Shown piece by piece: positions 1 through 64,000 of a stretch of DNA of 64,000 nt. The position numbers and the translations under genes are program-made. Each line of letters begins with the position of its first letter. Position 1 is the stretch's first letter. Source of the stretch: Alteromonas sp. MMG017 (GTDB lineage Bacteria > Pseudomonadota > Gammaproteobacteria > Enterobacterales > Alteromonadaceae). The notes beneath the pieces were generated by a model. The model did no database searches. It saw only the letters and a program-made list of their open reading frames with translations, and had not been told where the DNA came from. The DNA lies in contig NZ_JAGJDY010000006.1 of the NCBI RefSeq assembly GCF_018100795.1, positions 124,001 through 188,000 of the forward strand, read 5' to 3'.

Positions 1-589
1 CAACTTCGGTTTCTCTTGAAAACACATAAAAACCTATCAAATCGTATTGTTCGCTTATTTCATTAATAAGGGCTTGATTAGGGTGTATCTCAGCTACAGA
101 AGACGCATTTTGAAGTGGAGCAAGTAAAAAAGCATTCCCAGTATTTACAATGGTTACTGAGTCGAGCGGCACGTCGCTTGGAAGATTAAGTGCTGCTCGT
201 ACTTCTTCGGTATCTAATACATCGGTATAGGTTGGCCGAGACTGCTCCATAAATGCCATTGAACCATCAATAATTATTTCTCTCACGCCATCTACGGTCT
301 CTTTCGACATTCGACCATTTTGCACCAAGCCAAGCTCACTCATTCTGCTAAACGTTGCTATGGTGGCATGGCCGCAATGCGCAATTTGCTGTACTGGGGT
401 GAAAAACTCCAGCTTTATAGTGGCAACGTCTGAGCGAGAAACAAAAGCAGTCTCAGAAAGCCCCACTTTTTGCGCCACGTGTAGCTTCTGCTGCGCGGTT
501 AAAGCGTTCGCATCTAAAACCACACCGGCAGAATTTCCACCTGTGTCACCGTCAATAAATGCATTTACTATTTCAACAGAGACTTTCAT
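1..589 (-). CDS. PhzF family isomerase, partial (3' end outside window)
   Basis: The reading frame runs leftward from an ATG at 587-589 and is still open at the window edge, giving about 196 residues of a family usually near 260-300. The N-terminus shows the PhzF pattern: NAFIDGDTGGNSAGVV, then SETAFV with the glutamate used as acid/base in PhzF, then CGHATIATF. PhzF-like proteins catalyse isomerisations or epimerisations of small metabolites, but the substrate cannot be told from sequence. A strong ribosome site (AAAGGAG) lies just upstream of the ATG. The family call is firm; the specific function is unknown. Confidence 0.85.
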   Translation of the reverse strand, partial: MKVSVEIVNAFIDGDTGGNSAGVVLDANALTAQQKLHVAQKVGLSETAFVSRSDVATIKLEFFTPVQQIAHCGHATIATFSRMSELGLVQNGRMSKETVDGVREIIIDGSMAFMEQSRPTYTDVLDTEEVRAALNLPSDVPLDSVTIVNTGNAFLLAPLQNASSVAEIHPNQALINEISEQYDLIGFYVFSRETEV

Positions 590-999
590 GAGAGCTCCTT
601 TACCAAACAATTAAGGCTGAATGTACTAACGTCTTACTACCTTTATATTTGAGATTGGGCAGATGTTTATTAAGAACTATGAATGTATCTTTATTTAGCA
701 CCCAAATCCAACCCTTCTTGTGCCATCATTTTCTTAACTGCGTTGCGGCATAGCATAATTTGATAGTGAGCATTTAAACCTTAGGAGCACTAAAACCTCA
801 GGGCCCCTAGAGTCATCATGCCTTATGCAAGCTTCACGTAATTTAGTTTGTTTTCATTACGACGTCTTTTGAATAAATCATGTCGGGATTGATTATCTGT
901 CATTGCTTCATTCTCATATACTTTTTCTATAGAAAACTTACCCAATACTAGGTGTACTTCTTCACCAAGGTGTCGTTTCGGGTATCAACGAAATTAAGA
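590..999. other. Intergenic stretch with a possible degraded ORF end
   Basis: No complete gene is seen. On the minus strand, 691-780 reads as about 29 codons ending in TAA with coding-like composition (… KKMMAQEGLDLGAK), but an upstream stop closes it and no start is present. It may be the tail of a decayed gene. The interval must also hold promoters for the leftward phzF-like gene and the rightward oxygenase, but I could not assign clear -35/-10 boxes. Confidence 0.3.
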
Positions 1000-1857
1000 A
1001 TGAAAATGGCACTTGACCCTGACAGATTGATAAATTTAACGCGTTATCCTATTGGTATAATAGGTAAAGATAGAAAAGATTTAATTGCGCAAATAAGCGC
1101 TGAATTAAACCAACATGGCTGCGCAGTGTTAAAAAATTTTCTTACGCCAGAAGGCATCGCGGCTTGTATTCACGAAGCAGATAGCGTTGCTGCACATGGA
1201 CATCATAGCTATTCTCGCACCAACCCGTATTTTACTGCAGAAGATACATCACTGAATGCTGATGACCCTAGGCGAAAATTTTACGAGCGATCAAGTGCTT
1301 TTATTAGCGCGGACAATTTTCTTGAGCAAGCACCTTTACGTACCGTTTTTGACTGCAATGGTTTCGATGCCTTTATACGGGGTTGTTTGCAAATACCTGA
1401 AGACCGTTTTTTTCGCTACGCCGACCCATTAGCAGATGTAATTGTAAATATGGCCACAGAAGGGAATGGTTTTCCATGGCACTTCGATACCAACAACTTT
1501 ACGGTGACACTGGCGCTTCAAAACGCCGATGAGGGTGGAGATTTCGAGTATGCGCCAATGATAAGAACCACAGAATGTGAAAATTTCGAAGAAGTTTCAA
1601 AGGTGCTATCAGGTACTTCAAATCGAGTAGTAAACCTTAAGCTTAAACCGGGCGACCTGCAATTATTTAAAGGGCGCTACTCTTTGCACCGAGTAACACC
1701 GTTAAAAGGAAATACACCCAGATACGTGGCCATATTTTCGTATGTAGAAGAGCCGAGCATGGTAGGTAACGTAGAGCGCACTATGCAACTATATGGCAAA
1801 ACCTTACCCATCCATCACCAACAAGCAAGCTTGAGGGATGATACCCTCATCGACTAA
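1000..1857 (+). CDS. 2-oxoglutarate/Fe(II)-dependent oxygenase (HalD/BesD-like family)
   Basis: A predicted non-haem iron oxygenase of 285 residues. The metal triad is visible: WHFD gives His161 and Asp163, and SLHRV gives His230, with Arg241 (TPRYVAIFSY) placed to bind 2-oxoglutarate. The fold resembles the HalD/BesD group, which contains amino-acid halogenases. Halogenases replace the Asp of HxD with Gly or Ala; here the Asp is kept, so hydroxylation is more likely than halogenation. The frame is open upstream to a GTG at 952, but the ATG at 1000 (or 1006) fits a family N-terminus better. The ribosome site is weak. The substrate is unknown. Confidence 0.75.
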   Translation: MKMALDPDRLINLTRYPIGIIGKDRKDLIAQISAELNQHGCAVLKNFLTPEGIAACIHEADSVAAHGHHSYSRTNPYFTAEDTSLNADDPRRKFYERSSAFISADNFLEQAPLRTVFDCNGFDAFIRGCLQIPEDRFFRYADPLADVIVNMATEGNGFPWHFDTNNFTVTLALQNADEGGDFEYAPMIRTTECENFEEVSKVLSGTSNRVVNLKLKPGDLQLFKGRYSLHRVTPLKGNTPRYVAIFSYVEEPSMVGNVERTMQLYGKTLPIHHQQASLRDDTLID

Positions 1858-1861
1858 TAAT

Positions 1862-1941
1862 GGGGTTCAAGTACTTTTTAAATGCCAAGGTAATCTATCA
1901 AAGTCTCCCGTCCTGTTTTCCGGTTTAAAATACTTTGACCC
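1862..1941. repeat. REP-like imperfect palindrome, 80 bp
   Basis: Two inverted arms, GGGGTTCAAGTACTTTTTAAA-like at 1862-1882 and TTTAAAATACTTTGACCC at 1924-1941, surround about 40 bp. The arm consensus GGGTCAAAGTACTTTAAA is shared with the element at 6640-6679. Such arms resemble small REP/REPIN elements moved in trans by RAYT transposases. That assignment is inferred from pattern; no transposase is in the window. Confidence 0.55.
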
Positions 1942-1994
1942 TACAATCTACTTTTTTCGGCCCTCTTTATAGAGCTTAATATATTTTTAAGCCA

Positions 1995-2324
1995 CTAAAT
2001 AACGACTTTCTCAGTATTTGGAAATAATACACAAGCACGCTCAAAAACTTGAGCAGAGTATCTTTTCAAAAGGTTGATATCAATGGCATTTGAACTTTGA
2101 TTAAATACCGTAATAATGCTGCCAGCTTTTTGAATACGTGCTGCGCTTTGTTTGCTTATTCGCTTACCCTGAGACGGCCAAAGCCTTGCCAAGGGGGTAT
2201 GAAGAATTAGGACTTCATCCCCGATTTCTTGCAAGACATGCTCAGGACTATTCAGGCGTGGCGAGCGGAACAATAAGAAAGTAACTAGTGTTGTAAGTAT
2301 TGCTACTAAATAGAGATATTGCAT
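1995..2324 (-). CDS. Hypothetical protein with N-terminal membrane anchor
   Basis: A 109-residue protein of unknown function. Residues 1-20 are hydrophobic (MQYLYLVAILTTLVTFLLF) and should form a single N-terminal transmembrane helix or uncleaved signal. The rest is soluble with no motif I recognise. It is the last of five small minus-strand genes (3832 down to 1995). The leftward neighbour is the 80-bp REP-like palindrome. The ATG at 2324 is the only good start. Confidence 0.6.
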   Translation of the reverse strand: MQYLYLVAILTTLVTFLLFRSPRLNSPEHVLQEIGDEVLILHTPLARLWPSQGKRISKQSAARIQKAGSIITVFNQSSNAIDINLLKRYSAQVFERACVLFPNTEKVVI

Positions 2325-2413
2325 CCGGTTGTCATTTTCCTTTAGTGAATGGGATAAGTGTTAATTAATAAAAATCAAAGTATCCCAATCCGCTCTGGTC
2401 CAATTAATCTAGT

Positions 2414-2671
2414 TCATTTGCCTAAATACCAAACAGCTAAAGTTAACATTACAAGGTAAAAGACAAATACGCCATAGCTAGTCAACTTTGATGGTGGTGA
2501 ACTACTTTGAATTGTAGGTTTATCGTCATCTTCTAGTTCGTCAAAGTTTATTTTTTCTAGACTTAATGCGGAGCCGGTATAAATCTTTACTGCTATTGCA
2601 CCTGCACCAATCGCTAACTCTTTGAACGCTCGCTTTTCAATCATAGTGAGGCCACCTTCAGTTTTTTCCAT
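2414..2671 (-). CDS. Small hypothetical protein with C-terminal transmembrane helix
   Basis: An 85-residue unrecognised protein. An N-terminal helical segment (IEKRAFKELAIGAGAIAVKIYTG) is followed by an acidic linker (ELEDDDKP), a serine/proline-rich stretch, and a C-terminal membrane helix from about residue 67 (YGVFVFYLVMLTLAVWYLG). A later start (MIEKRAFK, residue 10) is also possible: the GTGAGGC before it could serve as a ribosome site. It lies between the MreB-like fragment and the next small membrane protein, suggesting co-transcription, but no function can be given. Confidence 0.55.
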   Translation of the reverse strand: MEKTEGGLTMIEKRAFKELAIGAGAIAVKIYTGSALSLEKINFDELEDDDKPTIQSSSPPSKLTSYGVFVFYLVMLTLAVWYLGK

Positions 2672-2692
2672 CGGGTGGATAATAACCTTAGG

Positions 2693-3007
2693 TCATGGCC
2701 GTAGCATTTTACTATTACCTAAATGTCTAAACGTGTGTTGCAGTAATTTTTCGCCTACATAGAAATCTGAAAAAAGCACTCTAGGGTGGGAAAATGGATT
2801 AATGGCAATTTCATTATGTTGAAGCCTCTCACTCGCTTCTTTACCAACACCTGAAATCAGCTTCGCACCTTTATCGTTAGTTTTAATGACTATAGCGGGG
2901 TAATCATCAAAAGATTCGCGCGTTGCAGTATCAGTGACTTTTAATCGGTGCTCCCAAATTTGTACATACATGACTGACGCAAATTTTGCGCGTAAATTTG
3001 AAAACAT
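2693..3007 (-). CDS. Truncated MreB-like protein (N-terminal actin subdomain only)
   Basis: This 104-residue protein aligns by eye along its whole length with the first ~110 residues of MreB. Shared features are an amphipathic start (MFSNLRAKFA), a VGKEA segment matching MreB VGHDAKQ, FSDFYVGEKLLQHTFRHL matching MreB IADFFVTEKMLQHFI, and a terminal MLRP matching FMRP. The nucleotide-binding DLGTAN loop of MreB is replaced by QIWEHRL, and subdomains IIA/IIB are absent. ATP binding and filament formation are therefore unlikely. It could be a regulatory or degraded derivative. It has its own start and a plausible stop, so I treat it as a gene rather than a pseudogene. Confidence 0.6.
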   Translation of the reverse strand: MFSNLRAKFASVMYVQIWEHRLKVTDTATRESFDDYPAIVIKTNDKGAKLISGVGKEASERLQHNEIAINPFSHPRVLFSDFYVGEKLLQHTFRHLGNSKMLRP

Positions 3008-3061
3008 CCTATGTTCCTTAGTTTAAATGGGTAAGTGGTTCTTAATATTTAAACTACTTGT

Positions 3062-3526
3062 TCATATATGAGAAAAGTTGCATTGCTTTTCTGTTTCAGC
3101 TTTATTTTTAGAATTGCTAACCATAAAGTTCAATTGGATTGTGGTTAGTACCGGTGCGTTTTCAATATTGTCTTCTGACGCTGACCACTTCCACCTGTTT
3201 AATGCTGTTGCCGCAGATTTGTCAAATACGCCTTCAGGGTATGACTTTTTAATTTTAAACCCACCTAGTGTTCCGTTACTATCAATTGCTACAATAAAAT
3301 CAACACAGCCAGACAAGCCTCTTCTAGCGGCATCAACGGGGTACTTAGGGTCTGCACTTTTTGTTACTACCCAATATCTTTCGGTTAAATTCTTTTTACT
3401 GTCTGCGGTTAAATCTAAGTACCGAATTGGTTCTTCAGCAAAAGCTTGGGTAGCTTCGTTGGGCTTATGCGATGCACAAGACATCAAAAAAACGCTTAGA
3501 ATTGATAATGAAACTAATTTTCTCAT
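3062..3526 (-). CDS. Lipoprotein with TonB C-terminal-like domain
   Basis: A 154-residue predicted lipoprotein. The signal peptide ends in a lipobox (SVFLMSCAS), giving a lipidated Cys near residue 17. From about residue 60 the pattern PKYPVDAARRGLSGCVDFIVAIDSNGTLGG… is the usual TonB_C/energy-transducer motif (YP..A...G..G.V...V...G). There is no N-terminal membrane anchor or proline-rich linker as in true TonB, so it is probably an outer- or inner-membrane-attached TonB_C-domain protein rather than an energy transducer. An antisense open frame of equal length here is a shadow. Confidence 0.7.
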   Translation of the reverse strand: MRKLVSLSILSVFLMSCASHKPNEATQAFAEEPIRYLDLTADSKKNLTERYWVVTKSADPKYPVDAARRGLSGCVDFIVAIDSNGTLGGFKIKKSYPEGVFDKSAATALNRWKWSASEDNIENAPVLTTIQLNFMVSNSKNKAETEKQCNFSHI

Positions 3527-3601
3527 CCATAACTCCTTGTAGTTCTAGCATCCTGCTTGTTTAGTAAATGCCAAAGCGCGCAGCGTTGGGTACTTTTTTG
3601 C

Positions 3602-3832
3602 TTATGTACTTGCTAATTCAGAGTTACTTTTCAGTTGTTTAACGCAGCGTACAAAAACAGATATAGATGTTATTCCACCACAAATGATTCCGACTTCAAG
3701 GATAGATAGTTCAAATGACCCTAGTACATACATAGTGCCAATTGTTGAACCAAGCACAAATGCAGCTGCTATAAAAACTGCGAGAGCAATAACTAACATT
3801 GACCAGGTCGCAATTTTATTCCATGTAGACAT
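3602..3832 (-). CDS. Small two-helix membrane protein, unknown
   Basis: A 76-residue protein with two predicted membrane helices (about residues 9-30 and 40-62). It has no recognisable family motif. It is the first gene of the small minus-strand cluster, starting 54 bp from the attC-like site at 3886-3973, so it could itself be a captured cassette gene. A GGAAA-type ribosome site precedes the ATG. Function unknown. Confidence 0.55.
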   Translation of the reverse strand: MSTWNKIATWSMLVIALAVFIAAAFVLGSTIGTMYVLGSFELSILEVGIICGGITSISVFVRCVKQLKSNSELAST

Positions 3833-3885
3833 ACTGAATATTTCCTAAGATTGTATTTAAGTACATAATTTTTCAATTACGGGTG

Positions 3886-3973
3886 ATAACGCTTGGCTAA
3901 AATTTTATGTTGCGAATAGAGACTGAGCCAAGCTTCAGCCGTCGCGCATAAGTAGTGAGCAGTGCGTTAACTT
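3886..3973 (-). repeat. attC-like recombination site (candidate)
   Basis: Read on the minus strand this begins GTTAACGC and ends GCGTTATC. Internally paired GCTTGGCT / AGCCAAGC boxes surround a spacer, so it can fold as an attC-type hairpin. On the plus strand the ATAACGCTTGGCTAAAAT end resembles the corresponding end of the two clear attC sites at 7046 and 7953. The R' box GTTATCA departs from the GTTRRRY consensus. A truncated ORF ends just before it (3991), the arrangement expected of a cassette. Confidence 0.4.
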
Positions 3974-3990
3974 CGCCACAACCTACCTGA

Positions 3991-4101
3991 CTACCAACTC
4001 GCGCTGTATTTATTATTTGCTTCAGAAGCTTCGACTTCTAATGGTGCTTTATCGTATCCGTTCTCTGCCATATCAGAAAAGTGTTGGGTGACGACTTTAC
4101 C
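3991..4101 (-). pseudogene. 3' remnant of a cassette ORF
   Basis: In this frame 36 sense codons end at a TAG (3991-3993), reading GKVVTQHFSDMAENGYDKAP…NNKYSASW. The composition looks coding, and the stop lies about 17 bp before the attC-like site, as in integron cassettes. No start is present, and a stop bounds it upstream exactly where the duplicated PadR-upstream DNA begins (about 4103). I do not recognise the family. It is best read as the surviving tail of a cassette gene cut off by the adjoining rearrangement. Confidence 0.4.
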
Positions 4102-4102
4102 T

Positions 4103-4343
4103 CAACTAGACCTCTAAACCGATCCGTTTAAACACATCATTCTGAGTTCAATCCTTTAATCAATAAATTCAGATTACCCTCCAACTCATCAAAATTAAAC
4201 AACAAATTAAATTGGTGCTCTTCGCTCACAAATTGAAAGACCAAAACGAACCGTTAAAAGCGTAAGTTGTATTTTGGTTGTTTACTATGCTATAAATTAT
4301 ACTATGTATTACATAGTAATAAGTTTAACCTAGCTGGAAGGTC
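4103..4343. repeat. Upstream DNA of padR, copy A of a diverged direct repeat
   Basis: This segment shares ordered blocks with 9073-9290: AACTAGACC at the left edge, then TCAGATTACCC, CAAAAT-AAACAA, GGTG-TTCGCTCA, and AATAAGTT-AACCTAGCT just before the PadR start. No other gene is present. The similarity is imperfect and needs an alignment, but the block order is conserved. Confidence 0.55.
4301..4317. promoter_or_regulatory. Probable PadR autoregulatory operator
   Basis: ACTATGTATTACATAGT is a perfect 17-bp palindrome 27 bp before the PadR start. It contains ATGT…ACAT half-sites like known PadR operators and overlaps AT-rich promoter-like DNA (TATAAATTATAC at 4291-4302). Autorepression is inferred from position. 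Confidence 0.55.
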
Positions 4344-4748
4344 ATGACAGAAACTGCAAATCAAAGCGCGAAGTGGGATGCTCAACTACGCAAAGGTACT
4401 TTAGAGCTGGCGGTGCTTGCGGCCGTTGCGGGTGAAGAAAAGTACGGGCTGGCGATCCTTAATTATCTGCATGGTTTTGAAACCATGGTGATTAGTGAAG
4501 GTACGCTTTACCCACTGCTAGATAGGCTTAAGCGCGAAGGGGTACTTAATGCAAAATGGCACCAAGAGGGTGAAGTGCGCCCACGCAAGTATTACTCATT
4601 AACAGAAAGCGGTCTTGAACGATTACATATTCTGCGCGCGCGGTGGAAGCGTTCGGTAGTTGATATGGAATCGTTGTTAGCAGACTCAAAAAGTGGCGCG
4701 AATAACAGCACAGACAACGGCAAAGAAACAGGAAAAAGAAAAGGATAA
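4344..4748 (+). CDS. PadR family transcriptional regulator
   Basis: A 134-residue winged-helix regulator. Residues 15-95 give the PadR pattern: LRKGTLELAVLAAVAGEEKYGLAI, EGTLYPLLDRLKREGVL, then PRKYYSLTESGLERL. PadR proteins usually repress small operons and are displaced by a ligand or membrane stress. The C-terminal ~20 residues are polar and low complexity. The gene is 5 bp upstream of a HAAS-domain membrane protein, a standard PadR partner, and the two are almost certainly co-transcribed. A palindromic operator sits in its promoter. A degraded copy lies at 9266-9497. Confidence 0.9.
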   Translation: MTETANQSAKWDAQLRKGTLELAVLAAVAGEEKYGLAILNYLHGFETMVISEGTLYPLLDRLKREGVLNAKWHQEGEVRPRKYYSLTESGLERLHILRARWKRSVVDMESLLADSKSGANNSTDNGKETGKRKG

Positions 4749-4753
4749 GCACA

Positions 4754-5332
4754 ATGAGTGGAAGGGAACAAATAAGCAACTACCTAAAAAGCTTTAACCG
4801 CTACTTGGCCTCGTTAAGTTCTGAAGATGCGGCTGAAGTGATTAAAGAAATTGAATCTCATATTTATGACGTTATCGATCAACAGGAAATGGCCGGAAAA
4901 GACGCCGATATTGAAGGTATCTTAGCTGGCCTTGGTGCGCCTAGGGTTCTTGCCGAAGACTACGTAAGTCATATTCAACAAGGTACGCCGCCACCAAAAG
5001 GATTTCGTCCATTAGCATCGGTCACTAAGGGGCTGTCGAAAACCTTGTACTGGGGCATGTTAGTCTTTGGCTATGGTACAGGTTTAGCGTTGGTTCTATT
5101 AGCATTTGCAAACCTATTGTTGCCCAATGGTATTGCTTTTTGGGTAGAGGCTGAGGGGAACTCTGTTGCTATTGGTTTTTTAAGTAACCCCATACTGGCG
5201 CATAGCGACACTACTATCACAGGTTTGTGGATAACGCCGGTGGCCTTAGTAAGTGCCTATGCGATTAGCTTACTTACTTATCGCATTCTGGCTTTGCTTA
5301 AACGGTTTGCTATTGGCTATCAGTATGCTTAA
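4754..5332 (+). CDS. HAAS-domain (DUF1700-like) membrane protein
   Basis: A 192-residue protein. Residues 1-80 form a helical HAAS-type domain (YLKSFNRYLASLSSEDAAEV, EIESHIYD), and two hydrophobic segments follow at about 95-120 and 155-185. HAAS proteins are encoded next to PadR regulators and are thought to sense or anchor at the membrane. The stop codon overlaps the start of the phosphatase gene by 8 bp (ATGCTTAA), showing translational coupling. The ligand and partner are unknown. Confidence 0.8.
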   Translation: MSGREQISNYLKSFNRYLASLSSEDAAEVIKEIESHIYDVIDQQEMAGKDADIEGILAGLGAPRVLAEDYVSHIQQGTPPPKGFRPLASVTKGLSKTLYWGMLVFGYGTGLALVLLAFANLLLPNGIAFWVEAEGNSVAIGFLSNPILAHSDTTITGLWITPVALVSAYAISLLTYRILALLKRFAIGYQYA

Positions 5333-6596
5333 GCGTGCAGCGAAACGTTTAGCCAAATCACTAGGGCATTTTCTGCTTGTTTCTTTTGTATTGGCGGTTA
5401 TTGGGGTGGGTGTCTTAATAAGCCAGCATGGGTCTATCAATATGGGCGATGCGCCATTGGCCTATAAAGTAGGTGGGGAAGGACCGTTTGTCTTTTTCAA
5501 GGATGAAACGCCCATAAGTTTTGATGTTACAGGCTCTGATGTAGCAGGCGCAGATGTTAAAGGCTCTGGTAATGGGGATACTTCTGTTGAAATAAATTAC
5601 ATTCGGGGAAGCCGAGAAGATAACTTCTTTATAGAAAAACGCCACGTGTCTTTAACAGAAAAGACAGCAGAGCCCCTTGAGGTTTATTTTGCTTTAGAAG
5701 ATGCCACGTTTACTTTCAATTTAAAGCCATTAAACGCACTGCACACCAATACAGCGTCGGTATATGAAAGCAACGCACCTATTTTGGCAATATCCGACTT
5801 AGAGGGGAATTACAAAACCTTCCGTGATTTCCTTATTACCCATAACGTCATTAATGAAAACCTTGAGTGGCAATTTGGTGAAGGCCATTTAGTGCTAGTG
5901 GGCGACATGGTAGACAGAGGGTTTTCTACTACCCAATTGCTCTGGTTCATTTATAAGCTAGAGCAAGAAGCCCAAACAGCGGGTGGGGTGGTGCATTACA
6001 TTATTGGCAATCACGAGCTTAAAAACCTTCAAGGCAATTTTAAATCTGCGGCTAATAAGTATATTCCCATTGCGGGGTTGCTTGGCAAAACCCAGGCCGA
6101 TTTATTTAGCCACAATTCGTACATAGGGCGTTGGCTTGCCAGTAAAAATACTATTGAAAAAATAGACGGCCATTTGTTTGTACATGGCGGTATTCATGAA
6201 GATATCGCGAACCTTGATTTAAGTTTGCAACAGATAAACGCCAAAGCTAAAGCCTATTACCGACAAATGTATTTTCCCGGTGTGGCAGACAAGGTAACGG
6301 AAGCGTTAATTTCAACAGAGAGGGGTCTGGCGTGGTATCGAGGGTATTTCAAAGATGATGTAAGTTATACCTCTGTACAGAAAACATTAGATAAGTTCGA
6401 CGCACTATCAGTAACGGTTGGGCATACCTTACAGTTTAAGGTGAATAAACAGTTTGATGGCCACGTGTATGCGATTGATGTGAAACATCCTGATGATTAT
6501 CGCGGAAGCTTTCCAACAAAACATTCTGAGGGATTGTTGATTGAAAAGGGTAAGTTTTATCGGCTAACTGAAACCGGTGAAAGAATAGTTTTATAA
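5325..6596 (+). CDS. Membrane-anchored calcineurin-like metallophosphatase
   Basis: A 423-residue protein using the ATG at 5325 that overlaps the upstream stop. A membrane helix at about residues 15-38 anchors it with the bulk outside the cytoplasm. An unassigned beta-rich region spans roughly 40-145. The phosphatase core follows: ISDLEGN, GDMVDRG, IGNHE, FVHGG and VGHT, the five PPP/metallophosphoesterase motifs in order. Motif 1 is D-x-E rather than the common D-x-H. It resembles bacterial Shewanella-type protein phosphatases. The operon link to PadR/HAAS suggests a role in envelope signalling; the substrate is unknown. Confidence 0.85.
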   Translation: MLKRAAKRLAKSLGHFLLVSFVLAVIGVGVLISQHGSINMGDAPLAYKVGGEGPFVFFKDETPISFDVTGSDVAGADVKGSGNGDTSVEINYIRGSREDNFFIEKRHVSLTEKTAEPLEVYFALEDATFTFNLKPLNALHTNTASVYESNAPILAISDLEGNYKTFRDFLITHNVINENLEWQFGEGHLVLVGDMVDRGFSTTQLLWFIYKLEQEAQTAGGVVHYIIGNHELKNLQGNFKSAANKYIPIAGLLGKTQADLFSHNSYIGRWLASKNTIEKIDGHLFVHGGIHEDIANLDLSLQQINAKAKAYYRQMYFPGVADKVTEALISTERGLAWYRGYFKDDVSYTSVQKTLDKFDALSVTVGHTLQFKVNKQFDGHVYAIDVKHPDDYRGSFPTKHSEGLLIEKGKFYRLTETGERIVL

Positions 6597-6639
6597 GTAT
6601 TTGGGAATTAGCTTTAGTTAAGTTTATCTATAACGAATA

Positions 6640-6679
6640 GGGTAGAGTGCATTTTTAGTCGTTAAAGTACTCTGACCCC
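6640..6679. repeat. REP-like imperfect palindrome, 40 bp
   Basis: Arms GGGTAGAGTGCATTTTTA (6640-6657) and TAAAGTACTCTGACCCC (6663-6679) are imperfect inverted repeats around a 5-nt centre. The outer arm matches the element at 1924-1941. It abuts the half attC at 6684-6740 and appears to have replaced the missing half of that site. Confidence 0.55.
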
Positions 6680-6683
6680 TTTA

Positions 6684-6740
6684 TTCATACTGCGAAGCAG
6701 AGCCCGCGTGTTTGTGTCCCCAACATTTGATTGTTAGGTG
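6684..6740 (-). repeat. Truncated attC site (R''/L'' half only)
   Basis: On the minus strand, CACCTAAC (6740 to 6733, the R'' box) is followed by GGGGACACAAACACGCGGGC and an apex-like TCTGCTTCGCAG. The complementary second arm and the R' GTTRRRY box are missing. Instead the sequence runs into the REP-like palindrome. The site lies 16 bp after the stop of the 93-residue cassette gene, the expected place for its attC. Confidence 0.6.
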
Positions 6741-6755
6741 AAAAGCTAACACAAC

Positions 6756-7037
6756 CTATGGTTTGATGAGTAGAGAATTACCGCACTTTTTACATTTCAG
6801 CTCTACATCCATGAGAAGCTTAGTGAAAATACCTAATGCTGAAGTGACTAAAAAGGCGATGATTTTATATAACGCTGATGGGGCAAAAAGTATAGCAGAG
6901 AAAAAAGCCACGATATAAGCAACGACTAGAATATGCAAAGCCGCGTTCCACACGCTCTTAGAAAATACATATTCAGCTTCACTGTAACAGAGCAAACAAC
7001 ATGCTATATCTTTTTTCTTCAATCCAAAGGTAAGCAT
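6756..7037 (-). CDS. Cassette gene: zinc-ribbon-like two-helix membrane protein
   Basis: A 93-residue protein starting at the ATG at 7037, 8 bp after the attC core site. A longer frame upstream would run back into the attC hairpin and is rejected. Two cysteine pairs (CCLLC near residue 13, CKKCG near residue 82) flank two hydrophobic helices (about residues 31-75). This suggests a split cytoplasmic zinc ribbon held at the membrane. I recognise no family. As a cassette gene it was probably acquired horizontally. Confidence 0.65.
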   Translation of the reverse strand: MLTFGLKKKDIACCLLCYSEAEYVFSKSVWNAALHILVVAYIVAFFSAILFAPSALYKIIAFLVTSALGIFTKLLMDVELKCKKCGNSLLIKP

Positions 7038-7045
7038 TCCGGTTT

Positions 7046-7148
7046 CACCTAACGCCGTTTTAAGCGGCAAAAATTGTTGGCTAAAATAGTGAACGAAGTG
7101 AACAAAAGCCAACTGTTTTTTGTCCGATTTGAAAACCCCTGTTAGGTG
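7046..7148 (-). repeat. attC site (103 bp)
   Basis: The outer boxes CACCTAAC and GTTAGGTG are perfect inverted repeats. Inside, GTTGGCT and AGCCAAC pair, extended by AAAAACAG / ATTTTT, and the spacer carries a further GTTCACTTCGTTCAC hairpin. The R' box GTTAGGT fits GTTRRRY. It lies 9 bp downstream of the stop of the 257-residue gene. Confidence 0.85.
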
Positions 7149-7157
7149 TGGTCTAAA

Positions 7158-7931
7158 TTAGTACTTCTTGAAGTTATCTAAGTTTCTGCCACCTTTACCC
7201 GATATATTTAAAATACAGCAAACAACTTCAAAATATTTAGGCTCGATTCCTTCGATTTCTTTGTAGTCACCATGATCGTTAAGTGAGCGAATTGTCGGAA
7301 AGTGTCCCCACAAGCTATTGTTAGTTATGTAATCATTTACTTGTGTGTGTTTTGAAAACCCATTTGCCTTAAAGATATTTATGTACTCTTGAATTTCTGA
7401 ACTTTCGATTTGACTTAAACTCATCCCCTTTAAAACGCTATTTGCTTGATGCTTTGTATTGTACTGCTTGTAAAGTAAATACTGTTTCTCGAACTTAGAA
7501 CTACCTCCGGAGACTAATAATTGAAGTTGGTGCCAACTCAACTTTACTATATTAGTAATATGTATTGTTGATTGGTGTCCCTTTCGATTTGTCACCTGAA
7601 CGATTTCATTTACCTTTAAGTTCGCAATTTTGCGGTATAACACCGGATTGTACTCGAACTTTTTCTCAGTAGTTACCGATGTAGTGAAAAGAGGTTTATG
7701 TTGTTTAACCAATGAAACTTGAGGTTTTACAAGTCGAGCAATAACTCGTTCGGGTTTAGGTAAAGGCTCAGATTTAAGCACCTCTTCAAGTGATTTTCCA
7801 AACTGTAGCTTTCCCAGTACCTTTTCTGCAGTTGCGCGACTAAATTCGTGATGGATTAACTCATCATTTTGAAAAATGCCGTAATGCGTCCCAAGACTAT
7901 TATTGCTAATTCTATTAATTTTGAAACTCAT
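7158..7931 (-). CDS. Cassette gene: hypothetical protein, 257 aa
   Basis: A hydrophilic, lysine- and asparagine-rich protein with no signal or membrane segment and no family I can name. The N-terminal ~55 residues (THYGIFQNDELIHHEFSRAT, then GKSLEEVL) look like a small separate domain. A basic linker (about 55-90) leads to a longer C-terminal region ending GKGGRNLDNFKKY. The start lies 21 bp after the R' box of attC 7953-8048, and the stop lies 9 bp before the next attC, so it is a complete cassette. It is AT-rich compared with core neighbours. Confidence 0.75.
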   Translation of the reverse strand: MSFKINRISNNSLGTHYGIFQNDELIHHEFSRATAEKVLGKLQFGKSLEEVLKSEPLPKPERVIARLVKPQVSLVKQHKPLFTTSVTTEKKFEYNPVLYRKIANLKVNEIVQVTNRKGHQSTIHITNIVKLSWHQLQLLVSGGSSKFEKQYLLYKQYNTKHQANSVLKGMSLSQIESSEIQEYINIFKANGFSKHTQVNDYITNNSLWGHFPTIRSLNDHGDYKEIEGIEPKYFEVVCCILNISGKGGRNLDNFKKY

Positions 7932-7952
7932 TCTTTAAACCGGCCTTTTGAA

Positions 7953-8048
7953 CACCTAACGCTTAAATAACAGGCTAAAAATTGTGGACTAAAATGGAGC
8001 GGAGCGAACAGCCCACTGTTTTTAGTCCTTGTTTATTTTCTTGTTAGC
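7953..8048 (-). repeat. attC site (96 bp)
   Basis: On the minus strand GCTAACAAG (R'') opens and GCGTTAGGTG (R') closes the site. GGACTAAAAACAGTGGGCTG pairs with the CCATTTTAGTCCACAATTTT arm around a GTTCGCTCCGCTCC apex. The R' box GTTAGGT fits GTTRRRY. It starts 3 bp after the stop of the 331-residue gene, as typical for cassettes. Confidence 0.88.
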
Positions 8049-8051
8049 TTT

Positions 8052-9047
8052 TTATATCACCCACTTGATCAAGTCATAGACATAATTGGTAAACAAACCT
8101 ATCAAAAGGGTTCCAGTTACCCCTAACCCACTCCAAATTAAAGACTTTTTATTTCTTTGAGAGAACTCTGTAACTAATTTTGCATCACCTTTGTTCAATT
8201 TCAGGTAAGACATGGCTAAATAACTATCGATAGCTGATTCAACTTTACTCAACAATGTATCTGCAAGATTACCTATTATCACAAAAGTTGAAGCGTATAT
8301 AACTAAGAACTTAAGAGTTAAATCTGAACTTATTTGCTGCGTGTCAATTGCCGAAGCGGTAAATAAAGCGAGTAATCCATAAATGGTTAACGTACCAAAT
8401 TTGCGAACTAAATGAGATATACGCTGCAATGGAGCAATCATTTTTAAGCTTTTAGACTCATCACAACCTTTAATCCATTCATCAAACATAGCTGTGAAAT
8501 GCCTAGCTTTAACATAATCACAATAATGAACCGTGATTCTTGCAGTAGTTGTAACCATACTTGAAATTAATGCCGACGATATAAATGGAGGAGCTTCTTT
8601 TTCAATTTGCTGTAATTCTCCAATTCGTGAACGTACTTGATTGATGATTTTATAATTTTCAAATTCTTCTGTTTCAGTGTTATAAAGAGTAAATGTATAA
8701 AGCAGTATTATATTGGCAGTTGGATTAGGGCTTGTTATATTGTGTTTCTCAAACTCCTCAAATGAATTAAATTTTTCAGACTCACCTTCGTGATGAGAAA
8801 CCGCAATCTGAACCCCTAAATTGTCTTTGGCTGGATTTAAAGACCGTATCGATTGTAGGTTTTTGAAATGTAATTCTTTAATATCTTCAAAGCAGACTAA
8901 AATATTGTCATTGTATGATTTAGAAATTTCTTCGCTTCTAGCGTTAACCTTATCATGTATTTTTAAGTATAAATCCAATTGAACGTCTTCATGTCTAACT
9001 ATGTTGTTGGATGACTCATCATCCATGACCTCAACAACATTTCCCAT
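8052..9047 (-). CDS. Cassette gene: hypothetical membrane protein, 331 aa
   Basis: An unrecognised protein. Residues 1 to about 205 are soluble and acidic, with a likely helical region near 30-70. The C-terminal third has three predicted membrane helices (about 217-238, 243-265 and 305-327). The order soluble domain then membrane domain suits a membrane-tethered sensor or effector, but no catalytic motif is visible. The attC site begins 3 bp after the stop. An AGGAG ribosome site precedes the ATG (ACTTAGGAGTACGTAATG). AT-rich codon use supports foreign origin. Confidence 0.75.
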   Translation of the reverse strand: MGNVVEVMDDESSNNIVRHEDVQLDLYLKIHDKVNARSEEISKSYNDNILVCFEDIKELHFKNLQSIRSLNPAKDNLGVQIAVSHHEGESEKFNSFEEFEKHNITSPNPTANIILLYTFTLYNTETEEFENYKIINQVRSRIGELQQIEKEAPPFISSALISSMVTTTARITVHYCDYVKARHFTAMFDEWIKGCDESKSLKMIAPLQRISHLVRKFGTLTIYGLLALFTASAIDTQQISSDLTLKFLVIYASTFVIIGNLADTLLSKVESAIDSYLAMSYLKLNKGDAKLVTEFSQRNKKSLIWSGLGVTGTLLIGLFTNYVYDLIKWVI

Positions 9048-9072
9048 TACGTACTCCTAAGTTTGAAAAAGC

Positions 9073-9290
9073 TAACAGCTAACTAGACCCCAATCCGGTC
9101 TGTCTAAACACACTGTTATGGGTTTTTTAATTTTATCCATATTGTCAGATTACCCGCTAACTTCCCAAAATAAAACAATTAATCAGAATGGTGTTTTTTG
9201 CTCATGGGTTAAAAGTACTAAAATGGTGTATTAGGGGGTAATGGTGCATTTCGCTCATTTGCTTCTTTTTATAATAAGTTGAACCTAGCT
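9073..9290. repeat. Copy B of the padR-upstream direct repeat
   Basis: Ordered matches to 4103-4343 begin with AACTAGACC right beside the cassette edge, continue through GTCAGATTACCC and a GGTGTTTTTTGCTCA block, and end with AATAAGTTGAACCTAGCTT. The palindromic operator of copy A is not preserved. No gene is encoded. Confidence 0.55.
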
Positions 9291-9497
9291 TAAAAGTACG
9301 AAATGAATTTAAAAACAAAGCGGGGAAGCGAAGTAAAAGCGACATAGCACTAATAGGGCTAAAAAGTACGCCAACAAAAAAATTATTGTCTGACCGGAGG
9401 TAGACTTAATTATTCTACGGGATGGTGGCAGAGTTCAGTGATAGATATGGAATCGTTTATAGAAAATTACCAAAGCGAAAGAGGGTACAAAGGGTAA
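9291..9497 (+). pseudogene. Decayed, internally deleted padR copy
   Basis: The 5' part after AACCTAGCT keeps CAAAGCGGGGAAG, matching the start of the intact gene at 4344. The middle is lost. From 9381 to the TAA at 9495-9497 the frame reads NYCLTGGRLNYSTGWWQSS then VIDMESFIENYQSERGY, matching YYSLTESGLERL … RSVVDMESLLADSKSG of the PadR C-terminus. About 170 bp of the expected internal coding sequence is absent and no start codon aligns. This looks like a relic of an old segmental duplication. Confidence 0.65.
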
Positions 9498-9624
9498 GGC
9501 AACACTCAAGGTACGAGTATCGAATCTACCCAACGCTGGCACTAGCACAAAAATACAAGCGCAGCGTTAGGCAAGCCTAAGCGATAAACTATTGTTAGTT
9601 AGAAACTTAAGCCATAAAGCAATA

Positions 9625-9909
9625 CTAGCTATAAAAGCAAAGGTAAGCTGTAGGCGTTTCAATTTTTACATCGAAAGACAAGTTAGCGTCTATGGTAAAT
9701 TCTGTGCCCGTTTTGAAAGACTGCCAGTCGCTTGAGCCAGGAAGCTTAACGGTCATTTCGCCTTCCATTACTTTCATTACTTCGTGCTGACTGGTGTTGA
9801 AGGTGTATTCACCTGGCGCCATTACGCCTGAAGTGCATGGGCCATTTGCCGACTCAAATGCAATTGAACGAACCTTGTCATCAAAATAACTGTTTACTGT
9901 AAAAGACAT
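9625..9909 (-). CDS. ppnP: Pyrimidine/purine nucleoside phosphorylase
   Basis: A 94-residue cupin-fold protein of the DUF1255/YaiE family, which phosphorolyses several nucleosides to free base and ribose-1-phosphate. The family pattern is clear: MSFTVNSYFDDKVRSIAF, then GVMAPGEYTFNT, then a C-terminal TAYLCFY. The ATG at 9909 is chosen because AAAGGAAAG sits just upstream and the N-terminus then matches the family; the frame extends further up without support. It is divergent from the YdiJ-like gene. This marks the return to core genes after the accessory island. Confidence 0.9.
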   Translation of the reverse strand: MSFTVNSYFDDKVRSIAFESANGPCTSGVMAPGEYTFNTSQHEVMKVMEGEMTVKLPGSSDWQSFKTGTEFTIDANLSFDVKIETPTAYLCFYS

Positions 9910-10154
9910 AAACTGCTTTCCTTTTATCGAGAATAGAAGAGCGGGCATTGTGCAATATTTATGGTTGAATGGCTAACTTGTGATTTTCTAAGATATTCTA
10001 ATTGGATAAGAATACCCGTCTTTAAAACACTTCCTGTTATATAAAGTGCAAAATTAGTCATTAAAACCACATGAAATATGTGTAATTGTCTAGAGACTCG
10101 CAAGCGCTGTGGTTATACTAGCTCACAATCGCATTTCCAGAGGTTTTACAGCAA

Positions 10155-13100
10155 TTGAGCACTTTGAGTTTGCCACGTGTGGTGCCCCAGCAGAGTCTTT
10201 TAACACATTATCAGACATACCTAGAACAGCTTGCTAGTACCGCTTTTACCGGCGATGTTGAGTACAGCTATGCCAGCCGTCTTGCTGTGGCCACCGATAA
10301 TTCGGTATACCAAAAACTCCCTCAAGCTGTGGTATTTCCTAAAAGCGTTGCCGATTTACAAGTATTGGGCAAGCTGGTTAACGACCACCCGCTAGTGAAG
10401 TTCTCGGCTCGTGGTGGCGGCACAGGCACAAACGGCCAAAGCTTAACCGACGGCATTGTGGTTGATATGTCGCGCTACATGAATCAAATTCTGGAAATCA
10501 ACGTTGAAGAGCAATGGGTGAAAGTTCAATCTGGTGTAGTGAAAGATGCTCTGAATGACGCACTTCGTCCACATGGCTTTTTCTTCTCGCCTGATCTTTC
10601 TACCAGCAATCGCGCTACCGTAGGTGGAATGATTAGTACCGATGCTTCTGGGCAGGGCTCGTTGGTTTATGGTAAAACCAGCGACCACGTATTAGGCTTA
10701 ACCTCGGTGCTGGCTAACGGTGAAGTATTAAACACCACGCCAATTAGTGTGCAAGAAGCAAAAGAAATAGCTGATACAAACGCAGATAACAGCGCCTATG
10801 CCGGTATTCTGCGCCAGGTGCTAGCTACCTGTGTAGACAAACGCGATGCTATTATTGAAAAATTCCCCCGTTTAAACCGCTTTTTAACCGGTTACGATTT
10901 AGAACACGCTTATAACGATACCGAGCAGCTTATAGATGTAAGCCGCTTAATTACCGGCGCTGAAGGCTCGCTTGCAATGGTGGCCGAAGCGAAGCTTTCA
11001 CTTACGCCTATCGCGAAACACAAAGCTCTCGTTAATATTAAGTACGATACCTTTGAATCGGCGCTTCGTCATGCCCCTGAAATGGTAAAAGCGAATGCCA
11101 CGTCTGTTGAAACGGTAGACTCAAAAGTACTTAATTTGGCCAAAACCGACATTATCTGGCACTCCATCGCCGATTTAATTACCGACGTTCCGCATAAGGA
11201 AATGTTGGGCTTAAACATGGTGGAGTACAACAGCAACGATGAAGAAGAAATTCGCACTCGTATAGCCGAGCTAGAAGCTAGGCTTACCGCCGCTGCTGAA
11301 ACAGGTGAGGGTGGGGTAATTGGTTATCAGGTTACGTTTGATAAAGCGGATATTGGTAAAATATATGCCATGCGTAAAAAGTCGGTGGGCCTGTTGGGTA
11401 AAACCAAGGGTGTGCAAAAGCCTATCGCCTTTGCTGAAGATACCGCAGTACCGCCTGAAAACTTGGCCGATTTCATCATGGAATTTAGAGCTCTGTTAGA
11501 CAGCCATGGTTTAAAATACGGTATGTTCGGGCACGTAGATGCAGGTGTGTTACACGTGCGCCCAGCCCTTGATTTGTGTGATGTTGAACAAGAAAAGTTG
11601 ATGCATCAAATATCAGATGAAGTGGTAGCGCTAGTTGCTAAGTATGGCGGCTTAATGTGGGGCGAGCACGGTAAAGGTTACCGCAGCGAATACGGCCCTG
11701 CGTTTTTCGGCGACATGTTATTTACTGAACTACGCAGAATAAAAAGCGCGTTCGACCCCCTTAATAAAATGAACCCAGGCAAGGTGTGTACGCCGTTAGA
11801 TAGCACTGAAAGCTTGGTTAAAGTTAGCGATACCAAACGGGCAACATTCGATAGAACTATTCCGGTTACCTTTAAAGCCGCCTTTGCGCCAGCCATGGAA
11901 TGTAATGGTAATGGCTTGTGCTTTAACTACGACACCACGTCACCCATGTGCCCTTCAAGTAAGGTAACTCGCGATAGACGTCATAGCCCGAAAGGCCGTG
12001 CTGGCCTTATTCGTGAGTGGATACGCTTGCTTGCTAAAGATGGGGTAGATACGAAAACCTTGAGTGCCGATCAATTCGACACATCCTGGTGGCAACGCTT
12101 TAGCAACAGCCGCAACAAACAAGACGATTTTTCTCACGAAGTGTTAGACGCCATGAATGGTTGTTTAGCCTGTAAGTCGTGCTCAAGCCAATGCCCGGTG
12201 AAAGTAGACGTGCCTGATTTTAGGTCGAAGTTTTTATCTATTTATTACCAGCGCTACATGCGCCCAATGAAAGACCACCTTGTGGGCAACATTGAACGCA
12301 TGGCGCCGATTATGGCCAAGTTCTCGCCTATGGTTAATCTGTTTTTGAAACGAAAATGGATGCAAGATGGTATTGAGAAAACCATTGGTTATGTAGATAC
12401 GCCTATTTTATCTGAGCCAACGTTGGCAAACAGGGTAAAAGGAAAAGTGGCGAGTTATAACCATGATGAGTTAGCGAAGCTAAGTGCTGAAGAAAAGCAA
12501 AAGACAGTGTTGATAGTGCAAGACCCTTTCACCAGTTACTATGATGCGAGTGTGGTTGAAGATTTTGTTGCCTTAGTAAATGCCCTTGGCTTTACACCGG
12601 TAATGTTGCCGTTTAAACCGAACGGTAAGCCTGAACACGTAAAAGGCTTTTTAGCCAAATTTGCAAAAACCGCAAAAAATACCGCTGCCTTTTTAAATGA
12701 AGTGGCGCAATTAAACATTCCTATGGTGGGTGTAGATGCTTCTTTGGTATTGGTTTATCGTGATGAGTACACCAAAACCTTAGATAAAGCCCGCGGGGAT
12801 TTTCATGTGTTAGCAGTGCATGAATGGCTTGAAACGGTACCCAGTGATGTATGGCAAGCGACAAGCGAAAAGGCAAATGCGGCAGAGCCTTCAGCGCAGT
12901 CTTCAAAACAGCCTTTAGCACATTCTTCAAAAGAGCCTTTAAAACAGCCATTAGCGCTGCTAAGTCACTGTACAGAAAAAACGGCGTTGCCCGCATCTGA
13001 AAAGCAATGGCAGGGTTTGTTTGCTAAAGTGAATCAGCCGGTTGATATTGTTGCCGTAGGTTGTTGCGGCATGGCCGGAACTTATGGTCATGAAGCCGAT

Positions 13101-13280
13101 CAAAAAGAAAAGTCGTTAGCCATTTATGGGTTAAGTTGGGAGCAAGCGGTCAAACGCTATCCCGCAGATGCTATTCTTGCCACAGGCTATTCTTGTCGAA
13201 GTCAGGTAGCTCGTATAGAGCAATTTAAGCCGAAGCATCCTTTACAAGGTTTGTTGGCCTGTGTTTCATCATCGCAGTAG
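10155..13280 (+). CDS. ydiJ: YdiJ-type FAD and 4Fe-4S D-2-hydroxyacid dehydrogenase
   Basis: A 1041-residue fusion of an FAD-binding (D-lactate dehydrogenase/GlcD type) domain and an iron-sulphur domain, similar along its length to E. coli YdiJ. Visible features include PRGGGTGTNGQ-type FAD binding (here SARGGGTGTNGQSLTDG), GHVDAGVLHVRPALD, GEHGKGYRSEYGPAFFG, a CLACKSCSSQCPVKVDVP cluster, and GCCGMAGTYGHEA near the end. It should oxidise a D-2-hydroxyacid and pass electrons to the membrane chain. The start is a TTG at 10155 with AGAGG 11 bp upstream; no ATG fits. Residues ~912-940 form a serine/glutamine-rich insert absent from E. coli YdiJ. Confidence 0.9.
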   Translation: MSTLSLPRVVPQQSLLTHYQTYLEQLASTAFTGDVEYSYASRLAVATDNSVYQKLPQAVVFPKSVADLQVLGKLVNDHPLVKFSARGGGTGTNGQSLTDGIVVDMSRYMNQILEINVEEQWVKVQSGVVKDALNDALRPHGFFFSPDLSTSNRATVGGMISTDASGQGSLVYGKTSDHVLGLTSVLANGEVLNTTPISVQEAKEIADTNADNSAYAGILRQVLATCVDKRDAIIEKFPRLNRFLTGYDLEHAYNDTEQLIDVSRLITGAEGSLAMVAEAKLSLTPIAKHKALVNIKYDTFESALRHAPEMVKANATSVETVDSKVLNLAKTDIIWHSIADLITDVPHKEMLGLNMVEYNSNDEEEIRTRIAELEARLTAAAETGEGGVIGYQVTFDKADIGKIYAMRKKSVGLLGKTKGVQKPIAFAEDTAVPPENLADFIMEFRALLDSHGLKYGMFGHVDAGVLHVRPALDLCDVEQEKLMHQISDEVVALVAKYGGLMWGEHGKGYRSEYGPAFFGDMLFTELRRIKSAFDPLNKMNPGKVCTPLDSTESLVKVSDTKRATFDRTIPVTFKAAFAPAMECNGNGLCFNYDTTSPMCPSSKVTRDRRHSPKGRAGLIREWIRLLAKDGVDTKTLSADQFDTSWWQRFSNSRNKQDDFSHEVLDAMNGCLACKSCSSQCPVKVDVPDFRSKFLSIYYQRYMRPMKDHLVGNIERMAPIMAKFSPMVNLFLKRKWMQDGIEKTIGYVDTPILSEPTLANRVKGKVASYNHDELAKLSAEEKQKTVLIVQDPFTSYYDASVVEDFVALVNALGFTPVMLPFKPNGKPEHVKGFLAKFAKTAKNTAAFLNEVAQLNIPMVGVDASLVLVYRDEYTKTLDKARGDFHVLAVHEWLETVPSDVWQATSEKANAAEPSAQSSKQPLAHSSKEPLKQPLALLSHCTEKTALPASEKQWQGLFAKVNQPVDIVAVGCCGMAGTYGHEADQKEKSLAIYGLSWEQAVKRYPADAILATGYSCRSQVARIEQFKPKHPLQGLLACVSSSQ

Positions 13281-13345
13281 CCTAAACCCAACATTAGCCA
13301 ATTACGTAAAAACTAAAAATAAAACGAAATAGATTAGAGAATACT

Positions 13346-13768
13346 ATGACAGACAATACACCACAAAACGAAATGACCGACCAGCAACGCAGTGAATGGG
13401 TGCGTGAGCAATTTCAAAAAGCAAATAAACACCTAGCCGAAAATGGTGTGCTTTTTGAATCAGTCGTAACCAATGAAAGCCGCTATTTAGTGCCTTACTT
13501 GGCAGTATGGAAGATAAAAGACACCAACAATGCGATGTATTGGGTAATGAGTGGCGATTTACCTACGGACTACATTGCTGAGTCTACGGCGGCTACTGCT
13601 CGCGATGCAATTAAGCATTTCGCAATGGCGTGGCAGTTAAAGGCGGCAAATTTACGTGAGTCAGACAGTGCGGATGCATCATCGTTGGAGTATGCAGAAT
13701 TATTAGAGAGTAGAGCAGAAGGTTTGCACGCCATACAAAACCAAGATGAACTATGGCAAGGCGTTTAA
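13346..13768 (+). CDS. DUF4826 family protein
   Basis: A 140-residue soluble acidic protein. The core WVREQFQKANKHLAENGVL … VPYLAVWKIKD … YWVMSGDLPTDYI is typical of the DUF4826 family found in marine gammaproteobacteria. The function is unknown. It lies 65 bp after the dehydrogenase and may share its transcript. It converges on the GNAT gene with only 35 bp between stops. Confidence 0.75.
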   Translation: MTDNTPQNEMTDQQRSEWVREQFQKANKHLAENGVLFESVVTNESRYLVPYLAVWKIKDTNNAMYWVMSGDLPTDYIAESTAATARDAIKHFAMAWQLKAANLRESDSADASSLEYAELLESRAEGLHAIQNQDELWQGV

Positions 13769-13803
13769 ACTAACCTTTAATGATGCAATGGCTAATGTAT
13801 TAG

Positions 13804-14271
13804 CTAATGCATTTGTGAAACATCGGGGAATGGAAAACGCTCAGCAGGGCATTGCATGCGCTGACGTGCTACGCCACCGTCCATGAATACTTGCCCCTCG
13901 GGCTTAAAGCCTAAGCCTTGATGGTAAGACACACTATCAAGGCTGCAGCTTACTTTTAAAATAGTGACATTATGGCGATTGGCAACTTCTATTAAAGCCG
14001 CAAACAGCGCGCGATAAATAGACATATTTCGGTAACCGCGTTTCACTGCAACTCTGCCAATTTCTCCACACTGAGTTAACCGTCCCGTTGCAATGGGTTG
14101 GTTAACTTCTTCACCGTCTTCCAAAAGCAATACATGAAAAGCGCTGGCATCGCGCTCATCAAATTCACTGTCTTGGGGTACTCGCCATTCCAAAACGAAT
14201 ACATCTTCCCTAATTGCTTTAAGTCGATGCTTATCCCTAGCCCAATCGACGTTCTCTATCGTATAAGCCAT
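13804..14271 (-). CDS. GNAT family N-acetyltransferase
   Basis: A 155-residue acetyltransferase-fold protein. The central IGRVAVKRGYRNMSIYRALF matches GNAT motif A, although the usual R-G-x-G-x-G/A acetyl-CoA loop is weakened to RGYRNMS. SYHQGLGFKPEGQVF is the motif B region. The acceptor is unknown. It begins 9 bp after the roxA stop, so the two form an operon, hinting at a translation-related substrate. Confidence 0.8.
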   Translation of the reverse strand: MAYTIENVDWARDKHRLKAIREDVFVLEWRVPQDSEFDERDASAFHVLLLEDGEEVNQPIATGRLTQCGEIGRVAVKRGYRNMSIYRALFAALIEVANRHNVTILKVSCSLDSVSYHQGLGFKPEGQVFMDGGVARQRMQCPAERFPFPDVSQMH

Positions 14272-14280
14272 ATGGTTGCT

Positions 14281-15447
14281 TTATGCTTCTATCCATTCCC
14301 AGTACCCTTTGTTTATAAGTGTAGTTAATGTTGCTAAAAACGCAAAAGAGGGGAGATCAGGCAGGATATCCGCAAAAAGTACGTCGTTGTTCACTAAAAG
14401 CTGAACCCATTGCTCATCTTCTTTGTTATAACTGAAACGTTCACCGTTAACGTAAAAGAAGCGGCCATGATGAGAAGATGACGTGTTTTCAGTATCTTTT
14501 GCAATGAGCGCACGTACTCCTGGGGCGGCTGCAAACTCCACACCTTCTTCAAAGCCTGCGGTAATTTGGCTATCAGTATATAAATGTTCCGGTGGATACT
14601 CTGGAAGGCCTTGTTCACTTAGCGATTCAAGCAATGCATGGGTGAAGTCATCGGAATTAATAGCTGTGATGAGCTGCTTTTTCAACGCCGCGATATCGCT
14701 AAGTTCAACCACTGCCGAAGGTATTGACAACTTTCTACCTGCATCGGTAAATCGCTCGTTAATATCGCTGGTTTCTAACATTAACGATAGGCTATCGGCG
14801 AGTTGTGCGGTTTCAGGGGCACGAAAGCCCACAGAGTAGGTTAAGCAGTCTTCCAACGCTTTGCCATCGTGTGGCCAACCCGGCGGAATATACAGTACGT
14901 CACCTGGGTTTAGTACTTCATCAATAATAGGGTCGAAGCCTTCAATTTGACGAAGTTTAGGGTGAGGGAATACTTCTTTGTACTCTCCTGGCTTACCCAC
15001 TCGCCAACGACGCTGACCTTTACCTTGTACCAAAAACACATCGTATTGGTCGATATGCGCCCCAACACCTGCATTTTTAGTGGCAAAACTTACCATTAGG
15101 TCATCTAAACGCCAGTTTGGAAGAAAGCGGAAGGGTTCAAGAATGTCTGCTACGTCATGTACGTACCTGTCTACACTTTGAACAAGTAGGGTCCATGCCC
15201 CTTCACAAACGGCTTCAAAATCATGAATTGGCCCTTGATGTACTTTCCATTCGCCTGTGCCATCAGCGGTGTTGCCACTGGTATTTTCAAAGCTTAGTAG
15301 TCGGCTATCTATTTCTTCTTCTTGGGCTAAGCCTGCCAAGTCGTGCTCATCGATAGGATCTTCAAAATCTTGAAAAAAGCCACGTAATACAACAGGCTTT
15401 TGTTGCCAATAATGAGATAGAAAATGTTCTATATCGAATTCTTTCAT
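14281..15447 (-). CDS. roxA: Ribosomal protein L16 arginine hydroxylase (JmjC/cupin)
   Basis: A 388-residue 2-oxoglutarate/Fe(II) oxygenase of the YcfD/RoxA type, which hydroxylates an arginine of ribosomal protein uL16. The metal ligands are visible: GAHIDQYDVF (HxD) and PPGWPHDGKAL (second His). The WRVGKPG…, LNPGDVLYIPPGW core and a long C-terminal helical/winged region match the family length. The ATG at 15447 is chosen over 15465 because GGAGAT lies 6 bp upstream and the protein then begins MKEFDIEHFLSHYWQQKP. Confidence 0.88.
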   Translation of the reverse strand: MKEFDIEHFLSHYWQQKPVVLRGFFQDFEDPIDEHDLAGLAQEEEIDSRLLSFENTSGNTADGTGEWKVHQGPIHDFEAVCEGAWTLLVQSVDRYVHDVADILEPFRFLPNWRLDDLMVSFATKNAGVGAHIDQYDVFLVQGKGQRRWRVGKPGEYKEVFPHPKLRQIEGFDPIIDEVLNPGDVLYIPPGWPHDGKALEDCLTYSVGFRAPETAQLADSLSLMLETSDINERFTDAGRKLSIPSAVVELSDIAALKKQLITAINSDDFTHALLESLSEQGLPEYPPEHLYTDSQITAGFEEGVEFAAAPGVRALIAKDTENTSSSHHGRFFYVNGERFSYNKEDEQWVQLLVNNDVLFADILPDLPSFAFLATLTTLINKGYWEWIEA

Positions 15448-15488
15448 TAAGTGATCTCCACGCATCTATAGGGGCATTATCGTTTATT

Positions 15489-16805
15489 CTATAAATGGTT
15501 ACTAGCGTAGTGTGTATCCGTAAGCTGGTGTTCGAAGGCAGACAATTCACCAATTTTGCTATTAATTAAAATAGGGCAGAACTTAGCTTGGGTTTCAGCG
15601 GCTAAATGAGGAAATGTGCTATCGCAAACAGTAACGGTATTCCCGTTGCAATGTTGTTCTAGCATAGACGCCAAATTAACCGTATTACCCCATACATCGA
15701 AAATGCCGTGCTGTCTTCTAGGCATGCCAGCAGTAACTGGGCCTGCTGCAACGCCGATACGAATTTGGCACGGCCAACCTTCTTTTAACGCAAAGATTTT
15801 AAAGGTGGCGGTAACGGCAAGCGCAAACAGCACGCCGTTATTTATGTGATGTATGCTTTTTTGCTCGCCTTTTTGTTCGCCATTTGGAGTGCATGAAGCA
15901 CTTAAAGGAGAGAACGTACACAGTTCGCTAACCGCCATGTATTCATCGCCATTTGTTTTCACTGGATACATATTATGCGCAGCGGCAAGCACATCAATTT
16001 GGCTGTAAAAGGCATCCAGTGCTTCTATCACCTTTTGTTCCCCAAACAAGGGAGCCAATGTTTGATAGCCTTTTATATCTGCGAATAACACACAGGCCGA
16101 GGTAAAGCTTTGCCGCATTAGCCCGGTCGAAAAGCATGTTGATGCACTACTTGAAAACCCACCCATAGGAGTATTCGAAACATGGCTCAAGGGGCGAGTA
16201 AACGCGCTTGTCAGCTTGGCGGCAGGTGTTGCTTTTATCAATAATTGCCGCGTATGACGGTAGTTCACTGCAAGGTGATGGAGGTGGCGCCGGCTATGGG
16301 CATGCAAGGTCAGTATAAGTCCCACGCTGGCTAGGGTTAGGGTAATACTGTTGCTGCGACGAATAGCGCCTTGCCAACCGTGCAGCGAATAGCTAAATAG
16401 ACCATCAATAACACAGAATGTTAGGGCGAAAAGCAATCCCCAATAAAGTCGTGGACGTTGTTCATGCTGGCTAAATAGCCCCACGCAGCATAAGCAGCCA
16501 ATTAATAAAAAGTGCTGAATGTACACGTCACCACGCCACAGAAAAGTTGCTAGCACTATATAGCTGTAATAACTGGTAAACAGCAGTGTACGAGCATGGG
16601 TGGGCTGGCCTTGGTTACAAAGATATAGAACGGTGAACGCACATAGAATATGAAAGGTCAGATTCCACCACAGAGCTATGTGATTCGCGCTATGTTCAGC
16701 ATAGGCCATTAATAGCGGTGCTTGTAACAATAAGCACAGAGCAAAAAAGCGCGCGGTTGTGTGAAGTATTACCGCTTTTGAATGAAATGTTTTGTGTGTA
16801 AGCAT
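15489..16805 (-). CDS. Membrane-bound class III nucleotide cyclase
   Basis: A 438-residue protein with about six membrane helices in residues 15-170 and a class III cyclase domain from about 235. Metal-binding FADIKGY (Asp243) and TNGDEYMA are present, with a Lys before them (VKTNGDEY) as in adenylate cyclases. The DVWGNTVNLAS motif keeps the transition-state Asn, but the following Arg is replaced (ASML instead of ASRM). A ~25-residue insert rich in EQKGEQK follows the second metal site. It should make cAMP if active; the Arg change makes activity uncertain. It lies between roxA and purB but is separated from purB by a terminator. Confidence 0.82.
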   Translation of the reverse strand: MLTHKTFHSKAVILHTTARFFALCLLLQAPLLMAYAEHSANHIALWWNLTFHILCAFTVLYLCNQGQPTHARTLLFTSYYSYIVLATFLWRGDVYIQHFLLIGCLCCVGLFSQHEQRPRLYWGLLFALTFCVIDGLFSYSLHGWQGAIRRSNSITLTLASVGLILTLHAHSRRHLHHLAVNYRHTRQLLIKATPAAKLTSAFTRPLSHVSNTPMGGFSSSASTCFSTGLMRQSFTSACVLFADIKGYQTLAPLFGEQKVIEALDAFYSQIDVLAAAHNMYPVKTNGDEYMAVSELCTFSPLSASCTPNGEQKGEQKSIHHINNGVLFALAVTATFKIFALKEGWPCQIRIGVAAGPVTAGMPRRQHGIFDVWGNTVNLASMLEQHCNGNTVTVCDSTFPHLAAETQAKFCPILINSKIGELSAFEHQLTDTHYASNHL

Positions 16806-16822
16806 GCCTAAATTCCAACCAT

Positions 16823-16849
16823 AAAAAAACGCGGACTAGCCGCGTTTTT
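16823..16849 (-). terminator. Terminator after purB
   Basis: The stem AACGCGG / CCGCGTT has a short ACTAG loop and A/T runs on both sides, followed on the minus strand by a T tract. It ends the mnmA-hflD-purB transcript before the cyclase gene. Confidence 0.85.
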
Positions 16850-16873
16850 AAGTGTATGGAAAAGGCGATGCCT

Positions 16874-18881
<2,008 letters not shown>

Positions 18882-18882
<1 letters not shown>

Positions 18883-20009
18883 TAACGAATATAGCTCTCA
18901 ATAATTCCGCCGCCTAAACACACTTCATCTAGGTAGAAAACGGCAGATTGACCAGGTGTAACCGCTTTTTGCGGTTCGTCAAAAATGACTTCAATCATAT
19001 CATCATTGATTGGCGCGATTGCGCAGGGAATATCAGTTTGACGATAGCGAGTTTTAACCACAGCGCGCATAGGCTCTGTAATAGCAGTGCGGTCTACCCA
19101 ATGCAGTTGTTTTGCCACCAAGCCTTTAGAGTATAGGCGAGGGTGGTCGGCACCTTGGCCTACAATTAATACATTGCGGGCTACGTCTTTATCTACCACG
19201 TACCAAGGTTCTTCGCCGTATTTCGCGTGGCCACCAATGTGTAGCCCTTTACGTTGACCTAAGGTGTGATACATCAAGCCTTCGTGTTTACCAATTTCTT
19301 CCCCTTCCGCGGTTTCAATAATACCGGGTTGGGCAGGTAAGTAGCGGCCTAAAAAGTCTTTGAATTTACGCTCACCAATAAAACAGATACCGGTGGAATC
19401 TTTTTTATCGTGCGTGATTAGCCCTTGTTCTTCAGCAATTTTACGCACTAGGGGCTTTTCAATATCGCCCACTGGGAACAAGGTTTTCGCCACGTGTTCT
19501 TCACCTAGGGTATAGAGGAAGTAACTTTGATCTTTGTTTTCATCCAACCCACGCAATAGCTGCCACTTGCCATCTTGATGACGACGGCGCACGTAATGAC
19601 CGGTAGCAATATAGTCTGCCCCTAAATCTTCAGCAGCAAATTCAAGGAAAGCTTTAAACTTAATTTCCTTGTTGCACATAATATCGGGGTTGGGGGTTCT
19701 GCCTGCTTTATATTCTTCTAGGAAATACTCAAATACGTTATCCCAGTATTCAGCGGCAAAGTTGATGGTGTGAAGCTCAATACCTAATTTGTCAGCTACG
19801 GCTTGTGCATCTTTTAAATCTTCGGCGGCTAAGCAATATTCATCATTATCATCTTCTTCCCAGTTCTTCATGAACAGGCCTTCCACCTGATAACCTTGCT
19901 GTAATAACAAGTAGGCAGAAACGGAAGAGTCGACGCCGCCGGACATTCCGACGATTACTTTTTTGCTCGCGTTTGATTCAATATCAGTCACAACGTAGAT
20001 AACACTCAT
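18882..20009 (-). CDS. mnmA: tRNA-specific 2-thiouridylase MnmA
   Basis: A 375-residue enzyme that installs the 2-thio group at U34 of Lys, Glu and Gln tRNAs using sulphur relayed from IscS/Tus proteins. The PP-loop [11 protein letters not shown] and the two catalytic cysteines ([11 protein letters not shown] and [12 protein letters not shown]) are present. Ten extra residues precede [10 protein letters not shown] compared with E. coli, and no better start codon is seen. It heads the hflD-purB operon. Confidence 0.96.
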
Positions 20010-20297
20010 TTAGGTTGATTTCAGGGTGGCGGATTTTACCAGATAAAGCCCACCAATTCACATAATAAAGCGATTGTGTTCAATCGTTTTGCTTTCTCGA
20101 CAAATTTTATTGTCGGGATGAGCAAATTGGTCGTTTAAAAGTGTATTTCAAGCGTGAAGTTTCAATATTCAATAAACCAAAAAGCTATAACTAATAATGA
20201 ACGCAATAGTCATTAAGGTTCATCGTTATAGCGGTCTATAAAATGAGCCATACACTAGTTAGCGTTTGGTAAAATTAGCATTGTGTTACTGCTACTG

Positions 20298-20840
20298 TTA
20301 GAAACACACGTACTTACCATTATCGATACCATCAATGGTCCAGTTGCCCACGCGATAGCGCACCAAACGCAATGTAGGAAAACCAATGTGGGCGGTCATA
20401 CGCCTGACTTGGCGGTTCCTGCCTTCACTGATTGTGATAGACAACCAGCTAGTAGGGATAGCTTGGCGGAAACGAACTGGCGGGTTTCTGTCCCATAGTT
20501 CAGGAGGTTCTATAGCCACAACTTTGGCTGGTTTGGTCATGCCGTCTTTAAGCTCAACCCCGTTACGCAAGGCGTCTAGCGCTGCCTCGTTAGGAATGCC
20601 TTCCACTTGCACCCAATAGGTTTTACTGGTTTTGGCCTCGGGGTGTGCCAGTTTATGTTGTAGCTTTCCGTCGTTAGTCAGCACCAATAACCCTTCGGAA
20701 TCTCTGTCTAGTCGACCGGCAGCATATACCCCAGGTACATCGATATAATCTTTAAGGGTTTCTCGGCCGTCTGCATCAGTAAATTGAGACAGTACTTGAA
20801 AAGGTTTGTTGAAAAGTACGATTTTGCTTTCGTTTGCCAT
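20298..20840 (-). CDS. rluE: 23S rRNA pseudouridine(2457) synthase RluE
   Basis: A 180-residue RsuA/RluE-type pseudouridine synthase without an S4 domain. The catalytic motif [19 protein letters not shown] carries the conserved Asp. [19 protein letters not shown] and [20 protein letters not shown] complete the family pattern, and length and start ([12 protein letters not shown]) agree with RluE. It should convert U2457 of 23S rRNA. It stands alone, divergent from icd. Confidence 0.92.
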
Positions 20841-23483
<2,643 letters not shown>

Positions 23484-23525
23484 TAAAACTAAATAGGCTA
23501 CTGATTTTTTAGTAAGCTAATTTTT

Positions 23526-23566
23526 AAAAGCGCTCCTGACCAAATAGTCAGGGGCGCTTTTTTTTT
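23526..23566 (+). terminator. Terminator of icd
   Basis: The arms AAAAGCGCTCCTGAC and GTCAGGGGCGCTTTT pair around CAAATA, followed by a run of T. It is a classic Rho-independent terminator 43 bp after the stop. Confidence 0.93.
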
Positions 23567-23893
23567 ATCTTTATTAAAATTCAAAAAAACTACTGGTGAA
23601 AATTTCCAGAATATTTACTCAGCTTTATGCTTATTAATTTTAGTTTTTTACTGGTTAGCGCAATTTAATCTAAAAATATGGATAAGCAAAAAGGTAAATT
23701 ATCTGAATTAAACTCAGATTATTTAAAAATAAGTAATAATTAAAAGAAGTGTTGAGAGGAAATAAATAAAATTTAATAAAAAGAGTAGGCCATACATTCC
23801 TATGAGAGTGAACGATTGTCGACTCCCTAAGAAAAAACCCACTGCTGCCTTAGGTGGCAACAACAGGCTTCTGTAGAATTTTTTTGGTGTTAC
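23567..23893. other. AT-rich intergenic between icd and cspD
   Basis: No gene is seen. A hairpin at about 23841-23863 (on the minus strand TTGTTGCC … GGCAGCAG, followed by TGGGTTTTTTC) is a plausible terminator for cspD. The rest is very AT-rich and featureless. Confidence 0.45.
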
Positions 23894-24112
23894 TTAACGC
23901 TCTGGTTCTTCTTTAAAGCCTATGTTTTCGGCGTGTAGGCCTTTAGGGCCCTGTTGCACGTCATATGTGACTTCCTGACCAGCTTTAAGTGAGCGATATC
24001 CTTCCATTTGGATAGTTGAGTAGTGTGCGAAAATATCTTCGCCACCATCTTCAGGTACAATAAAACCAAATCCTTTCGCGTTGTTAAACCATTTAACTTT
24101 GCCAATCGCCAT
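23894..24112 (-). CDS. cspD: Cold shock domain protein CspD
   Basis: A 72-residue cold-shock-fold protein. RNP1 (KGFGFI) and RNP2 (DIFAHYS) nucleic-acid motifs are intact, and the start MAIGKVKWFNNAKGFG is canonical. CspD binds single-stranded DNA and inhibits replication in stationary phase. The ATG at 24112 is preferred over 24145 because AGAGGAAG precedes it. It sits divergent to clpS-clpA, the same arrangement as E. coli, where CspD is a protease target. Confidence 0.93.
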   Translation of the reverse strand: MAIGKVKWFNNAKGFGFIVPEDGGEDIFAHYSTIQMEGYRSLKAGQEVTYDVQQGPKGLHAENIGFKEEPER

Positions 24113-24310
24113 ACTTCGACTTCCTCTTAATCCTTGAACTAACACGATTATGCCCCCACAATATAATTGAAGGCAGTGTGACGTGTTTTGAAAACAACAA
24201 CGTCACCTCTAAAATGTAGATTTTTTAACCATATTATGTCAAGAGCAAATGTAAATTAATTTTATCCTAAAGTTAGTGAGACATCTGCCAACAAAGCACT
24301 ATTATTAATT

Positions 24311-24631
24311 ATGAGTAGAGACAACGCCATTAGCATCGAAAGGGAAAAACTCAAAGACGCGCAGCGCCAAAAAACGCAGCCGCCGCCAATGTATAAAGTG
24401 TTGTTGAACAACGACGATTACACGCCAATGGATTTTGTAATTGAAGTGCTCATACAATTTTTTAATATGGATGCTGAGAAAGCGCATCAAATAATGCTAA
24501 CAGTACACTACCAAGGTAAGGCGGTTTGTGGCATTTTTACTGCTGAGATAGCAGAAACCAAGGTGATGCAGGTGAATCAGTATGCACGTAAGCACAGTCA
24601 TCCGCTTATGTGTACTATGGAACAGGCGTAA
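24311..24631 (+). CDS. clpS: ClpA adaptor protein ClpS
   Basis: A 106-residue adaptor that delivers N-degron substrates to ClpAP. The ligand-pocket segments are visible: [20 protein letters not shown] and the [15 protein letters not shown] helix. The first ~25 residues are the polar N-terminal extension that engages ClpA. It is 24 bp upstream of clpA. Aat and Bpt, which add the destabilising residues read by ClpS, are both encoded in this window. Confidence 0.96.
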
Positions 24632-24655
24632 GTCAATTTGTAGAGGGCGAGCGAT

Positions 24656-26932
24656 ATGTTAAATAAAGAATTAGAACAAACGTTGAATGATGCGTTTGTA
24701 TTTGCCAGAGAACACCGTCATGAGTTTATGACGGTCGAGCATTTATTGCTGGCGCTACTTGATAACTCGGCAGCCCGTGAAGCACTGCATGCCTGTGGTG
24801 CGGATATTGAAGCAATTAAAAGTGAGCTGATCTCTTTCGTTAAAGACACTACCCCGTTGATTCTTGACGAGCAAATGAACGAACGAGAAACCCAGCCTAC
24901 CTTAGGTTTTCAGCGCGTGCTCCAACGTGCAGTCTTCCATGTGCAATCATCTGGTAAAGAAGAAGTTACTGGTGCCAATGTACTTGTGGCTATTTTCAGT
25001 GAGCAAGAGTCTCAAGCTGTATTTATCCTCAAAAAGTCTGATGTAACTCGCTTAGATATCGTTAACTTTATTAGCCACGGTGTAAGCAAAGCTGAAGATG
25101 ATGCGCCACTTAACTCAGAAACGGGTGAAGAGGGTGAGGGCGGTGAAGAAAGCGGATCGGCATTAAGCAAATACGCTACCGACTTAAATCGCCATGCCAA
25201 AGAAGGCAAGGTAGACCCATTGATTGGGCGCGATAAAGAAGTAGAGCGCACCATTCAGATTTTGTGTCGTCGCAGGAAGAATAATCCGCTATTAGTGGGT
25301 GAAGCTGGCGTAGGTAAAACCGCTATTGCTGAAGGGTTGGCTTATCGCATTGTCAACGAAGACGTGCCTGAGGTTATCAGTAACAGTACTGTTTACTCGC
25401 TAGATTTAGGTGGCCTGCTAGCCGGTACTAAATACCGTGGTGATTTCGAGAAACGCTTAAAAGCGATATTGAAAGAATTGTCGAAAGACGAAGACGCTAT
25501 TTTGTTTATTGATGAAATTCATACCATCATTGGTGCTGGTGCAGCGTCTGGCGGTGTTATGGATGCATCTAACTTGCTGAAGCCTAAGCTTTCAAGCGGT
25601 GAACTTCGTTGTATTGGCTCAACAACTTATCAGGAATACCAAGGTATTTTTGAAAAAGACAGAGCCTTGGCTCGTCGTTTCCAAAAAGTGGATGTGACTG
25701 AGCCAAGCGTTAGTGATACCACCAAAATTCTACTTGGCCTTAAAAGCCGATATGAAGATCATCACAACGTACGCTACACGCAAAAAGCTATTCAGGCGGC
25801 AGCCGAGCTATCGGCTAAGTACATTAACGAACGTCACTTGCCCGATAAGGCGATTGACGTAATGGATGAAGCCGGGGCAAGCCAGCGCTTGTTGCCACAA
25901 TCGAAGCGTAAGAAAACGATTGGGGTAGGTGACATTGAGCAAATTATTGCAAAAATGGCTCGAATTCCTGAAAAGTCTGTATCAGCGTCAGACAAAGAAG
26001 TCCTTAAGAACCTTGGCCGTAACCTTAAAATGATGGTGTTTGGTCAAGACAAGGCCATAGAGACGCTTAACGACGCTATTTTGCTATCGCGTTCTGGTTT
26101 AGGTGCAGAAGAAAAGCCAATTGGTAGTTTCTTGTTTGCAGGGCCTACCGGTGTGGGTAAAACTGAAGTTACGCAGCAGCTTGCTAAAATAATGGGCGTT
26201 GAGTTGGTTCGTTTCGATATGTCTGAGTACATGGAGCGCCACGCGGTTAGCCGTTTGATTGGTGCACCTCCTGGTTACGTGGGTTTTGAGCAAGGTGGAT
26301 TGTTAACCGATGCTGTAATTAAAAACCCATACTCTGTGGTACTGCTAGATGAAATCGAGAAAGCGCACAGTGATATCTACAACATTCTGTTGCAGGTAAT
26401 GGATCACGGTACGCTTACCGACAACAATGGCCGTAAAGTAGACTTCAGAAATGTCGTATTGGTAATGACAACCAATGCGGGCGTGCAGGAAACGGTGCGC
26501 AAGTCTATTGGCTTTAAACAGCAAGATCATAGCCACGACGCGCTATCTGAAATCAATAAGGTGTTTACCCCTGAATTCAGAAACCGTCTAGATGGCATTA
26601 TCTGGTTTAATCACCTGGATGCTGAGGTTATCTTGCAGGTTGTCGATAAGTTCATTATTGAGCTTCAGGCGCAGCTGGACGTGAAAGGTGTATCTTTAGA
26701 GGTTACCCCTGCAGCTAGAGCTTATTTAGCTGAGAAGGGCTACGACAAGTCCATGGGTGCACGCCCTATGTCTCGCTTAATCAAAGAAGAGATTAAGAAA
26801 GAGCTAGCGAACGAATTGCTGTTTGGTGAGTTAACCAAAGGCGGCGACGTTAAAGTAGATTTGAACGACGATAAGTTGGAGTTTGAATATTCAGGCGTTG
26901 ATGCGGTTAAGGAAGAAACCGAGTCTAGTTAA
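24656..26932 (+). CDS. clpA: ATP-dependent Clp protease ATP-binding subunit ClpA
   Basis: A 758-residue AAA+ unfoldase partner of ClpP. It has an N-terminal Clp-N repeat domain (1-145), an acidic linker (EEGEGGEESGS), a first AAA module with GEAGVGKTA and a second with GPTGVGKTEV. Arginine fingers and GYVGFEQGG-type pore loops are typical. Its length equals E. coli ClpA. The C-terminus ends in an acidic tail. Confidence 0.97.
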   Translation: MLNKELEQTLNDAFVFAREHRHEFMTVEHLLLALLDNSAAREALHACGADIEAIKSELISFVKDTTPLILDEQMNERETQPTLGFQRVLQRAVFHVQSSGKEEVTGANVLVAIFSEQESQAVFILKKSDVTRLDIVNFISHGVSKAEDDAPLNSETGEEGEGGEESGSALSKYATDLNRHAKEGKVDPLIGRDKEVERTIQILCRRRKNNPLLVGEAGVGKTAIAEGLAYRIVNEDVPEVISNSTVYSLDLGGLLAGTKYRGDFEKRLKAILKELSKDEDAILFIDEIHTIIGAGAASGGVMDASNLLKPKLSSGELRCIGSTTYQEYQGIFEKDRALARRFQKVDVTEPSVSDTTKILLGLKSRYEDHHNVRYTQKAIQAAAELSAKYINERHLPDKAIDVMDEAGASQRLLPQSKRKKTIGVGDIEQIIAKMARIPEKSVSASDKEVLKNLGRNLKMMVFGQDKAIETLNDAILLSRSGLGAEEKPIGSFLFAGPTGVGKTEVTQQLAKIMGVELVRFDMSEYMERHAVSRLIGAPPGYVGFEQGGLLTDAVIKNPYSVVLLDEIEKAHSDIYNILLQVMDHGTLTDNNGRKVDFRNVVLVMTTNAGVQETVRKSIGFKQQDHSHDALSEINKVFTPEFRNRLDGIIWFNHLDAEVILQVVDKFIIELQAQLDVKGVSLEVTPAARAYLAEKGYDKSMGARPMSRLIKEEIKKELANELLFGELTKGGDVKVDLNDDKLEFEYSGVDAVKEETESS

Positions 26933-26973
26933 CACCTAGTGAACTTATTTTACTAAACGTTTAATATCGATTT

Positions 26974-27010
26974 AAAAATGCTGCACCTGAAAGGGTGCGG
27001 CATTTTTTTT
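26974..27010 (+). terminator. Terminator of clpA
   Basis: The arms AAAATGCTGCACC and GGGTGCGGCATTTT pair around TGAAA, followed by T8. It lies 42 bp past the clpA stop. Confidence 0.92.
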
Positions 27011-27249
27011 GTGTCTTTTATAATGAAACTCTCGAGCGTTTAACGTTGAAGGCGAAAGTCGTTAAATTTGCGTTTAATAAGTCGTTTCATTACATGTTGA
27101 CGCAAAGTGCCCAATTTCCAACGCCAAGCATCTAATGCTCAATACCAAATGCTAAGTACTAAACGCTAAACTAGGCGTTAACAACATGCATTAACAACAG
27201 GTGTAAGGACATCGCTAAATACTATCGCAGGTATTAATTAGACACATAC
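27011..27249. other. Intergenic stretch between the clpA and infA terminators
   Basis: No gene is seen. At 27121-27178 a loosely repeated 13-14 bp pattern (…AATGCT, …AAATGCT, …AAACGCT, …GGCGTT) appears about four times. Its meaning is unclear. Confidence 0.35.
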
Positions 27250-27284
27250 AAAAAAGCCCAATGATTTACATTGGGCTTTTTTTT
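27250..27284. terminator. Bidirectional terminator (infA side)
   Basis: AAAAAAGCCCAATG and CATTGGGCTTTTTTTT form a perfect stem around ATTTA, with A and T tracts on either side so that it works in both directions. It ends the infA transcript on the minus strand. Confidence 0.93.
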
Positions 27285-27311
27285 GGAATGCGTTGACCGC
27301 TTAATGGCTCA

Positions 27312-27530
27312 TTATCTGGCGCGATAAATGATACGACCTTTTGTTAGGTCATAAGGAGTCATCTCAACAGTGACCTTATCGCCAGTAAGAATTCGGATAT
27401 AGTTTTTACGCATCTTACCAGAAATGTGTGCTGTCACTACGTGACCATTCTCTAGTTCAACACGGAACATAGTATTAGGTAGGGTGTCTTGAACCGTACC
27501 TTCCATTTCAATACAATCTTCTTTTGCCAT
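27312..27530 (-). CDS. infA: Translation initiation factor IF-1
   Basis: A 72-residue OB-fold protein, almost identical in pattern to E. coli IF-1 ([39 protein letters not shown], then [13 protein letters not shown]). It binds the ribosomal A site during initiation. It lies 75 bp downstream of bpt on the same strand. Confidence 0.98.
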
Positions 27531-27605
27531 GTAAAGCAGTTACCTCAGTAATTCAAATTTTTTGCCGCGCAGACATTAACCAATCTTGCCTTGCGTGTAA
27601 AGCGA

Positions 27606-28319
27606 TTAAGCAGGTTTTTTATCAAAACGGTGCCATTTGTTGCCAGAAAATTGCTCATAAGGGTAAAATTTGTGCTTATAAGACATTTTTTGACATTCTT
27701 CTACGTAATATCCCAAGTAGACGAAATCTCGTTCTTGTTGCTTTGCCTGTTCGATTTGCATCATGATCATCCACGTCCCAAGAGACGATGAATGGTAATC
27801 AGGATCGTAAAAAGTATAAAGTGCCGATAAGGCTTGATGCTCTTCACCATTATCGATGGTGTCTGTTACTGCCACCGCAATTAACGTATCGCCATCGTAG
27901 GCTTCAATAAACTGTGGGCGTTTCCATTCGCACAAAATAAAGTTTTCAAACTGTTCGCTTGAAGGCGGGTACATGCTGCCATCGGTGTGACGGGCGCAAA
28001 TGTACTTCTCGTACAACGGGTAATATAAATGATTGGCGCTCTTGGCGCTGGTTACCACAAAATGCTGATTGCGATTAAGAATGCGTTTTTGACTTTTCGA
28101 AGGACGAAACGTAACTACAGGTATTCTTACCGATTCACAGGCATGACAGTCTGGGCAGTGTGGGCGGTAGATTTGCTCGCCACTGCGTCTAAACCCTACT
28201 TGAATAAGTTGACCGTAACGCCACGCAAGCTGGTTATCTGATTCAGCATAAACCAGTAATTGTTCTTGTTGATTGGGCAAATAGCTACAATCAAAAGATT
28301 GCGTAATTCCAAATCTCAC
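27606..28319 (-). CDS. bpt: Aspartate/glutamate leucyltransferase (arginyltransferase family)
   Basis: A 237-residue ATE/Bpt-family transferase that adds Leu (Bpt type) to N-terminal Asp/Glu and so creates N-degrons. The N-terminal cysteine cluster CPDCHACESVRIPV and SALYTFYDPDY, FVYLGYYVEECQKMSYK are conserved. The start is a GTG at 28319 whose GTGA overlaps the aat stop by 4 bp; the protein then begins (V)RFGITQSFDCSYLPNQQ as in relatives. A GTG nine codons upstream is also possible. Confidence 0.93.
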   Translation of the reverse strand: MRFGITQSFDCSYLPNQQEQLLVYAESDNQLAWRYGQLIQVGFRRSGEQIYRPHCPDCHACESVRIPVVTFRPSKSQKRILNRNQHFVVTSAKSANHLYYPLYEKYICARHTDGSMYPPSSEQFENFILCEWKRPQFIEAYDGDTLIAVAVTDTIDNGEEHQALSALYTFYDPDYHSSSLGTWMIMMQIEQAKQQERDFVYLGYYVEECQKMSYKHKFYPYEQFSGNKWHRFDKKPA

Positions 28320-29062
28320 GGTGTGATAACCTGCGGGTGCCACTGATGCTTGTATTCATCAGTCAAAGAGCCTTCATCGGTTAGAGTGTGGTTGCTACTC
28401 TGTAGTTTTTCAATAAATTCGTTACGGAAAATTGTTTTCGCACCTAACGAGCTAAGATGGTCCGTCGGCAACTGACAATCAATGAATGCCATCTTATTAC
28501 GTTTCATGTGCTCAACCAACGCTAGCATCGCCAATTTAGAGGTATTGCTTTGTTTGTGAAACATAGACTCACCGCAATACACTTTCCCTATACCTACGCC
28601 GTATAAACCTCCTACCAGCTCTTCACCGTCCCACACTTCAACAGAATGTGCTAAACCAAGCTGATGCAAATAGCTATAGGCTTTTTGCATGTCATCGGTT
28701 ATCCAGGTGTCTTGACTGGGGGCTTGTGAATTCGGGTTCTTACGAGGAATATTGGCACAGGCATTAATTACCGAATCGAATGTATTATTAAGAGTGACCT
28801 TGTAGCGCTTTTGTCGAGCTAGCTTGCGTAAACTTTTTGAACACACAAAATCATCTAATTCGATAATAGAGCGTGGGTTAGGTGACCACCACAGCAAGGG
28901 TTCATCATCGCTAAACCAAGGGAATATACCGCTAGAATAGGCCGAAAAAAGACGCTGGGCGCTAAGATCTGCGCCAAAGGCTAATAGGCCGTTTGGATCG
29001 TCAAGTGCTTCAGATACAGGGGGGAAAGGTGTATCAATGTCTAAATAAGGCAGCGCTATCAT
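28316..29062 (-). CDS. aat: Leucyl/phenylalanyl-tRNA-protein transferase
   Basis: A 248-residue enzyme that adds Leu/Phe to N-terminal Lys/Arg, completing an N-degron pathway with Bpt, ClpS and ClpA. Family motifs are GLLAFGADLS, AYSSGIFPWFS, PLLWWSPNPRS, HSVEVWDGEELVGGLYGVGIG and FIDCQLPTDHL. The ATG at 29062 (MIALPYLD) is preferred over an upstream TTG within the preceding hairpin. No clear ribosome site is seen. Confidence 0.95.
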   Translation of the reverse strand: MIALPYLDIDTPFPPVSEALDDPNGLLAFGADLSAQRLFSAYSSGIFPWFSDDEPLLWWSPNPRSIIELDDFVCSKSLRKLARQKRYKVTLNNTFDSVINACANIPRKNPNSQAPSQDTWITDDMQKAYSYLHQLGLAHSVEVWDGEELVGGLYGVGIGKVYCGESMFHKQSNTSKLAMLALVEHMKRNKMAFIDCQLPTDHLSSLGAKTIFRNEFIEKLQSSNHTLTDEGSLTDEYKHQWHPQVITP

Positions 29063-29075
29063 AAAAGGAAAGACA

Positions 29076-29102
29076 TCAAGCCCTGGCAATTGCAGGGCTT
29101 GA
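29076..29102. terminator. Hairpin between trxB and aat
   Basis: TCAAGCCCTG and CAGGGCTTGA form a perfect 10-bp stem with a 7-nt loop. On the minus strand it is followed by TGTCTTTCCTTTT, a poor U tract. It may be a weak terminator or attenuator separating trxB from aat-bpt. Confidence 0.5.
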
Positions 29103-29115
29103 AATCAAACAAGGC

Positions 29116-30731
<1,616 letters not shown>

Positions 30732-31181
30732 ATGTCACAGTCTGTGATTACAATGCTAAAAGATGGCCAGCACTATATGAAAACTTGGCCCGTCAAAAAA
30801 GAACTGTATGCCTACTTCCCCGAATGCCGGGTAGTTGCAGCCACGCGTTTTGCTATTAAAACCATGCCGCCTGTGGCAATACTTTCGTGTGCATTGTTAC
30901 TTCAGAATATGGGCACAGACTATATTCCGCAAACCATCACCATAGGTGCTTTCTTTTTAAGCCTTCCGCTACAAGGGTTATTGTGGTTGGGTCATCGTTC
31001 AAACCAATACCTACCACCGCAATTAAACAGCTGGTATCAAGATATTCACAGTAAAATGCGATCGGAAGGTTGCAACGTATCGTCGGTTAAATCGAAACCG
31101 AAATATAAAGAGTTAGCAGCGTTACTCAAAACCGCATTTAACGATTTAGATAACGTATTTACTAAACATTGGTTCCGCTAA
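30732..31181 (+). CDS. yfbV: UPF0208 membrane protein YfbV
   Basis: A 149-residue inner-membrane protein. The family start (MLKDGQHYMKTWPVKKEL) and PECRVVAATRFAIK precede two membrane helices (about 46-66 and 70-90), and the LPPQLNSWYQDIHSKM segment follows. YfbV/TerW-type proteins influence terminus-region behaviour or membrane properties in enterobacteria, but the role is not settled. A GAGGTGG ribosome site precedes the ATG. Confidence 0.9.
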   Translation: MSQSVITMLKDGQHYMKTWPVKKELYAYFPECRVVAATRFAIKTMPPVAILSCALLLQNMGTDYIPQTITIGAFFLSLPLQGLLWLGHRSNQYLPPQLNSWYQDIHSKMRSEGCNVSSVKSKPKYKELAALLKTAFNDLDNVFTKHWFR

Positions 31182-31267
31182 AATCCCGTTAGGTTCTGCT
31201 GTGCCCAGGTATGTTTGCTAGAGCTAGCGGGTTAATTTACAAAGTAACTGACTAACTGAATAAACAG

Positions 31268-31774
31268 CTAACTCACCACTTTCTCTTCTACAAGCACGCC
31301 ATTACATTTTCGGCACTTGTACTGCGCCCCTTTCAAAATTTTATTATGTCGTCTTATTGTTAGCTGGTGTGAACTGCAAAGGCAGGCATAGCTGAACTGC
31401 TTGCCAATAACGCCTTCAACATCAAAACTGTGGGTAGCGTTAGCCGGACGGTTAAACACATCAATCATAATGGCTTGCCATTCCACGCCGTGGGGCTTTA
31501 CCTTCTTGAACAACTGCCAAGTAAGCAAATGACTCACTTCATGAGGAATAACATCATCTATGAATTCCTGTTCGTTCTGTTTAAATAATTCGGGGTGCAA
31601 ATTAATGCGATTTTGTTGTAGAAACGCGGTGCCAGCATTTTTACCAGAGCGTCTAAAGGTAAGCGCAGGGCGGGGAAATGTACGCTTAAAATATTTATCA
31701 GCGCGTTGGTAGCAGCCTTCTACAGCATCAGCAATATGCTGACGCTGTAGAGAGGTTAAATCATGGCTTGCTAT
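31268..31774 (-). CDS. sprT: SprT family zinc-dependent protein, unusual start
   Basis: The frame encodes about 168 residues, matching SprT in length and sequence: GKNAGTAFLQQNRINLHPEL, the metal site VIPHEVSHLL, HGVEWQAIM, and a C-terminal zinc ribbon (CLC … CRKCNG). From the upstream in-frame TAA (31784-31786) to 31600 there is no ATG, GTG, TTG or CTG codon. The likeliest start is an ATA at 31774 with AAGG 7 bp before it. A TTG at 31600 would delete 58 conserved N-terminal residues. It follows sppA by 25 bp. Confidence 0.78.
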   Translation of the reverse strand: MASHDLTSLQRQHIADAVEGCYQRADKYFKRTFPRPALTFRRSGKNAGTAFLQQNRINLHPELFKQNEQEFIDDVIPHEVSHLLTWQLFKKVKPHGVEWQAIMIDVFNRPANATHSFDVEGVIGKQFSYACLCSSHQLTIRRHNKILKGAQYKCRKCNGVLVEEKVVS

Positions 31775-31799
31775 GGTAGTACCTTAACTGAGTTACTAA

Positions 31800-33665
31800 T
31801 TATTCTACTTGGCACTGCAAGCAAAGAATATAGGTACCCATGGGATCGTTCAGTTCGTTAAAGATATCGAACTCGCCAAGTACTCGTTTAAATTCATTGA
31901 TTAACGCAGAGTCTGAATTAGCAAACTGCCACTTTCCAACAAACGTAAAGGCTTGACCAAAGAACTCTTTCCAAAACAGCTCTTGTGCTGAAAGTGTACG
32001 CTGAACATAGAAAGTGTCGTAGTTATCTAGTGCAGCGAATTCTGCCGCCGCATTAACCGCGTCTTCTAACGTACCTAGCTCATCAACTAATCCAAGCTCT
32101 AGGGCGTCGGTACCAATCCATACACGACCTTGTGCAACGTCATCTACTTCATCTACCGTCATATCTCGAGCGTTCGATACTAAAGATAGGAAGTTGCCGT
32201 AACTCGTTTCAACATTACGTTGCAAAATTTGGCCAAATTCTGGCGCAAGAGGGCGTACTGCTGAAAAGCCTGCTAGTTCATTCGAGCCAACGCCATCACT
32301 GTGAATGCCTAAGTAATCAAGCGAGTTTTCGTATGTCATAAACATACCGAATACCCCGATAGAGCCAGTAATAGTGCTTGGGCTAGCAAATATGCGGTCA
32401 GCGTTTGCTGCAATCCAGTAACCGCCTGATGCAGCATACGTGCTCATAGAAACCACAACCGGTTTACCTGCGTTTTTCAACTCAAGTACTTCTTGGCGAA
32501 TAATCTCTGAACCTAATGTGCTGCCCCCTGGCGAATCTATTTGCAGTACTACTGCTTTCACGTTTTCATCTAAACGTGCTTTACGCAATAAGCGTGCGGT
32601 ACTGTCGCCGCCAATGGTGCCGGCTTTTTGATTGCCGTTTAAAATAGTGCCCTTTGCTACTACAATCGCAACTTGGTCGAGGTCACTGTTGATAGAAGGT
32701 AGGGGAGGATTAACGACTTTTAAGTAGGTGTTAAAGTGAGTGACGTTAACACCGTGATTGTCTTCGTTTTCGCCCACAAGACCAGTAAGTTCTACGCGAA
32801 CATCTTCACGGGTTTTAAGTGCATCTACCCAATTATTTTGTAAAGCGTAATTGGCAAAATCACCGCCAGCTTGTTCAAACTTAGCCAACAAGCCTTCTAG
32901 TGTTTCATCAAAGTTGGAAAGCGGAATGCCACGGGCAGCGGCAACGTCTTCTTTATATTGCTGCCAGTAACCGTCTAACCATTTACGCTCAGCTTCTTTA
33001 GCTGCTTCAGACATATCGTTGCGAATAAGTGGTTCTACGGCAGACTTATAAGTACCTACACGGAAAATGTGCGTAGTCACTTTAAGCTTTTCCAAGAAAT
33101 CTTTGAAATACATGCCATAACGACCATAGCCATCTAGCAGTAATGAACCCATAGGATTGAGATAAACCTTATTCGCATGCGCTGCAAGGTAGTACTGTTC
33201 TTTGGTGTAATAATCACCAATGGCATACACAGGCTTTTCAGAGGTTTTAAAATCGTTGATGGCTCGCGCTACCGTGCGAAGTTTATCTAAACCGCCGCCA
33301 GATAAACCTTGAAGGTCTAATACTAATGCTTTAATCCGTCGGTCTTGCTTAGCGTTTTCAATAACTTTTACCACATCACGCACAAGTACTTCTGGATTGT
33401 CAGGCTCTGAACCCATGGCATCTTGTAAAAACTGTTCAAACGGATCGACACTTTCTTTTTCAATAACGAGTTGTCCGTTCAAGGTAAGTAAAAGCGCACT
33501 ATTCGCTTTTACCGTAAGCTGGTCGTCTTCTTGAGAGGTAATCGCGATGATTATGCCAACAAAAATCACCAGAAAAATGACATTGAAAAAAAGCTTACGG
33601 GTGAAGTTTAAAACCGTCCACAGGCCAATAAATAAGGATTTAGTCCAGTTTCCTTTGGCAGCCAT
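31800..33665 (-). CDS. sppA: Signal peptide peptidase SppA, 67K type
   Basis: A 621-residue membrane serine protease with two tandem peptidase S49 domains. It digests cleaved signal peptides in the inner membrane. An N-terminal anchor spans about residues 20-45. The catalytic Lys is in GTYKSAVEPL (first domain) and the Ser in TYAASGGYWIAA (second domain). The C-terminus ends with a short CLQCQ tail. sprT follows directly. Confidence 0.94.
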   Translation of the reverse strand: MAAKGNWTKSLFIGLWTVLNFTRKLFFNVIFLVIFVGIIIAITSQEDDQLTVKANSALLLTLNGQLVIEKESVDPFEQFLQDAMGSEPDNPEVLVRDVVKVIENAKQDRRIKALVLDLQGLSGGGLDKLRTVARAINDFKTSEKPVYAIGDYYTKEQYYLAAHANKVYLNPMGSLLLDGYGRYGMYFKDFLEKLKVTTHIFRVGTYKSAVEPLIRNDMSEAAKEAERKWLDGYWQQYKEDVAAARGIPLSNFDETLEGLLAKFEQAGGDFANYALQNNWVDALKTREDVRVELTGLVGENEDNHGVNVTHFNTYLKVVNPPLPSINSDLDQVAIVVAKGTILNGNQKAGTIGGDSTARLLRKARLDENVKAVVLQIDSPGGSTLGSEIIRQEVLELKNAGKPVVVSMSTYAASGGYWIAANADRIFASPSTITGSIGVFGMFMTYENSLDYLGIHSDGVGSNELAGFSAVRPLAPEFGQILQRNVETSYGNFLSLVSNARDMTVDEVDDVAQGRVWIGTDALELGLVDELGTLEDAVNAAAEFAALDNYDTFYVQRTLSAQELFWKEFFGQAFTFVGKWQFANSDSALINEFKRVLGEFDIFNELNDPMGTYILCLQCQVE

Positions 33666-33766
33666 AAATTACATTACCTTCTGTTTGTTTAACTCTATTA
33701 TGTTACCGAATCGAAACTAGATCGCTAACTTATTTGTAATTGTTTGTGATTGTACCGCAAAGTCAC

Positions 33767-33976
33767 TCACTTATGGGCATTCTCGTCATCTGTGAGCCAT
33801 TGTGCAATCACTTCAGCGATGTGCTTATGATCATTCGCGCTTAGCTGCATCATCAAGTCGCCAGTGGTTTTTTTATAACCTACTTTTTTGTGCCCACGAA
33901 CGAACAACCGCTTAAGCGGTGATGATTTTTGCGTTCTTTGAGGTTGTTTTCTATTGTTAAGTGAAAGTTTATTCAC
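33767..33976 (-). CDS. Small hypothetical basic protein
   Basis: A 69-residue frame with a GTG start and AGGA 11 bp upstream. The first 40 residues are strongly basic (KRLFVRGHKKVGYKK) and the last 28 form an acidic helix (HKHIAEVIAQWLTDDE). I recognise no family. It is in a gap between sppA and the divergent DoxX gene, and could be genuine or chance. Confidence 0.45.
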   Translation of the reverse strand: MNKLSLNNRKQPQRTQKSSPLKRLFVRGHKKVGYKKTTGDLMMQLSANDHKHIAEVIAQWLTDDENAHK

Positions 33977-34036
33977 TTCATCACGTTCCTATAACTAGAC
34001 GTTAAAAACGAAGTCCCAATAACAAGGCTCTTGATA

Positions 34037-34654
34037 ATGATAAAGCAATTATACGCGAACCTCTTTAAAAAACTCAGTGTGGCAGATGGCGTACCATTAC
34101 TGTTGTTACGGCTCTATTTAGCCCCTGTAATGATTCAGGCTGGTTGGAACAAAGCCAGTAGCTTTTCGTCCATCGTTGACTGGTTTGGTAATGAAGACTA
34201 CGGACTGGGGTTACCATTCCCGCTCGTGCTTGCTTTTTTAGCCACGGCCGCTGAGTTAGTCGGCGGAATATTTTTACTGTTTGGTTTGCTTACACGCTTA
34301 GTCGCTATTCCGTTAATGGTAACCATGTTAGTGGCCATATTTACGGTACACATCGACAATGGGTGGTTGGCCATTGCTGATGCATCCTCTTGGTTAGCCG
34401 ATGGCACTATTTTAATGAACGACAGTGTGATGGCTGCTCCAGAGAAACTTAGTGCTGCAAAATCTCTACTGCAAACCTATGGAAACTATGATTGGCTTAC
34501 TTCCAGTGGCAGTTTGGTGGTGCTAAACAACGGTATTGAATTCGGTGCTACCTATTTCGTCATGTTACTGGTGCTATTTTTCTATGGTGGTGGTCGCTAT
34601 GTAAGTATTGATTATTTCTTTCGCCCTAAATTACAAGATAACGGCTTTAGGTAA
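34037..34654 (+). CDS. DoxX family membrane protein
   Basis: A 205-residue integral membrane protein of four main helices with the DoxX signature: LLLLRLYLAPVMIQAGWNK, then FLATAAELVGGIFLLFGLLTRLVA. The family is linked to redox or detoxification roles at the membrane; specific function is unknown. The ATG at 34037 is used (AAGG 9 bp upstream) in place of the TTG at 34031. A short hairpin follows its stop. Confidence 0.85.
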   Translation: MIKQLYANLFKKLSVADGVPLLLLRLYLAPVMIQAGWNKASSFSSIVDWFGNEDYGLGLPFPLVLAFLATAAELVGGIFLLFGLLTRLVAIPLMVTMLVAIFTVHIDNGWLAIADASSWLADGTILMNDSVMAAPEKLSAAKSLLQTYGNYDWLTSSGSLVVLNNGIEFGATYFVMLLVLFFYGGGRYVSIDYFFRPKLQDNGFR

Positions 34655-34668
34655 TTTGGCCTTGAAAT

Positions 34669-34690
34669 AGACCAGCTATGCTGGTCTTTT
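34669..34690 (+). terminator. Terminator after the DoxX gene
   Basis: AGACCAGC and GCTGGTCT pair around a 3-nt loop (TAT), with a short T run after (TTTTCTC). It separates the DoxX gene from the nitroreductase. Confidence 0.75.
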
Positions 34691-34747
34691 CTCATTATAG
34701 AACGTAGGATCTTCCTATAACGCTTTGTTCGATAATAGGATACTGAA

Positions 34748-35299
34748 ATGGATGCACTTACGTTACTGCTTAACAGAAGCTCTCAACCTAGACTTAATGC
34801 ACCTGCGCCGTCAGGTGATGCGCTTGAAAACATCATGCAAGCTGCACTTCGTGCCCCCGATCATGCGTGTTTAACACCGTGGCGTTTTATTGTTTGTGAA
34901 GGGAAAGGCTTAGATAAACTAGGCAGCTTATACGAGCAATCAGCTATCGATAACGATAAATCTGAAAAAGAAATTGAGCGGGCAGTGCAGTTACCACATC
35001 GAGCGCCTATGATTGTGGTGGCCATTGCTAAACATGTTGAGCATGAAAAAGTGCCACGCGTAGAGCAAATTGCTTCAGCGTCTTGCGGGGTGATGGCAAT
35101 GCAAATGGCTGCGGTAGCCCAGGGGTTCAATGGCATGTGGCGAACGGGGAGTTATGCCCATTGCGATACGGTAAAGCGTGGTTTTGATTTAAGCGATGAC
35201 GACGAAATTGTTGGGTTTTTATATTTAGGTACGCCAGCGTTTGAACCAGCAGCAAAACCAGAGCGTGATACATCTGACTACTTCGAATACTGGCGCTAA
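34748..35299 (+). CDS. NAD(P)H nitroreductase, YdjA-like
   Basis: A 183-residue small nitroreductase-fold flavoprotein. It matches E. coli YdjA along its length: MDALTLLLNRSSQPRL, RAPDHACLTPWRF, FRAPxIVVAIAK-type PHRAPMIVVAIAK, MAMQMAAVAQGFNGMWR, and VGFLYLGTP. It should bind FMN and reduce nitro or quinone-like compounds; the natural substrate is unknown. Confidence 0.9.
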   Translation: MDALTLLLNRSSQPRLNAPAPSGDALENIMQAALRAPDHACLTPWRFIVCEGKGLDKLGSLYEQSAIDNDKSEKEIERAVQLPHRAPMIVVAIAKHVEHEKVPRVEQIASASCGVMAMQMAAVAQGFNGMWRTGSYAHCDTVKRGFDLSDDDEIVGFLYLGTPAFEPAAKPERDTSDYFEYWR

Positions 35300-35432
35300 C
35301 TTTCAGTATTGGCGTGCTAATCACTTGAGAGCTGGGCTTCCGCTTCACGCCCAGTGTTATAGGGTTTTACATGGTTAATGTAGCAAACTTTGCGTTTCAG
35401 GCTTTTCATTACAGGCTTAGGTAGAAAGCTAA

Positions 35433-35463
35433 CCGTGCAGATAAGATAATTTTATCTGCACGG
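35433..35463. repeat. Perfect 12-bp inverted repeat
   Basis: CCGTGCAGATAA and TTATCTGCACGG are exact inverted copies around a 7-nt loop, between the convergent nitroreductase and DUF2797 genes. Neither strand has a T tract after it, so it is not a standard terminator. Confidence 0.8.
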
Positions 35464-35539
35464 ATCGAGCGGGAAAGCTATGTATTACACTTTAAGCCTC
35501 TTTTTAACCTGCATTTCAGCCTAGATTTTAAGCCAGATT

Positions 35540-36382
35540 TTATCCTACATGCAGATTTACATTGTAGCCGGCGTATTTACGGATGTTGATAACACGGTCG
35601 CCATCTAGCATCCAATATTGCCCTTTGATTCCAGTGAGTACACCTTCAAATTCTGGCGTCTTATCTAAGTTAATCGATTTTATTTTTTCAGGATAAGTAT
35701 CAACAGGGTAATGAATGTTATGCACTTCACCATCGGCTTCAGATACCGCTTGTATCCCTTTTGTCTGCTGAATTTCTGCTAAACCATCAGCAATTTTCGA
35801 CAATATAGTGGCTTTAAGCTCTAGTAAATCAACCTGATCTGGCGCACTTTTCAGCATAGTGCGCCAATTGGTTTTATCGCCAATATGTTCTTTGCAAAGC
35901 ATTTCCACAAGGCCGCTAGTGAGCCTGTCTGTTACGCGTAACATGACGGTGGCTTGAGTAGCGCCCTGATCCATCCAACGTGACGATACTCCATCGGTAA
36001 CGTGGCGAGTTATCCCCACTTTTACATTGCCTGTGTTAGCCAAGTACACAAAGTGCTCGCTAAAACAGTGCTCTTCGCCCCATTGAGGTTCTCGGCATGT
36101 CCCTTCATGGTAGTGACATTTTTCAGGCTTGATAATGCAACTATCACACTGAGCTAATGAAATTAAGCAAGGGTAGCAATAACCTTGGCTAAAACTTTTC
36201 TTGGTCTTTCTATTGCAATGTACGCAGTTAATGTCGCCCGTAAAATCAAGGGAAACCTTCTGTCCGATAACAGGGTTTATATCTACCTTATGTTCTCCAA
36301 TAGGAAGCTGGTAGTTAACCGTATTGTTGTCGTCAGCATGGGTGTGCATTTTTCTCAGCGCACCGCTATAAGATGTGGTCAT
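35540..36382 (-). CDS. DUF2797 family protein
   Basis: A 280-residue protein. A cysteine-rich region (INCVHCNRKTKK, YCYPCLISLAQCDSCIIKPEKCHYHEG arrangement) is followed by HFVYLANTGNVKVGITR, a GIY-YIG-like core. The family is widespread in marine gammaproteobacteria but uncharacterised; nucleic-acid binding is plausible from the zinc ligands and the GIY-YIG resemblance. It lies 9 bp downstream of ansA and is co-transcribed. An AGGAAT ribosome site precedes the ATG. Confidence 0.85.
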   Translation of the reverse strand: MTTSYSGALRKMHTHADDNNTVNYQLPIGEHKVDINPVIGQKVSLDFTGDINCVHCNRKTKKSFSQGYCYPCLISLAQCDSCIIKPEKCHYHEGTCREPQWGEEHCFSEHFVYLANTGNVKVGITRHVTDGVSSRWMDQGATQATVMLRVTDRLTSGLVEMLCKEHIGDKTNWRTMLKSAPDQVDLLELKATILSKIADGLAEIQQTKGIQAVSEADGEVHNIHYPVDTYPEKIKSINLDKTPEFEGVLTGIKGQYWMLDGDRVINIRKYAGYNVNLHVG

Positions 36383-36391
36383 GGTGTATTC

Positions 36392-37399
36392 CTATTCGCT
36401 AAGCTCGCCGCAGAGGTTCTGGGTAAGCTTGGCTTTAATGGTTTCAAACGGCAGATTCTTACTTAATAAGTAATGCAATTTTGCCAATGCGGCTTCTGGG
36501 GTCATATCGCTGCCAGATAACACGCCCACTTCCTGCAAACCATGCCCTGTAGCATATCCGCCCATGTTCACGCGACCGCGCATACACTGGGTGCAATTAA
36601 GCACGGGGATTTGTCGGTCTCGCGCATATTCTAATTGAGCAATGAGGGCTGGGTTTTGTGGTGCATTACCTACGCCGTAGCTTAATAAAATAAGTGCATT
36701 AACAGGTTGCTGTAGGGTGTTTTTAAGGACTTCTGAGGAAATACCAGGGTACAAGCTCACCATACCAATGGGTTGGGCTGTTACACTGGAAACCTTAAGG
36801 GGTTTATCCGACTCTGTAGCAAGTTCACCTGCTTTAACGCGTATATTAATACCCGCTTCAAGAAGAGGGGGGAAGTTGGGTGAGTCGAAGGCACTAAAAC
36901 CATCAGCATCTACCTTGCGACTGCGATTTCCCCGTAATAAGCGGTTATTAAAAAACAAACCCACTTCTGCAATAGGGAAGTTAGCTGCAACGTACAGCGC
37001 GTTTAACAGATTAACTTGGCCGTCAGAACGCAGCTCTGCAAGAGGAATTTGCGACCCCGTAACTATCACCGGCTTGGTTAAATCTTCCAGCATAAAACTC
37101 AGTGCCGAAGCGGTATACGCCATGGTATCTGTGCCATGCAAGATGATGAAACCGTCGTACTTATCGTAGTTTTCTGCAATGTCGTCGGCAATGCGCTGCC
37201 AGTCAGAAGGATCCATATCCGATGAATCTATCAGGTTATCGTACTCGTGCAGTGTGAATAATGGCATTTCACTGCGATGAAACTCCGGCATGTCATTCAA
37301 AGTATCGCCAAGGAAGCCTGCTGCAGGAATATAACCATGATCTGATGGCTTCATTCCGATGGTGCCGCCTGTATAGGCAATATAGATATGTTTACGCAT
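36392..37399 (-). CDS. ansA: L-asparaginase, type I (cytoplasmic)
   Basis: A 335-residue asparaginase converting Asn to Asp and ammonia. The two active-site motifs are intact: YTGGTIGM at the N-terminus and FIILHGTDTMAYTASAL. VTGSQIPL and RGNRSRKV are also typical. No signal peptide is present, so it is the cytoplasmic AnsA form. It is the first gene of a two-gene operon with the DUF2797 gene. Confidence 0.95.
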   Translation of the reverse strand: MRKHIYIAYTGGTIGMKPSDHGYIPAAGFLGDTLNDMPEFHRSEMPLFTLHEYDNLIDSSDMDPSDWQRIADDIAENYDKYDGFIILHGTDTMAYTASALSFMLEDLTKPVIVTGSQIPLAELRSDGQVNLLNALYVAANFPIAEVGLFFNNRLLRGNRSRKVDADGFSAFDSPNFPPLLEAGINIRVKAGELATESDKPLKVSSVTAQPIGMVSLYPGISSEVLKNTLQQPVNALILLSYGVGNAPQNPALIAQLEYARDRQIPVLNCTQCMRGRVNMGGYATGHGLQEVGVLSGSDMTPEAALAKLHYLLSKNLPFETIKAKLTQNLCGELSE

Positions 37400-37563
37400 T
37401 GCGTAACCTTACTTCTTTTGTGGGTTTAGGCAGAATGACGGCATTCTAACAGCCCGTAAAGTAAAGTCATCCTGTTCGCGCAAAAACCTTGTAATCAATG
37501 GGGGGAAACAGGCAATATTAGGCCGTAAATTAATAATAAATACACGACAGGTTATTTTTTATA

Positions 37564-39444
37564 ATGAAAACAATGAAGATAAGTTTACTCAGTGCTGCCA
37601 TCGTAAGTGCCTTAATGGCTTTACCAGCCGTAGCACATCAGCAAGATGGTACGGCGGTTTCTACACAATTGCAGTCTGCGGTTAGTGATGCCAAAGACAT
37701 CACAGACGTTGAGGCAAAGAAAACAGAGGCAGAAAAATTAGCCGCCCTAACGCTTAAATATTTCAACGAGTCGTTAGAACGAAACCCTGTGATGGCGACA
37801 TTTTATGGCGTAAGCGATTACAACGATAAGTTTAACGAGCCCATGAGCGAGGCGGTTATTGCTAAATCAAAGGCGCATGAGCAAACTTATTTAGAAGCCA
37901 TTAATGCTATTGATGCGTCTAAACTTACTGGGCAAGATTGGATCAGCTATCATATTTTCAAAAGTGACAGAGAACATGCCATTGCCGGTTATCAGTTTGG
38001 TAGCCAGTACATGCCAATTAATCAAATGTATGGCGTGCATACTTTTTTCCCCATGCTGGGCTCTGGCCAATCTGCGCAGCCGTTCGCGACAGTTAAAGAC
38101 TATGAAAACTTCATTTCACGTACTAAAGGCTACGTCGAATTTATCGATAGCGTAATTCTGTATATGACAAAAGGGATTGAGGAAGGGGTAGTATTACCGG
38201 CCGCTATCACCGAAAAAATGGTACCGCAATTAAGCGCTCATGTTGTGAAGAAAGCCTCTGAGAGTGTGTTCTACGGACCTGTAAAACAGCTCGAGCAAAA
38301 TGAAGATATTAGCGATGATGAGAAAGCGCGCTTAGCCGCAGCTTACGAAGGCATGATTATGGAAATGATTGTACCTTCTTATCAAAAACTACACGATTTC
38401 GTGGTTGAGGAATATATGCCTCATACACGCGCTACGGTAGGCTATTCAGATTTACCTAATGGAAAGGCCTGGTACGAATACAAAATTAAAGACAACACTA
38501 CCTTGCCGCTAAGTGCCGATGAAGTGCATGAGTTTGGGTTATCTGAAGTGTCGCGCATATTAGGTGAAATGAAAGCGGTTAAAGAAACCGTAGGCTTTGA
38601 AGGCGACTTAGCGGCGTTCTTCGATCACCTTCGTACTGACGATAAGTTCTACTTTGAATCTGATGAAGCCCTCATAAAAGCCTATACCGATGTTAAAACG
38701 GATATAGACGCTCGGTTACCTAAACTTTTCAGCGTATTTCCTAAAGCCGATTATATTGTAAAAGCGGTAGAGCCGTATCGTGAAGCGTCCTCGGCCGCAG
38801 CCAGTTATATGTCTCCTGCACCAGATGGCAGCAGACCTGGTATTTTCTATATCAATACCCGTGACCTTAAAGCCCAACCTAAATTTAGTTTGGAAACCTT
38901 GAGTATTCATGAGGCGGCGCCTGGTCATCACTTCCAAATTGCTATTCAGCAAGAAGTGGAAGGCTTACCTTTGTTTAGAAAATTCAACGGCTATACCGTG
39001 TTTAGTGAAGGCTGGGCTTTGTATGCTGAAAGCTTAGGAAAAGAGCTAGGTATGTTTACCGACCCTTACATGTGGTACGGGCGCTTAAACGATGAACAGC
39101 TTCGTGCTATGCGTTTAGTGGTCGATACTGGGTTGCATGCCAAGGGCTGGAGCCGTGAGAAGGCTATTGCGTATATGCTTGAGAATTCTTCTATGGCTGA
39201 GTCTGATGCGGTTGCGGAAGTAGAGCGTTATATTTCTATCCCCGGTCAAGCGTTAGCGTATAAAGTGGGTGAGCGTCATATTAGACATTTGCGTAATCAA
39301 GCCACTGAAGCCTTAGGTGACGACTTCGATATCAAAGCGTTCCACAGCAATATACTGACCGATGGGGCAATGCCAATGCCTATTTTAAGTGACAAAATGT
39401 CGATGTGGATAGACGAGGTAAAATCTAAAAGCCAAGGCGAGTAA
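37564..39444 (+). CDS. DUF885 family metallopeptidase-like secreted protein
   Basis: A 626-residue protein. A signal peptide ends near AVAHQQ (residue ~25), so it is periplasmic or lipid-free exported. The zinc motif is SIHEAAPGHHFQ (HExxxxH), with a downstream EGWALYAESLG glutamate, and the C-terminal PGQALAYKVGE segment is typical of DUF885. These proteins are predicted peptidases; the substrate is unknown. It ends at a strong bidirectional terminator shared with lipA. Confidence 0.9.
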   Translation: MKTMKISLLSAAIVSALMALPAVAHQQDGTAVSTQLQSAVSDAKDITDVEAKKTEAEKLAALTLKYFNESLERNPVMATFYGVSDYNDKFNEPMSEAVIAKSKAHEQTYLEAINAIDASKLTGQDWISYHIFKSDREHAIAGYQFGSQYMPINQMYGVHTFFPMLGSGQSAQPFATVKDYENFISRTKGYVEFIDSVILYMTKGIEEGVVLPAAITEKMVPQLSAHVVKKASESVFYGPVKQLEQNEDISDDEKARLAAAYEGMIMEMIVPSYQKLHDFVVEEYMPHTRATVGYSDLPNGKAWYEYKIKDNTTLPLSADEVHEFGLSEVSRILGEMKAVKETVGFEGDLAAFFDHLRTDDKFYFESDEALIKAYTDVKTDIDARLPKLFSVFPKADYIVKAVEPYREASSAAASYMSPAPDGSRPGIFYINTRDLKAQPKFSLETLSIHEAAPGHHFQIAIQQEVEGLPLFRKFNGYTVFSEGWALYAESLGKELGMFTDPYMWYGRLNDEQLRAMRLVVDTGLHAKGWSREKAIAYMLENSSMAESDAVAEVERYISIPGQALAYKVGERHIRHLRNQATEALGDDFDIKAFHSNILTDGAMPMPILSDKMSMWIDEVKSKSQGE

Positions 39445-39477
39445 GTTGATAACTGGCTAAGTAAAAAGAAAGGCAAA

Positions 39478-39510
39478 TAAAAAAGCGGCTGTGAAAGCCG
39501 CTTTTTTTAT
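39478..39510. terminator. Bidirectional terminator between DUF885 gene and lipA
   Basis: AAAAGCGGCT and AGCCGCTTTT pair around GTGAA, with A and T tracts outside. It serves both convergent genes. Confidence 0.93.
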
Positions 39511-39512
39511 AT

Positions 39513-40475
39513 TTATTTTACTTCTTTACCTGCTGCCTGTTGGTCTGCATGGTAACTAGAGCGAACCATAGGGCCACTGGCTGCATGAGTGAAGCCTATG
39601 TCTTTGGCGTAAGCACCTAATGCATCAAATTCATCAGGGTGAACGTAACGCTTAACAGGGAAGTGATGGCGACTTGGCTGCAAGTATTGGCCAAGGGTCA
39701 ACATGTCCACGTCATGAGCACGTAAATCACGAAGCACGCCTTCAATTTCCACGTTTTCTTCGCCCATGCCCATCATCAAGCCTGATTTGGTTTTAATATC
39801 AGGATGCTGCGCTTTAAACTTCTTAAGTAAGTCTAGAGACCACTGGTAGTTCGCACCAGGGCGGCATTCGCGGTATAAGCGCGGAATGGTTTCTAAGTTG
39901 TGGTTAAACACATCAGGAACACCATTTTTGAAAATTTCTAATGCGCGATCCATACGGCCACGGAAATCCGGTACTAGCACTTCAATAGTAGTAGTCGGGC
40001 TGTGCTCGCGAATAGCGTTAATACAATCAACGAAATGCTGTGCACCACCGTCACGCAAATCATCGCGGTCTACCGAGGTAATTACCACGTAACGAAGATT
40101 CATTTCAGCAATGGTCTTCGCTAGCTTTTCTGGCTCTTCCGCGCTTGGCGGTAGCGGTTTACCGTGGGCAACATCACAGAACGGACAACGACGGGTGCAA
40201 ATGTCACCCAGAATCATAAAGGTTGCCGTACCATGGTTGAAGCACTCAGCTAAGTTAGGGCAGCTGGCTTCCTCGCACACAGAATGCAGTTTATTCTTTC
40301 TTAATGTCTTCTTAATGTGGTCAATTTTATCTGTGCTGCGTGGCAGCTTAATTTTGATCCACGAAGGCTTGCGCAGCATTTCTTCCTTTTCAGTAGGAAT
40401 AATGGTGACAGGAATGTGTTTTACTTTTTCGTCGTCGCGGAGTTTAACTCCAGCTACAGGTCGTGCGTTACTCAT
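39513..40475 (-). CDS. lipA: Lipoyl synthase
   Basis: A 320-residue radical SAM enzyme that inserts two sulphurs into octanoyl groups. Both iron-sulphur cluster motifs are present: [12 protein letters not shown] (auxiliary) and CTRRCPFC (radical SAM). The ATG at 40475 ([12 protein letters not shown]) overlaps the lipB stop by 8 bp (ATGAGTAA) and is preceded by AGAAGG, so the longer frame is rejected. Acts directly after LipB. Confidence 0.97.
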
Positions 40476-41124
40476 CAAAACCTTCTTTATGTCGTTTTTC
40501 CGTAATGGAAAGCGCTTCAAGTAGTAAGTCGGTAAGAACTTCACCGGCAACACTTATCGAATCAGGGCCATTCAGACTGGCGGTATCAATCATTTCCATA
40601 CCTGCATAACCACATGGGTTAATGCGCTGAAACGGTGACAAGTCCATATTAACATTTAATGCCAAACCATGAAATGAGCAACCGTGACGAATTCTTAACC
40701 CTAATGAGCAGACTTTTTTCTCATCTACATAAACCCCAGGTGCATCGGGTTTAGGGTAGGCGGTAACACCGTATTTAGCCATCAAGCCTACCACAGCGTC
40801 TTCCATCGCAGTCACTAAGTGACGTACACCTAGCTTGCGTCTTCGAATATTAATAAGAAGATAAATAACCTGCTGGCCTGGGCCGTGGTAGGTTACCTGA
40901 CCGCCTCTGTCGACTTGTACCACGGGAATGTCACCGGGCATCAAGATATGTTCAGCTTTGCCTGCTTGACCTTGTGTGAATACAGGGTCGTGCTCAACCA
41001 GCCAAATTTCATCTTCAGTCGTATCGTCACGTTCATCCGTGAACGCTTTCATGGCAGCCCATGTGGGCTCGTAGCTTTGTCTGCCAAGTTGCCGAATAAT
41101 GACAGAGTCGGTTAGGGTGCTCAC
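40468..41124 (-). CDS. lipB: Octanoyltransferase LipB
   Basis: A 218-residue enzyme transferring octanoyl from acyl-carrier protein to lipoyl domains. Motifs are [18 protein letters not shown], the [11 protein letters not shown] region with its preceding Ser-Phe-His, and the catalytic Cys in [11 protein letters not shown]. It begins with no gap after ybeD, giving a ybeD-lipB-lipA operon as in E. coli. Confidence 0.96.
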
Positions 41125-41388
41125 TTATAGTACGACTCTTACAAGTTCTAACTTAGCCAGTTCAGTGTAAATAGTTTCCATATGCTCTTTGCTGGTAACT
41201 CGTACACTTACCGATACAGAATGGTAATTACCTTTACTGCTTGGCTTCACTGCAGGTGAATAATCACCTGGCGCGTGCTGCTGTAAGCACTCAATTACGT
41301 GATTAGGTAAATCGTCATGGGCAATGCCCATTACTTTAAATGTTTGATTTGTTGGAAAATCTAGAAGTTCATCGAAACGGGTATCCAT
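41125..41388 (-). CDS. ybeD: DUF493 family protein YbeD
   Basis: An 87-residue ferredoxin-like-fold protein. FPTNQTFKVMGIAH and a GNYHSVSVSVRVTSKEHMETIY core match YbeD. The family is structurally like ACT/regulatory domains and is probably linked to lipoylation by location. The stop directly abuts the lipB start. Confidence 0.93.
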   Translation of the reverse strand: MDTRFDELLDFPTNQTFKVMGIAHDDLPNHVIECLQQHAPGDYSPAVKPSSKGNYHSVSVSVRVTSKEHMETIYTELAKLELVRVVL

Positions 41389-41420
41389 GCGATATCCTTT
41401 TTATACAATCATTAAATACA

Positions 41421-41449
41421 AAAACGGCCCGATTATACCAATCAGGCCG
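41421..41449 (-). terminator. Terminator of dacA
   Basis: On the minus strand, GGCCTGATT pairs with AATCGGGCC around GGTAT (one G-T pair), followed by GTTTTTG. It separates dacA from ybeD-lipB-lipA. Confidence 0.82.
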
Positions 41450-41478
41450 CCCTTGAACTAGTGTAGCGATGCGTAATG

Positions 41479-42663
41479 TTACGCTTCGTCGAAACCCAGT
41501 TGCAGCATAATGTAATCTTTAATGCGGTTTAGCATGCTGCCTTCTTTCACTTCTTGCAAAGTGACAAGGGGGTAGCTAGCAACATCTTCGCCTTCAAGTT
41601 GAAGGAAAAGTGTGCCTACAACTTGGCCTTTAGCCAGTGGCGCTTCTAGTTTTTTATCTAGTTCAAAATTGGCTTCCAAGTTAGCCGCTTGGCCGCGTGG
41701 AATGGTAATGGGGGTAGATTGGTTAATTCCAAGGTCTACAGTTTCTCTATCGCCCATATAAATGCGGTGTGCTACAAAACTATCGCCAGCTTTGTAAGGC
41801 GTTAGCGTTTCATAAAAACGGAAGCCATATTTAAGTAGCTTTTTGTTTTCTACTTTACGGGCTCTTTCACTGTCGGTACCCATAACCACAGAAATTAGGC
41901 GCATATCGCCTTGTGATGCTGAAGTAATAAGGCTGTAACCCGCGTCTGACGTATGGCCAGTTTTAATACCATCAACGTTTAAGCTTTTGTCCCATAATAG
42001 GCTGTTACGGTTATATTGCTTGATGCCATTAAATGTAAATTCTTTTTCGCTGTAAATTTTATACATTTCAGGGGTTTCAGCAATAAGCGCACGAGACACT
42101 AATGACATATCACGAGGTGTGGTGTAATGGTCAGGGTCGTGAAGACCGTGTGCATTCACAAAGTGTGAGCCTGTCATACCAAGCGCTTGCGCGTGGGCAT
42201 TCATCATGCTGGCAAATGCGGCTTGTGAACCAGCAACGTGCTCGGCCATCGCTACGCAAGCATCGTTACCTGATTGCACTACAATTCCGCGTAATAAATC
42301 GCTTACCGTAACTTGTGTACCCACTTCAATGAACATTTTTGAAGAATCTGGGAATTTTTTGGCCCATGCATTTTCAGAAATGGTTACTTCGTCAGAAAGG
42401 CTAATGTTACCGGCTTGCAGTTCTTTACCAATAACATAAATGGTCATGATTTTAGTCAAGCTGGCAGGTGCCAATTGCATGTCTGCGTTTTTCGACGCGA
42501 TTACGTGTCCGGTTTCAAAGTCGGTTAAAAGAAAGCCTCCCGCCGCTACAGATGGAGCGGGTGGAGTAACCACTGCTGCATTAGCTGACAGTGCTAGCAC
42601 ACTGAAAAGCATAAAAGCGAAGGAGAGAAAAGACGGTTTAGCGCGTTGAATTATTCTGAGCAT
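41479..42663 (-). CDS. dacA: D-alanyl-D-alanine carboxypeptidase (PBP5/6 type)
   Basis: A 394-residue low-molecular-weight penicillin-binding protein trimming pentapeptides in the periplasm. A signal peptide ends near residue 30 (LSANA). The active motifs are SLTK (in APASLTKIM), SGN (VQSGNDACVAMAE) and KTG (DGIKTGHTSDAGY). A C-terminal PBP5-type beta domain and an amphipathic membrane-attaching helix (LNRIKDYIMLQLGF) complete it. E. coli dacA occupies the same place. Confidence 0.95.
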   Translation of the reverse strand: MLRIIQRAKPSFLSFAFMLFSVLALSANAAVVTPPAPSVAAGGFLLTDFETGHVIASKNADMQLAPASLTKIMTIYVIGKELQAGNISLSDEVTISENAWAKKFPDSSKMFIEVGTQVTVSDLLRGIVVQSGNDACVAMAEHVAGSQAAFASMMNAHAQALGMTGSHFVNAHGLHDPDHYTTPRDMSLVSRALIAETPEMYKIYSEKEFTFNGIKQYNRNSLLWDKSLNVDGIKTGHTSDAGYSLITSASQGDMRLISVVMGTDSERARKVENKKLLKYGFRFYETLTPYKAGDSFVAHRIYMGDRETVDLGINQSTPITIPRGQAANLEANFELDKKLEAPLAKGQVVGTLFLQLEGEDVASYPLVTLQEVKEGSMLNRIKDYIMLQLGFDEA

Positions 42664-42827
42664 GATTTTATTTTCTTTGACCGTTTATTATCCGTTTAAA
42701 ACTGCACAGCAGGCACGCTATACAGTTAATACTACTACTTAGTTTAGAATTCTAACGTAAGGCGCATAGTTCGACTAGGGTTAAACCAAAAAGTTTAGCT
42801 GTTAATAGAGATTAGGCTACGAAACAA

Positions 42828-42900
42828 CAAAAAAGCGCCATAAATGACAGATTTGAAACGCGTTTCGCCACATTGCTGCCATAGTTGTGGTGCTTTTTTG
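42828..42900. terminator. Complex hairpin between rlpA and dacA
   Basis: Outer arms AAAAAAGCGCCATAA and (minus) AAAAAAGCACCACAA are imperfect inverted copies with T tracts, enclosing a perfect inner palindrome GAAACGCGTTTC at 42855-42866. It probably terminates rlpA and is bidirectional. The size is greater than a normal terminator. Confidence 0.6.
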
Positions 42901-42909
42901 AACGGGCGC

Positions 42910-43812
42910 TTATAAGGTTTGTTTTATCTTGTAAGCTTGCGGGTAGCCGTTTTGTTTAAGTTGCTCTAGTAATTCGTGAGCGAGGGCTTCATCTTCAATT
43001 GGGCCAAGCTGAAGTTTATACACATTGCCTACCACTGGCATGTGTGTAGGCACCTGATAAAGCGCAGATAGGACATTCGAAATAGACTCGGCTTTTTTCT
43101 GATTCGATAGCGCTGCCACTTGAATAAAGTAGCCGTTTAATGACATTGACGTTTGTGGAAGGTTATCGCTTTGTACAGACGCATTCGCGGCCACTTCTGA
43201 TGAAGGTATTGGTGCTGAGGGAAGAGGTGCAATGCCAAGGTATTCATCATAAGTCACGGTGGGGCTTATACCAACCGTAACATTATTGTCTGGGTCAAAG
43301 TGAATGACTTCAATTTTTACTTTTGCCGTTCCTTTATTGTGATAACCCAATTTTACCGCCGCAGCATAAGATAAATCGATAATCCGATTATCGTGAAATG
43401 GGCCACGATCATTCACGCGAACAATGGCTTGTTTGTTGTTATCTAAATTAGTCACACGCACATAAGAAGGCAGCGGAAGCGTTTTGTGGGCTGCTGACAT
43501 GGCAAACATATTATAAGTTTCACCGTTTGAGGTTAAATGGCCATGAAACTTCTGACCATACCAACTGGCGTAACCTACTTCTTCAAACCCTTTACCGGAT
43601 GTAAGCGGCGTATAATGTTTACCGAGCACTTTATAAGGGCGGCTGTTAAACATTCTATAAGCTTCATACTTGGGGACTGCATCTAAGGTTTCAGGCACTT
43701 TTGCCACATGGTTTGGGGCAGTATCTTGATGTTGAGTATAGCGGCCAGTAGGCGCTGATTTACACGCAGCGAGTATGAATGAAGCAAACAGTATCAACAG
43801 TAGTGTGCGCAT
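42910..43812 (-). CDS. rlpA: Septal ring lytic transglycosylase RlpA
   Basis: A 300-residue outer-membrane lipoprotein. The lipobox is FILAACKS (Cys ~17). The double-psi beta-barrel domain has GYASWYGQKFHGHLTSNGE, VNDRGPFHDNRIIDLSYAAA with its catalytic Asp/Glu residues, and a C-terminal SPOR domain (about 225-300, YFIQVAALSNQKKAE) binds denuded glycan at the septum. It is one base after rodA, in the elongasome operon. Confidence 0.95.
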   Translation of the reverse strand: MRTLLLILFASFILAACKSAPTGRYTQHQDTAPNHVAKVPETLDAVPKYEAYRMFNSRPYKVLGKHYTPLTSGKGFEEVGYASWYGQKFHGHLTSNGETYNMFAMSAAHKTLPLPSYVRVTNLDNNKQAIVRVNDRGPFHDNRIIDLSYAAAVKLGYHNKGTAKVKIEVIHFDPDNNVTVGISPTVTYDEYLGIAPLPSAPIPSSEVAANASVQSDNLPQTSMSLNGYFIQVAALSNQKKAESISNVLSALYQVPTHMPVVGNVYKLQLGPIEDEALAHELLEQLKQNGYPQAYKIKQTL

Positions 43813-43813
43813 A

Positions 43814-44929
43814 TTATCGAGACATTAGTCGTTTTTGAGTGGCAATAGACATTAGCATGCCAAAGCCGGCCATTAATGTCACCATGGAAGTGCCGCCATA
43901 ACTCACTAAAGGTAATGGCACCCCTACAACAGGCAGTAATCCAGATACCATTCCCATGTTTACAAACACATAAACAAAGAAGGTTAAGGTAATACTGCCT
44001 GCCAGTAATTTAGAGTAGGCGTCTTGAGCGCGACTGGCAATAATAAGCCCACGTAAAATAACGCAAAGGTAAATAACCAGCAGAACAATAACCCCAGTAA
44101 GGCCAAATTCTTCACTGAAAACCGAGAAAATAAAGTCGGTATGTCGTTCGGGTAAAAACTCTAATTGTGATTGGGTGCCCTGTAACCAGCCTTTTCCATC
44201 TACGCCACCTGAGCCAATGGCAATTTTCGACTGAATAATATGGTAACCCGAACCGAGTGGATCGCTCTCTGGGTTTAAAAACGTTAACACCCGTTGCTTT
44301 TGATACTCTGCCATTAAAAAGAACCACATAATGGGCGCAAAACCACCTAGCAACAGAGCAACAAAACCGATAAGCCGCCAACTCATACCGGCAAGGAAAA
44401 TAGCGAAGATCCCCGAGCTAGCGATAAGCAGCGATGTCCCTAAATCGGGCTGTTTGGCAATAAGCACCGTTGGAATAGCCACCATTAAAAAGCCCACCAC
44501 AATATTCATGGTGCGAGGGGGCAAGGTAAACTGGCTAATATACCAGGCAACCATCATAGGCACGGCAAGCTTCATTAACTCTGAAGGTTGAAAACGTATA
44601 AATTTTAAGTCGAGCCAGCGCTGGGCGCCTTTACCCATGTCACCAAATAACAATACCGCGATAAGCATTAGCAGCCCGGCAATATAAGCGTAAGTCGACA
44701 GCCGGCGAAATGCGCCAGGGGGAATTTGTGCAATACCGAACATAACGGCCACACTCAGTGCTAAGCGCGTAATTTGGCGTTCTACTTGGCCGGTGTCTTG
44801 TCCTGAGGCGGAATATAGCGTTACCAGCCCCACTGACATTAGCACTAACAGGCTTAAAAACAGCCAGCCATCAATATGGATACGCTGTAAGAAACTGGTT
44901 TTATTTGGGTTGAGCGTGTTCTTTTTCAT
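43814..44929 (-). CDS. mrdB: Rod shape-determining protein RodA (SEDS glycosyltransferase)
   Basis: A 371-residue SEDS-family inner-membrane protein with about ten helices that polymerises glycan strands in the elongasome with PBP2. The SEDS markers are GKGAQRWLDLKFIRFQPSELMKLA-type LDLKFIRFQPSELMK, AKQPDLGTSL, and GLLPVVGVPLPLVSYGGTSM. It overlaps the mrdA stop by one base. Order mrdA-mrdB-rlpA is conserved. Confidence 0.97.
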   Translation of the reverse strand: MKKNTLNPNKTSFLQRIHIDGWLFLSLLVLMSVGLVTLYSASGQDTGQVERQITRLALSVAVMFGIAQIPPGAFRRLSTYAYIAGLLMLIAVLLFGDMGKGAQRWLDLKFIRFQPSELMKLAVPMMVAWYISQFTLPPRTMNIVVGFLMVAIPTVLIAKQPDLGTSLLIASSGIFAIFLAGMSWRLIGFVALLLGGFAPIMWFFLMAEYQKQRVLTFLNPESDPLGSGYHIIQSKIAIGSGGVDGKGWLQGTQSQLEFLPERHTDFIFSVFSEEFGLTGVIVLLVIYLCVILRGLIIASRAQDAYSKLLAGSITLTFFVYVFVNMGMVSGLLPVVGVPLPLVSYGGTSMVTLMAGFGMLMSIATQKRLMSR

Positions 44930-46818
44930 TATTCGTCAACCTTGCTAATTTCGGTGTCGAAAACCCGATCACGAAAATAGAAGTCCATGATTTTTTTGGC
45001 TACAGGAGCGGCATTTTTACTACCGCCTCCGGCGTTTTCAAGCACCACTGTCACTGAAATCTCTGGGTTTTCAAAAGGAGCAAAGCCTACATACATGGCA
45101 TTGTCTCGCAAACGCTCATCAATTTTTTCGGCGTCGTATTTTTCATCTTGCCCCACAGAAAATAACTGTGCAGTACCGGTTTTTCCTGCAGACTGATAGG
45201 GGGCATCGGCAAAGGTATGGCGAGCACCACCTTCTTTACCATGCACCACGTCGTGCATGGCATTAAGTACAATATCGACATTATGCTGATTTTTAATTTC
45301 GATAGGCCGAAGGGTTTTAAGTGGAATAATTTCTACCGAGCTATCTTCATGCATGAACCCGCGAATAATTTGCGGAATAATACGCTCGCCACGATTAACC
45401 AAGGTGTTCACTGAGTGCGATAACTGAATAGGGGTAGTAGACCAAAACCCTTGCCCAATACCCACAGGAATGGTGTCGCCGATATACCAAGGCTGGTTAA
45501 ATCTCGCACGCTTCCAGCCCCTGCTAGGCATATTCGCATCAGATTCTTCATATAAATCGATACCGGTAAAATCACCAAACCCAAATTCGTACATGGCTTC
45601 ACTGATTTTATCTATACCCAGCTTATACGCTAAGTCGTAGTAATAGATATCGCAGGACACTTCTATTGCTTTGGCAATATCTACTTCGCCGTGGCCCCAC
45701 TTTCGCCAGTCTCGCCACGTGTGCGATACATTGGGTAATTGATAGCGGCCATTATCTTGAATAGTATATTCTTCGGTAATTATGCCTTCTTCAAGTCCAA
45801 TTAAGCCAAGGTGCGGTTTAATAGTGGATGCTGGCGGATACTGACCTTGAGTGGCGCGGTTTATTAATGGGCGATCAGGGGAGTTGAGCAGGGCAGCGTA
45901 GTTCTTTCTGCTGATACCGTGCACAAACAAGTTCGGGTCGTAACTGGGGTTTGAAAATAACGCCAATACCCCCCCTGTTTTTACATCACTCACAATGACT
46001 GCGCCGCGCTGACCTTCCAGTGCTTGCTGGGTAGCAATTTGTAGCGAAAGGTCGATGTTTAATACAATGTCTTTACCGGGCACAGGAGGGTCTACGTTTA
46101 ACACGCGAATTATCCGGCCTTGGTTATTTACTTCCACTTGTTGGTAGCCAACGGAACCGTGTAACAGCTCTTCGTGGTATTTCTCCACCCCCAATTTACC
46201 AATGTCGTGGGTGGCGGCATAGTTATCTTCTTGGCCCGCTTCTACTAACTTTTGAAGGTCTTTCTTATTGATGCGAGCCACATAACCCAACACATGGGTA
46301 AGGGCTTCTTTATAGGGGTAATGACGCGCTAGACGTGCTTCAATTTGTACCCCTGGGTATAAATGTTTGCTGGCAGAAAACAGCGCAACATCTACTTCAG
46401 ATAATTTGGTACGAAGGGCAATGGGTTTAAAGCGTCGTTGGCCTTTTAAGCTGCTATTAAAGCTTTCGCGTTCCTCGGGGGTGATACCCATTAATTGGGT
46501 TAAGCCATCTAAGGTGGCGTCTAAATCGTTGGTTTGCTCAGGCGTGATCTCTAAGCTAAACACGGGACGGTTTTCCGCAAGCAATATACCGTTTCTGTCG
46601 TAAATTAACCCCCGGTTTGGCGCAACAGGTAAGACCTTGATGCGATTTCCGTTTGAACGGGTCTGGTAAACGTCGTGTTGTTCAACTTGCAGGGAATAAA
46701 GGTTATTCAGCACCACGCCTAACATCATTACAACTATAATAAAGGCGATAGACGCACGTCTTGCAAATAAGTTTGCTTCGGCCGAGTGGTCTCGAATTGC
46801 TTGGCGCTTGCGATGCAT
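44929..46818 (-). CDS. mrdA: Penicillin-binding protein 2
   Basis: A 629-residue class B transpeptidase for lateral wall growth. One N-terminal membrane helix (about 25-45) precedes the pedestal domain and the transpeptidase. The active Ser is in PASTIKPHLGL (SxxK), the second motif is SCD (VSCDIYYYDLA) and the third KTGTAQ. It works with RodA, encoded directly downstream. Confidence 0.97.
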   Translation of the reverse strand: MHRKRQAIRDHSAEANLFARRASIAFIIVVMMLGVVLNNLYSLQVEQHDVYQTRSNGNRIKVLPVAPNRGLIYDRNGILLAENRPVFSLEITPEQTNDLDATLDGLTQLMGITPEERESFNSSLKGQRRFKPIALRTKLSEVDVALFSASKHLYPGVQIEARLARHYPYKEALTHVLGYVARINKKDLQKLVEAGQEDNYAATHDIGKLGVEKYHEELLHGSVGYQQVEVNNQGRIIRVLNVDPPVPGKDIVLNIDLSLQIATQQALEGQRGAVIVSDVKTGGVLALFSNPSYDPNLFVHGISRKNYAALLNSPDRPLINRATQGQYPPASTIKPHLGLIGLEEGIITEEYTIQDNGRYQLPNVSHTWRDWRKWGHGEVDIAKAIEVSCDIYYYDLAYKLGIDKISEAMYEFGFGDFTGIDLYEESDANMPSRGWKRARFNQPWYIGDTIPVGIGQGFWSTTPIQLSHSVNTLVNRGERIIPQIIRGFMHEDSSVEIIPLKTLRPIEIKNQHNVDIVLNAMHDVVHGKEGGARHTFADAPYQSAGKTGTAQLFSVGQDEKYDAEKIDERLRDNAMYVGFAPFENPEISVTVVLENAGGGSKNAAPVAKKIMDFYFRDRVFDTEISKVDE

Positions 46819-46832
46819 AAAAGGCTATTCTC

Positions 46833-47303
46833 TCACTCGCGATGATATGGGTGGTTCTGAGTAACAGACCAAGCGCGATATAAACTTTCAGAAAGAATAA
46901 TTCTTACAAGTGGGTGAGGTAGGGTAAGTGCCGATAGTGACCATTTTTGTTCAGACACAGCAATACATTCAGGCGCTAAACCTTCAGGCCCACCTATCAA
47001 AAGACTGACATCTCGGCCATCCATTTTCCAATTATCTAACTGTTTGGCTAATGTTGGGGTGTCCCAAGGTTTACCGGTAACTTCTAATGTCACTACTCGG
47101 TTACCTTTAGGAATAGCAGCGAGCATTTGTTCGCCTTCTTTTTCTAAAATGCGTTTAATATCGGCATTTTTGCCCCGTTTACCAGCGGGAATTTCGGTGA
47201 AACTTACCGGCAAATCGGCGGGGAAGCGGCGAAGGAATTCATCTACCCCTGTGGTGACCCAGGCGGGCATTTTTGTACCTACGGCGACAATTTGTATACG
47301 CAC
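46833..47303 (-). CDS. rlmH: 23S rRNA pseudouridine(1915) methyltransferase RlmH
   Basis: A 156-residue SPOUT methyltransferase acting on helix 69 of 23S rRNA. The knot motifs [14 protein letters not shown] and [19 protein letters not shown]-type [28 protein letters not shown] at the C-terminus are typical. It is 14 bp upstream of mrdA, as in E. coli. Confidence 0.97.
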
Positions 47304-47381
47304 AGTGGGTAAATCCTTTAGTACATCAAACTACCAACAAAGTTGACCGCAGCCTTTCTTATAAGTCTGCGGTTGGCTTTG

Positions 47382-47699
47382 TTATGACCACAGCTTCTCT
47401 AACTGATAGAAATCGCGGGTTTCATCTTGCATCACGTGCAAAATTACGTCGCCAAAATCTACTAATACCCATTCGCCAGTTTCTTTGCCTTCAACGCTTG
47501 TTGGTGCTTCGTCTGCGCTTTTAGCTTCTACTATTACATTTTCAGCAATAGCAACAACATGGCGCTTTGAGTTACCAGAGCAAATAATCATGGTGTCGGT
47601 AATGGTTGATTTGCCACGAACATCCAGTTCTATAATATCGCGGCCTTTCATGTCGTCTACTTTATCTTTTACGAACTGCTTGAGTTGTTGACTCTCCAA
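47382..47699 (-). CDS. rsfS: Ribosomal silencing factor RsfS
   Basis: A 105-residue factor that binds ribosomal protein L14 and blocks subunit joining in starvation. The core [26 protein letters not shown] and [15 protein letters not shown] is conserved. A TTG start at 47699 is preferred: AGGA lies 6 bp upstream and the length then equals the E. coli protein. A GTG at 47711 overlapping the nadD stop is the alternative. A GC-rich hairpin lies in the gap before rlmH. Confidence 0.93.
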
Positions 47700-47707
47700 G
47701 TGTTTCC

Positions 47708-48418
47708 TCACTTATTTGATAATTCTTGGTATAACCGATGTGTATGAATATAGTCTGCGACTGCCGTGGGCAGCCACTTTGCTATTAATTTCGTGGCTTG
47801 AAACTTTGCGTCATGCAATGCTGTTTCGTTCAAATGTGTTTCTTGCAATGTCGATGATGCGTTCGTTTGAACGGCGCTGCGCAATTGCGTTGATGAAACA
47901 GGGTGTAATGGGGTATCTGCAAGAAATACTAAGCCATTAGGCTGAGCATGAAGTTGCAGAACGTCCTCTGTTTTGTTGGCTTTTAACCACTCAACTAAGT
48001 CATCGGGTGGTGTAAACGTATCGCTGTCGCGACGCATTACCACTAGGTGACAGAAATCAAGCAAACGCTCCCACTCAAACCAAGACTTAAGATTATACAG
48101 GGAATCGGCGCCAATGAAAAAACAGATTGTCTTATTGTCTCTTTCTTTTAATGCACGAAGGGTTTTTACTGTGTAAGACGGCGAGGGAAGCGAGAGTTCG
48201 ATAAGCTCTGGATACAAGCGTTTATCTTGCTCACAACACAGCTTCACCATGTTTACCCGATGCTTTTCGCTAACAGCCACGGCTTTATGCGGCGCAAGCT
48301 TACAGGGCATTAAACCTAATGCATCAATATTCAATTCTGACAGTAAATGAAGCGCAGGAGAAACGTGGCCTAAATGGGGCGGGTTAAAAGTGCCCCCTAA
48401 AATGGCGCAAATAGCCAA
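47708..48418 (-). CDS. nadD: Nicotinate-mononucleotide adenylyltransferase
   Basis: A 236-residue nucleotidyltransferase making deamido-NAD. The Rossmann motif [19 protein letters not shown], the HLVVMRRDS segment, and SSTQLR (the SSTxxR motif) are intact. After that motif, a ~20-residue insert (about 185-205, [16 protein letters not shown]) lengthens it relative to E. coli NadD. It lies 4 bp after holA. Confidence 0.95.
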
Positions 48419-48422
48419 GAAC

Positions 48423-49451
48423 TTAAGCTTCCATCAAAGGAAGGTGAAAAATACCCATTGCCATAAACATCATGCATAAATGGCAAAGCTTTACGAAGGG
48501 GCGTGAAATAACGTTTTGTTTAAACGCTAAATCGGCCTGGGTAAGGGCATCCTGAATTTGTAGCAGCTGTTCTATGCTAAGGCGATTTAACGCGCTTTGA
48601 TAGAAGCCTTGCCTGTTACGCCAAATGCCAAACTTTTGCCATTGAATTGCTTCACCATTAGCGGCAGCACTTTTTAACTTCCACAATACTTCCCACTCAC
48701 GAATGAGCGCCCAAATAATAATATTTGGCTCTAGTCCTTCACTCTCTAGGCGGTAAAGCATTTTCACGCAGCGATTGGCGTCGCCGCTTAGCATAACATC
48801 CACTAACTGAAACACGTTGTAGCGAGATTGATCGACCATCGCTCGTTCAATTTGCGCTTCAGACACAGACTGCTGCGGGTAAAGTAGGGCAAGCTTATCA
48901 ATTTCTTGTTTTGCTGCTAATAGATTCCCTTCGCAAAAATCGGCAATCATTTTCATTCCAGCAGCATTAATGCTCAGCTGATGTTGTTTTACTTGATTGC
49001 TCAGCCATGCAGTGAGTTGTCTACCTTCTAAGGGATAGCACAGAACAGAAACGCCCATTTCATCGAGTACTTTAAACCACTTGCCACGCTGAACATCTTT
49101 GCCAATTTTGGGGCCGTGAATTAACAGCAAGGTGTCTCGGGTTAACCCTTTGGCGACTTCTTGCAGCATTTTGCTGCCTTCAGCGCCGGGCTTGCCTGTG
49201 GGAAGTTCTAATTCAATAAACTGTTGGTTTGAAAACAACGACATGCTTTGTGTTGCTTCAAGTAGCTGATTCCATGAAAAACCTGTGTCGGCCACAAGCA
49301 CTGTGCGCTCATCAAAACCATTGGCTTTTGCCGTGGTACGGATTTGCTCTATCACCTCAAATTTTTGCTGAGGCTCATCACCAAATACCAAGTAACAGGG
49401 TGCTAATCCTTTACCTATCTCACTGGAAAATTGGTTTGGGTAGAGTTGCAT
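48423..49451 (-). CDS. holA: DNA polymerase III subunit delta
   Basis: A 342-residue clamp-loader subunit that opens the beta sliding clamp. YLVFGDEPQQKFEVIEQIR begins the degenerate AAA domain, LLIHGPKIGKDVQRGKWFK and VLCYPLEGRQLTAWL follow, and GNLLAAKQEIDKLALLY opens the helical C-terminal domain. The order leuS-lptE-holA-nadD matches E. coli, with 2-4 bp between genes. Confidence 0.95.
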   Translation of the reverse strand: MQLYPNQFSSEIGKGLAPCYLVFGDEPQQKFEVIEQIRTTAKANGFDERTVLVADTGFSWNQLLEATQSMSLFSNQQFIELELPTGKPGAEGSKMLQEVAKGLTRDTLLLIHGPKIGKDVQRGKWFKVLDEMGVSVLCYPLEGRQLTAWLSNQVKQHQLSINAAGMKMIADFCEGNLLAAKQEIDKLALLYPQQSVSEAQIERAMVDQSRYNVFQLVDVMLSGDANRCVKMLYRLESEGLEPNIIIWALIREWEVLWKLKSAAANGEAIQWQKFGIWRNRQGFYQSALNRLSIEQLLQIQDALTQADLAFKQNVISRPFVKLCHLCMMFMAMGIFHLPLMEA

Positions 49452-49453
49452 GC

Positions 49454-49975
49454 TTAATCAATCAGCTTAGCGGCAGAGGCTTGGCTTGAAAGCCTACGGA
49501 TAATAATGTCCGCTGCCTCGGCACGCATTTCATCAAGTACTAATTCAAGTTCTCTTGATTTTGCCAATACTTGATCAGGGTCATCTTGATAATCACGCAT
49601 TACATCGAAGGTAGCCATAATGGCTTCCTCGTCAGGGAATTGCACCCGATAACGTACGGTATAAATCAGTTCGTATTCAGCAACCTGACCCGAAGCGTAA
49701 ACCGAAAGCAGTCTGCGCTCTAATTTTTCAGGCAGTAAATACAAAGATACGCCGTCAGTAGACGACGTAGTATCTTGTTGGTAAACGCCATTTAACCCGT
49801 ACACGGTAAGGCGGTTATGAAGCGCTCTTGCAAGCGGTGCATGAGCGCGAGCACTGTTAATAAGCACTGATTTAACATTTTCTGGAAGGCTAGGCGCACT
49901 TCTTAAATGAAAACCACAACCGCTGAGTGCAACAAGTGCACTCAATACCACTGTGTAACGGAGTAAACGGCGCAT
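49454..49975 (-). CDS. lptE: LPS-assembly lipoprotein LptE
   Basis: A 173-residue outer-membrane lipoprotein that plugs the LptD barrel. The lipobox is VALSGCGF, followed by HLRSAPSLPENVKSVLI. The C-terminal region with DQVLAKSRELELVLDEMR and ADIIIRRLSSQ is typical of the family. It starts one base after leuS. Confidence 0.93.
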   Translation of the reverse strand: MRRLLRYTVVLSALVALSGCGFHLRSAPSLPENVKSVLINSARAHAPLARALHNRLTVYGLNGVYQQDTTSSTDGVSLYLLPEKLERRLLSVYASGQVAEYELIYTVRYRVQFPDEEAIMATFDVMRDYQDDPDQVLAKSRELELVLDEMRAEAADIIIRRLSSQASAAKLID

Positions 49976-49976
49976 A

Positions 49977-52967
<2,991 letters not shown>

Positions 52968-55364
52968 ATGCCAGGCGAAAGCACCACTATGGCCCTAGAT
53001 CCAATTGACCTAACTCCAACCATTAATCGAAAAGCAGTGAATGCTGCCTTAAAAGACGATGAAGCCTTAAATGCCACTTTTATAGGGCAGGAGCGCGCGC
53101 GAGAAGCGTTAACTTTCGGTCTTGGCATTAACGCGAAAGGTTATAACCTTTATGTTATGGGTGAACCGGCCACGGGTCGCTTCACATTGGTAAAGGATTA
53201 CATTGAACGCCAAGTCGCCGTACTGCCTGCACCTGATGATTGGTGTTATATCAATAATTTTGATGAAGAGCGCGAACCCGTAGCCCTTCGTTTTCCCCCA
53301 GGTGGCGGCAAAGCATTTCAAAAAGACATCACTCATTTAATTGATGATGTGCTTGATACCTTTCCAGTGGCATTTGACAACCCTGGCTACCAGCGCCGCA
53401 GAACCAGCATTTCCCGCGAGTTCGATCAAAAATACGATAGTGCTATTGATGCGGTAGAACGTTTTGCAAAAGCTAATGATGTGGCCATGAGTGAAGACGG
53501 TGGCACCATTACGTTTTCACCTATTGTTGATGGCAAACCCATTAGCGATGCTGAATTTGCTACCGCTAGCGACGAAAAGCGCCAATTCTTTTATAACTTG
53601 ATAGACGAGCTAGAAAATAGATTAAGTGAAAGTTTATTAAGTTTACCCTCGTGGAAGCGTGAAAACTCAGAGCGCTTGCGTGAGCTAGATAAGCAAACTG
53701 CCGAACAGGGCATTAAGCCGCTATTAAAAGTGCTTGAGCACAAATACGCGTCAGATTTAGGTATTTTAAAATATCTAAAGCAGCTTAAAACCGCGCTCGT
53801 GAATGCTATTTTGCTTATTTTGGCTGAAGAGCAAAAAGACGAAAAAAGTGATGAGTTTGATAAACGCTTGTTCTTAGAAGAGCAATTTTTGCCTAATGTA
53901 CTGGTGGCAAATCGTTTAGATGACTCGGCGCCGGTAATTTATGAGCCAAACCCAACGTATCAAAACCTGTTCGGAAAAATTGAATACACCAATATTCATG
54001 GCAGTGTTTATACCAATTACAGAATGATTCGCCCGGGTGCATTACATCGTGCCAATGGCGGTTATTTGCTGCTAGATGTGGATCAGTTAATAGAACAGCC
54101 CTATGTGTGGGATACCCTAAAGCTGGCAGCGAAATCTGGTCGCTTGAAAATGGATTTACCCCAGCAAGATGTTGGCATGGTGAACGCCATCACGTTGAAC
54201 CCGCAACCTATCGATTTGAACGTGAAGATTGTGCTTCTGGGGTCACGAGACTTATATTACACCTTACAAGATTACGATGATGAATTCGATGAGCTATTTC
54301 GTGTATTGGTCGATTTCGATTTAGAAATTCAGGTAACCCGACAAGCGTTGTTCGATTTTGTGGGCAAGGTGCGCAAACACATATTGGCGCTTAATTTAAC
54401 CGGTATTACCGCTAATGCCATGTGCCGGTTAGTTGAATATTCACTGCGTATGGCTGAACACCAAGAAAAGCTCTCGGCGCATTTTGCCGAAGTGATTGAG
54501 CTGGTAAACGAAGCCCATTATTTTTGTGTAAAGTCAGGCGGCGAAACCCTAGAGCTTGATCATTTACGCACCGCGCTGAGTGCCAAAAAACGCAGAACAG
54601 GGCGAGTAAGCCAAACCTTGCTGAATGATATTAAAGAAGGGCATGTGCTTATCGCTACCGACGGCAAAGCCATAGGTAAAGTGAATGGGCTTACGGTGCT
54701 AGATATTGGCGATACCGCCTTTGGTACCCCCGCGCGCATTACTTCAACAGTATTTGCAGGCGCTAGTGGCGTAGTCGATATTGAACGTGAAGTAGAGCTG
54801 GGGCAACCCATTCACTCCAAAGGCGTAATGCTGTTAACAGGGTATTTGGGTTATAAATATGCCCAACATTTCCCGCTAACTTTATCGGCTAATATCGCCT
54901 TGGAACAGTCTTATGGGCACATCGATGGTGATAGTGCGTCATTGGGCGAATTGGTGGCATTAATTTCTGCGCTAACCGAAATTCCATGCGTTCAAACTCT
55001 CGCTATTACAGGTTCCATTAACCAATACGGTGAAGTGCAAGCGGTGGGTGGAGTGAATGAAAAAATTGAAGGCTTCTTCGATTTATGTCAGCACCGCGGT
55101 CTAACCGGTACCCAAGGTGTGGTTATTCCTAAATCGAATGCGATAAATTTGGTATTAGATGCCACGGTCATTGATGCGGTGAAAAAAGGCTTGTTCCACA
55201 TTCATACGGTTGAAACGGTAGATGACGCCTTAGCCGTATTAATGGGGCAAGACGCCGGTACATTAAGTAGCCGAGGTCGTTACCCTAAAAACACCATTAA
55301 TTATCATGCAGTGAATCGTCTATATAATATTGCACTCATGGTAAATGGTGGCGACGGCGAATAA
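52968..55364 (+). CDS. Lon-like ATP-dependent protease (AAA_32 / LonB-type)
   Basis: A 798-residue protein of the E. coli YcbZ (LonH) type. The N-terminal AAA_32 region has a degenerate P-loop (GEPATGRFTLVKDY) and DDWCYINNFDEEREPVALRFPPG-type signature beginning DDWCYINNF. A central AAA+ part (NGGYLLLDVDQLIEQP) leads to the Lon protease domain with the Ser in HIDGDSASLGELVALIS and the Lys in GGVNEKIEGFFD. It is probably a stress-response protease. An ATG at 52989 is an alternative start. Confidence 0.92.
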   Translation: MPGESTTMALDPIDLTPTINRKAVNAALKDDEALNATFIGQERAREALTFGLGINAKGYNLYVMGEPATGRFTLVKDYIERQVAVLPAPDDWCYINNFDEEREPVALRFPPGGGKAFQKDITHLIDDVLDTFPVAFDNPGYQRRRTSISREFDQKYDSAIDAVERFAKANDVAMSEDGGTITFSPIVDGKPISDAEFATASDEKRQFFYNLIDELENRLSESLLSLPSWKRENSERLRELDKQTAEQGIKPLLKVLEHKYASDLGILKYLKQLKTALVNAILLILAEEQKDEKSDEFDKRLFLEEQFLPNVLVANRLDDSAPVIYEPNPTYQNLFGKIEYTNIHGSVYTNYRMIRPGALHRANGGYLLLDVDQLIEQPYVWDTLKLAAKSGRLKMDLPQQDVGMVNAITLNPQPIDLNVKIVLLGSRDLYYTLQDYDDEFDELFRVLVDFDLEIQVTRQALFDFVGKVRKHILALNLTGITANAMCRLVEYSLRMAEHQEKLSAHFAEVIELVNEAHYFCVKSGGETLELDHLRTALSAKKRRTGRVSQTLLNDIKEGHVLIATDGKAIGKVNGLTVLDIGDTAFGTPARITSTVFAGASGVVDIEREVELGQPIHSKGVMLLTGYLGYKYAQHFPLTLSANIALEQSYGHIDGDSASLGELVALISALTEIPCVQTLAITGSINQYGEVQAVGGVNEKIEGFFDLCQHRGLTGTQGVVIPKSNAINLVLDATVIDAVKKGLFHIHTVETVDDALAVLMGQDAGTLSSRGRYPKNTINYHAVNRLYNIALMVNGGDGE

Positions 55365-55375
55365 AGGCTATTCGT

Positions 55376-55406
55376 AAAAGAGAGCATCACAATGATGCTC
55401 TCTTTT
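55376..55406. terminator. Bidirectional terminator between protease and SDR genes
   Basis: AAAAGAGAGCATCA and TGATGCTCTCTTTT form a perfect 14-bp stem around CAA. It serves both convergent genes. Confidence 0.93.
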
Positions 55407-55426
55407 GTTATAGCCAATATAGCTAA

Positions 55427-56257
55427 TTATTTTGGCGGCATTCTTAAGCCGCCGTCTAAGCGAATGGTCTCGCCATTTAAATAATTATTTTCGGCAATAT
55501 GCAGTACTAATTTTCCGAACTCTTCCGGTAAGCCTAAGCGTTTTGGAAACTGAACGTTAGCAGAAAGGGCGTCTTGAACTTTTTCTGGCATGGAAAGCAG
55601 CATAGGGGTTCCCATCACCCCAGGTGCAATAGTGTTAACGCGAATGCCTAGTGGAGCAAGATCTCTTGCCATAGGAAGCGTAAGCGCAATAATCCCGCCT
55701 TTACTGGCTGCATACGCAGTTTGGCCAATTTGCCCTTCATAGCCTGCCACAGAGGCAGTGTTAATAATAACGCCACGCTCGCCTTCCTCATTCAATGGGG
55801 CTTGCTTCGCCATGGCTGCAGCCACAAGGCGCGCCACATTAAAACTTCCCACTAAATTAATATCAATCGTGTTTTGAAAGTCACCTAAGGGGGCTGGGTT
55901 GCCGTCGCGGTCCAATAAACGTTTAGCCGGGGCAATGCCGGCGCAGTTTACGCACAGGGAAAGCGAGGAAAAGCGAGCAATGCACTTATCGATAGCATGG
56001 GTAATGTCATCTTCACTTCTCACATCAACCTTAACAAACAGCGTATGTTCAGCATCGAGTTCTTCAACACGTTGTTTACCCATTTCTTCATTAAGATCGA
56101 GTAAACACACATTGGCACCAGCCGCACGAAGCGCAATGGCAGTAGCATGACCAAGACCAGAGCATCCACCCGTGACTATGGCGGTTCGGTTTTCAAGAGG
56201 CTTTTGCTGTAAATAGGTAGTATGAAGCGAGTCGGGGATAGGCTTTGTTTCTGTCAT
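55427..56257 (-). CDS. SDR family oxidoreductase (3-hydroxyacyl-CoA dehydrogenase-like)
   Basis: A 276-residue short-chain dehydrogenase. The cofactor motif VTGGCSGLGHATAIALRAAG, LCVNCAGIAPAKR, the catalytic Ser/Tyr/Lys in NTASVAGYEGQIGQTAYAAS … K, and RVNTIAPGVMGTPML are all present. The GFE-like C-terminus NYLNGETIRLDGGLRMPP resembles type II 3-hydroxyacyl-CoA dehydrogenases. It uses NAD by the Asp (LLDLNEE) after strand 2. The substrate is not certain. Confidence 0.88.
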   Translation of the reverse strand: MTETKPIPDSLHTTYLQQKPLENRTAIVTGGCSGLGHATAIALRAAGANVCLLDLNEEMGKQRVEELDAEHTLFVKVDVRSEDDITHAIDKCIARFSSLSLCVNCAGIAPAKRLLDRDGNPAPLGDFQNTIDINLVGSFNVARLVAAAMAKQAPLNEEGERGVIINTASVAGYEGQIGQTAYAASKGGIIALTLPMARDLAPLGIRVNTIAPGVMGTPMLLSMPEKVQDALSANVQFPKRLGLPEEFGKLVLHIAENNYLNGETIRLDGGLRMPPK

Positions 56258-56362
56258 AGGGTTTCCGCGTAGGTTCCGTATTATTTTTTTGTTAATTTAT
56301 GTCCACAACGACATTATCATGTCTATTAACATAATATTAACGGTAATACGGTACGAAAACTA

Positions 56363-56386
56363 TGGTGCCGGCAAAAACCGGCACCA
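56363..56386. repeat. GC-rich hairpin after yhbY
   Basis: TGGTGCCGG and CCGGCACCA pair perfectly around CAAAAA. It lies 10 bp past the yhbY stop on the minus strand and may act as its terminator, although no T tract follows. Confidence 0.55.
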
Positions 56387-56395
56387 CGGTATAAC

Positions 56396-56689
56396 TTATT
56401 TTGGCAACTGAATTTTACGCTCTTCACTCGGACGGTAGAGAATTAGCGTATGTCCAATTACTTGTAGCTTTTCTGACTTAGTTTCGCGAACAATCGCATC
56501 CATGATGAGTGATTTTTCTTCACGATCATCAGTTGGAACTTTAACTTTAATCAGTTCATGGAAATTTAATGCGTTGTCGATTTCCGCAACAACACCTTCA
56601 GTAAGGCCGTTTGAACCTAGCTGTACGATAGGCTTTAGCGGGTGCGCTAGGCCTTTTAAAAATTGTTTCTGTTTATTTGAAAGTTTCAT
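56396..56689 (-). CDS. yhbY: CRM-domain RNA-binding protein YhbY
   Basis: A 97-residue CRM-domain protein associated with pre-50S ribosomes. KQKQFLKGLAHPLKPIVQLG, GLTEGVVAEIDNALNFHELIKVKV and the GxxG-type VIGHTLILYR segment match YhbY. It is divergent from rlmE, the conserved arrangement, with a 95-bp gap. Confidence 0.94.
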   Translation of the reverse strand: MKLSNKQKQFLKGLAHPLKPIVQLGSNGLTEGVVAEIDNALNFHELIKVKVPTDDREEKSLIMDAIVRETKSEKLQVIGHTLILYRPSEERKIQLPK

Positions 56690-56784
56690 GTAGTCAATTT
56701 TCTTACAATTAATCTATAAATTTAAGCTTGAATTAACGTATTCTAACGCCATCTTCTCTACAATCCTAATGACAATGTATTGGA

Positions 56785-57414
56785 ATGACAAAAAAGAAGC
56801 ACTCTGCCAGCAGTAAACGCTGGTTAACAGAACATTTTAACGACCATTATGTGCAAAAAGCGCAGAAGCAGGGTAAGCGATCGCGTGCCTTCTTCAAATT
56901 GGAAGAAATTCAGCAAAAAGACAAACTTATCAGTCCGGGTAACACAGTAGTGGACCTTGGGGCTGCGCCAGGAGGCTGGTCACAACTCGCTTCTGAACTG
57001 GTAGGAGACAACGGGCAAGTTATCGCATGCGATATTTTACCGATGGATTCTATCGTTGGCGTTGATTTTTTGCAGGGTGACTTCAGAGATGAAGCTGTTT
57101 TAAATGCGTTATTGAACAGAATTGGCGGGAACACCGTAGATATAGTGTTGTCTGATATGGCACCGAACCTGTCTGGAAATGCAGCAGTAGATCAAGCCGG
57201 GTCGATGTACTTGTGTGAATTGGCACTGGATATGTGTCATCAAGTATTGAAACCAGGTGGAGGTTTTATGATCAAGGTTTTTCAAGGGGAAGGCTTTGAT
57301 ACCTTTCTGCGCGCATTACGTGACTCGTTCACAACCATAAAAACACGTAAGCCCGATTCATCACGATCACGGTCTCGTGAGGTGTATTTGGTGGCTCTTG
57401 GGTATAAAGTGTAG
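56785..57414 (+). CDS. rlmE: 23S rRNA (uridine(2552)-2'-O)-methyltransferase RlmE
   Basis: A 209-residue Rossmann methyltransferase. The SAM motif [15 protein letters not shown] and the K-D-K-E tetrad regions are visible: [10 protein letters not shown] (Lys), [13 protein letters not shown] (Asp), [13 protein letters not shown] (Lys) and [12 protein letters not shown] (Glu). It sits upstream of ftsH as in E. coli. Confidence 0.97.
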
Positions 57415-57533
57415 TACGCTTTGAGTAAGCGATTTTCGTTGCGAAAGTTTATGTGTGTTAGTGAAACTCTCGTGGTTTTATCTTTCACAAGTATATTCTT
57501 TCGGATTTTTAGAGGTTAGTAGCATTGAGCGAT

Positions 57534-59471
57534 ATGGCAAAAAATTTAATCTTATGGTTGGTTATCGCCGTTGTGTTGATGTCTGTTTTTCAGAGCTTTT
57601 CACCTGGTGAATCGTCGAAAACACAGACCGATTACACAACTTTTTTAAGAGAAGCTGAGCAGGGTAACATCCGTGAAGTTCGCATTAATAATAGCGGCGA
57701 AATTCGTGGTACCCGACGTTCAGGCGAAACATTCCAAACGTACGTACCGTATTTTGACGACAAGTTAGTTTCTGACTTAGTTAAAAACGATGTGCGCGTT
57801 TACGGTGAGCCGCCAGAAGAACAATCATTTCTCACATCTATCTTCATTTCTTGGTTCCCAATGCTTCTGCTTATTGGTGTATGGATTTTCTTCATGCGTC
57901 AAATGCAAGGTGGCGGTGGTCGCGGCGCAATGTCTTTTGGCAAAAGCAAAGCTCGCCTATTAGGTGAAGACCAAATCAAAACCACATTCGCTGATGTTGC
58001 AGGTTGTGACGAAGCAAAAGAAGATGTGTCTGAATTGGTAGATTTCTTACGTGACCCATCTAAGTTCCAAAAATTAGGCGGTAAAATTCCTAAAGGCGTA
58101 CTGATGGTAGGTCCTCCTGGAACGGGTAAAACGTTGCTTGCTAAAGCGATTGCTGGTGAAGCAAAAGTACCTTTCTTTACCATTTCAGGTTCAGATTTCG
58201 TAGAAATGTTTGTGGGTGTTGGTGCATCGCGTGTTCGTGACATGTTCGAACAAGCGAAAAAAGCCGCGCCTTGTATCATATTCATCGATGAAATCGATGC
58301 GGTAGGTCGTCAACGTGGCGCAGGTTTAGGTGGTGGTCATGATGAACGTGAACAAACACTTAACCAGATGCTCGTTGAAATGGATGGATTTGAAGGTCAT
58401 GAAGGCATTATTGTTATTGCCGCGACTAACCGTCCAGACGTATTAGACCCTGCATTGTTACGTCCAGGTCGTTTTGACCGTCAAGTGGTTGTTGGTTTAC
58501 CTGACATCCGTGGTCGTGAACAGATTCTTAAAGTGCATATGCGCAAAGTGCCTGTGGCCGATAACGTTGAAGCAAGCGTTATTGCCCGTGGTACACCAGG
58601 TTTCTCCGGTGCCGACTTAGCTAACTTAGTTAACGAAGCTGCTTTATTCGCTGCACGAGGTAATAAACGTCTAGTAGCGATGGAAGAGTTCGAGAAAGCG
58701 AAAGATAAAATCATGATGGGCTCTGAGCGTAAGTCTATGGTGATGACTGAGGAAGAAAAGACCAACACGGCTTACCATGAAGCAGGGCATGCAATTGTTG
58801 GTCGCTTGGTTCCAGAACACGATCCTGTTTACAAGGTTTCTATTATTCCTCGTGGTCGTGCGCTGGGTGTAACTATGTATCTTCCAGAACAAGACAAGTA
58901 CAGCCACAGTAAACAGCATTTAGAAAGTATGATTTCTAGTTTGTATGGTGGTCGTATTGCTGAAGAAATGACCCTTGGCGAAGCAGGCGTAACTACGGGC
59001 GCGTCAAACGATATTGAGCGTGCATCCGATATTGCGCGAAAAATGGTGACACAATGGGGCTTGTCAAGCAAGATGGGACCATTGCTATACGCAGAAGAAG
59101 AAGGCGAGGTGTTCTTAGGTCGTTCTTCATCTGGTTCAATCAGAATGTCAAATCAAACTGCTTTAGCAATTGATGAAGAAGTTAAAGACATCATCAACCG
59201 CAACTACGCACGAGCTGAAAAGATCCTAAAAGATAACGCGGATATTTTGGAAGCCATGAAAGATGCGTTAATGAAGTACGAGACTATCGACGCGAAGCAA
59301 GTTGATGATTTGATGGAACGTCGTGAAGTTCGTCCTCCTTCAGATTGGGATGATCGTCGTCCTTCTGATGGCGACAAGCCAAGTGGCGGTAAGCCTACTC
59401 GCGAAGGCGAAATTACTAACGATGGTGTTGATAAGCCGTCTGTTGGTAAACCAGGTGACTTACCAAGCTAA
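57534..59471 (+). CDS. ftsH: ATP-dependent zinc metalloprotease FtsH
   Basis: A 645-residue hexameric membrane AAA+ protease. It has two N-terminal helices around a periplasmic domain, Walker [34 protein letters not shown], and the zinc site HEAGHA. The C-terminal ~40 residues are disordered and rich in Gly/Asp/Pro. A TTG at 57525 (three codons upstream, AGAGG 9 bp before) could also start it, and the same ambiguity exists in E. coli. Confidence 0.98.
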
Positions 59472-59491
59472 ACGTTGCTAAAAAAGTTTAT

Positions 59492-59518
59492 AAAACGCCA
59501 GTATTTCTGGCGTTTTTT
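59492..59518 (+). terminator. Terminator after ftsH
   Basis: AAAACGCCAG and CTGGCGTTTT pair around TATTT, followed by T's. It ends the rlmE-ftsH transcript before folP. Confidence 0.9.
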
Positions 59519-59589
59519 ATTTGTGCCGTAATAATTTTAAATGACCCGATACCAGGCCGTGCTGGCTGATTGATTTTAAGAGTAAGTAA

Positions 59590-60414
59590 ATGCAGTTCTC
59601 CTCCCACAAATTAGACTTATCCCGCCCGCAGGTGATGGGCATCTTAAATGTCACACCCGACTCATTTTCTGACGGAGGCAAACATGCCCTCCTTGAAAAC
59701 GCGGTAAAACATGCTGAAAAGATGTTATCTCAAGGTGCTACGTTAATTGATGTTGGCGGAGAGTCGACTCGACCAGGTGCCGCAGCAGTGTCACTTGATG
59801 AAGAACTAGACCGTGTTATTCCCGTAATTGAAGCTTTGCGTGCCAATACCGATTGCATTATTTCAGTAGATACCAGTAAAGCTGAGGTAATGACCCAGGC
59901 TGTGCAAGCTGGGGCAGGGCTAATTAATGATGTAAGAGCCTTGCAAGAACCCGGTGCGCTAACGGCAGCGGCAAATGCGAATGTGCCTGTGTGTTTAATG
60001 CACATGCAAGGGCAGCCTAAAGATATGCAACAACAGCCCCATTACAAAGACGTTGTGGGTGACGTTAAACAATTTTTATTAGCAAGGGCATCGCAGTGCA
60101 TTGAGGCGGGCATTAAAAAAGAGCAAATTTTGTTCGATCCTGGTTACGGTTTTGGTAAAACCCTTGAACATAACTATGCACTGGTTAAACACCTCCAAAG
60201 CATAATGGCGCTGGGCTATCCGGTGCTAGTGGGTATGTCTCGTAAATCAATGATTGGCAATTTGTTAAACAGAAATGTGGATGAACGCTTGGCGGGAAGT
60301 ATTACCCTCGCTACAATTGCAGCACAGCAAGGTGCGCATATTATCCGCGTTCACGATGTACAGGAAACGGCGGACGCAGTTAACATTGTTAATATGCTAA
60401 CAACAATAGAATAA
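59590..60414 (+). CDS. folP: Dihydropteroate synthase
   Basis: A 274-residue TIM-barrel enzyme joining p-aminobenzoate to dihydropterin pyrophosphate in folate synthesis. Conserved motifs are MGILNVTPDSFSDGG, DVGGESTRPGA, LINDVRAL, FDPGYGFGKTLEHNY and GMSRKSMIG. It is 9 bp upstream of glmM with clear coupling. Confidence 0.97.
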   Translation: MQFSSHKLDLSRPQVMGILNVTPDSFSDGGKHALLENAVKHAEKMLSQGATLIDVGGESTRPGAAAVSLDEELDRVIPVIEALRANTDCIISVDTSKAEVMTQAVQAGAGLINDVRALQEPGALTAAANANVPVCLMHMQGQPKDMQQQPHYKDVVGDVKQFLLARASQCIEAGIKKEQILFDPGYGFGKTLEHNYALVKHLQSIMALGYPVLVGMSRKSMIGNLLNRNVDERLAGSITLATIAAQQGAHIIRVHDVQETADAVNIVNMLTTIE

Positions 60415-60423
60415 GGAACCTTC

Positions 60424-61767
60424 ATGGGGCAGCGTAAATATTTCGGCACTGATGGCATACGCGGTAAAGTGGGCGAAAGTAATATTAATCCCGAATTTGT
60501 TATTAAGCTTGGTTGGGCAGCAGGGAAAGTGCTTGCCGGACGAGGCACTAATAAAGTACTTATTGGTAAAGACACCCGTATATCTGGCTACATGCTAGAG
60601 TCTTCTTTAGAAGCAGGCTTATCGGCTGCAGGTATTGATAGTGGTTTGCTAGGTCCTATGCCTACACCGGCTATTGCTTACCTAACGAAAACATTTCGTT
60701 CAGAAGCCGGCATTGTCATTAGTGCTTCTCATAATCCTTATTACGACAATGGGATTAAGTTTTTCTCAGCGGACGGTTTCAAGCTAGACGATGATATTGA
60801 ACTGGCTATAGAAGACATGCTTGATAAGCCAATGACGTGTGTTGCTTCTGACAAGCTAGGAAAAGCAACCAGAATCAACGATGCTGCAGGCCGCTATATT
60901 GAATTTTGTAAAGGTAGTTTCCCGTCTGATTTATCTCTTACCGGTTTAAAAATAGTAGTAGATTGCGCCCACGGAGCTACTTACCATATTGCGCCTAACG
61001 TATTGCGCGAGCTTGGTGCTACGGTAGTTGAAATTGGTACCGCGCCAAATGGTTTAAATATTAATGAAGGCGTTGGCGCCACTTCGATGGACGCAATCGT
61101 TGAGAAAGTAAAAGAAACCAATGCACATCTTGGTTTCGCTTTAGATGGCGATGGCGACCGTATCATGATGGTTGATCATTTAGGCAATGTGATAGATGGT
61201 GACCAAATCGTGTATATGATTGCCCGCGATGCACTTAAAAATGGTCGTATGCAAGGCGGTGTTGTTGGCACATTGATGAGCAACCTTGGTTTAGAAATTG
61301 CCTTTAGCAAGCTAGGCGTTCCTTTTGCACGAAGTAAAGTAGGGGATCGCTATGTCATGGAAATGCTTCAGCAAAAAGGCTGGGCGATTGGTGGCGAGAA
61401 CTCGGGTCATATTCTTAATTTGGCCACGTCTTCAACTGGCGACGGCATTATTGCTGGCCTACAAGTTATCGCTGCAATGTTACGCTCAGACTTAGATTTA
61501 CACGATTTAAGCAATGGCTTTGATATGTATCCTCAGTGCTTAGTGAACGTGCGTTATCAAGATGCTAGTCAAGATTACCTAGCCCATGCTGATGTGCAAG
61601 GCGCTAAACAAGAAGCAGAGGCTGCATTAGGTAAAAAAGGCCGCGTTTTATTACGTAAAAGCGGAACTGAACCTCTTATTCGCGTTATGGTAGAGTCTGA
61701 TAATGAAGGGCATTCTTCCAAGTGGGCAGAGCATATTGCTGAAACTGTTCGTAAAGTCGCCAATTAG
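60424..61767 (+). CDS. glmM: Phosphoglucosamine mutase
   Basis: A 447-residue alpha-D-phosphohexomutase making glucosamine-1-phosphate for peptidoglycan and LPS. The phosphoserine loop [15 protein letters not shown], metal loop DGDGDRIMM, sugar-specific GGENSGH and the phosphate-binding [12 protein letters not shown] are intact. It is in an operon with folP as in E. coli. Confidence 0.98.
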
Positions 61768-61862
61768 TTGGTAGAACTGCTAATTTTGCGTTTTATACTT
61801 GTATATTTTTACTGAAATCGTTAATATCACGCCCGCTTTAAGACAGGGCTAAGGTCTGCATT

Positions 61863-62609
61863 GTGAATAACAATAAAAGAAAGCCGCTGGTAGCGGGCAA
61901 TTGGAAAATGAACGGTAATCGTTCTCTAGTCACTACGTTCAACGATGCATTTGAGAATAATGCACTTGATAATGTTGATGTAGTTATTTGTCCTCCTGCT
62001 TTATATCTTTCAGCCTTTTCTGCTCAAGCCTTTGCGCTGGGTGGACAAGATGTAAGTCATCTTGATAATGGCGCTCACACGGGTGACCTTTCTGCTGACA
62101 TGCTCAGTGAACTTGGTTGTAAGTACGCCATAGTTGGGCACTCAGAGAGAAGAGACGACCACGGTGAAAGCAATAGCTTAGTGGCCGAGAAAGCAAAGAA
62201 ATCAATTGCAAGCGGACTAACCCCAATTATTTGCGTGGGTGAGTCACTTGATATTAGAGAAAGTGGTCAGGTTGAGTCTTTTATTGGCGAACAACTTGAT
62301 GCATTAGTTGACGGTTTAACCGTTCAAGAGCTTTCTAAATCGGTACTGGCTTACGAGCCTGTTTGGGCTATAGGTACCGGAAAGACAGCTTCTCCTGAAC
62401 AAGCGCAAGATGTACATGAATTTATTCGTGGATACTTTGCAAAAGTAGACGCTGAGCTTGCTCAAGGGTTAAGAATTTTATACGGCGGCAGTGTTAAAGC
62501 AGATAACGCTAAAACATTGTTTGCACAACAAGACGTAGATGGTGGCCTCATTGGTGGCGCCAGCTTAAAGACAGAAGATTTTATTTCAATTTGCCAAGCG
62601 GCAAACTGA
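61863..62609 (+). CDS. tpiA: Triosephosphate isomerase
   Basis: A 248-residue glycolytic enzyme. It has the Lys in GNWKMNG, the His in IVGHSERR, the catalytic Glu in AYEPVWAIGTGKTA, and the phosphate loop LYGGSV. The start is a GTG at 61863, with AAGG 9 bp upstream. In enterobacteria tpiA lies elsewhere; its place between glmM and secG is a known arrangement in other gammaproteobacteria. Confidence 0.97.
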   Translation: MNNNKRKPLVAGNWKMNGNRSLVTTFNDAFENNALDNVDVVICPPALYLSAFSAQAFALGGQDVSHLDNGAHTGDLSADMLSELGCKYAIVGHSERRDDHGESNSLVAEKAKKSIASGLTPIICVGESLDIRESGQVESFIGEQLDALVDGLTVQELSKSVLAYEPVWAIGTGKTASPEQAQDVHEFIRGYFAKVDAELAQGLRILYGGSVKADNAKTLFAQQDVDGGLIGGASLKTEDFISICQAAN

Positions 62610-62619
62610 CGAGGTAATT

Positions 62620-63060
62620 ATGGTTTACGAAGTGCTACTGGTAGCATATTTAATTGTTGCATTGCTGTTGATTGGTTTTGTTCTTATTCAACAGGGTAAA
62701 GGTGCAGATATGGGCGCTTCTTTTGGTAGCGGCGGCTCAAATACGGTTTTCGGTTCAGGTGGTTCTGGTAACTTCATGACTCGTACTACAGCCATTCTTG
62801 CAGGCTTGTTCTTCTTTATCAGCCTTACATTAGGTGCGATGACAGCAAACCGCGAAAGTGCAGAAGACGAGTGGGATAATTTAGAAGTACCAGCGGCTGT
62901 TGAAGCGCCGGTTCAAGCGCCAGCTGATATGGACGTTCCTGTTATGGATTCGCCTGCAGAAGATGCAGCAACGACGAATGACATTCCAATGGGTGATGCG
63001 CCTCAGACTGAAGGTGATGTACCTAAGGCTAACGCTGACGATTCAGACGTACCTAACTAA
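62620..63060 (+). CDS. secG: Preprotein translocase subunit SecG
   Basis: A 146-residue membrane component of the SecYEG channel. Two helices (about 4-24 and 54-72) flank the conserved QQGKGADMGASFGSGGSNTVFG loop beginning QQGKGADMGASFG. The C-terminal ~70 residues form a long acidic Pro/Ala/Asp tail, making it longer than E. coli SecG (110). It starts 10 bp after tpiA and is followed by tRNA-Leu, the same order as E. coli. Confidence 0.95.
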   Translation: MVYEVLLVAYLIVALLLIGFVLIQQGKGADMGASFGSGGSNTVFGSGGSGNFMTRTTAILAGLFFFISLTLGAMTANRESAEDEWDNLEVPAAVEAPVQAPADMDVPVMDSPAEDAATTNDIPMGDAPQTEGDVPKANADDSDVPN

Positions 63061-63067
63061 GATTTTT

Positions 63068-63153
63068 GCGGAAGTGGTGGAATTGGTAGACACGCCATCT
63101 TGAGGGGGTGGTGAGCATAGCTCGTGCGGGTTCAAGTCCCGCTTTCCGCACCA
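63068..63153 (+). tRNA. leuU: tRNA-Leu (anticodon GAG)
   Basis: The acceptor arm GCGGAAG pairs with CTTTCCGC, and CCA is encoded at 63151-63153. The anticodon stem CCATC/GGTGG encloses the loop TTGAGGG, giving GAG (decodes CUC/CUU). A long variable arm (tgagcatagctca) marks a class II tRNA, and the T arm contains GGTTCAAGTCC. It lies just after secG, as leuU does in E. coli. Confidence 0.96.
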
Positions 63154-63158
63154 ACTTT

Positions 63159-63186
63159 AAAAACCGACTTTTAGTCGGTTTTTTTG
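63159..63186 (+). terminator. Terminator after tRNA-Leu
   Basis: AAAAACCGACT and AGTCGGTTTTT pair around TTT, followed by a T tract. It ends the tpiA-secG-tRNA transcript. Confidence 0.93.
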
Positions 63187-63327
63187 TGTCTGTAAATTTT
63201 TTACAAAATGAGGAATTACACCAACCTAGCGACTATTAGTATTGCGGTATTTGGGCTATGCTACTAACTCAATTAGAAAAAGTGAATGTACGTATTATGT
63301 TTAGAACGGTGCGCTGGGAGCGGTAGG

Positions 63328-64000
63328 TTGCAAATATCACTTCGACAAAGTCTTTTTAGAACCCTTCTTGGCGGGATTTTTATAGCCTCACTCCTCATTG
63401 TTGCAGGGGTTTGGAAGTCAGCTAACAACTTAGTAAAACAAAATATTAGCCAAGATATCGCTGTTACTGAAAAGGTACTGCATAGGCTGATTGAAGATCG
63501 CCAAGCCATTATAAAAAATGTATCTAACGTACTACTTCGCTCCTACGACTTTCGCCAAGCCGTGGGAACTGCAGATTTACCTTCTATACAAACTGCTTTA
63601 GAAAGTTATGCGTCGCGCATTAATTCCAATGTCATTGCATTAGTGAATTTAGATCACACCATTGTTGCATCTCATAGTGCTCTGTTTAAGCCAGGGGAAA
63701 CCTTAGAGGCTAGCACCGCTTTGGTTGCGAAAGGATACGAAAGTGGCTTTTTCCTTATTAACGACTCATTAATTCAATTAAACCTATATAAAGTAGAGAT
63801 TCCCACGTTACGCTATTACATGATTATCGGTGTGGAGTTTGACGAAACATTACTACAAGAATTAAAAAATCTTGTTGATGCTGAAATTATTATCACCAAT
63901 ATCACTGACAATATGCCCATTGCATCAACACTTTCGCCAGAGCAAGTAGAATCAGTTTTAACAAGTGATCCTACGCCTTCTTGGGTTGATGTTACATTCA
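63328..64000 (+). CDS. Membrane sensor protein N-terminus, partial
   Basis: The frame starts at a TTG (63328, with GGGAG 8 bp upstream) and runs off the window end after about 224 residues. A membrane helix (LLGGIFIASLLIVAGVW, about residues 13-29) is followed by a periplasmic region with features of a double-CACHE-like sensor fold (RINSNVIALVNLDHTIVASH, then YMIIGVEFDETLLQ). The output domain is outside the window; a GGDEF/EAL or histidine kinase end is possible but cannot be seen. Confidence 0.65.
   Translation, partial: MQISLRQSLFRTLLGGIFIASLLIVAGVWKSANNLVKQNISQDIAVTEKVLHRLIEDRQAIIKNVSNVLLRSYDFRQAVGTADLPSIQTALESYASRINSNVIALVNLDHTIVASHSALFKPGETLEASTALVAKGYESGFFLINDSLIQLNLYKVEIPTLRYYMIIGVEFDETLLQELKNLVDAEIIITNITDNMPIASTLSPEQVESVLTSDPTPSWVDVTF

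Follow-up and report, generated by a model that had tools for sequence, protein, structure and literature searches.

A putative orphan attI module at the edge of an integrase-less gene cassette array in Alteromonas

Organization of the locus and the repeated padR segment

The stretch of DNA analysed here, referred to as the window, comprises 64,000 nucleotides (contig C55:124001-188000) of a 4.73 Mb genome of the genus Alteromonas. Near its left end lies an open reading frame of 301 amino acids (952-1857, plus strand), presumably resembling an oxygenase, for which tblastn gave no match in the loci fetched from five relatives. It is followed by conserved small minus-strand genes (1995-3832) to the left of padR. 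In the counterparts of genomes G033 and G010 (L020, L021) the gene at 1995-2324 adjoins padR and two other small genes were not found. Relatives of the genes at 2414-2671 (44-45% amino acid identity) and 2693-3007 (65%) are located at position 9416-10000 of locus L150 in G004, a different species, at the distal end of the orphan-attI array there; in the window no significant attC site was found among the small genes. The next feature is a C-terminal gene stub (3991-4101, minus strand), cut by a deletion, of which the longer version in the same-species genome G077 contains HELVHVLQ.

The intact padR gene (4344-4748, plus strand; PF03551, E 1.3e-17) is preceded by a leader (copy 1, 4104-4249, plus strand; profile score 62 bits) and, as judged from sequence comparison, by a palindromic operator-like sequence (4285-4333). 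The part 4288-4327 also precedes the padR relatives of G003 and G019, and these relatives are without the module described below. Downstream of padR follow genes for a HAAS-domain protein (4754-5332, plus strand; PF22564, E 1.1e-11) and a calcineurin-like phosphoesterase (5328-6596, plus strand; PF00149, E 4.2e-9). In locus L085 of G080 the 3' end of the phosphoesterase gene and the DNA downstream of it are present twice (90% identity; oriented 2713-2935), and the DNA inserted there is therefore flanked by direct repeats. Between the phosphoesterase and the second copy of the leader (copy 2, 9072-9262, plus strand) lies a cassette array (6608-9071). Copy 2 is followed by a remnant of the padR-proximal leader (9272-9297, plus strand; 85% identical to 4317-4342), a padR relic (9301-9497, plus strand), and a palindrome with attC-like ends (9528-9572), read from the alignment and present in six of six genomes, a candidate for either a terminator or a minimal recombination site. 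The palindrome separates the relic from ppnP (9625-9948, minus strand; PF06865, E 5.3e-34), the 3' end of which faces copy 2.

A preliminary description of this DNA had stated that blocks of the padR upstream region and of both gene ends recur in order and that the middle of the gene is deleted in the second copy. Both statements are borne out. The local alignment of 4100-4343 with 9070-9310 scores 74, and none of 500 dinucleotide shuffles reached this value (mean 19.6, maximum 35); by blastn the two leader copies are 72% identical over 125 bp. For the gene part, 4344-4748 against 9300-9497, the score is 39 with a shuffled maximum of 30 (0 of 500). When the DMES block is taken out the gene part alone becomes borderline, as its score is reached by 205 of 500 shuffles with scoring 2/-3 and by none of 500 with 1/-1. 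The alignment of relatives settles the gene part: six relics and five padR copies have the leader and the 5' and 3' gene ends in common, and in G033 the relic shows 49% amino acid identity over padR residues 76-124 (tblastn). The shuffles rule out a chance similarity of AT-rich DNA.

The PadR domain is incomplete in the relic, with ~280 bp of the gene middle absent from all six relics. Because this central gap is closely similar in the six, the middle of padR was most likely lost before the genomes split. Both copies, the one with the relic and the one with intact padR, are present at the locus in every one of the six genomes that have it (in G080 the two are on a single record), and these results support the proposal of an old segmental duplication of leader and padR. 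An empty site with a single padR was not seen in a search via ppnP, padR, and the dehydrogenase gene. Relatives of padR at E<=1e-25 occur in five more of the 59 genus genomes (62-66% identity), but none of these five has the module, ppnP, or the dehydrogenase gene within 1.5 kb and they therefore do not represent the state of the window locus before duplication. Among 30 ppnP loci examined (43 genomes matched), the dehydrogenase gene lies within 1.5 kb in six, which form the clade of the window.

It had also been described that both repeats begin at the same AACTAGACC immediately beside cassette-type DNA. The common start is indeed found in both copies, but copy 2 already has its edge nine bases upstream of AACTAGACC, with the CTAACA at 9072. 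Moreover, the 10-mer AACTAGACCT occurs twice in G077 (6630 and 7145 of the oriented locus), once within a minus-strand gene and once in the padR leader, and only once in the window (4104-4113). The ~515 bp between the two occurrences are absent from the window, where the C-terminal stub remains. The shared AACTAGACC start is thus the scar of a ~515-bp deletion and not an end of the duplication, and the core of copy 1 was removed in the window strain by this deletion, which ended at AACTAGACCT; the right edge with the core region of copy 1 is retained in G077 and G082. Cassette DNA with attC sites adjoins copy 2, whereas beside copy 1 there is the gene stub and no significant attC site (15 bits, E=0.55).

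Relation of the leader to integron attI sites

The leader had been taken for the promoter of padR. That it is simply padR's own promoter is ruled out, since it occurs at other loci without padR. Its sequence relations point instead to an integron attI together with the region upstream of intI, that is, to an orphan attI module of ~190 bp. Copy 2 is 75-86% identical to stretches of 167-223 bp at other loci or in other genomes. Aligned with the intI-upstream region of G027 over 189 bp, the leader scores 47 (300 single-base shuffles: mean 11.5, maximum 18). A profile built from 14 copies, none of them at an intact intI locus and one (G018 C30) with intI remnants, was run on 50 intI loci, in one of which (L111) the script found no open intI frame. 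Nine loci matched at E<=0.01 (best 2e-15), with matches that begin at the same core. In eight of these nine the intI frame starts less than 300 bases from the core, and in G003 it starts after ~1.4 kb.

The left edge of the module is sharp, and at other loci, in the same as well as in other genomes, the left flanks are unrelated. In a set of 45 copies (38 orphan, 7 upstream of intI), from which matches with a profile start after position 3, including copy 1 of the window, were left out, the pairwise identity is 31% in the 30 bases left of the core and 78% in the first 20 bases of the module, and TAAC is found at core positions 2-5 in 44-45 of the 45. In the window the core CTAACA occupies 9072-9077, with the cassettes to its left on the minus strand, so that the array has its edge at a GTT core as in attI (GTTAG, minus strand, 9072-9076). 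Since intI-linked and orphan copies are 92% identical up to base 183 in G035 and 91% identical up to base 187 in G027 and then unrelated, the module may have been copied as a unit in these two genomes. The corresponding values are 80% up to base 187 in G022 and 96% over only 89 bp in G003.

A consensus scan of 9000-9650 for a cassette promoter (Pc) directed into the array yielded no minus-strand site and one plus-strand site, which is no more than expected by chance, as shuffled sequences average 1.6. In the six genomes column conservation is higher in the leader (83.7%) than in the relic (71.7%, p=1e-6), but it is matched by that of the spacer in front of ppnP (83.0%, p=0.97). In the same-species pair of window and G077, identity is lower in the leader (77-85%) than in the relic (87%) and the spacer (93%).

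For a survey of the genus a model of 15 copies, including the intI-linked one of G027, was used with a cut-off of E<=0.01. The module was found in 43 of the 59 genomes, with 77 matches altogether. Fifteen matches are within ~1.5 kb of a listed intI match: 13 adjoin an intI above the curated cut-off, one a truncated intI, and one lies at 1.4 kb. The other 62 have no listed intI nearby, a number that includes some matches at contig ends and in which the weakest intI matches, being unlisted, are not considered. Orphan modules recur at conserved loci, namely next to ppnP and the dehydrogenase gene (six genomes), a DEAD-box helicase gene (four), an aminotransferase-like gene (four), and the gene of a 712-residue protein (ten); the names of these flanking genes except ppnP were read from the sequence and are putative. 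At all four loci the 3' end of the flanking gene faces the module. In an order-wide search 8 of 197 genomes match, the six outside the genus only weakly (best E 1.7e-5). Two weak matches each were observed in G094 and G114, which belong to another family of the order.

Multiple copies within one genome were also encountered. Two orphan modules of G063 are 88% identical over 195 bp, and G066 carries, at a distance of 5 kb, two copies of a segment made up of an orphan attI and part of its flanking gene (90% over ~410 bp), which by analogy may be regarded as a parallel to the duplication of attI and padR. The module may be mobile, it may be homogenised by gene conversion, or it may be a conserved part of integrons that were lost.

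The cassette array and the change of content at the core

The attC sites were searched with a covariance model built from 14 sites, none of which is from the window; a finder based on box patterns and folding was discarded, as it gave many false matches (mean 3.3 per 16 kb of shuffled DNA). All cassettes are on the minus strand. Directly beside the orphan attI lies the first cassette open reading frame (8052-9047), followed leftwards by an attC site (7954-8049; 66.4 bits, E 1.8e-13), a second open reading frame (7158-7931), a further attC site (7047-7147; 66.5 bits, E 1.6e-13), and a third open reading frame (6756-7112). None of the three has a Pfam match. As the listed start of the third falls inside the attC site, an inner ATG at ~7037 is its probable start. 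A relative of this frame (71% amino acid identity) directly adjoins the intI-linked attI of G027; further relatives of the cassette (70-71% DNA identity) are G020:C18:1501-1826 and G063:C1:2592241-2592596. At the left end we read a truncated attC site (6687-6740); sequences 84-100% identical to it are found in many places across the genus. Abutting it, the minus strand at 6650-6690 reads GGGGTCAGAGTACTTTAACG, which we take to resemble REP-type repeats.

In the whole 64-kb window only the two attC sites score at E<0.5, both on the cassette strand, the next match being 3863-3972 with E=0.55. Compared with a complete integron the locus has the attI and attC cassettes that read away from it and has no adjoining intI; having at least two attC sites without a nearby intI, it falls into the class of CALINs. 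Among 14 other orphan-bearing loci, attC sites are on the core side in eight (E<1e-5), where three matches in L084 and L085 arise by construction because the model was partly trained on these loci. One locus has a weak site (E 0.0013), and five (L083, L021, L022, L027, L087) have none at E<=0.01, L022 and L027 holding less than 0.5 kb on the core side. Of 20 more orphan loci, 16 carry attC sites at E<1e-4, one has a weak site (E 0.007), and L151, L157, and L160 have none. Together 8 of 34 orphan-bearing loci are without attC at E<=0.01.

When the window is compared with its five relatives, the conserved blocks end at 6607-6617 (G080 has one further block, up to 6689) and resume at 9073 in G082, G080, G033, and G010 and at 9077 in G077. 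Between these ends only a 50-bp match (G082) and an 86-bp match (G080) were found, both within attC, and none of the three cassette open reading frames was detected in the loci fetched from these relatives. The TAACA core is kept in five of the six genomes; G077 reads GAGTGAG at this locus and has no attC site there at E<=0.01. The same pattern is seen at the helicase locus. There the same-species genomes G000 and G077 are 99.1% identical for 8,529 bp rightwards from the attI core, whereas left of the core there are only matches of 103-122 bp with 79-85% identity in the 1.9 kb held by the G000 contig. Between G082 and G077 the identity is 95.1% over 8,062 bp; this stretch begins a few bases to the left of the core, and past it nothing matches. 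The array thus has a fixed edge and attC sites, and its content changes at the core. We take the pairs at the helicase locus and the comparison of the window as the strongest evidence that cassettes change exactly at an attI without an adjoining integrase.

A distant integrase and the origin of the array

The genome of the window contains one intI above the curated cut-off (C22:520161-521108). Matches of intI type are present on contigs C22 and C1 only and none on C55, and among the tblastn matches listed (all E>0.3) no trace of intI was found at the window locus or under the relic. In the genus 56 of 59 genomes, and none of 14 control genomes, have an intI above this cut-off. The IntI of the window strain shares 56-58% identity with two integrases associated with this type of attI (G027, G081). 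Contig C22 ends ~230 bp past intI, and its attI was not seen in the assembly. In G077 the attI beside an IntI of this type has only the core TAACAATTTA in common with orphan copies such as that on C5. The core of the window copy reads TAACAGCTAA, with three differences in ten from TAACAATTTA.

We consider it probable that the locus holds two attI modules, each fused to padR, and that the relic copy forms the edge of an array which is exchanged at the core by a distant IntI. An old tandem duplication of the segment of attI leader and padR would have given rise to the two repeats, and the loss of the padR middle from the second copy would predate the divergence of the six-genome clade. The core of copy 2 would then be the fixed edge of the cassette array running leftwards from 9072, and the integrase encoded at C22:520161-521108 would act in trans, inserting and excising cassettes at this core. 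Several points count against this reading: the strain's own IntI is of another type, the core is TAACAGCTAA, the core is lost in G077, 8 of 34 loci are without attC, and the leader is no better conserved than the spacer.

Other explanations have to be weighed. According to the preliminary description, the duplicated DNA is a padR promoter with its gene, and the cassettes entered by homologous exchange between the repeats. The leader and both padR ends are in fact duplicated in order, and the duplicate in G066 illustrates that such duplications occur. As a whole this explanation is nevertheless very unlikely, as the leader is found also at loci without padR and upstream of intI, and as the borders of the variable segment are the attI core and 6607-6689 rather than the ends of the repeats. 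Given blocks that end at 6607-6689 and restart at 9073-9077, and given attC sites on the cassettes, cassette change at the 9072 core, with junctions exact to the core, seems a better explanation of the intervening array than homologous exchange. The differences between arrays might also result from homologous recombination among the arrays themselves, for which attC repeats could serve as short homologies and shared cassettes as further ones; one piece of ~52 bp recurs at up to 100% identity. We regard this as improbable, since crossovers at attC would leave a common first cassette next to attI, and the change is at the core itself in G000 and G077 (helicase locus) and in four of the five relatives (window locus).

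It is less improbable, though still unlikely in our opinion, that each orphan site is what remains of a complete integron after the loss of its intI, having been loaded with cassettes earlier and no longer recombining. This would fit the intI-type protein pieces (34 and 25 amino acids, 56-59% identity) downstream of the orphan attI of G018 C30, where the DNA has 66% similarity over 381 bp to the attI-intI region of G027, as well as the truncated intI beside the module in G064 and the loss of the core in G077 at the locus of the window. At the helicase locus, on the contrary, strains of the same species have flanks that are 99.1% identical and that pass into different arrays at one and the same base, which suggests a change after intI had left that flank, and the window locus shows no intI trace among the listed matches. 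On balance the exchange of cassettes by an integrase acting from elsewhere is the reading we prefer. A more far-reaching proposal, which we put forward tentatively, is a distributed integron in which one integrase serves several separate attI modules of ~190 bp, scattered over conserved chromosomal loci, and the docking site, copied as a unit, may spread independently of the integrase.

Integrase-less attC arrays in Alteromonas are already published: part of a report of 2014 mentions 'two other regions' that have attC sites but no integrase (PMC4119200). For an orphan attI that anchors CALINs, no description was found in the titles and abstract beginnings of the open-licence PMC literature. 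The array resembles the CALINs of the former report in its at least two attC sites and its variable cassettes without intI nearby, but it is anchored by a recognisable attI module, of which the available excerpts of CALIN accounts make no mention. With the sedentary chromosomal integron of Alteromonas it shares the attI and leader family of one group of intI loci, the attC type, and cassettes reading away from attI; it differs in that the window site has no intI in cis and padR or its relic is in the place of intI. In placement it is similar to the cassettes at chromosomal places away from intI in excerpts of PMC12444791, from which it differs by the homology to a true attI over ~190 bp. The Xanthomonas CALINs treated there likewise recur at fixed chromosomal loci away from intI, but in those excerpts the fixed places are ascribed to ancestral integron activity and no attI is mentioned. 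Delta-attI-type gene cassettes also have an attI away from its usual place adjoining intI; according to part of that report (PMC12901181) they lie within resistance cassettes of mobile integrons and are not chromosomal anchors.

Cassette arrays that lack an integrase are common, and it has been proposed that they are degraded integrons. Where a preserved attI is present, such arrays can be live outstations fed in trans, which would account both for their recurrence at fixed places and for the differences between strains there. According to an excerpt of its description, IntegronFinder 2.0 recognises no attI other than those of class 1 (PMC9024848), and such orphan sites would therefore be missed; the sequence family of the module offers a direct route to find and test them. 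The orphan attI sites would form a family that marks cassette change in Alteromonas chromosomes away from any integrase gene.
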